Source of the DNA: Fidelibacterota bacterium
GTDB taxonomy: Bacteria > Fidelibacterota > UBA8477 > JABMPR01
Assembly (NCBI GenBank): GCA_013202385.1
Contig: JABMOT010000298.1
Coordinates: 1-45,548 of the forward strand
DNA: 45,548 bases
Direction of reading: 5' to 3'
The position numbers were made by a program, and so were the translations under genes. Under the pieces are notes generated by a model that was not told where the DNA came from, did not search any database, and worked only from the letters and a program-made list of their open reading frames with translations. Below, one piece after another: positions 1-45,548 of the stretch (the first letter of the stretch is position 1; each line of letters opens with the position of its first letter).

Positions 1-30
1 CTGTGGTTATAAATAAGGTTGATAGACAAC

Positions 31-2691
31 ATGGCACAAGAACTCAGCAAACGTTATGATGCCTCACTGATTGAGGATAAATGGTATAAACACTGGTTGG
101 AAAAAAACTATTTCCATTCTGAACCCAACCCTGAAAAGGAACCCTATACCATTGTCATTCCCCCACCAAATGTAACGGGCATTCTAACCATTGGACATGT
201 CCTCAACAATACCATGCAGGATATTCTGATTCGCTGGCGCCGGATGCAGGGACGTGAGGCCTGTTGGATCCCAGGAACGGATCACGCCTCGATTGCCACC
301 GAGACCAGGGTTGTCAACATGCTCCGCGAACAGGGCATCAGCAAACATCAGATTGGCAGGGATGAATTTCTGAGACATGCAGGAATCTGGAAGGAAAAAT
401 ATGGCGGTATTATCATCGAACAGCTCAAAAAGCTGGGCGCATCCTGCGATTGGGAACGGGAACGCTTTACCATGGATGATGAATACTATAAAGCCGTACT
501 CCATTCCTTTGTAGAACTGTATAACGCGGGTCACATCTATAGAGGAAAGCGCCTGGTTAATTGGTGTCCCGCTACCAAATCTGCCATTTCAGATGAAGAG
601 GTCATTTTCCAGGAACGCAACAGTCACCTCTGGTACATGCGCTACCCCATAAAAGATTCTGATGACTACCTTGTCGTAGCAACCACACGCCCGGAAACCA
701 TGCTCGGTGATACAGGTGTTGCTGTTCACCCAGATGATGAACGCTACCAGCATCTCATCGGCAAACATGTCATCCTTCCCCTGGTTGGCCGTGAAATCCC
801 CATTTTCGCCGATACTTATGTGGAGCAGGAGTTTGGAACGGGCTGCGTAAAAATTACTCCCTCACATGACCCCAACGACTGGGAAATGGGCAAACGTCAC
901 CAGCTGGAATTCATCAATATTTTTAACGAAGACGCCTCTCTGAATGCCAATGTGCCCGGTAAATTTATTGGTCTGGATCGTTTTGAGGCTCGCGAAGTTA
1001 TCATTGAGCAGCTGAAAGAACTCGATCTCATTGACAAGATCGAAGAATACGTCCATAAAGTTGGTTACTCGGAACGGGGCAATGTACCCATTGAACCCTA
1101 TGAATCTGAACAGTGGTTTATGAATATGAGCGAACTGGTGAAACCTGCCCTGCAGTCTGTTCGTGACGGTAAAATAGAATTCCATCCAGCCCATTGGACG
1201 AAGACTTATGAACACTGGATGACCAACATTAAGGACTGGTGCATCAGTCGTCAATTGTGGTGGGGGCATCGGATTCCTGTCTACACCTGTCAGGATTGTA
1301 ATGAGATAATGGTGCAAGTCGAAGCGCCCAGTGTCTGTAAAAAGTGCAGTTCAAAAAACATAAAGCAGGATGAAGATGTCCTGGATACCTGGTCTAGCTC
1401 CTGGCTCTGGCCATTTGCAGTCCATCAGTGGCCTGGGGATAGTAAAGAGCTAGCCTACTATTATCCAACAAATGATCTGGTAACGGGTCCTGATATCATT
1501 TTCTTCTGGGTCGCCCGTATGATTATGGCCGGTCATGAGTTCATGGGTGAGATCCCCTTCAGAAATGTGTATTTCACCAGTATTATCCGTGATGGACAAG
1601 GGCGTAAAATGTCCAAATCCCTTGGTAACTCACCGGATCCCCTGGATTTAATTGCCAAATATGGAGCCGATGCATTGCGTTTTGGCACCATGCTCATTGC
1701 CCCCAAGGGTCAGGATATTCTCTTTTCGGAAGAACGGCTTGAAGTTGCCCGAAATTTTATGAACAAAGTCTGGAATGCCAGTCGTTTTGTCCTGATGAAT
1801 AAAGCTTTTGAACTTACTGCTGATCATCTGGATCCTGAGAAGTGGGAGAACATGGAGCTGGCTGATCGCTGGATTCTCCACCGCTTGAATGCGACCATAG
1901 AACGCGTGACCCGTCAATTGGAGGCTTTTTCCTTTGATGAAACGGCGCGATCGCTTTGGGATTTTATCTGGAATGATTTCTGTGACTGGTACATTGAAAT
2001 GATCAAATCGCGACTTTACGATGGGACAGAAACAGAAAAACAGACCGTTATGGCGATTGCCATTTATGTTTTAAGGGATGTCATGAAAATGATCCACCCC
2101 TATGCGCCTTTTATGAGCGAGGAAATCTGGCAACAAGTGAAGCTGGCGGAAGAGCCAGACCTTGTTGTGGCAGAATGGCCCCGCGTCAGGGAGGTTTTTC
2201 ACGCCCCTGCTGAGGCGAAAGAGACGGATTTTCTTAAAAAAGTTGTCACAGCAGTGCGTACCATCCGTTCTGAAATGAATTTACCGCCCTCCCTGGGCAT
2301 CAAGCTGGTGGGTCGGGTACATTCTCAGAGGCAATTGGATATTCTCACTAAGACACAGGCCACCATTTCAAAACTGACCAGGGCAGAATCCATCGAACTG
2401 GGCATGGATGTAGAGAAACCGTCCTTTTCAGCCTCTGCCATGGTTGATAAAATGGAACTGTTTATTCCCCTGGAAGGTCTTATTGATCTGCAAAAAGAAA
2501 TTGAGCGTCTGGAAAAGGAGATCAGTGACACACAAGGTTTTCTCAAATCGGTTCAAGGGAAATTGGCCAATAAGAGTTTTGTGGATCGTGCACCTGCGGC
2601 AGTAGTAGCCAAAGAACATGAGAAGCTTGACCATTATAGCGAGTCTCTCAAGAAGCTCAGGGCTCACCTGGAAACCATGAAAGCGCTTTAA
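31..2691 (+). CDS. valS: Valyl-tRNA synthetase
   Basis: Class I aminoacyl-tRNA synthetase that charges tRNA-Val in the cytoplasm. The 886-residue protein has the family order: PPPNVTG followed by the HIGH-type motif TIGHV near the N-terminus, a large editing domain with the TTRPETMLGDT signature, a zinc-type Cys cluster (CQDC...CKKC), then KMSKS in GRKMSKSLGNS, an anticodon-binding domain, and the C-terminal coiled-coil arm typical of bacterial ValRS. The ATG at 31 (MAQELSKRYD) is preferred over an in-frame TTG at 19, because AAGG at 15-18 lies upstream and homologues begin near this point. Length is normal. The next gene lies about 90 bases downstream and is functionally unrelated. Confidence 0.97.
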   Translation: MAQELSKRYDASLIEDKWYKHWLEKNYFHSEPNPEKEPYTIVIPPPNVTGILTIGHVLNNTMQDILIRWRRMQGREACWIPGTDHASIATETRVVNMLREQGISKHQIGRDEFLRHAGIWKEKYGGIIIEQLKKLGASCDWERERFTMDDEYYKAVLHSFVELYNAGHIYRGKRLVNWCPATKSAISDEEVIFQERNSHLWYMRYPIKDSDDYLVVATTRPETMLGDTGVAVHPDDERYQHLIGKHVILPLVGREIPIFADTYVEQEFGTGCVKITPSHDPNDWEMGKRHQLEFINIFNEDASLNANVPGKFIGLDRFEAREVIIEQLKELDLIDKIEEYVHKVGYSERGNVPIEPYESEQWFMNMSELVKPALQSVRDGKIEFHPAHWTKTYEHWMTNIKDWCISRQLWWGHRIPVYTCQDCNEIMVQVEAPSVCKKCSSKNIKQDEDVLDTWSSSWLWPFAVHQWPGDSKELAYYYPTNDLVTGPDIIFFWVARMIMAGHEFMGEIPFRNVYFTSIIRDGQGRKMSKSLGNSPDPLDLIAKYGADALRFGTMLIAPKGQDILFSEERLEVARNFMNKVWNASRFVLMNKAFELTADHLDPEKWENMELADRWILHRLNATIERVTRQLEAFSFDETARSLWDFIWNDFCDWYIEMIKSRLYDGTETEKQTVMAIAIYVLRDVMKMIHPYAPFMSEEIWQQVKLAEEPDLVVAEWPRVREVFHAPAEAKETDFLKKVVTAVRTIRSEMNLPPSLGIKLVGRVHSQRQLDILTKTQATISKLTRAESIELGMDVEKPSFSASAMVDKMELFIPLEGLIDLQKEIERLEKEISDTQGFLKSVQGKLANKSFVDRAPAAVVAKEHEKLDHYSESLKKLRAHLETMKAL

Positions 2692-2724
2692 GTGGGCATC
2701 AAAAAGGGTAAATCATTTAGCAGC

Positions 2725-2742
2725 CTGGGATTCGAATCCCAG
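2725..2742. repeat. 18-nt perfect palindrome resembling a tRNA T-arm
   Basis: CTGGGATTCGAATCCCAG is a perfect palindrome between valS and the phosphatase gene. Its centre, TTCGAAT, is the consensus T-loop of tRNAs, and the bases that follow (CCTGGCCATACCA) look like an acceptor strand with a terminal CCA. No matching 5' acceptor half, D-arm or anticodon arm is found upstream, and the T-loop would be 8 nt rather than 7. It may be a tRNA 3'-end remnant, an attachment-site scar, or simply a hairpin at the end of the valS transcript. There is no T-tract. Confidence 0.35.
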
Positions 2743-2782
2743 CCTGGCCATACCACTAAACGATATTAGATCGAAGAAAGTC

Positions 2783-4423
2783 GTGAGAATCATTTACAAA
2801 ACATTGTTCCTTGTCATTGCATTGTCATTTTTCTCTTGCAGCCAGGAAGTCGAAAAACCGCGGTTGGTCATTGTAATCTCCTTTGACCACCTTGCATATA
2901 ACACATACTCGCACTACCTCCCGATCTTTTCAGGCGGGTTTAAATGGCTTCATGATCACGGGGTCACTTTTAACAATGCCCATCATGAACATGGTTATAC
3001 ATCAACTGGACCCGGTCATTTCGTATTGGGCTCAGGGCTCTATCCAGGACCTGTTGGCGTTTTAGGAAACAACTGGTACGATCCTGTGAAAGACAAAGAC
3101 GTCTATTGCGTTGACGATGCAAATGCAAAAGCTCTTGATATTCCTTCGTCCAGCGTGTCATATGGACAGGTAAATGGAACCACTTATGGCGACTGGTTAA
3201 AAGCGGTCTCTCCCGCCTCAAAAGTATATGCAGTTGCAACGAAAGACCGAGCCGCTATCATGATGGGGGGCAAAAACCCTGATCTGGTAATCTGGTACAA
3301 TTGGAACGGTGCCTTTACTACCACTGATTACTATACCAAGACCATCCCAGCCTGGCTTCATAAATTTAACACTCAGGCAAATATGATTTCATATAGAGAT
3401 TCTGTCTGGACCAAATCGCTTCCTGAGGCTAGGTATGCAGAATATACCCATGGAGATTTTTTTAATGGTGAGACCGACAGATATCTTGACACCCCTTATT
3501 CCCCGGTTTTCCCTATCGGTTTTGAGCCTCAATGGGGCGATGCAAAAGTGCTTAGCGAGCTGGGGAACCGCCCCTGGATGGATCGTCAGCTTCTAGATTT
3601 GGCCAAGGTGCTAATTGATGAAGAACAATTGGGTCAAGACGCGACACCAGACATTTTAAGTATTGGGCTTTCAACCATGGATCTGGTTGCACATTATTAT
3701 GGTCCATATTCTCATGAAGTCATGGATCATTTGATCAAGACAGATCAATATTTATTGACCTTTTTGAACTATCTGGACGATGAGATTGGACTGGAAAACA
3801 TCTTATTTGCCCTCTCTTCCGATCATGGAGGCCTCCCTTTACCAGAACATCGGACTCAGATTGAGGGGAAACCCGGTGGTCGTGTTAACGAAGATGATTA
3901 TTGGGCTGCTCGAGAGAGTGCTTATGCTGCTCTGGACTCAATATATGGCACTCATCGATTTATCCATCGCAAGGGCTCGAGTTATTTCTATAGTCAGGCC
4001 ATCATGGACTCAATGCAGGTAGTGTCAACGGTCGTGGATTCAATTCTTCAGGTTCACATGGAATCAGTAGCGGGAATCCAGCGCCTCTATTCGAAAGCAG
4101 AGCTTCTGGACCCCGATCCATCAGATCGAAGCGCTGTCCGCCTTGGCCATTTTATGCATTCGGAGTTGAGCCCCGATTTATACACACTGGAAACAGAAGG
4201 CTGGCTGTTCCGAAATCCGTATGGAACGTCCCATGGGACACCCTATGAATATGATAGTCATGTCCCGATTATTTTCAGCGCTTTAGCATTCAACACCCTG
4301 GTCTTGACAGACTCAGTTTCTACAACAGACCTGGCACCTACTTTAGGTGATATCCTGGGGGTCTCGCCTCTGAACAAAGTAGATGGCATTAGCCTGAAGT
4401 CTCGACTTTATGACCTTCGGTAA
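2783..4423 (+). CDS. PafA-type alkaline phosphatase lipoprotein
   Basis: Alkaline-phosphatase-superfamily metalloenzyme, probably a periplasmic or surface phosphomonoesterase. The N-terminus has a hydrophobic stretch ending in FFSC (Cys19), a lipobox-like signal. Metal and catalytic features fit the family: Asp35 in ISFDH, the Thr nucleophile in TSTGPGH (about residue 75), NNWYD, the phosphate-binding KDR pair (Lys154, Arg156) typical of PafA/SPAP enzymes, the late SDHGG motif and the SHGTPYEYDSH metal site. The KxR pair argues for a monoesterase rather than a phosphodiesterase, by analogy with PafA. Length (546) is normal for the family. It begins with GTG, and no other in-frame start precedes the signal peptide. 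It appears to be a single gene. Confidence 0.88.
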   Translation: MRIIYKTLFLVIALSFFSCSQEVEKPRLVIVISFDHLAYNTYSHYLPIFSGGFKWLHDHGVTFNNAHHEHGYTSTGPGHFVLGSGLYPGPVGVLGNNWYDPVKDKDVYCVDDANAKALDIPSSSVSYGQVNGTTYGDWLKAVSPASKVYAVATKDRAAIMMGGKNPDLVIWYNWNGAFTTTDYYTKTIPAWLHKFNTQANMISYRDSVWTKSLPEARYAEYTHGDFFNGETDRYLDTPYSPVFPIGFEPQWGDAKVLSELGNRPWMDRQLLDLAKVLIDEEQLGQDATPDILSIGLSTMDLVAHYYGPYSHEVMDHLIKTDQYLLTFLNYLDDEIGLENILFALSSDHGGLPLPEHRTQIEGKPGGRVNEDDYWAARESAYAALDSIYGTHRFIHRKGSSYFYSQAIMDSMQVVSTVVDSILQVHMESVAGIQRLYSKAELLDPDPSDRSAVRLGHFMHSELSPDLYTLETEGWLFRNPYGTSHGTPYEYDSHVPIIFSALAFNTLVLTDSVSTTDLAPTLGDILGVSPLNKVDGISLKSRLYDLR

Positions 4424-4587
4424 CCCCCTCGTAAGTACGCGGACACAGACACAGATCGACGGAACCTTTTCCAGGAAATAGTGGTGTCGCCCCTTTTCAG
4501 TCATTCTCAGGCAGCCTAAGTCATTGTTATTATCTAACAAGACCTTATATTTGGGTTAAAGTTTATCAAACAGGAAGGAGTTGTTCT

Positions 4588-5478
4588 ATGCGAACGCAAA
4601 ACAATCCGAGGGTGTTTCCCGGTCTATTGATCTTTCTTGGATTATTTCTTCTTCAGCAATGTGCCTGGTTTCACAAAGATACGAGCGAGTCGGAGCTTAT
4701 AAAACCGCACCCTGTAGGAGGGTACGAAACCTTAAGCAACGCAATAAACTATCCGCGTTCTGCCCGGGAGCGAGGTATTGAGGGCAGTGTGACGATTAAT
4801 GCTCTGGTGTCAAAAGATGGGCTGGTGGTAGAAACCCTTATTGTCGATGCCCTTGATCCTGAACTGGATCAGATTGTTACGAATGCGGTTAAACGGACGC
4901 TATTCGAACCAGCTTTGAGAAAAGGCAAACCGGCTTCCGTGTGGATCTCCATCCCTTTTGTGTTTTCGCTGAGCGAATGGAGCATGAAGAACTCTCCATT
5001 TAAGACATTCAAAATGACGATTCGACCCAGCTCCACGTATAAAAGTTTTGATGTTGAGCTTTACGGAAAACTGAAAGATGATGTAGAGCTACCGCTGCGA
5101 ATAGAATGTTTACTACCCTTTAATTTTGAAAAAACCTGGGTTAAGAAGGCCAGTGATGTGATCCAGGCCAGCGGGACAGTGAAAGATGAAAGCGGTGAAT
5201 GGCTTGTATTTCAAACCGCTGAGAAGGAGCTGTCTTTTGGTTTTAGCTATAACCTGCTGGAAATCTTGAAACAAACCCATTTCCAATATAAATTTGCCCT
5301 AAATCACGCCCTCCCTGATTGGGAATTGGCTGTTGTCAGTGAAGCCCAAAATCTGCGTTTTAGCCAGAGCCCTGACCGAAGCACCGTGGAGGAGGATGGA
5401 AGGGTCAGAGTTGAATACGACCTAAAAAGTCTGGAAATTTATGAACCCAGATATCTTGAAATCGAACTCCAGATATAG
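4588..5478 (+). CDS. TonB C-terminal domain protein
   Basis: The 296-residue protein starts with a hydrophobic segment (about residues 11-25) ending in LLQQC. This could be a lipoprotein signal, but Gln before the Cys is a poor lipobox, so a membrane anchor is also possible. Residues about 45-120 form a TonB C-terminal domain: YPRSARERGIEGSV, then VSKDGLV and a late F-PA-RKGKPASVW segment, as in energy-transducer TonB proteins. The rest, about 175 residues rich in beta-type sequence, is not recognised. There is no Pro-rich spacer like that of classical TonB. A ribosome site AGGAAGGAG lies about 7 bases upstream. It precedes the GldLM-like operon by 155 bases in the same direction, so a link to that motor is possible but unproven. 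Confidence 0.75.
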   Translation: MRTQNNPRVFPGLLIFLGLFLLQQCAWFHKDTSESELIKPHPVGGYETLSNAINYPRSARERGIEGSVTINALVSKDGLVVETLIVDALDPELDQIVTNAVKRTLFEPALRKGKPASVWISIPFVFSLSEWSMKNSPFKTFKMTIRPSSTYKSFDVELYGKLKDDVELPLRIECLLPFNFEKTWVKKASDVIQASGTVKDESGEWLVFQTAEKELSFGFSYNLLEILKQTHFQYKFALNHALPDWELAVVSEAQNLRFSQSPDRSTVEEDGRVRVEYDLKSLEIYEPRYLEIELQI

Positions 5479-5633
5479 GTCACAGAAGATAAATAAGACT
5501 AGAATCATCCTTGACAATCAAGACACCGGACCCAAATTTAAGGACATGGTGAAAAAGCAAAAATTTTACGGATTGCTTGTGCTTTGTATATGCAAGCGCT
5601 AAAAATAACAGACTAATTATGGAAGAATAAGTT

Positions 5634-6164
5634 ATGGAAAAAGTACAGGGCTATACTCGCAAAAAAACAGTTATGGAACAATACCCCAGCCGACAGGCTC
5701 TGGTTTACTCAGGAGCTGCCTTCCTGATCTTGGTCACGGGAATGAGAACCGTTCTCTCGGTCGCTGAAGAGGGTTTTGGATTTATAGAATATGTGACAAT
5801 TGGCGCCCTGGCTATAGAGTTTAGCTTATTACTACTTTATGCGTTTACAATATTTCAGGCCGGAAAAGAAACCTTTGAGATCACCCTCCATGAGGAAGTT
5901 GAAGCCATGGAACATGGAGAGGTTGATGGAAGTAGCGCACCATCAGGCGATTTTTCAGTTCGATCGGCAGATGTCCCTGAAATAGCGAAAGAGATCAACA
6001 AGTTTACCACCCTGGCCAGCAGTCTGGTTGAGAAGTTAGCCAAAAATGTGGAACAGAGTCAGGCTTTAAATAAGCACATGGAGGAGTTGGCTGATGAACA
6101 GATCAATATCCGTGTACGGAACGAAATTCAACGTCTGTTAAGCGCAAATCTTTCCTCGAAATAA
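5634..6164 (+). CDS. gldL: GldL-like motor protein (two-helix inner-membrane stator)
   Basis: Predicted inner-membrane component of a GldLM-type proton motor. The 176-residue protein has two N-terminal transmembrane helices (about residues 23-43 and 52-71) followed by a cytoplasmic, helical, coiled-coil-prone tail (about 110-170). This is GldL topology. Helix 1 carries Arg38, where Flavobacterium GldL has a Lys. Helix 2 reads GALAIEFSLLLLYAF, placing Glu62 where the essential membrane Glu of GldL lies. The overall sequence is divergent, so the call rests on topology, these charged residues and the adjacent gldM-like gene. A GGAAGAA site lies about 6 bases before the ATG. The next gene starts 18 bases after the stop. 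Confidence 0.72.
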   Translation: MEKVQGYTRKKTVMEQYPSRQALVYSGAAFLILVTGMRTVLSVAEEGFGFIEYVTIGALAIEFSLLLLYAFTIFQAGKETFEITLHEEVEAMEHGEVDGSSAPSGDFSVRSADVPEIAKEINKFTTLASSLVEKLAKNVEQSQALNKHMEELADEQINIRVRNEIQRLLSANLSSK

Positions 6165-6182
6165 GTAGACAGGAGTAGCCGC

Positions 6183-7595
6183 ATGGCTGGCCAAAAAAAG
6201 TTCCAAGCTCGTGTTGAAGTTTATTTCATTATATATATCGCCACGATCGTCAGTTTCTTCGCTATTGAAGGCGAAGTAAAACATTTTAAGGACAGCCAGA
6301 AGAAAATTCTGCTGGAAGTGTCCAAAGATAAAATTCAAAACCTGGTGACTATCAGGAATGCAACGGATCTCCACAGTAAAGATTCCATCAGTCTAAAAGT
6401 GCAACTCGATGGTGCCTTTGAAAAGGACTCCTTTGAAGGAACGGTGCATCTCAATCCCATTGACGCACCTGAAGAACTCAATCTTAAAGAATTGTCTTAC
6501 GCTCTCGCAGCTAAAAATAATGATCCTGACAATAAGACATTTATGGCACTTATACCGAAGTCTGATTTTGACCTGAAATCTGATGTACTCTATCGAATGT
6601 CAGCAGACATCAGTGTAATGCCGGATGAAAAGCTGGTTGAGCAGGAGCTTTCCAAGTCATATTCAGAAAAGTTAATTGTCCAGAAAATAATGGATGCCAT
6701 GACTGATGTAGGTAAAATTTCTCTGGAAAAAAAATTCCAAAATACCCTGGATCCTACAGGGGGAGCCATTCAGGCACCTTTTACGATTACTGTTGATCGT
6801 CCCAAGGTGAGTATTGTAGAAGGGCTACCCTGGGAAGTTCGTGTCATTATTGGTGGAATCGCCGATATTGATGATCTTGAACTCACAGCTTTAAAAGGTT
6901 CCGAGCTGGTTGGCAAATTGGAATCAGGTATTCCGGTAGCCCTGGTGGCGGGCCGAGGTCGAAAAGATGGACGCATCACCTTACGTGGAACAAGACTTTC
7001 TGATGAAGTGGCAGTTGATGTAGACTTCGAACTCCAGGTGCGACCCCCCGTTTGGGTGAAAAAACCGAGCGAAACAGAAGCATATGTTGGTGATCCTATC
7101 CTGTTTGAGGGCGCTCTGCGTGATATTCCTTCCTCAGAGACCTCCATTCGCGTAGGTGGAACAGCTGTACGTGGCGGGATAATGCCGGGAACCCTGGCCC
7201 AACTGTCCAATTTGACCGAAGAAGGGAATGTCTCCTTCCAGGTTCTGGTTGATGGCCGTGAAGTAAAAGGGATGAGCCACACGCTCAGCGTGATCAAACC
7301 ACCAGCACCAAAAATATCCACCAACCCAGTGGGACGTGATGGAAACTTCCTGACCTTTGAAATCGTGACTTATGGAAAAAATAACGCGATCCGCAGATTC
7401 CGCAAAAAAGGTGGAATCGGCTCCAACCGACAACTTGGCGAGGCTCAGATATTGGGGAGCCGCAAGATTTACCGCTGGGAAGTTGAGCTGGAAGAGCCCT
7501 TTGAAAAAGCCGAGACCCAGGAAATCAAATTCAGCGTTGATGATGAAAATAAAACGGTGGAGGACTACCGGAAAATATTCATTTATAATTATTAA
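6183..7595 (+). CDS. gldM: GldM-like motor protein (periplasm-spanning rotor)
   Basis: Predicted partner of the preceding GldL-like protein. The start MAGQKKFQAR resembles the MAGGK...R start of GldM, including Arg10 just before the only transmembrane helix (about residues 12-28). The remaining 440 residues are periplasmic: a helical region to about residue 190, then several beta-rich segments with Ig-like spacing (IT-VDRPKVSIVEGLPWEVRV, PPVWVKKPSETEAYVGD, SVIKPPAPKIS), like the D1-D4 rod of GldM/PorM. Length (470) is a little shorter than the roughly 515 of Bacteroidota GldM. AGGAG at 6171-6175 sits 7 bases before the ATG. In the GldM family the rod reaches the outer-membrane complex. Here the following genes encode outer-membrane proteins. 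Confidence 0.75.
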   Translation: MAGQKKFQARVEVYFIIYIATIVSFFAIEGEVKHFKDSQKKILLEVSKDKIQNLVTIRNATDLHSKDSISLKVQLDGAFEKDSFEGTVHLNPIDAPEELNLKELSYALAAKNNDPDNKTFMALIPKSDFDLKSDVLYRMSADISVMPDEKLVEQELSKSYSEKLIVQKIMDAMTDVGKISLEKKFQNTLDPTGGAIQAPFTITVDRPKVSIVEGLPWEVRVIIGGIADIDDLELTALKGSELVGKLESGIPVALVAGRGRKDGRITLRGTRLSDEVAVDVDFELQVRPPVWVKKPSETEAYVGDPILFEGALRDIPSSETSIRVGGTAVRGGIMPGTLAQLSNLTEEGNVSFQVLVDGREVKGMSHTLSVIKPPAPKISTNPVGRDGNFLTFEIVTYGKNNAIRRFRKKGGIGSNRQLGEAQILGSRKIYRWEVELEEPFEKAETQEIKFSVDDENKTVEDYRKIFIYNY

Positions 7596-7643
7596 CCGGA
7601 AGCGAGATAAATCTATGTTAAATGTAATTAAAGGGAGGTAGAT

Positions 7644-8942
7644 GTGAAAAATCGTAACCTCATAGCACTGCTTACCATGCTCAGCTTTGTTTCCACTATG
7701 TGGGCACAAAGTTTTCAAGAAACAGGCAAGCTGGAATGGGTTGTCAAAGATCGTGAGTTTAGCCGTTCATTTATGGAAGCCTATATCGATACCCTCATGA
7801 CAATAGATGATATGGCCGAATTGGAAGTCCAGGAAACAGACGAATTACGCGTCATTGTCGGAATCGATGTCGAAGGGAATTCCAGCCTGGAAAACATCTA
7901 TGCTAAAGGCCGTAGCGGTGTGTTGAATAAGCTGGCTAAAGCCGTATTGGACAGTATGGATGCAGAAATGATTGACAACATTCAAAGCAGGCGTTACAAC
8001 TGGGACTATCTTTCTGCCGTAGATGTTGGGGGCGGTCGCGGAGATGTGATCAATGTGTTTGAGGAGCGTAGCAACAAACAAGTTCGGGATGCATTCTGGT
8101 GGACCCATCGCCGGGTAGACATTTCCGTATTTCCGCGTATTTTTATTCGTGTAAATCCAAATTTTGCCTTTGCTGCTGAATTTGGACGCCAGGATCTAGG
8201 TTTTCCCGCGGCAGCCTCGCGAACGCTGAATATGGGTTTGGCCACCGAAGTGTTAAAATTTTACGCAACCCTTCCTGCGTCCTATTTAAACCTGAACAGT
8301 AGCAGTAACCCCCTTGAAGGAACCTTTGGTGGCGTACTCAAGTTTGATTCACCCAGTTTTGGTGGCAGTATTTCCTTCCAGGACATGAACTTCCTTGGAA
8401 CAACAGATACCAGTAATTTTTTGAGCCCCAAAAACGCTGTCTATAATCCAGCTTCAGGCCAATTTTACTATAGTTTTACCAGTCGAATTGGGTCCCCTGC
8501 AGATCAACCAGGTTTTGTTCCGATTGGATCGTTGCGTTTGCAAATTGGATTTACCTTTATGCAGTTTGCTTATGGCCAGGTTTTCAACGAATCAGGCATT
8601 TCTGATGGCACTGGTGCATATCATCAACTGGATAAATCAGGAGCCCTGGAATCGATGTTCGGTCTTTTTCGTGTCGAGTATGCCTCAGACATGAACAACC
8701 GATTTTTTAACAAAATTAAAATGGCCGGGCAGCTAAATATGGGTCTGGATGGATTTGGCGGCTTTGACTTTACCACCAGTTATACAATTACAGAATGGTT
8801 GGGTGTCAATTTGAATCTGACCTATTTTTGGAAACCAATGGTCTTCACTTATGAAGATCCTGATCCCACATTAACATCAGTGCTAGAATATGAGTGGAAA
8901 CCTGGTTTCTTTATCGTTCCCTCAGTAGCGCTGTACTTCTAG
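7644..8942 (+). CDS. Outer-membrane beta-barrel protein, motor-associated (paralogue 1)
   Basis: The 432-residue protein has a signal peptide (cleavage after MWAQ) and an N-terminal domain of about 130 residues. It then runs through alternating aromatic/glycine beta-strands from the motif FWWTH (about residue 150) to a C-terminal Phe (SVALYF), the signature of outer-membrane barrels. GTG start with GGGAGG at 7633-7638, five bases upstream. It lies 48 bases after the GldM-like gene and is followed at once by a paralogue, suggesting both are outer-membrane partners of the motor. The N-terminal domain occupies the operon place of GldN but shows no convincing GldN motif by eye. The role is inferred from context only. 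Confidence 0.7.
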   Translation: MKNRNLIALLTMLSFVSTMWAQSFQETGKLEWVVKDREFSRSFMEAYIDTLMTIDDMAELEVQETDELRVIVGIDVEGNSSLENIYAKGRSGVLNKLAKAVLDSMDAEMIDNIQSRRYNWDYLSAVDVGGGRGDVINVFEERSNKQVRDAFWWTHRRVDISVFPRIFIRVNPNFAFAAEFGRQDLGFPAAASRTLNMGLATEVLKFYATLPASYLNLNSSSNPLEGTFGGVLKFDSPSFGGSISFQDMNFLGTTDTSNFLSPKNAVYNPASGQFYYSFTSRIGSPADQPGFVPIGSLRLQIGFTFMQFAYGQVFNESGISDGTGAYHQLDKSGALESMFGLFRVEYASDMNNRFFNKIKMAGQLNMGLDGFGGFDFTTSYTITEWLGVNLNLTYFWKPMVFTYEDPDPTLTSVLEYEWKPGFFIVPSVALYF

Positions 8943-8953
8943 GAGGATTTGAG

Positions 8954-10222
8954 ATGATGAATACAAATATCCGCAAAGCTATCCTGGTAACACTGGGTTT
9001 GATAATTTCACTGTCAAGTGTTCTGGCACAACCCAAAGCGCCACCCATGTTGGACCCTCGCCGCTTTGATGCCTGGACCGTAGAGTATGAGCCCTTCCGG
9101 CTACTTATCGAGAATGCAGTAGAAGAATATATCACGCTGAATGACACAGAATTGCTACCCATTGCATCAACGGACAATGTTATCGCAGTTCGCTCAAAAT
9201 CTGGACAGAGACAACTCTATCAGATTCGATATGGAACCGCCTCAGACGGCTATATCGTCATTGACAATATGGAAGTAAGGTGGGTTCTTGGTTCAACGCT
9301 TGCTCAGACCATCTCTGAAAAAGAAACCTACTATCATCTTGATACCCAGGAACCCTATGAAACAAAGACACATCGTCCAGAAGTCGAATATCTGGAGGTT
9401 GAAACCTTTTGGACCCATACCGATCTGCAAATTGGAACCGATCGATTGGTCTATCTCTTTGGAAAATCTGGCGGGTTGACTGTGGAATGGGGTAGTGAAC
9501 TGTTTGGACGTCCCTATGGAGAGGCCGGTTTTGCTCGGTTTGGTGTCATAACCCCAATCTTCAAATTAGGTCTTCAGGTTCCATCACCTTCTATAGCCCT
9601 GGGATATCGGGCGGGAGCTGAAACGGATGAGTATTTAACCGGTGGAATCGGTGGTTTTGGAGCATTCAAATACAAGGTTCTTTATGGAGAATTGTTTTTT
9701 CAGTCCCTTGAACCTGCTCTTGCCGAAGGATCATTTATACACAGTTATGATCTGGGTGGTTTAATGAACTTGAGCTTTAACACCACGCTATCTGGCATCA
9801 AAATCAGCGAAAAAAAGAGTCTTTTTGCCGGCGCCATGCAAATTCGACTTGGTGCAGTGATTGCCAGAGTCGACCATAGCAAAATTGTAAATGATAGAGT
9901 TCTATTCCAGAACCTCAAGCGGACCTATAATGTTGCCACTGGAGATACAACGGATGAATTCAAAAATGGTGATGCCGCATCGCTTGAAGAGTCAGGACTA
10001 TTCTTTCGAGTGGATTATGCATCCACCCTTATTGGCAAACGCTTTCCTCGTCATGAGGCCACCTTTCAGGTTTCCGGTCCCAGTATCATGACAAAGTATG
10101 TATATAATGTGAGTCATACCCTGGGTATCCCCCTAACGGTTCTGTTATATACGAAGGACAATGAATGGTCACCCAGTGCTGCAATCCTGGTTGGATTTAA
10201 ACTAAGACTCGATCAAAACTAG
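8954..10222 (+). CDS. Outer-membrane beta-barrel protein, motor-associated (paralogue 2)
   Basis: This 422-residue exported protein (signal peptide ending SSVLAQ) is a divergent paralogue of the gene before it. Both share an N-terminal domain of about 130-150 residues, then an FW-TH motif (ETFWTHTDLQIG here), a beta-strand region, and a late conserved block (FFRVDYAS...KRF here, LFRVEYAS...NRFF in the neighbour). A perfect AGGAGG at 8941-8946 overlaps the stop of the upstream gene and fixes the start at 8954 rather than an in-frame ATG at 8894, which would sit inside the neighbour. It is the last gene of the operon and is followed by a strong terminator. The barrel call is good; the function is unknown. 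Confidence 0.7.
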   Translation: MMNTNIRKAILVTLGLIISLSSVLAQPKAPPMLDPRRFDAWTVEYEPFRLLIENAVEEYITLNDTELLPIASTDNVIAVRSKSGQRQLYQIRYGTASDGYIVIDNMEVRWVLGSTLAQTISEKETYYHLDTQEPYETKTHRPEVEYLEVETFWTHTDLQIGTDRLVYLFGKSGGLTVEWGSELFGRPYGEAGFARFGVITPIFKLGLQVPSPSIALGYRAGAETDEYLTGGIGGFGAFKYKVLYGELFFQSLEPALAEGSFIHSYDLGGLMNLSFNTTLSGIKISEKKSLFAGAMQIRLGAVIARVDHSKIVNDRVLFQNLKRTYNVATGDTTDEFKNGDAASLEESGLFFRVDYASTLIGKRFPRHEATFQVSGPSIMTKYVYNVSHTLGIPLTVLLYTKDNEWSPSAAILVGFKLRLDQN

Positions 10223-10239
10223 GGTGTTGAGAGATTGTG

Positions 10240-10271
10240 AAAATAGGGTAGGCAATTGCCTGCCCTATTTT
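10240..10271. terminator. Bidirectional intrinsic terminator (32-nt near-perfect palindrome)
   Basis: AAAATAGGGTAGGCAA is followed directly by TTGCCTGCCCTATTTT, a 16-bp inverted repeat with one G-T wobble. The flanking A and T runs give a U-tract in either direction. It sits 18 bases after the stop of the second barrel gene and closes the GldLM-like operon. On the minus strand it lies just after the end of a small open stretch (10286-10438). Confidence 0.85.
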
Positions 10272-10285
10272 GTTTCTAGCTCTGT

Positions 10286-10438
10286 TTAAGCGTTTCCGAT
10301 GAGGCTATTTTCATAGCCTTTGAGGGCATCGATATTATTTTGTCCTGAAACAGGATTGTAAGTCAGGGTATTGCCATTCTGATCGCCAGTATACGTTAGA
10401 TGAAAGCTCAAGCAACAGAGGTTCCAAATTCCAATTAG
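10286..10438 (-). other. Open minus-strand stretch without a start, possible gene remnant
   Basis: The minus strand reads 50 codons without a stop, including the plausible run YTGDQNGNTLTYNPVSG and ending ENSLIGNA then TAA. There is no ATG and no ribosome site, and the frame is closed at its upstream end by TAA at 10439-10441. The stop lies 15 bases from a bidirectional terminator, as expected for the tail of a former convergent gene. The family is not recognised and chance is possible. The rest of the gap 10272-10475 shows nothing else clear. Confidence 0.25.
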
Positions 10439-10475
10439 TTATCGCAGATATGAGCCAGAAGAATCCTCCACAAAA

Positions 10476-12875
10476 ATGGAAAAAAGCCTACTCTGTTTCC
10501 ATTGTGGTGAAGCTTGCCCTGATCATTCAATCGCTATCGGCGATAAAAGCTTCTGTTGTCATGGTTGCAAGACCGTTTTTGAGATTTTAAATACAAACGA
10601 ATTATGCGATTACTATAATATCGAGGAAACCCCAGGAATTACACCAAAACAGGATCTGGTTTCAGACCGATTCGCCTATCTGGATGACGAGACGGTGCGT
10701 CAACAGGTTTTGGAGTTTTCAGACGCAAAAACGGAGAAAGTGACCTTTCATACGCCGGCCATGCACTGCGTTTCCTGTATCTGGCTTTTGGAAAAACTCC
10801 ATGATATGGATCAACGCATCTATAGTTCCCTGGTCAACTTCCCCCGCAAGGAAGTATCTATAACTTATAATCCTGCTGAAATGAAATTGAGCGAGACGGC
10901 AGCACTAATCTCCTCACTGGGCTATGAACCGCTGGTAAGTCTGGATACGGTCAGCAAGCGAGAGCAGTCCACTGCAGAGAAAAAGCTATACTTGAAAATT
11001 GGACTGGCTGGCTTTGCCTTTGGAAATGTAATGATCCTCAGTTTCCCTGAATATCTGTCTCGAAGTGGGGCGGTGGACCCTGTTTTTAAAATGGTCTTTG
11101 GCTATCTGAGTCTCGTTTTTTCCCTGCCGATTCTAATTTATGCAACAAAAGATTATTATGCCTCTGCCTGGGCGAGCTTGAAGTCCAAAACAATCAATAT
11201 TGACGTGCCGGTTACATTGGGTATCGGTATGCTCTTTTTCCGCTCTGCCTGGGAGATTCTCACCCAGACTGGAGTTGGTTATCTGGACTCCTTCACGGGC
11301 CTGGTTTTCTTCCTCCTGGTGGGTCGCCTGTTTCAGCAAAAAACCTATGAAGTTTTATCCTTTGAAAGAGATTATAAATCATTCTTCCCGCTTTCAATTA
11401 CCCGAAAAATAAACAATGTGGAAGCTGTTGTATCAGTCTCTAAACTCAAGCCTGGCGATCGCATTGTTGTCAGGAATCAGGAGTTGATACCAGCAGACTC
11501 CGTATTGCTCAAATCGGATGCCTTTATTGATTATAGCTTTGTCAGCGGTGAATCGAATCCAGTAGCTAAAAAGGCTGGCGATTTTATTTATGCTGGCGGC
11601 CGCCAGTCAGGGACCACCATCGAACTTGAAGTGATTAAGGAGCCCTCCCAGAGTTATCTGACTCAACTATGGAACAACGAGGTCTTTAACAAGCCAAGAG
11701 TCTCTACACTGAACAAGCTGGCGAATCAGGTGAGCCACTATTTCACCTTTGGTGTCCTGGCAATAGCCATTGTAGCAGCGCTGTACTGGTTTCAGTTTGA
11801 TACAGCCAAGGGAATCAAGGTTTTTACAGCTGTTCTGATTGTGGCCTGCCCCTGTGCCCTGGCCTTGTCATCCCCATTTGCACTGGGGACGGCTCTTAGG
11901 ATTTTTGGTCGCCAAGGTCTTTACATGAAAAACACGGAGGCTGTGGAAGCGCTCTCAAAAATTAATACTATCGTCATGGATAAGACCGGCACCCTTACTG
12001 AAGCGCGCCAGGAAATCATTGAATTTTCAGGTGATTCCCTCTCAGGCATTGAGCGACAAATGGTACGATCCCTGGTTCACCACTCGACTCACCCCCTTAG
12101 CCAAAAAATATTTCAAGCGCTTGATATTGCACCGAGCATGACCATCGAAAATTTTGAAGAAGTTTCAGGGCAGGGTATTAGAGGTGAAAGCCAAGGACAT
12201 CTTTTGAAGCTTGGATCAGGAAAGTGGTTAGGCTTGAAACCAGAGCAAATCGACGCCGAGGATATGAAAACCAGGGTATATCTCAGTATTGATGGAAAGC
12301 CCAAAGGATTTTTTCTGATTGCCAATATTTTTCGTAAAGGATTGAGACCGCTGCTCAATGACTTGCTAAAACGATTCAAGCTTTATTTGCTTTCTGGTGA
12401 TAGTGAGCGTGAAAAACCAGCGTTGGTAAATCTGTTTGGCAATGAGTCCGATCTATATTTTCGGCAAACCCCTGAGGAAAAGCTGGCTTTTGTTTCAAGC
12501 CTTCAAAGCAGCGGCTCCCATGTACTTATGGTTGGCGATGGATTGAATGATGCGGGGGCCTTACGGGCCAGTGAAGTCGGCATCGCTATTACCGATGATG
12601 TGTCGGCTTTTTCACCTGCCAGTGATGGTATTTTAACGGGCAAGAACCTGCACTTATTGGGCACGTTCATAAGGATGTCCAAGGCTACGACCCAGGTTAT
12701 TGTTGCCAGCTTTGTTATCTCTATTATTTACAATGTTGTGGGAGTCGGGTTTGCTGTGGCAGGAAAACTATCGCCGCTGGTTTCAGCCATTCTCATGCCG
12801 GCCAGTTCTATTTCAGTGGTAGCTTTTACAACCTTTACTACAACCTTGCGTGCACGCATGATGAAATTAACTTGA
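10476..12875 (+). CDS. ccoI: cbb3 oxidase-associated copper P-type ATPase (CcoI/FixI)
   Basis: P1B-type ATPase that exports copper across the inner membrane for cbb3 oxidase assembly. The 799-residue protein has a Cys-rich N-terminal metal-binding region (C7, C10, C27, C28, C31), then an HMA domain with AMHCVSC (C98/C101). It continues with transmembrane helices, the CPC ion motif (458-460), the phosphorylation loop DKTGTL (Asp502), an HP motif (STHPLS) and GDGLNDAGAL. The N-terminal zinc-ribbon-like extension plus HMA is typical of CcoI. It is the first gene of the cco locus. No good Shine-Dalgarno site precedes the ATG at 10476. An upstream ATG at 10450 is in another frame. Confidence 0.95.
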   Translation: MEKSLLCFHCGEACPDHSIAIGDKSFCCHGCKTVFEILNTNELCDYYNIEETPGITPKQDLVSDRFAYLDDETVRQQVLEFSDAKTEKVTFHTPAMHCVSCIWLLEKLHDMDQRIYSSLVNFPRKEVSITYNPAEMKLSETAALISSLGYEPLVSLDTVSKREQSTAEKKLYLKIGLAGFAFGNVMILSFPEYLSRSGAVDPVFKMVFGYLSLVFSLPILIYATKDYYASAWASLKSKTINIDVPVTLGIGMLFFRSAWEILTQTGVGYLDSFTGLVFFLLVGRLFQQKTYEVLSFERDYKSFFPLSITRKINNVEAVVSVSKLKPGDRIVVRNQELIPADSVLLKSDAFIDYSFVSGESNPVAKKAGDFIYAGGRQSGTTIELEVIKEPSQSYLTQLWNNEVFNKPRVSTLNKLANQVSHYFTFGVLAIAIVAALYWFQFDTAKGIKVFTAVLIVACPCALALSSPFALGTALRIFGRQGLYMKNTEAVEALSKINTIVMDKTGTLTEARQEIIEFSGDSLSGIERQMVRSLVHHSTHPLSQKIFQALDIAPSMTIENFEEVSGQGIRGESQGHLLKLGSGKWLGLKPEQIDAEDMKTRVYLSIDGKPKGFFLIANIFRKGLRPLLNDLLKRFKLYLLSGDSEREKPALVNLFGNESDLYFRQTPEEKLAFVSSLQSSGSHVLMVGDGLNDAGALRASEVGIAITDDVSAFSPASDGILTGKNLHLLGTFIRMSKATTQVIVASFVISIIYNVVGVGFAVAGKLSPLVSAILMPASSISVVAFTTFTTTLRARMMKLT

Positions 12876-12893
12876 GCTACAGAGGCGTCTAAT

Positions 12894-13094
12894 TTGTACG
12901 TTATGTTTATTTTGATAGCCTTTAGCCTGGCAGTCTCTTTAATCTTTCTGGCAGCTTATTTCTGGTCAGTGCGATCGGGTCAATTTGACGATAAATACAC
13001 ACCATCAGTGAGAATTTTATTCGACGATAAAGGGACCCATAAAAAAACCGAAACCGATGCGGAATCGGTAGGAAACCACGAGGAGAATCAATAA
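12894..13094 (+). CDS. ccoS: cbb3 oxidase maturation protein CcoS
   Basis: A 66-residue single-helix protein needed for cofactor insertion into cbb3 oxidase. The N-terminal hydrophobic helix is followed by the CcoS-type segment W-VRSGQFDDKYTP, which is conserved in the family. Translation can start at TTG 12894 or at ATG 12903; the latter gives 63 residues and both fit. The stop overlaps the start of the fused ccoNO gene (TAATG at 13092-13096), implying translational coupling. A charged tail of about 25 residues follows the core and looks variable. Confidence 0.9.
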   Translation: MYVMFILIAFSLAVSLIFLAAYFWSVRSGQFDDKYTPSVRILFDDKGTHKKTETDAESVGNHEENQ

Positions 13095-15211
13095 TGGAGA
13101 TGGAAAAATTTGAGTACGACAATAAAATCGTACGAATGTTTTTCTGGGCTACGCTTGTGTGGGGAATTACAGCCTTTCTGGTCGGTTTGACCATTGCACT
13201 CCAGCTACCAGCGCCAGCGTTTAACTTTAGCACTTCCTGGCTGACATTTGGTCGCCTGCGTCCTCTACACACCAATGCCGCTATCTTTGCCTTTGTAGGT
13301 AATGGTATTTTTATGGGCTATTACTATGCTGCCCAACGCTTATTGAAAGCGCGAAATTTTTCTGACACCCTGAGCCGAATCCATTTTTGGGGCTGGCAGG
13401 CTATCATTGTTTCTGCAGCGATAACGCTACCAGCAGGCATTACCAGCGCTAAAGAATATGCTGAATTGGAATGGCCCATTGATATCGCCATCGCTCTGAT
13501 CTGGGTCGCCTGGGGAGTAAACATGATCGGCACCATTATGAAGCGCCGAGAGAAACACCTCTATGTAGCCATGTGGTTTTTTATCGCCACTTTTGTCACG
13601 GTAGCCATGCTGCATATCGTGAATTCATTGGCAGTTCCCGTAGGCTTCTTTAAAAGCTACTCCATCTATGCCGGCGTTCAGGATGCTCTGGTGCAATGGT
13701 GGTATGGACACAATGCAGTCGCCTTTTTCCTGACCACGCCCTATCTCGGGCTGATGTATTATTATATGCCAAAGGCCGCCCAACGTCCGGTTTATTCCTA
13801 TCGCCTGTCAATCATTCATTTTTGGGCGCTTATCTTTCTGTATATCTGGGCCGGACCCCATCATTTGCTGTATTCTTCGACTCCAGATTGGGCTCAGACG
13901 CTGGGAACCGTGTTTTCGATTATGCTAATCGCTCCTTCCTGGGGAGGCATGCTCAACGGACTATTAACGCTCAGAGGAGCCTGGGACCGTGTGCGCCAGG
14001 ATCCCATTCTCAAGTTTATGGTTGTCGCCGTATCAGCATACGGCATGTCTACTTTTGAAGGCCCCATGATGTCATTAAAAAACTATAATGCCATCACCCA
14101 TTTTACAGACTATACCATCGCCCATGTTCATGTGGGCGCTCTTGGATGGAATGGTCTTCTCACTTTTGGAATCCTATACTGGTTAGCCCCACGTCTATGG
14201 AACACAAAACTTTATTCAGTAAAATTGGCCAATGTTCATTTCTGGTTGGCCACCCTGGGATTGGTTTTCTATGTCATCCCCATGTATTGGACGGGGATTA
14301 CTCAAGCCCTCATGTGGAAGCAATTTAGCCCAGAGGGTTTGCTGGTTTATCCCAACTTTCTGGAAACCGTTCTGGAACTCATCCCCATGTATTGGACGCG
14401 TGCATTTGGCGGAACCCTCTTCCTCACTGGTGCCCTGGTAATGGGGTACAATTTGGTAATGACGGCTCGTTCCGGTACTGCAGTTGACAACGAAGAGATG
14501 GAAGCAGCCCCCTTAAAACCCATTGTTTCAGTGCCAGGTGAACACAAACATCGCTGGTTAGAAGCACGCCCGGTCCCCTTTATTATCTTAGCCTTTGTGG
14601 CTGTGGCCATTGGTGGCCTGGTTGAATTTGTCCCCATGTTTGTGGTAAAAACAAATATCGCCACCATGACTACGGTAACGCCCTACTCTCCACTGGAACT
14701 TGAAGGCCGAGATATTTACATCAAAGAAGGTTGTTTTAACTGTCATTCTCAAATGATTCGACCCTTCCGCAGTGAAACAGAACGTTATGGCGAATATTCC
14801 AAAGCCGGTGAATATGTTTATGATCACCCCTTCCTCTGGGGTTCAAAACGAACGGGTCCAGATCTGCACCGAGAAGGTGTGGGAAAATTGAGAAAGCCAG
14901 ATGCCTGGCATTATAATCATATGGAAAATCCACGCTCCATGAGTCCCGGATCAATTATGCCAGTCTATCCCTGGCTGCTTGAGCGGAGCAATGACTACGC
15001 CAGTCTTCCCAAAAAGATTAATGCCATGCGAACCCTGGGAGTTCCTTATGAACCCGGTTATGAGGATCAAGCTCTAGCTGACTTGAAAAACCAGGCTGAA
15101 GGCATTGTCACGAATCTAAAGGATGCTGGAATTGAAACGACCTGGGATAAAGAGATTGTTGCATTGATCGCGTATTTGCAAAAACTCGGAACTGGAATCC
15201 TTCCCAAATAG
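13094..15211 (+). CDS. ccoNO: cbb3 cytochrome c oxidase, fused CcoN-CcoO subunit
   Basis: Catalytic subunit and monohaem cytochrome subunit in one 705-residue polypeptide. Residues 1 to about 460 are CcoN: 12 helices with the haem and CuB histidine motifs (RLRPLHTNAAI, WWYGHNAVAFF, GPHHLLYSSTPDWAQ, IAHVHVGALGWN). A linker and one helix (WLEARPVPFIILAFVAVAIG) lead into CcoO, with the c-haem site CFNCH (547-551), QMIRPF, GPDLHREG and the Met ligand region SPGSIMPVYPW. Such N-O fusions occur in Bacteroidota and relatives. No frameshift or internal stop divides the two parts. It reduces O2 to water at high affinity and pumps protons. Confidence 0.96.
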   Translation: MEMEKFEYDNKIVRMFFWATLVWGITAFLVGLTIALQLPAPAFNFSTSWLTFGRLRPLHTNAAIFAFVGNGIFMGYYYAAQRLLKARNFSDTLSRIHFWGWQAIIVSAAITLPAGITSAKEYAELEWPIDIAIALIWVAWGVNMIGTIMKRREKHLYVAMWFFIATFVTVAMLHIVNSLAVPVGFFKSYSIYAGVQDALVQWWYGHNAVAFFLTTPYLGLMYYYMPKAAQRPVYSYRLSIIHFWALIFLYIWAGPHHLLYSSTPDWAQTLGTVFSIMLIAPSWGGMLNGLLTLRGAWDRVRQDPILKFMVVAVSAYGMSTFEGPMMSLKNYNAITHFTDYTIAHVHVGALGWNGLLTFGILYWLAPRLWNTKLYSVKLANVHFWLATLGLVFYVIPMYWTGITQALMWKQFSPEGLLVYPNFLETVLELIPMYWTRAFGGTLFLTGALVMGYNLVMTARSGTAVDNEEMEAAPLKPIVSVPGEHKHRWLEARPVPFIILAFVAVAIGGLVEFVPMFVVKTNIATMTTVTPYSPLELEGRDIYIKEGCFNCHSQMIRPFRSETERYGEYSKAGEYVYDHPFLWGSKRTGPDLHREGVGKLRKPDAWHYNHMENPRSMSPGSIMPVYPWLLERSNDYASLPKKINAMRTLGVPYEPGYEDQALADLKNQAEGIVTNLKDAGIETTWDKEIVALIAYLQKLGTGILPK

Positions 15212-15228
15212 GGAGGGACTTTATCAGC

Positions 15229-15420
15229 ATGCTGAGCCGAATTTATCCTGGAGCAGATGGTCTAGCCTTCTGGCAAGGTCTTTCTCTGGTACTCTTTTTT
15301 CTCGTTTTCCTGGGCGTGATTATGATGATTCTAACCATGCGGAAGAGTCATATTGACAAAATGAGCAACCTGCCCCTGGATATAGAGGCTGATCAAAGCA
15401 CCAATCATGGAGACAAATAA
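15229..15420 (+). CDS. ccoQ: cbb3 oxidase subunit CcoQ
   Basis: A 63-residue protein with one transmembrane helix (about residues 16-37) and a charged C-terminal tail. By size, topology and place between ccoNO and ccoP it is CcoQ, a small subunit that stabilises the complex. GGGAGG lies 12 bases before the ATG. The sequence is too short for a motif-based call, so position carries most of the weight. Confidence 0.8.
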   Translation: MLSRIYPGADGLAFWQGLSLVLFFLVFLGVIMMILTMRKSHIDKMSNLPLDIEADQSTNHGDK

Positions 15421-15422
15421 TT

Positions 15423-16205
15423 ATGAGCAAAGTTACAAACTCGCTAATCGATCATGATTATGATGGAATACAGGAATATGATAATGATCTGCCGGGCTGG
15501 TGGAAGGGTCTCTTTCTGATTACCATTCTTATTGCGGTCGTTTATGTTTCCTATTACCATCTGTCTGGAAATCTTCAAGACGTAGAATACCAAAAAGAAA
15601 TGGGCACCTATGTTGAAGCAGATGCGGGTCGAGGACCATTGACAGAATACGTCTCACCGTATGCGAGTAAGGGTGAAATGACTCCCGCCTTACGTGCAGA
15701 GCTGAATAAAATCCTGGATGCTCCTTTCTCAGAACAGCTTCAACGGACAATGGCAAAAGCCGATCCTGAGCAACTGGCCAAATTGAAAGCAGCCTTCCCA
15801 GAAGTGACTGGCGACTATGTCGCTAGCGATATCTCTACTCCACCAACTGAAGTCGAAACGAAGCCAGCTAAAGCGGTCTCTAAGGACAAGGGTTTGCTAA
15901 GCGATGAGACCAACCTGGCAGCCGGCTCAAAAATATGGAACACCCAATGTTTTGTCTGCCATTTAAATGATGGCGGTGGTAGTATTGGACCAAACATGAC
16001 CGACAATTATTGGATACATGGTGGCGATTATGCATCGATTGTGGATCTGATCAAAGTTGGTGTTCCTGCGAAAGGTATGATTCCATGGCAGGGAACGTTA
16101 TCGGCTGAACAGATCAACCAGGTTGCCAGCTTTATCAAGTTAAAGCTGGTGGGTTCGACTCCGGCTGTACCAAAAGCCCCTCAGGGTGATCTTTACGAAG
16201 GTTAA
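15423..16205 (+). CDS. ccoP: cbb3 oxidase subunit CcoP (single-haem form)
   Basis: Membrane-anchored cytochrome c that feeds electrons to the oxidase. Residues about 26-46 form one transmembrane helix (WWKGLFLITILIAVVYVSYYH), with the CcoP-type lead DGIQEYDNDLPGWW before it. A periplasmic region carries only one c-haem site, CFVCH (Cys176, Cys179, His180), with a Met ligand in KGMIPW. Classical CcoP has two haems, so this 260-residue protein lacks one. Short monohaem CcoP forms are known in Bacteroidota-type cbb3 oxidases. It starts 2 bases after the ccoQ stop, with GGAG just upstream. Confidence 0.92.
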   Translation: MSKVTNSLIDHDYDGIQEYDNDLPGWWKGLFLITILIAVVYVSYYHLSGNLQDVEYQKEMGTYVEADAGRGPLTEYVSPYASKGEMTPALRAELNKILDAPFSEQLQRTMAKADPEQLAKLKAAFPEVTGDYVASDISTPPTEVETKPAKAVSKDKGLLSDETNLAAGSKIWNTQCFVCHLNDGGGSIGPNMTDNYWIHGGDYASIVDLIKVGVPAKGMIPWQGTLSAEQINQVASFIKLKLVGSTPAVPKAPQGDLYEG

Positions 16206-16243
16206 ACCAGAACAGGACGATTAAAACCAGTTGACTCCGGATC

Positions 16244-16262
16244 ATTGCGGGGCTCCTGCAAT
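16244..16262 (+). terminator. Small hairpin between ccoP and ccoG
   Basis: ATTGC and GCAAT flank GGGGCTCCT, giving an 8-bp stem with one G-T pair and a 3-base loop. An AT-rich tail (AATAATTTATTT) follows, but there is no pure T-run. It could attenuate transcription or stabilise the upstream mRNA. Confidence 0.35.
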
Positions 16263-16302
16263 AATAATTTATTTGAAGTGAGTAATCAGGGGACGAGGGG
16301 TC

Positions 16303-17718
16303 ATGAGTGATACGGACAGAAAACTGACCAATATTGATGTCCCTTCAGAGTTTAGAGACCGAATCGCCACGATTGATGACGGCGGTAAACGGAAATGGGT
16401 CTATCCCCGTAAACCCAAAGGCAGATTCTACGATGCCCGCAGTTGGTTCGCCTATCTTTTGCTGGCCATCATGTTTTCAGGTCCCTTCATTACAATCAAT
16501 GGTCGTCCCCTCTTGTTGCTCAATTTTATTGAGAGGAAGTTCATCATTTTTGGGATGGCTTTCTGGCCCCAGGACAGCTACATCTTTGTACTGGCGACGC
16601 TCACTTTTATCGTGGGTATTATATTGTTTACCGTCATTTTCGGACGGTTATTTTGTGGTTGGGCATGCCCACAAACCATTTTTATGGAAATGGTCTTTCG
16701 GAAGATCGAATATCTCATTGATGGAAATGCAAACCGGCAGCGAAAGCTCAAAGCCCAGACCTGGAATGCAGAAAAAATATTCAAACGCGGGCTCAAACAT
16801 GCCATTTTCTGGGGACTTTCCTTCATTATTGGAAACACACTTCTGGCTTACATTATTGGTAAAGATGCCCTGTTTCTGATCATAACGGAACCGGTGGCAG
16901 TGCATTTTGCTGGATTTTCATTTATGCTGATTTTCACCAATTTATTTTACTTCATTTATGCCTTTTTCAGGGAGCAGGTCTGCACCCAGGTCTGCCCTTA
17001 TGGGCGTCTCCAGTCTGTTCTCTTGGATGATAAATCCATTGTCGTTGCCTATGACTTTGTCCGGGGCGAAAAACGAGGGAATCCACAGAAAGCCGCAGGA
17101 GAAACCCTGGGGGATTGTATCGATTGTAACCAGTGCGTAGAGGTGTGTCCAACCGGGATTGACATTCGAAATGGCACTCAATTGGAGTGTGTCAATTGTA
17201 CGGCTTGCATTGATGCTTGTGATACTGTTATGGACAAGCTAAAAAGACCGCGGGGCTTGATCCGATATGATTCATTTGGCGGAATTGAAAACGGAGAAAA
17301 GCTAGGGCTTACCTTTAGGAATACTGGTTATACAGCAATTCTTGGTCTTCTTATTAGCCTCTTCTTTATACTGTTGATTACCCGCACAGATGTTGAGACC
17401 ACGATTTTACGTTCCTATGGCACGCTCTTTCAAGCGGCAGGGGACAATCATTTCACCAATCTTTATACCGTGAAAGTTCTAAATAAAACCTTTGACGAAA
17501 TGCCGATCCGTCTGGAGCTGTTGAGTCCTCAAGGTACCTTAACCATGGTTGGAGGGGACCTGAATATCAAAGGTCAGGACAGAACAGAAGGGGTCTTTTT
17601 CGTAGATCTCTCAGGAGACCTGTTGAAGGGTACGGAAACAAAAGTGCAAGTCGCTGTTTATGCAAATGATCACCTGGTTGAAACCGTTAAGACTTCCTTT
17701 ATGGGACCGAGAAACTAG
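16303..17718 (+). CDS. ccoG: cbb3 oxidase assembly ferredoxin CcoG (RdxA/FixG)
   Basis: Membrane-bound iron-sulfur protein, known in this family to act as a cupric reductase in cbb3 assembly. The 471-residue protein has several transmembrane helices and the motif CGWACPQTIFME (from about residue 118), EQVCTQVCPYGR, then a two-cluster ferredoxin segment (CIDCNQCVEVCP and CVNCTACIDACD). A C-terminal Ig-like periplasmic domain (residues about 370-470) follows. A purine-rich site (GGGGACGAGG) precedes the ATG. The stop at 17718 abuts ccoH directly. Confidence 0.95.
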   Translation: MSDTDRKLTNIDVPSEFRDRIATIDDGGKRKWVYPRKPKGRFYDARSWFAYLLLAIMFSGPFITINGRPLLLLNFIERKFIIFGMAFWPQDSYIFVLATLTFIVGIILFTVIFGRLFCGWACPQTIFMEMVFRKIEYLIDGNANRQRKLKAQTWNAEKIFKRGLKHAIFWGLSFIIGNTLLAYIIGKDALFLIITEPVAVHFAGFSFMLIFTNLFYFIYAFFREQVCTQVCPYGRLQSVLLDDKSIVVAYDFVRGEKRGNPQKAAGETLGDCIDCNQCVEVCPTGIDIRNGTQLECVNCTACIDACDTVMDKLKRPRGLIRYDSFGGIENGEKLGLTFRNTGYTAILGLLISLFFILLITRTDVETTILRSYGTLFQAAGDNHFTNLYTVKVLNKTFDEMPIRLELLSPQGTLTMVGGDLNIKGQDRTEGVFFVDLSGDLLKGTETKVQVAVYANDHLVETVKTSFMGPRN

Positions 17719-18186
17719 ATGAGCTCAACGCAGGATTTAGGTCGTTTCTGGCGCTGGGGAATTGTACTCGCCATCGCATGTTCAATGGTCTTCTTTGTGG
17801 GGCTTGCTATCTGGGCATCAATCGGCGATGTTGAGCTTGTCTACGATAATTATTATGCCAAGGATGTTGTATTTGAGCAACAAATTCAGCGGGTGGAACG
17901 CACAGAGGCACTCTCCTTCAAGCCATTTTTCACGTATAACCAGGAGTCTCAAATCTTGACCCTCAAATTTCCAGCTGAATTACAGCATCACTCCCCTTTA
18001 GGTGAAGTTCTGATGTTTCGACCAGCGGATCTCCACAAGGATCGTTTGTTTGAGTTAGCGCTGGCGGGCGATACGCTTCAAACATTCAAGTTACCCAACC
18101 TGGCGACTGGTTTATGGCGAATCAAATTAAACTGGACCAGCTCAGGGATAGAATATTATCTGGAGCAAATGCTGGTAGCGCAGTGA
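17719..18186 (+). CDS. ccoH: cbb3 oxidase assembly protein CcoH (FixH)
   Basis: A 155-residue protein with an N-terminal transmembrane helix (about residues 13-35) and the conserved FixH stretch DVELVYDNYYAKD, followed by a beta-rich periplasmic domain. FixH/CcoH proteins act in maturation of the cbb3 complex, in the CcoI copper pathway. Its ATG follows the ccoG stop with no gap, implying coupled translation. It is the last gene of the cco locus. A 7-bp hairpin (18205-18228) without a T-run follows. Confidence 0.88.
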   Translation: MSSTQDLGRFWRWGIVLAIACSMVFFVGLAIWASIGDVELVYDNYYAKDVVFEQQIQRVERTEALSFKPFFTYNQESQILTLKFPAELQHHSPLGEVLMFRPADLHKDRLFELALAGDTLQTFKLPNLATGLWRIKLNWTSSGIEYYLEQMLVAQ

Positions 18187-18314
18187 GGTCTCAGAATGAT
18201 GCATGCTGGTGAGCACTTTTGCACCAGCGAACAGCTCGGATTTCATAGCCAAATAACCCTTGCTGAAGATGTGACTCAAGTTAATTTTTTCCTAATTGGC
18301 TTAGGAGATAAATC

Positions 18315-19367
18315 ATGGGGCTGAATCGTTGGCTCATACTTACTTTTATTGGTTTGATTGGACTTTCTGCTTGCAGTGAAGATCCAGATATTCTCTTCTC
18401 AAAAGCCGAAACTGAAGCTGCCCTGGGATCTAGACAGAGGGCTCTGGATTATCTTATGGATATCCAGAAGTCGCATCCAGATTACACCGAGGCCTATCTT
18501 TTTGCCGCACAACTATTCCTTGAAGACCAGAATCTTTCCGAGGCTGTGAGTCAGTGTAAGCGGGGACTTGATGCCCAGGCCGATTCAGCCAAAATTTTGC
18601 GCTACATCGGTGAAATCTATCATCAGAGCGGCAGCCTGGAAAACGCGTACCAGTACTATCGTATGGCCGTAAAGGCTAATTCTAAAGATGTGGAAGCCCA
18701 GATAAGCATGGGCTATATCCTTAACGACAGGGATCTTTATGAGCAAGCACTGGCTCATTTTGATAAAGCACTAAAACTGGACTCGGCCAACTATTCGGCA
18801 AGCGTGGGTAAGGCAAACACCTTGAGAAAATCCGGCAAGAACGCAGCGGCGATTGTTCTTCTGGGGGAGCTGATTAAAGATGAGCCGATGGAGGGTTCTG
18901 CTTACGGAGCCCTGGCTATGGCTCAAGAGCTTACCGATATAGAAGATAAAGTAATCCTGGAAAATTATGCGCTGGCTGTGAAGCTGTCGCCTAAGGATGT
19001 TAAAACCTGGAACGCCTATGTAGATTTTATGATGAAAGATCAAGATCAGAAACTGGCGGTTAAGGTTTTACAAAATTATCTGTATCATTTTCCAGAAGCA
19101 ACACAAGGTAGACACCGGTTGGCAGAACTCTATATTGACCTGGCCCGAGCTGAAAGTCTATCGTGGCTGGAAGCGGCAATGCAGCAGTGTGAACAGGCCT
19201 TAATCACTGATCATGAAGATCACTACAGTCACGCTCTACTGGCGAAAATCTATCTACTTCAGGAAAAACCACGCCTGGCCATTCTTGAAGCCCAGCTGGC
19301 TTTTGAAATAAATCCAAATACTGAATATCGCGAACTGATAGACCAGGCCAAGTTTTACTCAAACTGA
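18315..19367 (+). CDS. TPR-repeat lipoprotein
   Basis: A 350-residue protein with a lipoprotein signal (GLIGLSAC, Cys at about residue 20) and then a solenoid of tetratricopeptide repeats over most of its length, seen as spaced A..Y....A....P pairs such as AYQYYRMAVKANSKDVEAQ and ALAHFDKALKLDSANYSA. It probably sits in the outer membrane facing the periplasm and serves as a protein-binding scaffold. A clear TAGGAGAT site precedes the ATG. It follows the cco locus by 128 bases in the same direction, but no functional link can be shown. Confidence 0.85.
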   Translation: MGLNRWLILTFIGLIGLSACSEDPDILFSKAETEAALGSRQRALDYLMDIQKSHPDYTEAYLFAAQLFLEDQNLSEAVSQCKRGLDAQADSAKILRYIGEIYHQSGSLENAYQYYRMAVKANSKDVEAQISMGYILNDRDLYEQALAHFDKALKLDSANYSASVGKANTLRKSGKNAAAIVLLGELIKDEPMEGSAYGALAMAQELTDIEDKVILENYALAVKLSPKDVKTWNAYVDFMMKDQDQKLAVKVLQNYLYHFPEATQGRHRLAELYIDLARAESLSWLEAAMQQCEQALITDHEDHYSHALLAKIYLLQEKPRLAILEAQLAFEINPNTEYRELIDQAKFYSN

Positions 19368-19496
19368 TCAAAACAGTTTCACCTAAAAAAATTCCAGATC
19401 CACATGTTCTCGTGGAGGATGAAAAAATTAGTGGGGTCTGGCATATTGCCAGCCGACTGACTATAAAATAAACATGCAATTTACAGGGTTACTCAA

Positions 19497-20630
19497 ATGC
19501 GAAAAAAAATTGTAGTATTAGGTGCCGGCATGGTCGGACGTGCCATGGCCATTGATCTTAGTATACGGAATGAAGTTTTGTCGGTGGATCGTGATCGAGC
19601 AGCACTGAAGCACCTGAACCAGCACGCGAACCTCACAACTGCTGAAGCAGATCTGGGCGATTCTCAGGCCATCAATAAACTTATCGCGTCAGCGGATATT
19701 GTTGTTGGGGCCGTTCCTGGTTTTATGGGTTATAAAACCCTGAAAACGGTGATTCAGGCTAAAAAGAACATTGTTGACATCTCGTTTTTTCCTGAAGACC
19801 CTTTTGGTCTGGATGATCTTGCCAAAGCAAATGGTGTGATAGCAGTCATGGATGCAGGCGTGGCTCCAGGAATGAGCAATATCATTTTAGGTCATCACAA
19901 TGCGAAGATGGAAATCTCAGAGTTTATCTGTTATGTCGGAGGCTTGCCACGGGAACGTACCTGGCCCTATGAGTATAAAGCGCCCTTTTCTCCCATTGAT
20001 GTCATCGAAGAATACACCCGTACATCCCGGCTGGTAGAAGATGGTAAGGTTCTTGAAAAAGTGGCATTGTCAGAACCAGAGCTTCTGGATTTTCCTGGTG
20101 TCGGAACCCTTGAAGCATTCAACACCGATGGTTTGAGAAGCTTGATCAAAACGATTAATGTGCCCAATATGAAAGAAAAGACCCTGCGTTATCCCGGACA
20201 TATTGAATTGATGAAAGTGCTGCGTGAAACGGGTTTTTTCAGAGAAGATAAAATCAAAATTGGCGACCAGCAGATTCGACCCATCGACATGACAACGCAA
20301 CTCCTGTTTCCAAAGTGGAAACTTGGAGAAGAGGAAGAAGAGTTCACCCTTATGAATGTCATTATAAAAGGGATTGAAGCGGGACAGCAGCTGGAATACA
20401 AATACGAACTACTCGATCGATATGATCCTCAATCAAAAACCTCATCGATGTCAAGAACCACTGGCTACACCTGCACCGCAGTAACCCAATTGGTTTTGGA
20501 TGGACACTATAATCGCGTTGGCATCAGCCCGCCAGAATATGTAGGTGAGGCACCGGGCTGTTTTCAGAAAATTCTTGAATATCTTGAAGAGCGGGGTGTC
20601 CATTACAGCAAAGCAACAAAAACGAGTTAG
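19497..20630 (+). CDS. Saccharopine dehydrogenase-family oxidoreductase (lysine 6-dehydrogenase-like)
   Basis: NAD(P)-dependent oxidoreductase of 377 residues. An N-terminal Rossmann fold begins VVLGAGMVGRAMA, an acidic residue ends strand 2 (LSVDRD), and the central VDISFFPEDPFGLD and DAGVAPGMSN segments are typical of saccharopine/lysine 6-dehydrogenase proteins. Lysine 6-dehydrogenase is the closest by length and motifs, but carboxynorspermidine- or saccharopine-type activity cannot be excluded. It is the first gene of a run with a cupin, an APC amino-acid permease and an epimerase, with gaps of 7-17 bases. This suggests an amino-acid catabolic operon. The ribosome site is weak. Confidence 0.75.
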   Translation: MRKKIVVLGAGMVGRAMAIDLSIRNEVLSVDRDRAALKHLNQHANLTTAEADLGDSQAINKLIASADIVVGAVPGFMGYKTLKTVIQAKKNIVDISFFPEDPFGLDDLAKANGVIAVMDAGVAPGMSNIILGHHNAKMEISEFICYVGGLPRERTWPYEYKAPFSPIDVIEEYTRTSRLVEDGKVLEKVALSEPELLDFPGVGTLEAFNTDGLRSLIKTINVPNMKEKTLRYPGHIELMKVLRETGFFREDKIKIGDQQIRPIDMTTQLLFPKWKLGEEEEEFTLMNVIIKGIEAGQQLEYKYELLDRYDPQSKTSSMSRTTGYTCTAVTQLVLDGHYNRVGISPPEYVGEAPGCFQKILEYLEERGVHYSKATKTS

Positions 20631-20644
20631 CCAAGGGAGTAACA

Positions 20645-21109
20645 ATGACGAAAATTCATAACCTGGATGCCGTTCCAAATAAATTTATAGATGATCCACG
20701 CTTTGAATCTGCCATGAGTACAAAATACCTTGGGGCCTTGGCCGGTAGTGAGCGGATTTATGTAAATATTGATTCAGTAAAACCTGGCGCAAAAAGCGCC
20801 AAGTATCATTCACACACCCTGCAGGAAGAATTCTTTTTGATTCTTAAGGGGAGTGGAACGTTGCGGATTCAAAACGCGACCTTCCCTGTTAAGCATGGCG
20901 ACTTCCTTGCAAAACCTGCAGGCAAGGGCATTTCCCATCAATTCATAAATGATGGTACTGAAATCCTGGAGATCCTTGATTGTGGTACCAATGACAAAAA
21001 TGATATGGTCGAATATCCAGACGAGAACATGCTCTTGGTAAAAACAAAAAATGCAGTGTTCAGTCTGGACTTAGATGTAAACGAATGGTCAGTCGACCCG
21101 AATGAGTAG
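20645..21109 (+). CDS. Cupin-domain protein
   Basis: A 154-residue single-domain cupin with both conserved motifs: the first around YHSHTLQEEFFLILKGSG, with metal ligands H, H and E, and the second around HGDFLAKPAGKGISHQF. It probably binds a metal, but the reaction or ligand is unknown. AAGGGAG lies about 5 bases before the ATG. It is the second gene of the operon that starts with the dehydrogenase at 19497 and continues with an amino-acid permease, so a role in handling the same compound is likely. Confidence 0.8.
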   Translation: MTKIHNLDAVPNKFIDDPRFESAMSTKYLGALAGSERIYVNIDSVKPGAKSAKYHSHTLQEEFFLILKGSGTLRIQNATFPVKHGDFLAKPAGKGISHQFINDGTEILEILDCGTNDKNDMVEYPDENMLLVKTKNAVFSLDLDVNEWSVDPNE

Positions 21110-21125
21110 TGGTTGAGTGACAAGC

Positions 21126-22547
21126 ATGACTATGCTTAAAACAAAACCAGGTCTTCCCCTCTGGACTCTGGTGATGCTTATTTTTGTGCCCACCTTTGGC
21201 TTTACCAATATTACCAACAATGGTGTCGCCCTCGGTCCAGCCGCCGTATCCTCCTGGCTATTGGTCTGTATTTTCTACTTTTTGCCACTCACAGCCATCA
21301 TTGCCGAGCTGGCTTCTGTAAACGAGAATAACAGCGGGGGTATTTATAGCTGGATTGCCTATAGCCTGGGGCATCGCTGGGCCTTTTTTGGAACCTGGTC
21401 CTATTTTATATCCAACTTATTCTATCTGCAGTTTGTCTTTGCCCGAATTCCTGTGATGGCTTCGTGGGCTCTGTTTGGAGAAAACCGTTTTACTGATGCT
21501 AATGTGAGCCTGCTGCCATATTATTCCATTATACTGTGTTTACTGTTGACCTGGATCGCCAGCCGCGGGGTCAGATTGTTTTCCAAATTGAGTAATCTGG
21601 GCGGTAAGTTGACATTCGCTGTAACGGGGAGTTTCATTATCTTTGCTTTTATTGCCTATCTAAAAGGCACACCCTCGGCTACAGAGTTTTCAATGGAAAG
21701 CTTGACACCCGAGTTTTCAACCAGCTACTTTGCCACCTTCTCCTGGCTCCTGTTAGCGGTGTCCGGTGCTGAAGTCGCAGGAACATATATAAATAAAGTT
21801 GATAACCCCCTGCGCAATTTTCCCCGCGGGGTTATCATTGCCACGATGCTAGTGGGCACGGCCTATATACTAGGATCCCTCGCAGTAGGATTGGTCGCTT
21901 CTCCTGAAGTTTTGGCAAAAGCAGGATTAAAAGACGCTATTTTTGTGGTCCATAAACTGCTGGCAGAGAGTTTGGGTGTCAATGGAGAGGTGGTGGTGCG
22001 TCTATTCTCCTTGATTTTACTGGTGACCTCTGTCGCGGCTTATGTTGTCTGGATAGAATCTCCTTTGCGAGCCATGTTTTCAGAGGTGCCTAAAGGTACC
22101 TTCCCTGCATTCTTAACCCATAAAGACAGCGACGGTGGTTTGAGTCATGCCCTATGGACACAGGCAGCTGTTGTAATTATTCTCATTTCCATCCCATTAA
22201 TAGGCCTCGAATCCATAGATTCATTTTTTCGACTGGTTACCGATCTGACAGCCCTGAGCCTGGTGATTCCCTACATTATTCTAACGGCAGCATATCTGGT
22301 TTTTAGAAAGAACAATAAACCAGGCCCCTTTACCATGTTGCGCTCTAATAAACTGGCACTAATTGTAGCCATAGGTGCGGTGCTCATCAGTATTGCCGCT
22401 TTCTTTGGGGCGGGCATTGATTACTACTTAGATGCTGAAACTGGCTGGGAAGCTGCAAAAGCGATTTTAATGACATATGGAGGTCCTATTTTTCTTATTG
22501 CACTTGGATATGGGCTCACCCATTTTCGCAAAAATCCAAGGGTTTAG
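21126..22547 (+). CDS. APC-superfamily amino acid permease
   Basis: Inner-membrane transporter of about 473 residues with 12 predicted helices. It belongs to the APC superfamily, near the glutamate/GABA antiporter branch, judged by the N-terminal GFTNITNNGVALGPAA segment, the conserved ENNSGGIYSW stretch after helix 2, and the SGAEVAGTYINKVDNP motif mid-protein. The substrate is probably an amino acid or amine; its place after a lysine-dehydrogenase-like gene suggests a basic or related amino acid. The start is uncertain: GTG at 21117, ATG at 21126 and ATG at 21132 are all in frame. Confidence 0.85.
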   Translation: MTMLKTKPGLPLWTLVMLIFVPTFGFTNITNNGVALGPAAVSSWLLVCIFYFLPLTAIIAELASVNENNSGGIYSWIAYSLGHRWAFFGTWSYFISNLFYLQFVFARIPVMASWALFGENRFTDANVSLLPYYSIILCLLLTWIASRGVRLFSKLSNLGGKLTFAVTGSFIIFAFIAYLKGTPSATEFSMESLTPEFSTSYFATFSWLLLAVSGAEVAGTYINKVDNPLRNFPRGVIIATMLVGTAYILGSLAVGLVASPEVLAKAGLKDAIFVVHKLLAESLGVNGEVVVRLFSLILLVTSVAAYVVWIESPLRAMFSEVPKGTFPAFLTHKDSDGGLSHALWTQAAVVIILISIPLIGLESIDSFFRLVTDLTALSLVIPYIILTAAYLVFRKNNKPGPFTMLRSNKLALIVAIGAVLISIAAFFGAGIDYYLDAETGWEAAKAILMTYGGPIFLIALGYGLTHFRKNPRV

Positions 22548-22561
22548 ATGATGGAGATTGT

Positions 22562-23506
22562 ATGAAAAACATAGTATTTGGAACAGGTCCCCTAGCCTGG
22601 TGGGTTATGCAGGAACTTCTGGCGAGGGGGGAATCAGTAAAAATGGCCAGCCGAAGTGGAACGAAAAAAAAAGCGCTTCCAGACGGTGTAGAAATCATTG
22701 CGTGTAACGCCACGGTGCCAGCGGAAGTGTCGGCTGTGTGTAAAGAAGCTGATACAGTCTATTTTTGCGCCATGCCTCCATACACCAACTGGCCATTGGA
22801 ATTTCCGCCTCTGGTGATTGGTTTTTTAAAGGGGCTGGCTGTCACAGAAGCAAAAATAGTTTTTGGCGATAATCTATATCCCTATGGATCCACGAATGGT
22901 GCGCCTATCACAGAAGAACACCCGCATATTGCTCCAGGGCACAAGGGTAGGACGCGTGCCCAAATGGCCCGATTTTTCATGGCTGCCCATGAAAGAGGTG
23001 ACAATCAGGTTACCCTTGGACGAGCCTCTGATTTCTATGGTCCAGACACGATAAATGCGGTTTTGGGTGAAATGTTCTTCAGGCCAGCATTCTCCGGAAA
23101 AACAGCAAATATGCTCGGCAACCTGGATCTTCCCCACACCTTCAGCTATATCAAAGACTTTGCCCGCGGCCTGGTAACCCTGGGTCATAACGACACTGCC
23201 TTTGGTGAAGCCTGGCATACGCCAAATGCACCAACGCTGTCAACCCGAGAAATGCTTGAATTAATAGAATCAGAGCTGGGGGAGAAAATAAAAATTAGAG
23301 TCGCTGGAAGAACAATGATCTCTCTACTGGGATTATTCAATCCCACGATTAAAGAGGTTAAGGAAATGATGTACACCTGGGAAGAACCCTATATTGTTGA
23401 TCATTCCAAATACGAAAAGAGTTTTGGAAATCATGCCACCGATCACAAGGCGGCAATTAAAGAGACAGTGGCCTGGTTCAAAGATTATCTAAGCACAGAT
23501 AAATGA
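22562..23506 (+). CDS. NAD-dependent epimerase/dehydratase-family protein
   Basis: A 314-residue extended-SDR protein. The N-terminal nucleotide-binding loop is GTGPLAWWV, slightly changed from GxxGxxG. A later segment FGDNLYPYGSTNGAPITE resembles the family's catalytic Tyr region, but a clean YxxxK is not obvious. GRASDFYGP is typical of the fold. Similar atypical SDR proteins act on diverse substrates, so no reaction is proposed. GGAG sits 6 bases before the ATG. The stop overlaps the next start (ATGA at 23503), implying co-translation. Confidence 0.75.
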   Translation: MKNIVFGTGPLAWWVMQELLARGESVKMASRSGTKKKALPDGVEIIACNATVPAEVSAVCKEADTVYFCAMPPYTNWPLEFPPLVIGFLKGLAVTEAKIVFGDNLYPYGSTNGAPITEEHPHIAPGHKGRTRAQMARFFMAAHERGDNQVTLGRASDFYGPDTINAVLGEMFFRPAFSGKTANMLGNLDLPHTFSYIKDFARGLVTLGHNDTAFGEAWHTPNAPTLSTREMLELIESELGEKIKIRVAGRTMISLLGLFNPTIKEVKEMMYTWEEPYIVDHSKYEKSFGNHATDHKAAIKETVAWFKDYLSTDK

Positions 23507-23916
23507 CAAAAGTGAAGCACTTTCAGATTCTAAAAGGGTTGCTTTACGCCGGAATGGTCTATTTTTCAGGTGTTGCTATCGTCCATTCTCTAGGCGTAAA
23601 GGTTCCAGGCCTGTTTGTATACTTTAATGTGCCGTCCTACGCTTATCAGGATCGAATCATTTCATTCTTGGCTCTGGGTTGGGCGGCTTTCTTTTATTGG
23701 ACTGCCCGGAAAATGGATGCTGATTTTATTAAGCTCATCCTGATGATTGGATTTATCGCAATTCTGGCCCTGACGGCAAACAGCATCATCACGGACTTTA
23801 GATTCTTGAACCCCCTGGCTCGGAAAGCTGATTTTTTGCTTATCACTTCGATACTGTTTGTTTATTGGGGAAGTTTGGTGTTCTTTGGCAAACAGCTCCT
23901 TAAGAAAAAGAAATAA
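23503..23916 (+). CDS. Small four-helix membrane protein, unknown function
   Basis: A 137-residue integral membrane protein with four predicted helices (about residues 10-28, 48-66, 75-93 and 106-126) and a Lys-rich C-terminus. The pattern resembles small DUF-type inner-membrane proteins, but no named family is recognised. It is coupled by overlap to the epimerase before it (ATGA) and the membrane protein after it (TAATG). Confidence 0.65.
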   Translation: MTKVKHFQILKGLLYAGMVYFSGVAIVHSLGVKVPGLFVYFNVPSYAYQDRIISFLALGWAAFFYWTARKMDADFIKLILMIGFIAILALTANSIITDFRFLNPLARKADFLLITSILFVYWGSLVFFGKQLLKKKK

Positions 23917-24449
23917 TGGCTCTCAAACGAAGTGGTCGGGTGCTCGTTGTCACTGTTTTAATGCTGTTGGTTTTTTCGCTACTCGTCATCTGGCACAACA
24001 GACCACCACATACCATAATTCCCGAACAGGTTCAAGTAACACTTGATAATCTTATACTCGAATATCCTGGCCTGGGAATGTTCGTTAGTCGCTTAACCTT
24101 AGGAAAAGACCACTTCGCTTTTTACAGTCTGGGAATTCGAGGAAGACAACCCTGGCCTGTTGACCTCAAGCGCGCCTGCTATTCAGATCCCTTAGCCGCT
24201 TATGGACAATTTGGACCACTTAAAGATTCATATTCTGGACACATCGAAGTGATCAGGTATCGGAGCCTGGAAGATTTTATATTGACACTTGGGAAAGCCG
24301 AATCGGATCAACCAGGATTCGTCGCTGGTTTAGACTTGAAGGCGCATAGACCACTTCCCGAAGACCCGTTGGGAATATCTATCGGTATTATAGTTGCCCT
24401 TTGCCTGGGGATAACAGGGCTCTTCCTGGTAAGAAAAACAGCAAAATAA
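23916..24449 (+). CDS. Bitopic membrane protein, unknown function
   Basis: A 177-residue protein with a hydrophobic segment at each end (about residues 10-28 and 150-170) and a soluble middle of about 120 residues that would face the periplasm. The C-terminus is short and basic. No domain is recognised. It is the last gene of the run starting at 19497 and begins inside the stop codon of its neighbour (TAATG). The following 192 bases hold no clear gene or terminator. Confidence 0.6.
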   Translation: MALKRSGRVLVVTVLMLLVFSLLVIWHNRPPHTIIPEQVQVTLDNLILEYPGLGMFVSRLTLGKDHFAFYSLGIRGRQPWPVDLKRACYSDPLAAYGQFGPLKDSYSGHIEVIRYRSLEDFILTLGKAESDQPGFVAGLDLKAHRPLPEDPLGISIGIIVALCLGITGLFLVRKTAK

Positions 24450-24641
24450 ATTTAATGATTAGTTGGACGGATTTATGGTCAGGGACCCCTTCAGAAACCA
24501 CGAATAAGGGCGTATTGTTATTAAAACGCAAGAAAACTCAGGATCAAAAGCTGGCAGTGTCGGCATAAAAAATGTATGTTGAAAGCTCAGATGCGAAGCG
24601 ATAAACGTCTAGATAAAACAATGAAAAATTAAGGTGTTCAA

Positions 24642-26567
24642 ATGAAACGTATTCAAATCGTTGTTATGCTCATTCTCGTTGTCTCCCTTGTCTTTTGGTC
24701 ATGTGGTGGAGGGGACAAACAAGCTGCTGAAACGGGTGATTCAAGCAGCGACAATTTTACCCGGGATATGACGACACCTGCTGAAGAGGGGGGGTATGGA
24801 TTCGAGAAATTGGCAGATGCTCTCGGATATGTCACTTACGAAATGCCACCTGAAGAACAGATCTATTTCGGCGACCCCAGGGCAAAAAAAGGTGGAACAT
24901 TCAGACACATTACTTCTCGCTTCCCGGCTACCATGAGAACGGAAGGTCAAAATGCAAACTATATTGAAAATAACACCATTTCAGGTCTTTGTTATGAGGG
25001 TTTAATCAATACACACCCGTTGACGCTCGAGTTTATTCCTGCTCTGGCAAGTCACTGGAAAATTTCAGATGATAAGAAGAAATTCTGGTTTCGCATTAAC
25101 CCGGATGCCCGTTGGTCAGATGGGCGTGAAGTTATCGCTGAAGATGTGGTTGCTACCTGGGATTTACATATGGACGAAACTATTCTCGCCCCTTCAGATC
25201 AGCTTACTTATGGCAAGTTTGAGCGACCTGTGATTGAGGGCAAGTATATTGTTTCGGTTGTTTCCAAAGATTTAAGTTGGAGAAACATCCTCTATTTTGG
25301 TGGCAGTATGGTTATCCTGCCGTCCTACTATCTTAATCAGGTAGACGGCTCAGAATATCTCAAGGAATATCAATTTAAGATGTTGCCAGGTACAGGTCCT
25401 TATGAGATCAAAGAAGAAGACATCATCAACCAGGAGTCATTTACATTAACCCGTCGTCTTGATTACTGGGCGAAAAATGATCTAATGGCCAAGTACTCAA
25501 ACAATTTTGACAAGATCAAGTTCATCGTTGTTAAAGACAACTTACCCCTGATGTTCGAAAAATTTAAAAAGGGAGAAGCTGATTTCTTTACCGTCGCACA
25601 GGCACGCGTTTGGGTTGAAGAGACAGATTTTGACGCTGTGACGAATGGTTGGATTCAGAAGAAAAAGGTTTACTCTGAAAAACCCGCCGGTACGTCGGGA
25701 TATGCCTTTAATATGCGTAAATGGCCTTTTGATGATAAACGGGTTCGCATGGCCGTTACCTACCTTTACAATCGCGAAAAAATGAATGAAGAGATGTATT
25801 ATAGAGAATATTCTATGATGAATTCACTGTATTCCGGGTCTATCTATGAAAATCCCAACAATGAAAAAGTGACATACAATCCTGAAAAGGCTGTGAAACT
25901 GCTCCAGGAAGCCGGCTATACGAAGCGCAATGAGGACGGCTGGCTGGTTCATGAGGATGGACGCGTATTGAGTTTCGAGTTAGCTATTCAGAAAGGCTCT
26001 GACTACATGGTTACACCTGTCCAACAAATGCTTAAAGAGTATGGTGTTGATATGCAAATCAAGTATGAAGATGGCAATTCCAGCTGGAAAAACCTAATGG
26101 ACAGAAATTTCACCATCTACATGCAAAGTTGGGGCGGTCTGGTATTTCCTAATCCTGAGACATCCCTTAAATCTTCACTGGCCGATGAAAAAAACACCAA
26201 CAACATTAGTGGGTTCAAAAATGCTAGAGTAGATGAGTTGTGTGAAGAATATGATGTCACTTTTAGTCAGGCTCGCCGCGTTGAGATCATTCGAGAGATC
26301 GACGGAATTTATTCTGACATACATCCAGCAGCCTGGGGGATTGCCAGAAATTATCAACGCATCCTCTATTGGGATAAATTTGGATATCCAGAATATATGG
26401 TCAACCGTTTCACTGGTGACTATCGCTCGGCTTTCACACTTTGGTGGTTTGAGCCTGCCAAAGAAGCTGCTCTCAAAGCCGCCATGGCAAACAATACTCA
26501 ACTCCCAATAAGCGAAGTTGACGTCATGTATTGGCCAGAATATTTGAAACAGGTTAATTCTAACTAG
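24642..26567 (+). CDS. yejA: Peptide ABC transporter substrate-binding lipoprotein (YejA-like)
   Basis: Family 5 extracellular solute-binding protein of 641 residues that captures peptides or similar ligands for the ABC importer encoded next. A hydrophobic signal ends in FWSC (Cys21), a lipoprotein site. The segment YFGDPRAKKGGTFRHI matches the KGG start of the family, and the late QSWGGLVFPNPETSLKS resembles YejA-type proteins. A Ser/Asp/Glu-rich linker of about 30 residues follows the lipid anchor. The operon order A-B-E-ATPase-ATPase supports a Yej-type importer, which in other bacteria takes up peptides and microcin-like compounds. Confidence 0.88.
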   Translation: MKRIQIVVMLILVVSLVFWSCGGGDKQAAETGDSSSDNFTRDMTTPAEEGGYGFEKLADALGYVTYEMPPEEQIYFGDPRAKKGGTFRHITSRFPATMRTEGQNANYIENNTISGLCYEGLINTHPLTLEFIPALASHWKISDDKKKFWFRINPDARWSDGREVIAEDVVATWDLHMDETILAPSDQLTYGKFERPVIEGKYIVSVVSKDLSWRNILYFGGSMVILPSYYLNQVDGSEYLKEYQFKMLPGTGPYEIKEEDIINQESFTLTRRLDYWAKNDLMAKYSNNFDKIKFIVVKDNLPLMFEKFKKGEADFFTVAQARVWVEETDFDAVTNGWIQKKKVYSEKPAGTSGYAFNMRKWPFDDKRVRMAVTYLYNREKMNEEMYYREYSMMNSLYSGSIYENPNNEKVTYNPEKAVKLLQEAGYTKRNEDGWLVHEDGRVLSFELAIQKGSDYMVTPVQQMLKEYGVDMQIKYEDGNSSWKNLMDRNFTIYMQSWGGLVFPNPETSLKSSLADEKNTNNISGFKNARVDELCEEYDVTFSQARRVEIIREIDGIYSDIHPAAWGIARNYQRILYWDKFGYPEYMVNRFTGDYRSAFTLWWFEPAKEAALKAAMANNTQLPISEVDVMYWPEYLKQVNSN

Positions 26568-26573
26568 TTTTTT

Positions 26574-26620
26574 TGTATCAGTCATCATGCTGAGGTTCTC
26601 GAAGTGCAACGACTGATACA
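26574..26620. repeat. Inverted repeat enclosing a degenerate dispersed intergenic repeat
   Basis: TGTATCAGTC (26574-26583) and GACTGATACA (26611-26620) are perfect 10-bp inverted arms around 27 bases. The inside, CATGCTGAGGTTCTCGAAG, resembles the widespread bacterial intergenic repeat with core CTGAGCTTGTCGAAG. It lies between the yejA and yejB genes and could form an mRNA hairpin that favours the binding protein over the permeases. A related copy lies at 27951-27987. Confidence 0.6.
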
Positions 26621-26647
26621 TAACTTTCAGAATAACGGTAGCAATTA

Positions 26648-27925
26648 ATGACGACCTATTTTATACGCCGCATTTTACTCATGGTCCCCACCTTCCTGGG
26701 GTCGACAATTCTTATTTTTATCATTCTGCAAATGGCCCCTGGTGGACCGTTAGAGCGCACGATCCAACAGCTGCAGGCCGGAGCCATGCAACAGGGAGAA
26801 GCAGTCGGTAGCGTAGGAGATATTATGAGTGGGGGCAGCTCCGTTCTGCCAGAGTCTGCCATGCGTGAGCTGAAACGGTTTTATGGTTTCGATAAACCTG
26901 TTTACCAACGCTATTTGATTTGGCTTGGGATTTGGCCCAGAGAAATCAAGCATCGCGAAGTAGAATTCAACCCTGGAGAAACCGAACTTAACAAGAACAT
27001 TGGCAGGGGCCAGTACATGACGCTGCGACTTGAAGGTGAGAGCGTTGTTGTACTGGATGAAAAAGGGGAAGTCAGCAAGATCTGGAAGGCCGCCATCGAT
27101 AAGGAAGGATCTAAAGAGAATCAGATCCTCACCACGCTCTTTCAAACTGAATTTTCTGGCATTCTCACAGGCAATCTAGGGACCTCCTATACCTATGACC
27201 AACCCGTCACAGAGGTAATGGCACCCCGATTTAAGGTTTCCATCTTTTTTGGTCTGACTGGAATGTTGCTTACCTATCTGGTTTGTATTCCCCTGGGCAT
27301 TCGAAAGGCTTTGAATCACGGCTCCGCATTTGATTTCTTATCCAGCGTGACCATTTTCATTGCCTATTCCATCCCGGGCTGGGCACTTGGAGGTGTTTTG
27401 TTGGTTTTGCTGGGTGGCGGATCATATTGGGACATTTTCCCGCTCGGCGGTTTTCGTTCGCCCACAGACATTTGGGAGACAATGACTTTCTTGGAACAGG
27501 TCAAAGATCAACTGTGGCATGCTATACTGCCTATTATTGCCTGGTCGATTGGTAGTTTCGCCGGCCTCACAGTACTGATGAAAAACAGTCTGTTGGAAAA
27601 CATTTCGCAGGACTATATCCGCACAGCCTTTGCCAAAGGATTGCAGGAAAAACGAGTCGTCTGGGTACATGCAATCCGCAATTCAGTCATTCCAATTGCT
27701 TCCGGTATCGGAGGGATTATTGGAGTGGTCATTGCAGGATCGTATCTTATTGAAAAGGTTTTCAATATAGATGGCTTTGGAAAGATGGGATTCCAGGCCA
27801 TTCTGGATCGTGATTATCCCATAACCCTGGGTTTTTTGGTTATTGTCGTCGTGATTCGACTTGTGGCCAATATTCTCTCTGATATTGCACTGGCAACTGT
27901 TGACCCCAGGATAAGATTCAGATAA
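26648..27925 (+). CDS. yejB: Peptide ABC transporter permease (YejB-like) with an extra external segment
   Basis: Inner-membrane permease of 425 residues with six predicted helices. The N-terminus (YFIRRILLMVPT...APGGP), IPLGIRKA, the GGSYWDIFPL segment and the terminal VDPRIRF closely resemble YejB. The EAA loop contains RTAFAKGLQEKRVVWVHAIRN. Compared with YejB (about 364 residues) there is an insertion of roughly 70 residues at about 97-170, between YQRYLIWLG and GNLGTSYTYD, rich in charged residues and predicted to face the periplasm. It pairs with the following YejE-like permease. The start is ATG 26648 and no strong ribosome site is seen. Confidence 0.88.
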   Translation: MTTYFIRRILLMVPTFLGSTILIFIILQMAPGGPLERTIQQLQAGAMQQGEAVGSVGDIMSGGSSVLPESAMRELKRFYGFDKPVYQRYLIWLGIWPREIKHREVEFNPGETELNKNIGRGQYMTLRLEGESVVVLDEKGEVSKIWKAAIDKEGSKENQILTTLFQTEFSGILTGNLGTSYTYDQPVTEVMAPRFKVSIFFGLTGMLLTYLVCIPLGIRKALNHGSAFDFLSSVTIFIAYSIPGWALGGVLLVLLGGGSYWDIFPLGGFRSPTDIWETMTFLEQVKDQLWHAILPIIAWSIGSFAGLTVLMKNSLLENISQDYIRTAFAKGLQEKRVVWVHAIRNSVIPIASGIGGIIGVVIAGSYLIEKVFNIDGFGKMGFQAILDRDYPITLGFLVIVVVIRLVANILSDIALATVDPRIRFR

Positions 27926-27950
27926 TGAAAATAGTTTCTCTAACAACAAC

Positions 27951-27987
27951 TCAGGGTGTCATCCTGATCTCGACGAAGGACATTCAG
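27951..27987. repeat. Degenerate dispersed intergenic repeat
   Basis: The sequence around TCAGGGTGTCATCCTGATCT, followed by CGACGAAGGACATTCAGG, closely resembles the intergenic repeat found in many bacteria with core GTCATCCTGAGCTTGTCGAAGGA. Its arms (CCTGA...TCAGG and TCCT...AGGA) can pair as a small hairpin. It sits in the 144-base gap between the two permease genes. The copy at 26585-26608 lies between yejA and yejB. Confidence 0.6.
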
Positions 27988-28069
27988 GTGAAAACCAAGT
28001 GTCAGGCTTCATTTCGGCAGACTCAAAACAGGCTCGGCCCGCAAGACACCCCTCTTAAAAAGTAAGATT

Positions 28070-29122
28070 ATGGCTGAACAACAACAAATTTCCTTATCCA
28101 TTCTTAAAAAACGCTGGCTCAAATTCAAAACACTTAAACGCGGCTACTACTCATTCATTTTGCTGGTCATTCTTTATGGCCTGTCATGGTTTTTACCATT
28201 GCTTATAAACAACCGTGCTCTGGTTGTGAGTTATGAAGGAGAGCTGTCTTTTCCAATCGTATCCGGCTATCATGCCGGAACTGAATTTGGTCAAGATGTT
28301 CCCGGGGAAGCCATTTATCGTGAATTAAAGCAGTCATGGAAACAGGGTGGCAGCGATAACTGGCTCATCATGCCCCTTTATCCATACAGTCCCTATGAAG
28401 ACATAACTGTCCAGGGGAATAAAATGTATGATCCGCCCTCCAGAACGCATTGGCTGGGCACTGACAATACGGGGAGAGATGTATTTTCAAGACTGTGTTA
28501 CGCCTTTAATATCTCCATTTCCTTCGCCCTGGTTCTCACCACCCTTAACTATATCCTCGGTGTTCTCATCGGTGGTAGTATGGGGTATCTGGGAGGTAAG
28601 TTTGATCTCTTTTTCCAGCGTATCATTGAGATATGGTCCAGCCTGCCCATGTTGTTTGTCATTATTATCATCAGCTCAATTATTCGGCCATCCTTTTTTC
28701 TGTTGATATTTATCTATACCATCGTGAACTGGATCGGGATGACCTATCTCATGCGGGCAGAATTTTATCGTGAAAAGTCTAAAGACTATGTGGCGGCCGC
28801 CCTCTCCATGGGACAAACAAATTTCAAGGTCATGTTTAAGCATATACTGCCCAATGCCCTGGTACCAATCATTACCTATTTCCCATTCTCCATTATCGGT
28901 GGAATTTCAGCATTGGTAGGACTTGATTACCTGGGCTTTGGTATGCCCCCACCAACGCCAAGCTGGGGACAGCTTCTTGAAGTGGGGCTTCAAAATATTT
29001 CAAAAGCCTGGATGGTTTTTGCCCCTGTGGGTGCCCTGTTTGTGACCCTCCTGATGGTCATGTTTATTGCTGAGGCTGTACGGGAAGCGTTCGATCCCAA
29101 AGTGTATTCGAGGTTGAGATGA
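28070..29122 (+). CDS. yejE: Peptide ABC transporter permease (YejE-like)
   Basis: Second inner-membrane permease, 350 residues. It matches YejE in layout: an N-terminal helix (YYSFILLVILYGLSWFLP), a long periplasmic loop of about 90 residues with PLLINNRALVVSYEG and the late SRTHWLGTDNTGRDVFSR, then five helices with an EAA loop (AAALSMGQTNFKVMFKHILPNA), a LDYLGFGMP motif and the terminal EAVREAFDPK. The long loop is normal for YejE. The stop overlaps the start of the ATPase (ATGA at 29119), so the two are translationally coupled. Confidence 0.9.
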   Translation: MAEQQQISLSILKKRWLKFKTLKRGYYSFILLVILYGLSWFLPLLINNRALVVSYEGELSFPIVSGYHAGTEFGQDVPGEAIYRELKQSWKQGGSDNWLIMPLYPYSPYEDITVQGNKMYDPPSRTHWLGTDNTGRDVFSRLCYAFNISISFALVLTTLNYILGVLIGGSMGYLGGKFDLFFQRIIEIWSSLPMLFVIIIISSIIRPSFFLLIFIYTIVNWIGMTYLMRAEFYREKSKDYVAAALSMGQTNFKVMFKHILPNALVPIITYFPFSIIGGISALVGLDYLGFGMPPPTPSWGQLLEVGLQNISKAWMVFAPVGALFVTLLMVMFIAEAVREAFDPKVYSRLR

Positions 29123-30597
29123 GTCGCGAAAAACTGGTCGAAGTAAAAGGCCTCAAAACTCGATTCAAAGTTGGCGACGAATGGGCTAAAGCCGTGGATG
29201 GCGTCAGTTTTGATATTTTCAAAGGCGAGACCCTTGGGATTGTTGGTGAGTCGGGTAGTGGGAAATCGGTTACGGTCCTTTCGCTGATTCAGTTGATTCC
29301 AAATCCTCCCGGCGAGGTCTCAGATGGAGAAATCATCTTTAAGGGCGAAAAAATCTTTGATGCCGAAGATTTGGCAAAGGTCAGAACGGCTCCCCCGTAT
29401 AAATATTTTCAAATGATCCCAAAGGATAAGCGTAATTTAGCGGCAGGCGGGTTCTTTGCACTCTGGATGATAATATACAGTCTTTTACCAATTAACGGCT
29501 TTATGTGGGGTCTCCTGTCTCTGATTTTGAATCTAGCTATTATGGTTCACATCTTCTATAATTCCCCCCTTACAAAGGCAATGTCTGAGTTCAGGGAAAA
29601 TATTTACAAGCGCATGTGGGATATCCGTGGAACTGAAATTGCCATGATTTTTCAAGAGCCCATGACCTCATTAAATCCGGTTTTCACCATCGGCATGCAG
29701 ATCATGGAATCTGTAAGACCAACCCTTTTGAAAGAATCACTGAAAGCCTGGTTTGTCAGTCGGGCAAAAAGTCTAAATGCCATGTTGATCAAGGGTCGCT
29801 TACAGACATCCCTGGCTTTCGGGCTGGTCATCTTGTTCTTTACTCGATTGGCAGCAGGATGGACTTTTGCCCCAGTTGATATGATCATTGCCTTTGTGAT
29901 CGGTGGACTGCTACCAACTTTCTCTGCTCTCATTATTCTGGGGGTTGAAAAACTGATCAGCAAGGAATTTAAAGCAGAATACCAACAGCTTTACGATGAG
30001 GCCGTTGGCTTGTTAAATATGGTTGGCATCCCTGATGCTGAAAAACGCATGGGTGATTATCCCCATCAATTTTCAGGAGGAATGCGTCAACGTGTCATGA
30101 TTGCCATGGCTCTGGCTAAAAGCCCATCATTGCTCATCGCAGATGAACCTACCACGGCTCTTGATGTAACCATTCAGGCTCAGATTTTGGATTTAATGCT
30201 GGAGCTAAAGCGGAAGAATGAATCGGCAGCCGTTGTGCTCATCACACACGATCTCGCTGTTGTTGCCGAGACTTGTGAACGAGTAATCGTAATGTATGGC
30301 GGTCTTATTCAGGAAGTTGCTGAAGTGAATGAACTCTTTAACAATCCCCTACACCCTTATACGAATGGATTGCTGGGCTCTATTCCTAGACCAGACCAGG
30401 CACATAAGAGCAATCGACTTCAGACAATTCCAGGCATGGTTCCCAGTATTTTGGACCTCCCAACTGGATGTAAATTCTGCACTCGCTGCACGGTGAAACT
30501 GGACAAGTGTGATACAGAGGAACCACTCTTACAGGAAGTCAGCCCTGGCCATTTTGCACGCTGTTTTGTCGTTCAGGAAGCACAGGTGAAGGCATGA
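29119..30597 (+). CDS. Peptide ABC transporter ATPase with membrane-spanning insertions
   Basis: Oligopeptide-type ATPase (DppD/OppD family) of 492 residues against a usual 320-340. The core is intact: Walker A GESGSGKS (43-50), Q-loop FQEPMTSLNP (about 178-187), signature FSGGMRQR (318-325), Walker B LLIADEP (338-344), H-loop His377, and a C-terminal oligopeptide-type Cys cluster (CKFCTRC). Two extra segments split the nucleotide-binding domain. The first, about 95-160, lies between Walker A and the Q-loop and has hydrophobic spans at 107-123 and 127-147. The second, about 205-285, lies between the Q-loop and the signature and has spans at 229-245 and 253-277. It overlaps both neighbours by 4 bases. 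Confidence 0.9.
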   Translation: MSREKLVEVKGLKTRFKVGDEWAKAVDGVSFDIFKGETLGIVGESGSGKSVTVLSLIQLIPNPPGEVSDGEIIFKGEKIFDAEDLAKVRTAPPYKYFQMIPKDKRNLAAGGFFALWMIIYSLLPINGFMWGLLSLILNLAIMVHIFYNSPLTKAMSEFRENIYKRMWDIRGTEIAMIFQEPMTSLNPVFTIGMQIMESVRPTLLKESLKAWFVSRAKSLNAMLIKGRLQTSLAFGLVILFFTRLAAGWTFAPVDMIIAFVIGGLLPTFSALIILGVEKLISKEFKAEYQQLYDEAVGLLNMVGIPDAEKRMGDYPHQFSGGMRQRVMIAMALAKSPSLLIADEPTTALDVTIQAQILDLMLELKRKNESAAVVLITHDLAVVAETCERVIVMYGGLIQEVAEVNELFNNPLHPYTNGLLGSIPRPDQAHKSNRLQTIPGMVPSILDLPTGCKFCTRCTVKLDKCDTEEPLLQEVSPGHFARCFVVQEAQVKA

Positions 30598-31598
30598 GCA
30601 ACAACACATTAGTAGACGTAAAAAACCTATCCGTTCATTTTCCCGTTCATGGAGGCGTCTTCTCAAAGCGTGTGGCTACAGTAAAAGCAGTAGACGGAAT
30701 TTCCTTTTCTATTGATCGAAAACAGATCGTTGGCATGGTTGGAGAGTCTGGTTGTGGCAAGACAACAGTCGGTCGGGCGATGATAAATATTTTGCGTCAC
30801 GTTTCGCCTGATGTGGAAATCGGAGGCAATATTGAATATCATTTCGACAATAGTATTGTTGATTTTGCTCAATTAAGCGCAGGAGAAATGCGAAAATATC
30901 GATCACGGGTACAGATGATTTTCCAGGATCCTTATGCCTCCTTGAATCCTCGTATGACGGTTGCTCAAATCATCAGCGAACCCCTTCAATTGCATACGAA
31001 AATGAACAACTCAGAACAATCTGATCGGGTTGCATGGCTACTTGATAAAGTTGGATTGCAGCCAGAACAAGCGCGTCGCTTTCCCCATGAATTTTCTGGT
31101 GGTCAGCGCCAGCGCATTGGAATTGCTCGCGCCTTGGCAACAAATCCCGATCTGATTATTTGTGATGAACCCGTTTCAGCCCTTGATGTTTCTATTCAAG
31201 CCCAGGTAATCAATCTGATGATGGATCTTCAGGATGAATTCAATGTATCCTATCTGTTTATTGCTCACGACCTCTCAGTTGTCGAACATATTTCAGATAA
31301 AATCGCAGTGATGTATTTAGGTGATATGGCAGAATATGGGAACGCCCAGGATGTTTATCACCACCCCCGGCATCCCTATAGTAAGGCACTGCTCTCAGCG
31401 GTACCACTCCCTGATCCCAGCCGCAAGAATCGTGAGCGAATCGTATTAAGGGGAGATGTACCAACGCCATTAAATAAACCAAGTGGCTGCGCTTTTAGGA
31501 CTCGCTGCCCCATCGCCGAGGCGTCATGCTCTAAATCCAAGCCCATCTTTGAGGAGCATGCCCCGGGACATCTGGTTGCCTGTCCAATTGTGAAATAA
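30594..31598 (+). CDS. Peptide ABC transporter ATPase (DppF/OppF type)
   Basis: Second ATPase of the importer, 334 residues, normal for the DppF/OppF family. Walker A is GESGCGKTT, the Q-loop [13 protein letters not shown], the signature FSGGQRQR, Walker B LIICDEP, and the H-loop IAHDLSVV. The C-terminal oligopeptide-type extension contains [15 protein letters not shown]. Unlike its partner it has no membrane insertions. In E. coli the Yej system uses one fused double ATPase (YejF); here the two halves are separate genes. It is the last gene of the importer operon. Confidence 0.92.
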
Positions 31599-31713
31599 AA
31601 AGGTTTAATTACGGTATTTTTTATATGCAGTACATTACGCGAGGCACAGCAGGGCTTTTATTACCGAAGTATTGATCAAAGCGTTTAATTCATAAAACTG
31701 GGGGTACAACGTT

Positions 31714-33888
31714 ATGAAAAATATTCCCCTGATTCTCCTTTCCATCTCAATTAGCCTGGCCAGTACTATTCAGGTCGTGGATAATCAAACCGGTGCAGCT
31801 TTACCCGGTGTGAATATCACAGTGGTAGGTACACTAGAAGGCCTGAATACAGACCTTGAAGGTAACTTTATACTTGAAGATCGTTATCAGGGTCACAAGT
31901 TTAAATTCTCATACATAGGGTACATTGATACAACTCTAGAGTATATGGATGTTTTAGCACTCAGAGTAATCGCTTTAAATCCTGACATTCTGAATCTAAC
32001 AACGGTTGAGGTGGTTTCCTCAAAGCTGGAATGGGAACACACTGATCTGCCTGCCATTGTAACCGTGCTGCGTACACGCGAAATGATCAACCAGGGAGCA
32101 ACTGAACTACGTGAAGTGCTTGAAAGAGATCCCAGTGTTGTGGTGACTGAAAACAATGGCGGGGAGCAACAGATTTCCATTCGTGGAAGTAATGCCAATG
32201 AAGTCATGATCGTTTATGATGGGATCCCTATGAACTCTGGGTATGGCGGACGTTTTGATTTATCCTGGCTCAACCTGAATGATGTAGAATCAATTTCCAT
32301 TGTTAAAGGGGCTGGCACACTGAGATACAGCTCGGGAGCTTTTGGTGGGGTTGTGGTGATCGAACCCCAAAAGGTGGGTCAATCATCACTCCTTGTAAAT
32401 GCTCAACGAGACGATAAAGATTTGAGTTCCTATAGCGTTTCGGATGTCATTCAATGGAGGAACCTGAGAACCCGGGTCACCTATTCAAGCAGGGAAATCA
32501 TGCCCTTTGGTTCTTATCCCGGCAGCATTCTTTCAAAGAGAAACTTTTTAAACTTATATGCTGGATATGCTTTCAAGGATACCTCAAATATTCTCGGGGT
32601 GAGTCACGTGGACATCAGAGAATCCAGGTCCCCTTCACTTAATTACGAGGATAGCTATCAGGATCAGTATACTCAAATCAGGTACCAAGGGGATCTGGGT
32701 GTATTGCCGCAAATGACAATTCAATTCATGAAAAGGGAAAACAGCAGTCATTTTCGAAATCAAAATGAAGACACCATCTTAAACTCTAGTGATGCAGGCG
32801 AGACCAGTAATCTGGCTGTGATCGAAAATAAAATCCTTGGTAAAGCGCTTATTAATTTTGCCCGGCTTGAACTTAGAAATGATTTTCACACAAGCGAATC
32901 GGAAGAGAATAACGTAAAATGGGATCATCTTACCTTCCACAAGATTGACCTTAAGCAGACACGCTTTGCGGCAACTGAAATCGTTAAATATCGAGCCCCA
33001 CTTCATCTTCTCCTGGTTGATTTTATGGAACTAAACGCTAGTTTTCGCTATGACAAGATTGAATTGAATAAGAGGCACCTTGCTACCTGGGACGGTGATA
33101 CATATATTGATGATACGAGCAATGAAGTTTACGACTATCTGTCTAAGCGCAATGGATTTACCTTGAACAAAACCAGAGAAGCATTGAAATATCAACTCTT
33201 CTACAGCTCTGGCACCAGCATCCGATATCCCAGCATGTACGATGAATATTTGAGGGAGAACACAACCATCGCCAGGTATCAAAATGATGATTTGAAGCCA
33301 GAATTAAATGCATCCCTTGAGTTTGGTTTACAATTAACCCTTCAGCCCAAAGGTCGGTTCAACATCATGGAACTTGTTGATGTTCAGATATCCAGTTTCA
33401 AAAACAGGTATATTGATAAAATATATTATCGAGCTATCCCCAGAGCTTTGCCAACGCCAGTAAACTTTTCAGCGACGACCAACTTGACTGGGTACGAAAT
33501 GTCAACCTCGGCAGCACTTTTCCAGGGTGTTTTAAATGTTTTTGTCGGAACGACTAGGATTGACATTTCGTCTTTTACCATCTTTCCCAACAAACCGAAA
33601 TTTAAAGATGCTGCTGAAGTCGAATTTGCAGTAAAACATGGGAATGTCCGTCTGCAGTATTTCCATGAGGGGAAACAATATTATGCCGGTTCCAGCGATG
33701 GTATTAACTATATGGTTATTGAGTTGCCTGGAAGAGAAAACCTCAATTTATATGCATCGACCAAAATACCAATTCGGGGTAGCGCTATAATTTTTGGTGT
33801 CAGCGTTCAAAACCTGATGTCTGCTTCAAATGCATCCTATTATTTCGATGCGCGTAGCTGGGTCCTCAATTTAGGCTTCAAAATATAG
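31714..33888 (+). CDS. TonB-dependent outer-membrane receptor
   Basis: A 724-residue outer-membrane gated channel. After a signal peptide (about 16 residues) come a carboxypeptidase-regulatory-like beta domain (VVDNQTGAALPGVNI...LNTDLEGNF, about residues 20-95), a plug domain (EVVSSKLEWEHTDLPAIVTVL, QQISIRGSNANEVMIVYDGIPMN, SISIVKGAGTLRYSSGAFGGVV), and a 22-strand-type barrel ending WVLNLGFKI. The layout is typical of FCB-group receptors, but there is no SusD partner beside it. It lies 115 bases after the peptide importer in the same direction and could feed it, though no shared transcript is shown. The ligand is unknown. Confidence 0.9.
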   Translation: MKNIPLILLSISISLASTIQVVDNQTGAALPGVNITVVGTLEGLNTDLEGNFILEDRYQGHKFKFSYIGYIDTTLEYMDVLALRVIALNPDILNLTTVEVVSSKLEWEHTDLPAIVTVLRTREMINQGATELREVLERDPSVVVTENNGGEQQISIRGSNANEVMIVYDGIPMNSGYGGRFDLSWLNLNDVESISIVKGAGTLRYSSGAFGGVVVIEPQKVGQSSLLVNAQRDDKDLSSYSVSDVIQWRNLRTRVTYSSREIMPFGSYPGSILSKRNFLNLYAGYAFKDTSNILGVSHVDIRESRSPSLNYEDSYQDQYTQIRYQGDLGVLPQMTIQFMKRENSSHFRNQNEDTILNSSDAGETSNLAVIENKILGKALINFARLELRNDFHTSESEENNVKWDHLTFHKIDLKQTRFAATEIVKYRAPLHLLLVDFMELNASFRYDKIELNKRHLATWDGDTYIDDTSNEVYDYLSKRNGFTLNKTREALKYQLFYSSGTSIRYPSMYDEYLRENTTIARYQNDDLKPELNASLEFGLQLTLQPKGRFNIMELVDVQISSFKNRYIDKIYYRAIPRALPTPVNFSATTNLTGYEMSTSAALFQGVLNVFVGTTRIDISSFTIFPNKPKFKDAAEVEFAVKHGNVRLQYFHEGKQYYAGSSDGINYMVIELPGRENLNLYASTKIPIRGSAIIFGVSVQNLMSASNASYYFDARSWVLNLGFKI

Positions 33889-33893
33889 TCAGC

Positions 33894-34354
33894 TTAACGT
33901 TGTCTACGCTTTCGCGGTGAATGAATTGACTTCACGTGGGCAACAAATTCGGCCATCGGTAGTGCTGCTATCGTACGTCCAATAAGATCCAGAGGCAGCT
34001 TTTCCGCCTTGCGAAATCGAACACGTGATTTCCCGACATCAATTCGTTTCCCGTTTTCCCATATGCATTATCAAAATCTTTGTACATTTTCTCTAACAGG
34101 TATAGTCCTGATTAATAAGCAGCTATATGGTTTTTTTGTGATGCCAGAGCGGCGAACAGCAGAGGTTGTTTATTGTAGGTGTCCCGATAAACATGAAGGG
34201 GTATTTGACAGGTGATCATCCCCCAGTCCATCAGCTCGTCCTAAACTGCCGGAAGGTTTTTCAAAATGACCTCTCTTACGGCGCCGATCCGCAGGGCTCG
34301 ATCCTCGGTCAGTTCTTTCACAGATGCTGCAACGGTTGTGGCAATCGACTTCAG
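33894..34354 (-). pseudogene. Decayed DUF1801-family gene
   Basis: Reading the minus strand shows a recognisable DUF1801 (YdhG-like) protein broken by several lesions. From about 34354 the frame gives LKSIATTV, then REVILKNLPA, a TAG stop, DELMDWGMITCQIP, LLFAALASQKNH, and a TAA stop. After a frameshift near 34040-34060 a second frame gives KRIDVGKSRVRFRKAEKLPL and LIGRTIAALPMAEFVA, ending in TAA at 33896-33894. The expected ATG is a CTG. The pieces appear in family order over about 153 codons. It accounts for most of the 640-base gap after the TonB receptor and is convergent with it. Confidence 0.85.
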
Positions 34355-34381
34355 CGACTATTTTTAGGGCTCTGCATGGTT

Positions 34382-34531
34382 TTAAATTTTCAATAGCTTA
34401 TCTTGCTTCCAATATTCGATGTTAGGTCTAAATTTGTCGCCAATATGAGTATAGAAAGTAAAACCATCTATTTTTTTTCGCAAAAGCCCAGACTTAGACC
34501 ACTTACCTTTCTGGAGAATGGCTCCTTTTGA
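34382..34531 (-). other. Minus-strand open stretch, possible C-terminal gene remnant
   Basis: Upstream of the DUF1801 pseudogene the minus strand reads about 49 codons ending in TAA at 34384-34382, including WSKSGLLRKKIDGFTFYTHI and GDKFRPNIEYWKQDKLLKI. The composition looks protein-like, but there is no start codon and no family is recognised. Its upstream end runs into the start of the transglutaminase-like gene on the other strand. It may be the tail of a gene once co-transcribed with the DUF1801 gene. Confidence 0.3.
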
Positions 34532-35988
34532 AAAAACAGATTTATCTTGTCTTGCTTACCCTGGTTTGGCTGTTTCTCTCAGGCAGACTCGTCTATACTC
34601 TTTATTTTGATGAATCAAGCTCAGGGAAATATATATCCCTGGCTTCCGGTCTTAGAGAGCTCCCCAGTGAGTCAGAATGGATGAACATCTTTCTGGATGG
34701 TCGCAAAATGGGACACACTGTTTATTCAATTGAGAATCAGGGTGAGACCGGCTACACGATTAAAAGTTCAACAATTCTCAATGTTGTTTTTGGTGGCCTG
34801 GAATCAGAAATTAATCTTGAGAATACCTCTATAATGGACACCTTGTTTAGGATGGAAGCTTTTAATTTCTGGATGGTTTCGGATCAATATTCAACCCATA
34901 TCCGCGGAGAGAAACAGGGCACCAGCATGAAGCTGGAGTTTATTCAAGGACAGGACACCAGTCACAGCGTCATAAAAGTTCCAGAAAACCTATACACCTA
35001 TACGGCCATTCAGCCCATGGTGGCCAGCAAGGGAATCTTGGAGGGTGAAACGATTCGCGTGCCGGCATATGATCCCATGTCCAACGAATTGGCTGATGTT
35101 AGCATCACCCATGAAGGCAAAGAGCTCATAAGTGTTGGTGGCGAAACGCACATTCTTAATAAGCTACGGATAGAATTCAAGGGAATTCCCTCTATCATGT
35201 GGTTGGATGATAATGGTATTACTTTTAAAGAACAGACCATTATGGGGATGACCATGGAGCGAACAACGCCTGAATTGGCTATCGCAAAGAATCAAGCTGC
35301 TGAGGTTGATCTGTTGAACGGTTTTGCTGTAGTCCCGAATTATCCCATTTCAAAGCCCGCTAAACTTAGACAACTCGTAATGGAAGTTTCCGGCATTTCA
35401 GCATCCATATTGGAGGGTCTGAGCTCAAAACGTCAAATCATCCGCAGCAAAAACCCATTGGTTCTTGAGTTGAATCAAACCGCGACAATCGTAAACCCGG
35501 CAGAAATCCAACGTAATCTGCGAGCCTCTGATATGATACAAAGTGATCATGACTTGATTCGACAAAAGACGCACGAAATTTTGATGGGTGTGGATGAACC
35601 CATAGCCATGAGCCGTGTCTTGACAAAATGGGTTTTTAATTATCTTGAGAAAAAGCCTGTTGCCAGCATCTCTGGGGCGGTTGATATTCTGAAAACGGGG
35701 GTCGGTGATTGTACAGAGCACACCACTTTATATACTGCTCTGAGCAGGGCTGCAGGCATTCCAACCAAGATACATATTGGCTTGGTTTATCTACATGGGC
35801 GTTTTCTCTTCCACGCCTGGCCAGTGGTTGCCATTGATGGTGAGTGGGTTGATGTGGATCCCAGTCTGGATCAATTTCCGGCGGATGCCACCCATATTGC
35901 TCTGGTCGAGGGTGATTTTGAAAATCTCACAGACCTGATTCCAGTGTTAGGAAATATTGAAATAAAAATCCTGGAACAGCGCTACTAG
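34528..35988 (+). CDS. Transglutaminase-like membrane-anchored protein
   Basis: A 486-residue protein with an N-terminal signal anchor (LVLLTLVWLFLSGRLVY). A large, mainly beta N-terminal region (about 40-330) precedes a C-terminal transglutaminase-like cysteine-protease fold (about 350-460). The catalytic triad is visible: Cys395 in GDCTEHT, His429 in FHAWP, and Asp444 in DVDPS. It probably acts in the periplasm as a peptidase or acyl transferase. The start is TTG at 34528, with GGAG at 34513-34516. The next gene, an ATP-grasp ligase, starts 57 bases downstream, and such pairs occur in peptide-tagging or amide-bond-forming loci. Confidence 0.82.
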   Translation: MKKQIYLVLLTLVWLFLSGRLVYTLYFDESSSGKYISLASGLRELPSESEWMNIFLDGRKMGHTVYSIENQGETGYTIKSSTILNVVFGGLESEINLENTSIMDTLFRMEAFNFWMVSDQYSTHIRGEKQGTSMKLEFIQGQDTSHSVIKVPENLYTYTAIQPMVASKGILEGETIRVPAYDPMSNELADVSITHEGKELISVGGETHILNKLRIEFKGIPSIMWLDDNGITFKEQTIMGMTMERTTPELAIAKNQAAEVDLLNGFAVVPNYPISKPAKLRQLVMEVSGISASILEGLSSKRQIIRSKNPLVLELNQTATIVNPAEIQRNLRASDMIQSDHDLIRQKTHEILMGVDEPIAMSRVLTKWVFNYLEKKPVASISGAVDILKTGVGDCTEHTTLYTALSRAAGIPTKIHIGLVYLHGRFLFHAWPVVAIDGEWVDVDPSLDQFPADATHIALVEGDFENLTDLIPVLGNIEIKILEQRY

Positions 35989-36045
35989 GCCTGTTCAACT
36001 CAACTCTTTTTCAGCGCTTATTAACCCTTCAAAAAAAGTAGCCAG

Positions 36046-37215
36046 ATGTTTTTAATAGATGGTCCCTATGTTTCGGTCTATCTGAAAGAAACCCTTCAGT
36101 CGCTTCAAATTCCTGTTGTAAAGACGGCTTCAGCGGAATCTTATTTGAAGGATTATCGCATAAATTATCTCAGCGAAGCAGCCGCGGTTTCCAGCCTCAT
36201 TCACGAGCCCCAGACGCAGCTGTATATGAACTCTGAAAATGCTTTGGACTGGCTATATCAAAAACTGCCTGAGAGTAGCCTAGTCAAGACCGCTCAAAAA
36301 GTGAAAGATAAGCTTCGGTTTAGAGAGCTTTTAGCTGAGATCCACCCTGACTATTTTTTTAGGGGTTATTCCCGTTCTGAGCTTTCATCTGTCAACCCTC
36401 AACACCTTCCATATCCGCTAATCTTGAAGCCAAGTGTGGGCTTTTTCAGCCTGGGAGTGCACAGCATTGAAAATGCTGAACAGTGGAAACGAATCTTGAA
36501 TGAACTTGACCAAGTGATCAACTCAAGTGAAAATATCTACCCCATTGGAGTACTGGATAACTCAACCTTTATCCTTGAGTCGGTCATTCCTGGAGAAGAG
36601 TTTGCCATTGATTGCTACTATGATGATTCTGGGAAGGTCGTCATGCTGAATATGATGAGGCATCTGTTTGCCTCCGAAGCCGATGTCAATGATCGCGTTT
36701 ATATCACTTCAGCAGCATTGATTAGGGAATATAGAGAACCCATCGAACGCTATTTGAGCCGTTTGGGGGACTGCTTTGGGTTAAATAATTTTCCAGCTCA
36801 TGTTGAGCTTAGAATTGATGGTGATAATTCCGTAATGGCGATTGAGATAAACCCATTAAGGTTCGGTGGCTGGTGCTCAACTGCAGATCTGGCTTTCTAT
36901 GCCTGGGACATGAATCTGTATGAAATTCTTGATAAAAAATCCAGACCAGACTGGGATAAGCTGGTCCGGAGAAGTCCCGAAAAAGGTTATGCTCTAATCG
37001 TGTTAAATAATAGTACGGGAACTTCAGGGGGAGACATTACAAGCTTCAACTATGATGCTTTGCTAGAAACGGTTAAAACGCCCTTGGAATTAAGGAAGAC
37101 CGATTTCAAAAAATTTCCAGTCTTTGGGTTTTTAATGTGCAGCTTTCCTGTGGATAATCTGGAGGAGCTTTATCAGCTGCTCCATTCAGATTTAAAGGAA
37201 TTTATAGTTAGCTGA
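36046..37215 (+). CDS. ATP-grasp domain protein
   Basis: A 389-residue cytoplasmic protein with an ATP-grasp fold: the ATP-binding lysine in YPLILKPSVGFFSLGV, a Glu in FILESVIPGEEFAID, and the magnesium-binding EINPLRFGGW near residue 270. An N-terminal pre-grasp domain of about 100 residues is present. ATP-grasp enzymes join a carboxylate to an amine or thiol via an acyl phosphate; the substrate here is unknown. It follows the transglutaminase-like gene, so a joint role in making and cutting amide bonds is a reasonable inference. No clear ribosome site precedes the ATG. Confidence 0.8.
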   Translation: MFLIDGPYVSVYLKETLQSLQIPVVKTASAESYLKDYRINYLSEAAAVSSLIHEPQTQLYMNSENALDWLYQKLPESSLVKTAQKVKDKLRFRELLAEIHPDYFFRGYSRSELSSVNPQHLPYPLILKPSVGFFSLGVHSIENAEQWKRILNELDQVINSSENIYPIGVLDNSTFILESVIPGEEFAIDCYYDDSGKVVMLNMMRHLFASEADVNDRVYITSAALIREYREPIERYLSRLGDCFGLNNFPAHVELRIDGDNSVMAIEINPLRFGGWCSTADLAFYAWDMNLYEILDKKSRPDWDKLVRRSPEKGYALIVLNNSTGTSGGDITSFNYDALLETVKTPLELRKTDFKKFPVFGFLMCSFPVDNLEELYQLLHSDLKEFIVS

Positions 37216-37226
37216 TACCCTCGTCC

Positions 37227-38498
37227 TCAGTCAGGGTAATATTCAGTAATACGAAGTCGCTGCGCTTCTATTTGTTCGGCCAAATCAATTTTGAAGGCTG
37301 TCTGCTTTAATTCTAACAGACTCAGAATACTTTCCTCAGCCCTGCGAGCCTCTCGGTGAACAATTTGAAGCTCGAGGCTTAGCTGATAGAGGTTTATAGC
37401 ATTATCGAGAATTTCCAGATCCTGGTCTGTTGCGTTGGTGTCAATGTTTGCGATTTGAGTAGAGAGTTTCTCGGCCTGCTTGAAAGCAGACTCCCATTCG
37501 TCGTATGAATACCAGGCTTTTCCAGTTTTGGTTAAAAAACTAAACGGGCGTGAGTGAAGCGCATTCCCTTTAAAATTTCTGCCAAACACCTGGAACGAAA
37601 CCCTGTGCCCATCAGAAAGAACGGGTGTGGCTTTTAGGATACCTGATACGGGGTCCCAGCTAAAAACCAGGGGTTTTCCGTCCTGGAAAACGGAGACGGA
37701 ATGCTCTTCAAAAAATGCGCCGCCAAATCCATCATCCAGTTGGAATTCAAGCGTTTGGGTGAGGTCTAAATAGGGGAGTGTGTCCGACGGGAAAGGGGTG
37801 GCAAACGGGATGCCACGCTCAAAATAGGTGAGGATGGCCTGATAATAGACCTCTGCTTCCAGACTATTATAAGATTTTGATTTGAGCCGACCCTCTCCAG
37901 CGATCTGGGTGAAAAACCCAGCCTCGCCAATAACCCCAGGCAAGTGATCGACAGTATTTCTCAGGATTGAGGTTCCAGAATCATAAATCAGGTGGTCGCT
38001 AAAGATTGCTCCCCCATCAGGTTGTTCAAAATTTAGTTTGTCTCGCATTCCCGCTAACAGAATAGTGGCAAAATCTACAGAGGCGGGATTCTGGCTTGCA
38101 GAACCATAAAAATAGACAATCGGGATATCCATTTCAGGGTCATTTGTTGAGCCGTTATGGTGAATGGAGACCAGGAGGTGGCTCTGGTGTTTAATCGCCA
38201 GTGTTGCTCTTCCCCCTAGACTTATATCTTTATCGTCGGTCCGCGTCATTAAAACGTTGGCACCAGCCCAGGAAAGCTTCTTGGACAGCTCTTTTGCAAC
38301 CCGGAGATTAATCCACTCTTCCCGTTCACCTGTGGGACCCACTCTAAAATCATCATAAGCCTGGGTATCACCATGCCCTGGATCGATGGTAATATTAAAT
38401 CCTGCGAGCGGCCTTTCTCCAGTATACATAACCGCAGGGCCGCTACAGGTTGAAAGCAGCAATAGGCATACTGTTGTATAAACAAGTTTGCTGATCAT
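37227..38498 (-). CDS. N-acetylmuramoyl-L-alanine amidase lipoprotein
   Basis: Amidase_3-family zinc enzyme that cleaves the amide between the sugar and the stem peptide in peptidoglycan. The 423-residue protein has a lipobox (LLLLSTC, Cys18) and the zinc site: His42 in IDPGHGD, a Glu at about 60-61 before WINLRVA, and SIHHNG near 115. The catalytic Glu lies in VIGEAGF. Residues beyond about 235 form a beta domain and then a helical C-terminal region (about 330-423). AGGACC precedes the ATG. It follows the PLP-enzyme gene in the same direction after a 130-base gap and may have its own promoter. Confidence 0.9.
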   Translation of the reverse strand: MISKLVYTTVCLLLLSTCSGPAVMYTGERPLAGFNITIDPGHGDTQAYDDFRVGPTGEREEWINLRVAKELSKKLSWAGANVLMTRTDDKDISLGGRATLAIKHQSHLLVSIHHNGSTNDPEMDIPIVYFYGSASQNPASVDFATILLAGMRDKLNFEQPDGGAIFSDHLIYDSGTSILRNTVDHLPGVIGEAGFFTQIAGEGRLKSKSYNSLEAEVYYQAILTYFERGIPFATPFPSDTLPYLDLTQTLEFQLDDGFGGAFFEEHSVSVFQDGKPLVFSWDPVSGILKATPVLSDGHRVSFQVFGRNFKGNALHSRPFSFLTKTGKAWYSYDEWESAFKQAEKLSTQIANIDTNATDQDLEILDNAINLYQLSLELQIVHREARRAEESILSLLELKQTAFKIDLAEQIEAQRLRITEYYPD

Positions 38499-38628
38499 AA
38501 GGTCCTCGATTGTGCTTATAAATATTGGGTTTGAGCATAGGCCCCTAATATGAACATTAATCAGGAAGAGATTAAATTAAAATCCAAGCTCTATGCCCTA
38601 CGGGAAAGGGTCAAATTCTTACGGCCGT

Positions 38629-39819
38629 CTATATAAGGGCTAATGCCTGAGCCAGGTCTGCCTGCAAATCCTCAACGTCTTCGGTACCAACGGCAAAACG
38701 AATCAAGCCATCTGTAATGCCTGCGGCTTTCCGGTCAGCCTCGGGGATGTTGGCATGGGTCATGGAAGCAGGGTGTTGGATCAGGGATTCGTAACCTCCA
38801 AGCGAAACAGCAAGTTGGGGAATTTTGAGGTTATTGAGCACGGTTTTGCCATTGGCAATTCCGCCCTTTACCTCAAAGCTAATCATTGAGCCAAAACCTT
38901 TCATTTGCCTGGTAGCCAGTTCGTGTTGTGGATGTGAAGCCAGACCAGGGTAGCGCACCCACTCAATTTTGGGATGGGTTTCGAGATATGCGGCCAGGGT
39001 CCGAGCATTTTCCTCTCCCCGCTGAACACGCAAGGACAAGGTTCGCATGCCGCGCAAGACGAGCCAGCTTTGATGGGGATCCATGATTCCGCCCAGCCCA
39101 TTTACCATTGATTTTATTTTGTCGAATTCTTCAGCAGTTTTAGTGATGATCACGCCGCCGACGACATCAGTATGTCCATTGATGTATTTGGTAATGCTGT
39201 GGAGAACCACATCTGCCCCGAGCTCCAGAGGATTCTGGAGAATGGGACTCATAAATGTATTATCAACCACGAGAAGAGCGCCGTGGGAATGGGCAATTTC
39301 AGCGCATGCTGAGATATCAGTAAGCTTTATCGTTGGGTTGGCTGGGGTCTCAATATATAAAAGTTTGGTGTTCGGCTGCATCGCCTGACGCACTTTTTCA
39401 AGATCGGCAGTGTCAACAAAGGTTGATTCGACACCGAAACGGCTAAAATCGTTTTCGATGATCATGCGGGACGAACCATACACAGCATCTGTCCCCACCA
39501 TGTGAATTCCATTACCGAGATAGGTCATATACACGCTGGCAACTGCAGCCATGCCTGAAGCTGTGGCAATACCACCATAACCATGTTCCAAAAGCGCAAC
39601 AGCTTCTTCAAACGTATTGGTCGTGGGATTACCAATACGGGTGTAGATATAGCCCTTTTCTTCGCCTCCAAATAGTCGGGCGCCATGATCGGCATCCTGA
39701 AATTTAAAAGTGGAAGTCTGATAAATTGGAACGCCAACTGAACCATGTATGGTATCAGGATTCTCTCCGGCGTGGGTAACTTTGGTGTTGATACCTTTGT
39801 CTGTAAAGTCCATGCTCAT
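38629..39819 (-). CDS. Cys/Met-metabolism PLP-dependent enzyme (cystathionine gamma-lyase/synthase type)
   Basis: Fold-type I PLP enzyme of 396 residues. The PLP lysine is Lys211 in HSITKYINGH. Other family marks are YTRIGNPTTN, ASGMAAV, IETPANPT and SLGGYESL. It may be a cystathionine gamma-lyase, a gamma-synthase or a methionine gamma-lyase. The Cys that marks classical methionine gamma-lyase (Cys116 in Pseudomonas) is Ser116 here (YGSSR), which argues against that enzyme but does not exclude it. The start overlaps the homoserine dehydrogenase stop (ATGA). With that enzyme and an Lrp-type regulator it forms a homoserine/methionine operon. Confidence 0.88.
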   Translation of the reverse strand: MSMDFTDKGINTKVTHAGENPDTIHGSVGVPIYQTSTFKFQDADHGARLFGGEEKGYIYTRIGNPTTNTFEEAVALLEHGYGGIATASGMAAVASVYMTYLGNGIHMVGTDAVYGSSRMIIENDFSRFGVESTFVDTADLEKVRQAMQPNTKLLYIETPANPTIKLTDISACAEIAHSHGALLVVDNTFMSPILQNPLELGADVVLHSITKYINGHTDVVGGVIITKTAEEFDKIKSMVNGLGGIMDPHQSWLVLRGMRTLSLRVQRGEENARTLAAYLETHPKIEWVRYPGLASHPQHELATRQMKGFGSMISFEVKGGIANGKTVLNNLKIPQLAVSLGGYESLIQHPASMTHANIPEADRKAAGITDGLIRFAVGTEDVEDLQADLAQALALI

Positions 39820-40862
39820 GTTAAAACCCCTGTATTTATGGTTAGTAGATCAGACAGAATTCCGTAGCCAGTTTCCACACTTCCCGCCCCCGGTCCGGTT
39901 AGGGTGACATCTCCGAGGAGGTCAGTTGAAAAGGTGATGGCGTTCAGTGTCCCTGACACCTGTGATAGAGGATCACTAAAGGGCAGCGCTTCTGGTTTGA
40001 CTTCTGCAAGTATTTGATTCTTTTTAAGGGTCAAGCTGGCGACAAGCTTCCAACGTTTACCTTCACGGAGAGCTGTTTGTATATCTAACTCGCTGAGTTC
40101 CGTGATACCCTTGCGTTTAATGTCATCCAAATTGAGGGATTGGTTAAACAGGATATTAGCCAGAATTGCCAACTTGGCCTGTGCATCAAAACCCCCAACA
40201 TCGGCCATTTTGTCCGCCTCTAGAAAGCCCTGTGAGTCGGCTTTTTCGAGGGCGAGCTTATAACTGATACCAGCTTCCATTTCACGAAGCATATAATTGG
40301 TAGTGCCGTTTAAAATTCCACGCAGCCCCAAAATTTTATTCCCCGCCAGGGCTGTTCTTATAAAACTGAATACCGGTGTTCCACTTAAAACCGTCGCCTC
40401 ATTCAAAAATGCACAGCCTTTCTGGTCAGCCAGTGCCCTCAACTCAGAATAAGCCAGGGCGGCAGGTCCTTTATTCCCCGAGACAACATGCTTTCCCGTT
40501 TCAAACGCTGCTCGGCAGTGACTTAAGGCCGGCTCGCCTGTGGTGAGGATGGAATCAGCCAATTCAACAATAATCGTGGCGTTGGACTTCCGGATCATGG
40601 TTTCACTATTCCACGCTTTCAGATGTTCGGTAAAGGGAGTCTTTGATTCTGCGCAAGCCATAAGCGTTGATAGCGAGAGCCCGGAAGGGTGATACATGGT
40701 ACCACGGCTTCGGGTCGTTACAGCAACAATCTCAAAATCAAAGTGTAGCTCTTTTAGTAAATAAGCGCGTTTTTCTGAGAGAATCTGACACAGGCCTCTC
40801 GCCACAGTTCCAAAACCAACCAGCCCGATAAGGTGTTTTTTAGGTGGAAATGAATTGCTCAT
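39816..40862 (-). CDS. hom: Homoserine dehydrogenase
   Basis: NAD(P)-dependent enzyme that converts aspartate semialdehyde to homoserine. The 348-residue protein has an N-terminal Rossmann fold (GLVGFGTVARGL), the conserved VSGNKGPAAL, and the catalytic-domain signature GILNGTTNYML with DVGGFDAQAKLAILA. It lacks a C-terminal ACT regulatory domain and is not fused to aspartokinase. The ATG at 40862 shares one base with the regulator's stop (TGATG); a TTG at 40865 is also in frame. It is co-transcribed with the PLP enzyme, which can use homoserine-derived substrates. Confidence 0.92.
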   Translation of the reverse strand: MSNSFPPKKHLIGLVGFGTVARGLCQILSEKRAYLLKELHFDFEIVAVTTRSRGTMYHPSGLSLSTLMACAESKTPFTEHLKAWNSETMIRKSNATIIVELADSILTTGEPALSHCRAAFETGKHVVSGNKGPAALAYSELRALADQKGCAFLNEATVLSGTPVFSFIRTALAGNKILGLRGILNGTTNYMLREMEAGISYKLALEKADSQGFLEADKMADVGGFDAQAKLAILANILFNQSLNLDDIKRKGITELSELDIQTALREGKRWKLVASLTLKKNQILAEVKPEALPFSDPLSQVSGTLNAITFSTDLLGDVTLTGPGAGSVETGYGILSDLLTINTGVLT

Positions 40863-41347
40863 CAAACGCCTGACGGGTGAACGCTGTGTTCAGTTGGCAG
40901 TTTGGTTTCATGTTTAAGCGTCGATAGCACGACCATGGTTTTCAGGTGTTGGACTTCAGGGAGAGCAGTTAGCTTATGCAGTACAAAATTTTCATAGTCT
41001 GGTATATCATGAGTGGCAACCTTCAGTAAGAAATCTGCACCTCCCGTAATATGATGGCATTCCATGACTTCACTCAATTCAGTAATTGCTTTCATGAATC
41101 GCTCAACACCTTCCCGGCCATGACGAAGCAGGGTGACTTCAACATAGGTAAAACAAGTCAGCCCCAGCTTGATCGGGTCAGTCAATGCGACATAGCCCCG
41201 GATAATTCCAGATCGCTCCATCTTTTTTACGCGCTCCAGAGTTGGCGGTGGCGACATATTTATACGCCGTGCCAGCTCAGCGTTAGTAATACGACCATCC
41301 TCCTGGAGAATGTCTAAAATTTGTTTATCTGTTTTATCAATACCCAT
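40862..41347 (-). CDS. Lrp/AsnC-family transcriptional regulator
   Basis: A 161-residue protein with an N-terminal winged helix-turn-helix (KTDKQILDILQEDGRITNAELARRINMS) and a C-terminal RAM domain (ECHHITGGADFLLKVATHD). Lrp-type proteins sense amino acids and control their metabolism. Being first in an operon with homoserine dehydrogenase and a Cys/Met enzyme, it probably senses a related amino acid and may regulate its own operon from the AT-rich intergenic region. The start is either ATG 41347 or GTG 41353; AGGTG lies just upstream of the ATG. Confidence 0.92.
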   Translation of the reverse strand: MGIDKTDKQILDILQEDGRITNAELARRINMSPPPTLERVKKMERSGIIRGYVALTDPIKLGLTCFTYVEVTLLRHGREGVERFMKAITELSEVMECHHITGGADFLLKVATHDIPDYENFVLHKLTALPEVQHLKTMVVLSTLKHETKLPTEHSVHPSGV

Positions 41348-41614
41348 AATCACCTAACAATCATTATGTATTATAAGAATTAGCATGATAAATATAATGA
41401 AATACTGGGTGATCACAATTTATATGCGTTGATGTTATTGTTCTTCCTGGTGTAGTATAGAATTTTATTACGAATGTGGCTATTGGAGAGCTTAAGCTTT
41501 ATATGAAAATAATCTCAACTAAATTATGGTTCAAGTTTACAACAGGTTAACAACGTTGAATTGAAATGTGAAAAAGAGGCTGAAGGTCAATATTTTTTTC
41601 AAAAAGGGGAAAAG

Positions 41615-42088
41615 ATGCAAAGAATTCAACATTCAATCAGATTACTTTTATTAGCTACCTGCTATTTACTGGCACTTTCAGCAAGTGCTCAGGGCATCAG
41701 CCAACACTATGCTGAGGGTAAGCTTTTTCTCGCCAATGGGATGACGATCGAGGGCAAGAATCTTCGTATGACTATGGAATCGGCCACCATCGATATCATG
41801 GGTCAGGATCAAGTCTTACTGCTAACTGACTTAGTCCAGATTATGGCAAAACAGGGAAAGGCTAAAAAGTATGGGGCAAATTGCGGCGGAAGTTGTGTTG
41901 GCGCCTATCTGGGGCTGGTGCTGGCCTCGGGTGGAAAGGGCATGGACAGCGCCGGGAATGAATTTAAACTCAACCCCGGTGTTGTTGTTTTAGAAATGGC
42001 AATTTATGGTAGTCTTTCCTATGGCATTGGATACCTGGCAGGAAAATTCAGTGACGATTGGGAAGTTGTCTATTTAAACAGGGGTTAA
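41615..42088 (+). CDS. Small exported protein, unknown function
   Basis: A 157-residue protein with a signal peptide (LLLLATCYLLALSASAQ). A small beta-like region (KLFLANGMTIEGKNLRM..., LLTDLVQIMAKQG) is followed by a Gly-rich hydrophobic stretch (NCGGSCVGAYLGLVLASGGKG) and a second hydrophobic segment (VVVLEMAIYGSLSYGIGYLAG), possibly glycine-zipper-like membrane segments. AAGGGG lies upstream of ATG 41615, which is preferred over an in-frame ATG at 41561 that would put 18 polar residues before the signal. The next gene starts 12 bases on. No family is recognised. Confidence 0.7.
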   Translation: MQRIQHSIRLLLLATCYLLALSASAQGISQHYAEGKLFLANGMTIEGKNLRMTMESATIDIMGQDQVLLLTDLVQIMAKQGKAKKYGANCGGSCVGAYLGLVLASGGKGMDSAGNEFKLNPGVVVLEMAIYGSLSYGIGYLAGKFSDDWEVVYLNRG

Positions 42089-42100
42089 TGGAGCGCAGTT

Positions 42101-42517
42101 ATGAAGCCAAAGGTTCTATTTCTATGTACGGGGAATTCCTGCAGATCGCAGATTGGTGAGGGTTTGTTGCGCCATCTGGCAGGTGATAAATTTGACGTGT
42201 ATTCAGCAGGCGTCGAGCCGAGCAGGTTGCACCCCATGTCAATTCTGATTATGAATGAAATTCAGATTGATATTTCGAATCAGACATCTGATGATGTAAA
42301 TGACTATCTGGATGCCGGGATTGATATTGTGATCTCTGTGTGTGATCACGCAGCCCTGACTTGTCCCACATTTCCAGGCAATGTTCAACGGATTCATTGG
42401 AGCATCAAAGATCCTTTTCATGGTTGGGATGTGGATGAATCAAAGTTGCCGGACTACCGTCGAACTCGAGATGATTTGAAGGCTAGAATAGAAGCTTTTC
42501 TTTCAGAGTCTGTATAG
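42101..42517 (+). CDS. arsC: Arsenate reductase (thioredoxin-dependent, LMW-phosphatase fold)
   Basis: A 138-residue protein with the P-loop CTGNSCRS (Cys9, Cys14, Arg15) and the relay pair Cys81/Cys88 in CDHAALTC. This is the three-cysteine arrangement of thioredoxin-coupled arsenate reductase (Cys10/Cys82/Cys89 in S. aureus), which turns arsenate to arsenite in the cytoplasm. The DPF...W motif (IKDPFHGWD) also fits. There is no arsR, arsB or acr3 gene beside it, so the gene is separated from any efflux partner within this window. Confidence 0.88.
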   Translation: MKPKVLFLCTGNSCRSQIGEGLLRHLAGDKFDVYSAGVEPSRLHPMSILIMNEIQIDISNQTSDDVNDYLDAGIDIVISVCDHAALTCPTFPGNVQRIHWSIKDPFHGWDVDESKLPDYRRTRDDLKARIEAFLSESV

Positions 42518-42529
42518 TGTCAATCTGAT

Positions 42530-43048
42530 TTGGTGATCCAGTACTCATCTGCCAACACCCCTGTCGGACTGATCTATCTTGCACAGCATGGTCAAGAGTT
42601 GTGCTCACTTGCTCTGGGAATAGCTGCAGAAGCAAAATTGTTGGGCTATTTGGCAGACCAGTTTCCCGGCGTGGAAGTGTGCCAATCAGAAATCGAATTG
42701 ATACCAGCTGTCAACCAACTCAATGAATATTTTGCCGGTGAGAGAACCTCATTTGAGCTTCCAATAAGAGTTGAAGGGACTGATTTTCAGCGTAAGGTAT
42801 GGAGGGAATTACTACAAATCCCTTATGGTGTAACCCGGTCCTATGGTGAGATAGCAAATAAGCTCGGCAGCCCCGGTGGAATGAGGGCGGTAGGTGCGGC
42901 CAACGGTCAAAACCCGCTTCCCATCATAGTTCCCTGTCATCGAGTAATTGCTGCTGACGGCTCTCTAGGTGGTTACACAGGTGGTCTTGATATCAAGCAT
43001 AAATTGCTTGAGTTAGAACGCCAGAAATTCACCCCAACGCTGTTTTAA
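42530..43048 (+). CDS. ogt: Methylated-DNA--protein-cysteine methyltransferase
   Basis: A suicide repair protein that moves alkyl groups from O6-alkylguanine (or O4-alkylthymine) in DNA to its own cysteine. The 172-residue protein has the acceptor site IIVPCHRVI (Cys136), the DNA-binding helix RSYGEIA, the arginine finger region GGMRAVGAANG, and the final GGYTGGLDIKHKLLELE. Initiation is at TTG 42530 or GTG 42533 without a strong Shine-Dalgarno site, only 12 bases after arsC, so translation may be coupled to it. Length is normal for the Ogt type. Confidence 0.93.
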   Translation: MVIQYSSANTPVGLIYLAQHGQELCSLALGIAAEAKLLGYLADQFPGVEVCQSEIELIPAVNQLNEYFAGERTSFELPIRVEGTDFQRKVWRELLQIPYGVTRSYGEIANKLGSPGGMRAVGAANGQNPLPIIVPCHRVIAADGSLGGYTGGLDIKHKLLELERQKFTPTLF

Positions 43049-43161
43049 CGCCTTAGGCTTGAGCTGCTTCACGAAACCGGCTCGCTTTGTAATTTCAGTG
43101 TATCTTGGTAAATCATTATGGTTAACTAATCCCCTGTATGTGCGTCAGCTCTGAGATTTTG

Positions 43162-43629
43162 TTAGCTTGGGCCACCTTGATTCTGATAATTTCTTTTTAC
43201 CGTACCAACAAGTCCCGAAAAACCTTTTTGAGTATAAAAGCTCTCAATGGATTCATCACAGACAATATCAATTGCATACATTTCATCTAAAGCCTGAACC
43301 ATACGACTTAGCAACTCACTTCCAATTCCTTTCCCCTGGTAATCTGGCAAAACCTCAAGTAGGGGGATATACGAGTAAAATACTCAGTCAGAGAGAGCAT
43401 TAATAAACCCAACACAGCGTTCACCATCCAGAGCTATCCAAACTGAAAAACTATTTTTGAGAATCTCGTAGTGGGTTAAGGGTGAAGGGTGTTTTGGCCA
43501 CCCCACAAAAAATCCTTCAAGTGTCAATTCCTGGTTTAGATTGCGATCGATATAATCCATGACTCGATTGATACGTGCGATCTATTCGGATCGTTGGTTT
43601 GTCAGGGTGATTTGTCCCGCCTGTAGCAT
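43162..43629 (-). pseudogene. Pseudogene joining an AraC-type N-terminus to a GNAT acetyltransferase
   Basis: One continuous minus-strand frame of 156 codons runs from ATG 43629 to TAG at 43164-43162, with two internal stops: TAG at 43584-43582 and TGA at 43386-43384. Codons before about 43525 read like the start of an AraC-family regulator (TNQRSE, stop, IARINRVMDYIDRNL, ELTLE). The rest reads like a GNAT acetyltransferase (GFFVGWPKHPSPLTHYEIL, CVGFINALSD, stop, IPLLEVLPDYQGKGIGSELL, then CDESIESFYTQKGF). This suggests a deletion fused two genes, then both decayed. It fills most of the 597-base gap between ogt and phoH; the remaining 113 bases after ogt show nothing clear. Confidence 0.72.
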
Positions 43630-43644
43630 GGTTACCAATACGTA

Positions 43645-44958
43645 TTATAATAAATTTGACGCTAACTCAGCCAAAGCAGAACGTTCACCCTTCTCAAGAT
43701 TCATGTGAGCATATAGACGTTGTCCCTTGAAACGGTCAATGAGATAGGAAAGCCCATTGGATTGACTGTCCAGAAAGGGGTGATCAATCTGAAATATATC
43801 TCCAGTGAAAACCACTTTGGTGCCCTCCCCAGCCCGGGTAATGATCGTCTTGATCTCGTGGGGTGTGAGATTCTGAGCCTCATCGACAATAAAGAAGATT
43901 TTTTGTAAACTTCGACCACGGATATAGGTCAGGGGCGCAATCACAATCTTCTCTTCCTCGACCAGCTTGTTTATTTTTTCAAATTCTGAATTGTCATTCA
44001 AATATTGGTTCTGGATGACTTTCAGATTGTCCCAGAGAGGCTGTAGGTATGGATCAATTTTGGATTTGATATCCCCTGGGAGGAAACCGATATCCTTATT
44101 ACTCAGGGGGACAATGGGTCTGGCGATGTAAATTTGTCGATATGCCCGCTTCTTTTCCATGGCGGCAGCGAGGGCGAGCAGTGTCTTGCCTGTCCCAGCT
44201 TTTCCCGTTATGGATACCAGAGGGATATCGTCATTTGTAAGCACGTCAAGAGCGAAGAGCTGTTCAGCATTACGGGGAATAATTCCGTGAGCTGCCCGTT
44301 TGTCAAGACGCTGAAGTGTATCCTGGTTTGGGTTATAGACTGCCAGTGCAGACTTTTGCTCGTTTTTCAAAATATAATGGTGCCAGGGAACGGGACTCTT
44401 ATCAACAATGGCCTTATCGAAGGGCATTTCAAAAGGGCTTTGATAAAGCTGATCTATTATTTCTGAGTCGATATGTTCCAGGGTTGTTTTACCCGTATAA
44501 AGCTCATCAATACTGGCCACTTTATCCGTAAAATAATCCTGTGCTTCCAGTCCCAAGGCTTTGGCTTTCAACCGCAAATTTACATCCTTGCTCACCAGCA
44601 CAACGCGCTGCTTCTCAGTTTTCGCCAGTTCGTATGCAGTATAAAGAATGCGATGATCCGTAATGTCCTCAGTAAAGACACCAATGAGATCTTCACTATG
44701 GGATTTAAGCTCCACGCGAAACACGCCTTGTTTGGCGCCCAGCTTGACTCCCTTTTCAAACATTTTCTCGGTGGATAACTTGTCGATAGCCCTTACGAAG
44801 GCGCGGGCATGATAATTGAGCACATCGTTACCTGTTTTGAAATGATCGAGTTCTTCCAAGACAGCCATGGGCAAAACGATGTCGTTGTCTTCAAAATGAT
44901 AAATACAGTCACTGTCATGCAGTATGACATTGGTATCCAGGACAAGGATTTTTTTCAT
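43645..44958 (-). CDS. phoH: PIN-domain PhoH-family ATPase
   Basis: A 437-residue protein with an N-terminal PIN ribonuclease-like domain (residues 1 to about 130; acidic residues in VLDTN, Asp101 in DHR, Asp125 in SKD) and a C-terminal PhoH ATPase domain with Walker A GKAGTGKT (252-259), the IARPIVP segment, Walker B FIVDEAQN and FTGDIFQID. This PIN-PhoH layout (YlaK/PhoH2 type) is thought to link RNA cleavage and unwinding. The start at 44958 (MKKILVLDTN) is set by GAGAGGTG just upstream and by PIN homology. The frame extends further upstream to 45171 but that part is not family sequence. Confidence 0.93.
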   Translation of the reverse strand: MKKILVLDTNVILHDSDCIYHFEDNDIVLPMAVLEELDHFKTGNDVLNYHARAFVRAIDKLSTEKMFEKGVKLGAKQGVFRVELKSHSEDLIGVFTEDITDHRILYTAYELAKTEKQRVVLVSKDVNLRLKAKALGLEAQDYFTDKVASIDELYTGKTTLEHIDSEIIDQLYQSPFEMPFDKAIVDKSPVPWHHYILKNEQKSALAVYNPNQDTLQRLDKRAAHGIIPRNAEQLFALDVLTNDDIPLVSITGKAGTGKTLLALAAAMEKKRAYRQIYIARPIVPLSNKDIGFLPGDIKSKIDPYLQPLWDNLKVIQNQYLNDNSEFEKINKLVEEEKIVIAPLTYIRGRSLQKIFFIVDEAQNLTPHEIKTIITRAGEGTKVVFTGDIFQIDHPFLDSQSNGLSYLIDRFKGQRLYAHMNLEKGERSALAELASNLL

Positions 44959-45160
44959 GGGTGCACCTCTCAAAAATGATTGGTAATAATTTAGTACCGT
45001 AACAGGGACAACCCATAAAGGAATTGCGCGGATTTCATGTGTAACAGAATCGCGGCTCCAAAGAAATCTTGTTCCATCCTTTGAAAAAAGCAACCCATTG
45101 CCTGTCCAGATGGTTATTTTAGCACTCTTAATTAGATAATTACAGCCGGAGATTTCAAAT

Positions 45161-45548
45161 ATGATCAACAAGACCTATATAAATCGAGCAGACGTTAAGG
45201 ACTACCTCGCGCAAGCGGATCCCAATGTCTTGAATTACATCGAACAATGTGAAATTCAGATTGATAAGCTAGCTGAGATTGGCTATCAACTCTCAAAAGA
45301 GCGAGACTTGCCCACGCTGTTAAATCTCATTATTGAGGAGGGTATGCGGATCACCAATTCTGATGGTGGAACGCTATACCTTGCCACTGAGGACAATCGG
45401 CTGGCTTTTGAGATTATGAAAACAAAATCTCTGGGGACCGATATGGGTGGCACCAGCAGCACGCCGATCCCCGAACAGATTTATCCAGTAAAGCTCTATA
45501 CGCCTGATGGGGAACCCAATCACAATAATATCTCGGCGTATGTCGGGC
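45161..45548 (+). CDS. GAF-domain sensor protein, partial
   Basis: The open frame from ATG 45161 (MINKTYINRADVKDYLAQAD) runs past the end of the window, so only 129 residues are visible. From about residue 50 they form a GAF domain: LLNLIIEEGMRITNSDGGTLYL, then DNRLAFEI and the GEPNHNNISAYVG segment that is typical of GAF modules placed before HD-GYP or cyclase domains. An output domain beyond the edge is expected but unseen. GGAG at 45148-45151 lies 9 bases before the ATG. It is divergent from phoH, so both promoters lie in 44959-45160. Confidence 0.8.
   Translation, partial: MINKTYINRADVKDYLAQADPNVLNYIEQCEIQIDKLAEIGYQLSKERDLPTLLNLIIEEGMRITNSDGGTLYLATEDNRLAFEIMKTKSLGTDMGGTSSTPIPEQIYPVKLYTPDGEPNHNNISAYVG

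Follow-up and report, generated by a model that had tools for sequence, protein, structure and literature searches.

Few routes are known by which energy is passed from the inner to the outer membrane: the Ton and Tol systems, the motor of type 9 secretion (T9SS) and gliding, and the gliding motor of Myxococcus. For the GldL and GldM pair of Flavobacterium, the part of PMC8986121 drawn on here describes Glu49 of GldL as strictly conserved and essential, and Glu31 of GldM as conserved yet dispensable. The first domain of GldM, D1, is helical according to an excerpt of PMC5790014, and a survey with T9SS models, as excerpted from PMC4793230, placed the system in Bacteroidetes only (60 of 97 genomes). 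Here we describe a four-gene locus, L-M-B1-B2, which we read, at odds of roughly one in two, as a divergent GldLM-type motor that drives an outer-membrane barrel pair of its own.

The locus lies in the window, the whole stretch of 45,548 nucleotides that was analyzed (contig JABMOT010000298.1), which belongs to a MAG of Candidatus Neomarinimicrobiota, marine bacteria that have received little study; the MAG comprises 3.17 Mb in 318 contigs and is 72% complete. Its features are as follows.

4588 to 5478, plus strand: protein with a TonB_C domain, lipoprotein-like by eye, 155 bases upstream of L (Pfam, synteny).
5634 to 6164, plus strand: L, 176 aa, two transmembrane helices and a coiled-coil-like cytoplasmic tail (open reading frame [ORF], hydropathy, conservation).
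5745 to 5747, plus strand: codon of Arg38 of L, close to where helix 1 ends and 11 residues past the Gly of an invariant GAA.
5817 to 5819, plus strand: codon of Glu62 of L, the sole acidic residue within either helix (conservation).
6183 to 7595, plus strand: M, 470 aa (ORF, AlphaFold2 model, structure comparison, alignments).
7644 to 8942, plus strand: B1, 432 aa (ORF, model, FadL-type matches, co-occurrence with M).
8954 to 10222, plus strand: B2, 422 aa (alignment, hhalign against B1).
10240 to 10271, no strand assigned: hairpin of 16 bp, preceded by A and followed by T, resembling a terminator in either direction.

The ORF of B2 is listed from 8894, and its start was placed at 8954 by alignment with relatives and by a signal-like sequence. 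Tight spacing and a closing terminator had been claimed for these genes, and both were recovered: the gaps between L and M, M and B1, and B1 and B2 are 18, 48, and 11 bases, and the inverted repeat after B2 (16 nt, 94% complementary) resembles a terminator. A simple terminator scan returned a related site at 10240 to 10271 on the minus strand only.

L-M-B1-B2 is one module, whose order and linkage are conserved across the phylum beyond chance. Relatives of M, detected with a profile of the M alignment (A5), occur in 40 of 245 phylum genomes, relatives of B1 (alignment A7) occur in 38, and both are found together in 37. The mismatches (M only in G033, G118, and G158; B1 only in G190) are each a partial match reaching a contig end. 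A total of 41 loci were compared, comprising a single locus from each of the 40 genomes and a second copy from G007, with the second M copy of G156 left out. The original prediction had proposed a survey of gene order, and the order L-M-B1-B2 on one strand is kept in all 33 loci that have the four genes; the remaining 8 are broken by contig ends, and no other order was seen. Distant M relatives share 24 to 28% identity with M of the window, which indicates that the linkage is old, and FastTree trees of M and B1 are in broad agreement. Within the genus, M was found in 13 of 19 genomes, including that of the window, and 6 gave no match. When contigs of named genomes were scanned by profile with M alone, no relative was found; a scan with the B1 alignment yielded 12 loci, all in MAGs, 11 of which are Candidatus Neomarinimicrobiota.

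L had been described as a two-helix protein with Glu62 in helix 2 and Arg38 in helix 1, and this description was borne out. Hydropathy places the helices at residues 23 to 41 and 56 to 74, with Glu62 inside the second and Arg38 close to the end of the first, and the two-helix pattern is common to L of the window and the sampled L members. All 40 L sequences share Glu62, Phe63, and Gly27-Ala28-Ala29; position 38 is Arg in 37 and Lys in 3, and a basic residue thus stands at GAA+11 in every sequence. Canonical GldL has Lys at the same spacing after GA plus A, S, or T in six of six sequences and also places a Glu in its second helix; the basic residue and the Glu are 18 to 22 residues apart in canonical GldL versus 24 to 26 in the eight L sequences listed. 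For 19 L members, GldL_N (PF22827) was absent among the matches listed (best 25 of 62 families). Single L proteins gave weak coiled-coil matches in Pfam, the best of which was 4.5e-5 in one member.

M has one N-terminal helix by hydropathy (residues 11 to 29), and its AlphaFold2 model (mean pLDDT of 81.9) consists of a helix at residues 3 to 52 followed by beta domains. The single helix and beta-rich rod claimed for M were therefore upheld, the rod at the level of the model, whereas the claimed MAG-K...R start proved particular to the window. In the model, domain 1 (about 55 to 190) is mainly beta, with strands within 55 to 145 and 179 to 189 and two helices within 149 to 176, and is without the helical character of GldM D1. 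The C-terminal half is predicted, from the model and structure comparison, to form three tandem Ig-like domains (about 196 to 288, 299 to 373, and 377 to 470); PorM has likewise been published as ending in three Ig-like domains. Across 41 rows, helix columns 13 to 28 hold no D, E, K, R, or H; a Lys or Arg precedes the helix in 39, and Glu31 follows it in all 41. As Glu31 of Flavobacterium GldM is dispensable, a match of Glu31 in M would signal kinship rather than function. GldM was absent among the matches listed (best 50 rows) in either structure comparison of M, which is not counter-evidence, since Ig tandems fill those lists.

The Ig-like rod of M matches generic Ig tandems in structure comparison. 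With rotation proposed by analogy, this would suit a passive trans-envelope scaffold, in which L and M anchor two barrels without proton-driven motion. In an anchor, however, one would not expect a single buried Glu retained by all 40 L sequences together with a residue in the other helix that is always basic, and we consider such a scaffold quite improbable.

Profile comparisons make descent of L and M from GldL and GldM suggestive. No Pfam match exceeded the cut-off for L, M, B1, or B2 of the window, and NCBIfam gave none; Pfam searches with alignments A5, A6, A7, and A8 returned no usable family besides cadherin-type domains in B2, and no GldM family appeared in the Pfam matches of 20 M members. 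Profile searches of the PDB yielded weak or coiled-coil matches, or none, for L, M, and B1, and no GldL or GldM chain for L or M. By hhalign, M aligned with six GldM sequences over 185 columns (M 190 to 377) with an E of 0.012 and a score of 29.0. None of 150 column shuffles reached this score, nor did the reversed set (15.9) or any of 262 background ORFs, although the last comparison is not like for like, single ORFs (best score, 28.3) being set against the GldM alignment. Taken singly, the six GldM sequences scored 14.3 to 19.8 against M, inside the background range. L matched GldL with an E of 0.007, on the coiled coil rather than the helices, and outscored every one of 149 shuffles as well as the reversed set (19.6). 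When fewer GldL sequences were used, the match fell on helix 2 and paired both glutamates, at an E of 0.064. The GldL set excludes a Cardinium GldL reading frame (L098), which contains stops.

Searches with hmmsearch ranked M members 1, 2, 4, 6, and 8 of 479 under the full GldM profile (best E, 0.0012) and L members 1, 3, 5, 7, and 8 of 477 under the full GldL profile (best E, 0.41). With N-terminal profiles of GldM and GldL, M and L did not rise above background ORFs in rank, which counts against easy homology. A scan of viral contigs for canonical GldM returned nothing. The claim of a GldLM-type motor thus stands as far as layout and conserved neighborhood are concerned; the profile checks that it called for are suggestive of homology, and the first domain of M is unlike that of GldM. 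No relative of GldK or GldN was found among L, M, B1, and B2 by hhalign (two GldN and few GldK sequences), in agreement with the claim that neither accompanies the motor.

B1 and B2 had been taken for exported barrel proteins, and both do look exported: hydropathy detects an N-terminal signal-like stretch only. The model of B1, of modest confidence (mean pLDDT of 69.9), shows a beta-barrel protein that comprises a signal-like N terminus, an N-terminal domain (about 28 to 115), and a predicted outer-membrane-type barrel (about 151 to 432). The barrel has FadL-type structure matches, including chain F of 6h3i, which we take to be PorV, the T9SS shuttle. By hhalign, B1 and B2 are paralogues (probability 94, E of 1.3e-7, 365 columns). 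B2 likewise has a signal-like N terminus and an N-terminal domain, followed by a probable barrel. Pfam detected cadherin-type domains in some B2 relatives and none over the cut-off in B2 of the window; in one branch, cadherin-like domains occur in both B2 and a neighboring lipoprotein.

Several other assignments were considered for the barrel pair and set aside. A GldN domain hidden in B1 or B2, for which a shared-looking FW motif had spoken, was without support from hhalign; kinship with PorP gave no match against one PorP; and an SHD1 domain in the insert of the f26 B1 was without support in Pfam, so that it stays simply an insert.

Under the reading of L-M-B1-B2 as a divergent GldLM-type motor with its own barrels, we infer stoichiometry, rotation, contacts, and task as follows. 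By analogy with GldLM, L and M would constitute an inner-membrane proton motor in which a ring of L surrounds the helices of an M dimer at a ratio of 5:2. Glu62 of L would be the proton carrier, and the passage of protons would move M, whose three Ig-like domains, as modeled, would span the periplasm. M would then act on B1 and B2 through their N-terminal domains, which presumably lie in the periplasm; judging from their exclusive linkage to the motor, the two barrels may replace the GldK/GldN ring. The barrels are proposed as the target of M because B1 occurs only with M (37 of 38 genomes, the exception being a fragment at a contig end). In the weakest step of this scheme, the barrels would relay movement to a task at the surface, most likely the moving or exporting of surface adhesins; the cadherin-type domains of one branch and the ParA-like ATPase block of another would suit a positioned machine at the cell surface that serves adhesion, movement, or export. 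A fuller version, which we put forward more tentatively, is a self-contained trans-envelope rotary machine, in which a GldLM-like motor rod drives the barrels directly, without GldK/GldN and independently of T9SS, in the service of surface movement or adhesion; part of the Marinimicrobia would then have a separate solution for supplying the outer membrane with energy from the inner one.

The relation of the module to T9SS was assessed across the phylum. SprA_N was found in 223 of 245 genomes, and the T9SS sorting tail PF18962 was found in 243 of 245 (up to 22 candidates scored per genome). Canonical GldL_N was detected in two of the 245 genomes (G143 and G205) and GldN in one (G205); the contigs concerned read gldK-gldL-gldM(-gldN) and seem to be foreign to the bins that contain them. 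The original prediction had held that a canonical gldKLMN operon with a full T9SS elsewhere, combined with the lack of a conserved neighborhood here, would speak against it. The genome of the window, 72% complete, gave no match to GldL_N at an E of ≤10 and none to GldN at an E of ≤0.001, whereas SprA_N and at least 22 sorting-tail matches (22 of 117 candidates scored) were present. Many T9SS sorting tails are also reported for SAR406 in the excerpted text of PMC5596340, in line with the present count.

These components raise the possibility that L-M-B1-B2 is a lineage-specific energizer of T9SS, its motor acting on the SprA translocon via B1 and B2. SprA_N occurs in 35 of the 40 genomes with M, the genome of the window has at least 22 sorting-tail matches, and the B1 barrel is FadL-type, as is the shuttle PorV. 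However, SprA_N is also found in 188 of the 205 genomes without M, and with sorting tails nearly universal in the phylum, this indicates that SprA can do without the module. In addition, the module and sprA lie on separate contigs of the genome (C285 versus C90), and hhalign detected no GldK or GldN relatives in the module. We therefore regard a dedicated T9SS energizer as unlikely. Given the 188 genomes with SprA_N but without M, SprA does not require L-M-B1-B2, and the module is not the motor that serves T9SS across the phylum in general; as SprA_N and sorting tails share its genome, the module may still be tied to T9SS in this species. The finding sharpens the question of how most Marinimicrobia power T9SS-type export.

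Upstream of L, the neighborhood varies among the 41 loci. A gene for a TonB_C protein (Pfam E of 1.4e-16 for the window's copy, 4588 to 5478) lies upstream in all 12 genus loci that have upstream sequence, and none was seen in other loci. A ParA-like block of five genes precedes L in 7 loci, and 16 have relatives of a lipoprotein with cadherin domains; 5 loci have none of the three, and one begins within M. The TonB_C protein is a neighbor that may, at most, be a candidate member of the system. Its position directly upstream in these 12 genus loci would agree with a module that energizes the envelope for uptake or for upkeep of the outer membrane, Ton- or Tol-like with a new motor, as would the FadL type of the B1 barrel, such barrels often being channels. 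Against this, the TonB_C neighbor was seen in the genus loci only, and the genome already holds two ExbD matches on contig C37, beside ORFs that resemble ExbB and TonB by eye. Moreover, hhalign of L and M against the single ExbB- and ExbD-like sequences of this genome gave no match. A Ton- or Tol-like role is in our estimate distinctly unlikely. PADLOC matched no protein of the window and gave one weak match, with an E of 0.04, for a distant L.

If the reading of L-M-B1-B2 as a GldLM-type motor tied to two barrels in place of the GldK/GldN ring is right, a motor of GldLM layout would be separable from T9SS and a reusable part, and the locus would hint at a so far undescribed means to power the cell surface. 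Among the papers listed by searches of the open-licence literature in PMC, no title or abstract start pointed to this module.

Compared with the 5:2 motors ExbBD, TolQR, MotAB, and ZorAB, the module would have, by analogy, the same inner-membrane pairing of a ring-like with an axle-like protein. It differs from them in that L has two helices, and ExbBD, TolQR, and MotAB carry an acidic residue midway along the axle helix, whereas the helix of M is without one. PorV and other FadL-type barrels are of the same barrel type as that predicted for B1. The closest likeness is to GldLM and PorLM, with which the locus shares adjacent genes, a two-helix protein that carries a basic residue at +11 in its first helix and a Glu in its second, and a one-helix partner whose helix, charge-free here, is flanked by Lys/Arg and Glu at a distance of 21 residues in M versus 22 in GldM. 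The partner also ends, in the model, in three C-terminal Ig-like domains. In contrast to GldLM and PorLM, the first periplasmic domain of M is predicted to be mainly beta, the phylum is almost without canonical GldL, and the motor genes are followed not by GldK and GldN but by two paralogous barrel-type proteins.

The gene neighbourhood immediately 5′ of the gene for L, the GldL-like two-helix protein of the module, differs between loci. At seven loci (L067, L068, L070, L071, L075, L093, and L095), L is directly preceded by a five-gene block encoding a putative zinc-ribbon protein of 138 amino acids, a 240-amino-acid protein, a ParA-like ATPase, and proteins of 476 and 326 amino acids. The ParA-like ATPase suggests that the machine is positioned. 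At 16 loci (L078 and 15 others), a lipoprotein-like protein or its relatives occupy this site; the L078 protein, the sole one tested, contains a cadherin domain. A TPR protein, whose C terminus gave a weak sigma-70/LuxR-like match, usually adjoins the lipoprotein-like protein.

L067:1203-5579, five-gene block upstream of L
L078:7867-11131, lipoprotein-like protein upstream of L

Variation was also seen within the module. In the f26/f28 branch, the barrel-type protein B1 carries, within its barrel region, a lysine-rich insert of approximately 150 residues that had no match in Pfam, and two genomes that already have one GldM-like rod protein (M) encode an additional copy.

L078:4237-6036, B1 with the insert, as in other f26/f28 B1 genes
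G007:C48 (L032), additional M
G156:C99, additional M

In the window's own genome, a sprA-like gene (ORF of 2,175 amino acids; L033, G000:C90) sits among consecutive same-strand ORFs, one of which we take to resemble a PorV-type protein. The window itself holds a 705-amino-acid ORF for a putative fused CcoN-CcoO cytochrome oxidase subunit.

L033:4028-4876, PorV-type candidate
window 13094-15211, 705-amino-acid ORF

Canonical gld genes were located on contigs of two Marinimicrobia bins, to which these contigs are probably foreign.

L090 (G205:C9), gldK-gldL-gldM-gldN
L091 (G143:C43), gldK-gldL and partial gldM

Across the phylum survey, SprA_N, the T9SS translocon domain, was found in 223 of 245 Marinimicrobia genomes and T9SS sorting tails in 243, yet canonical GldL was present in just 2 and GldN in just 1. 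Marinimicrobia thus have T9SS-type export but nearly lack GldN and the canonical motor protein GldL.
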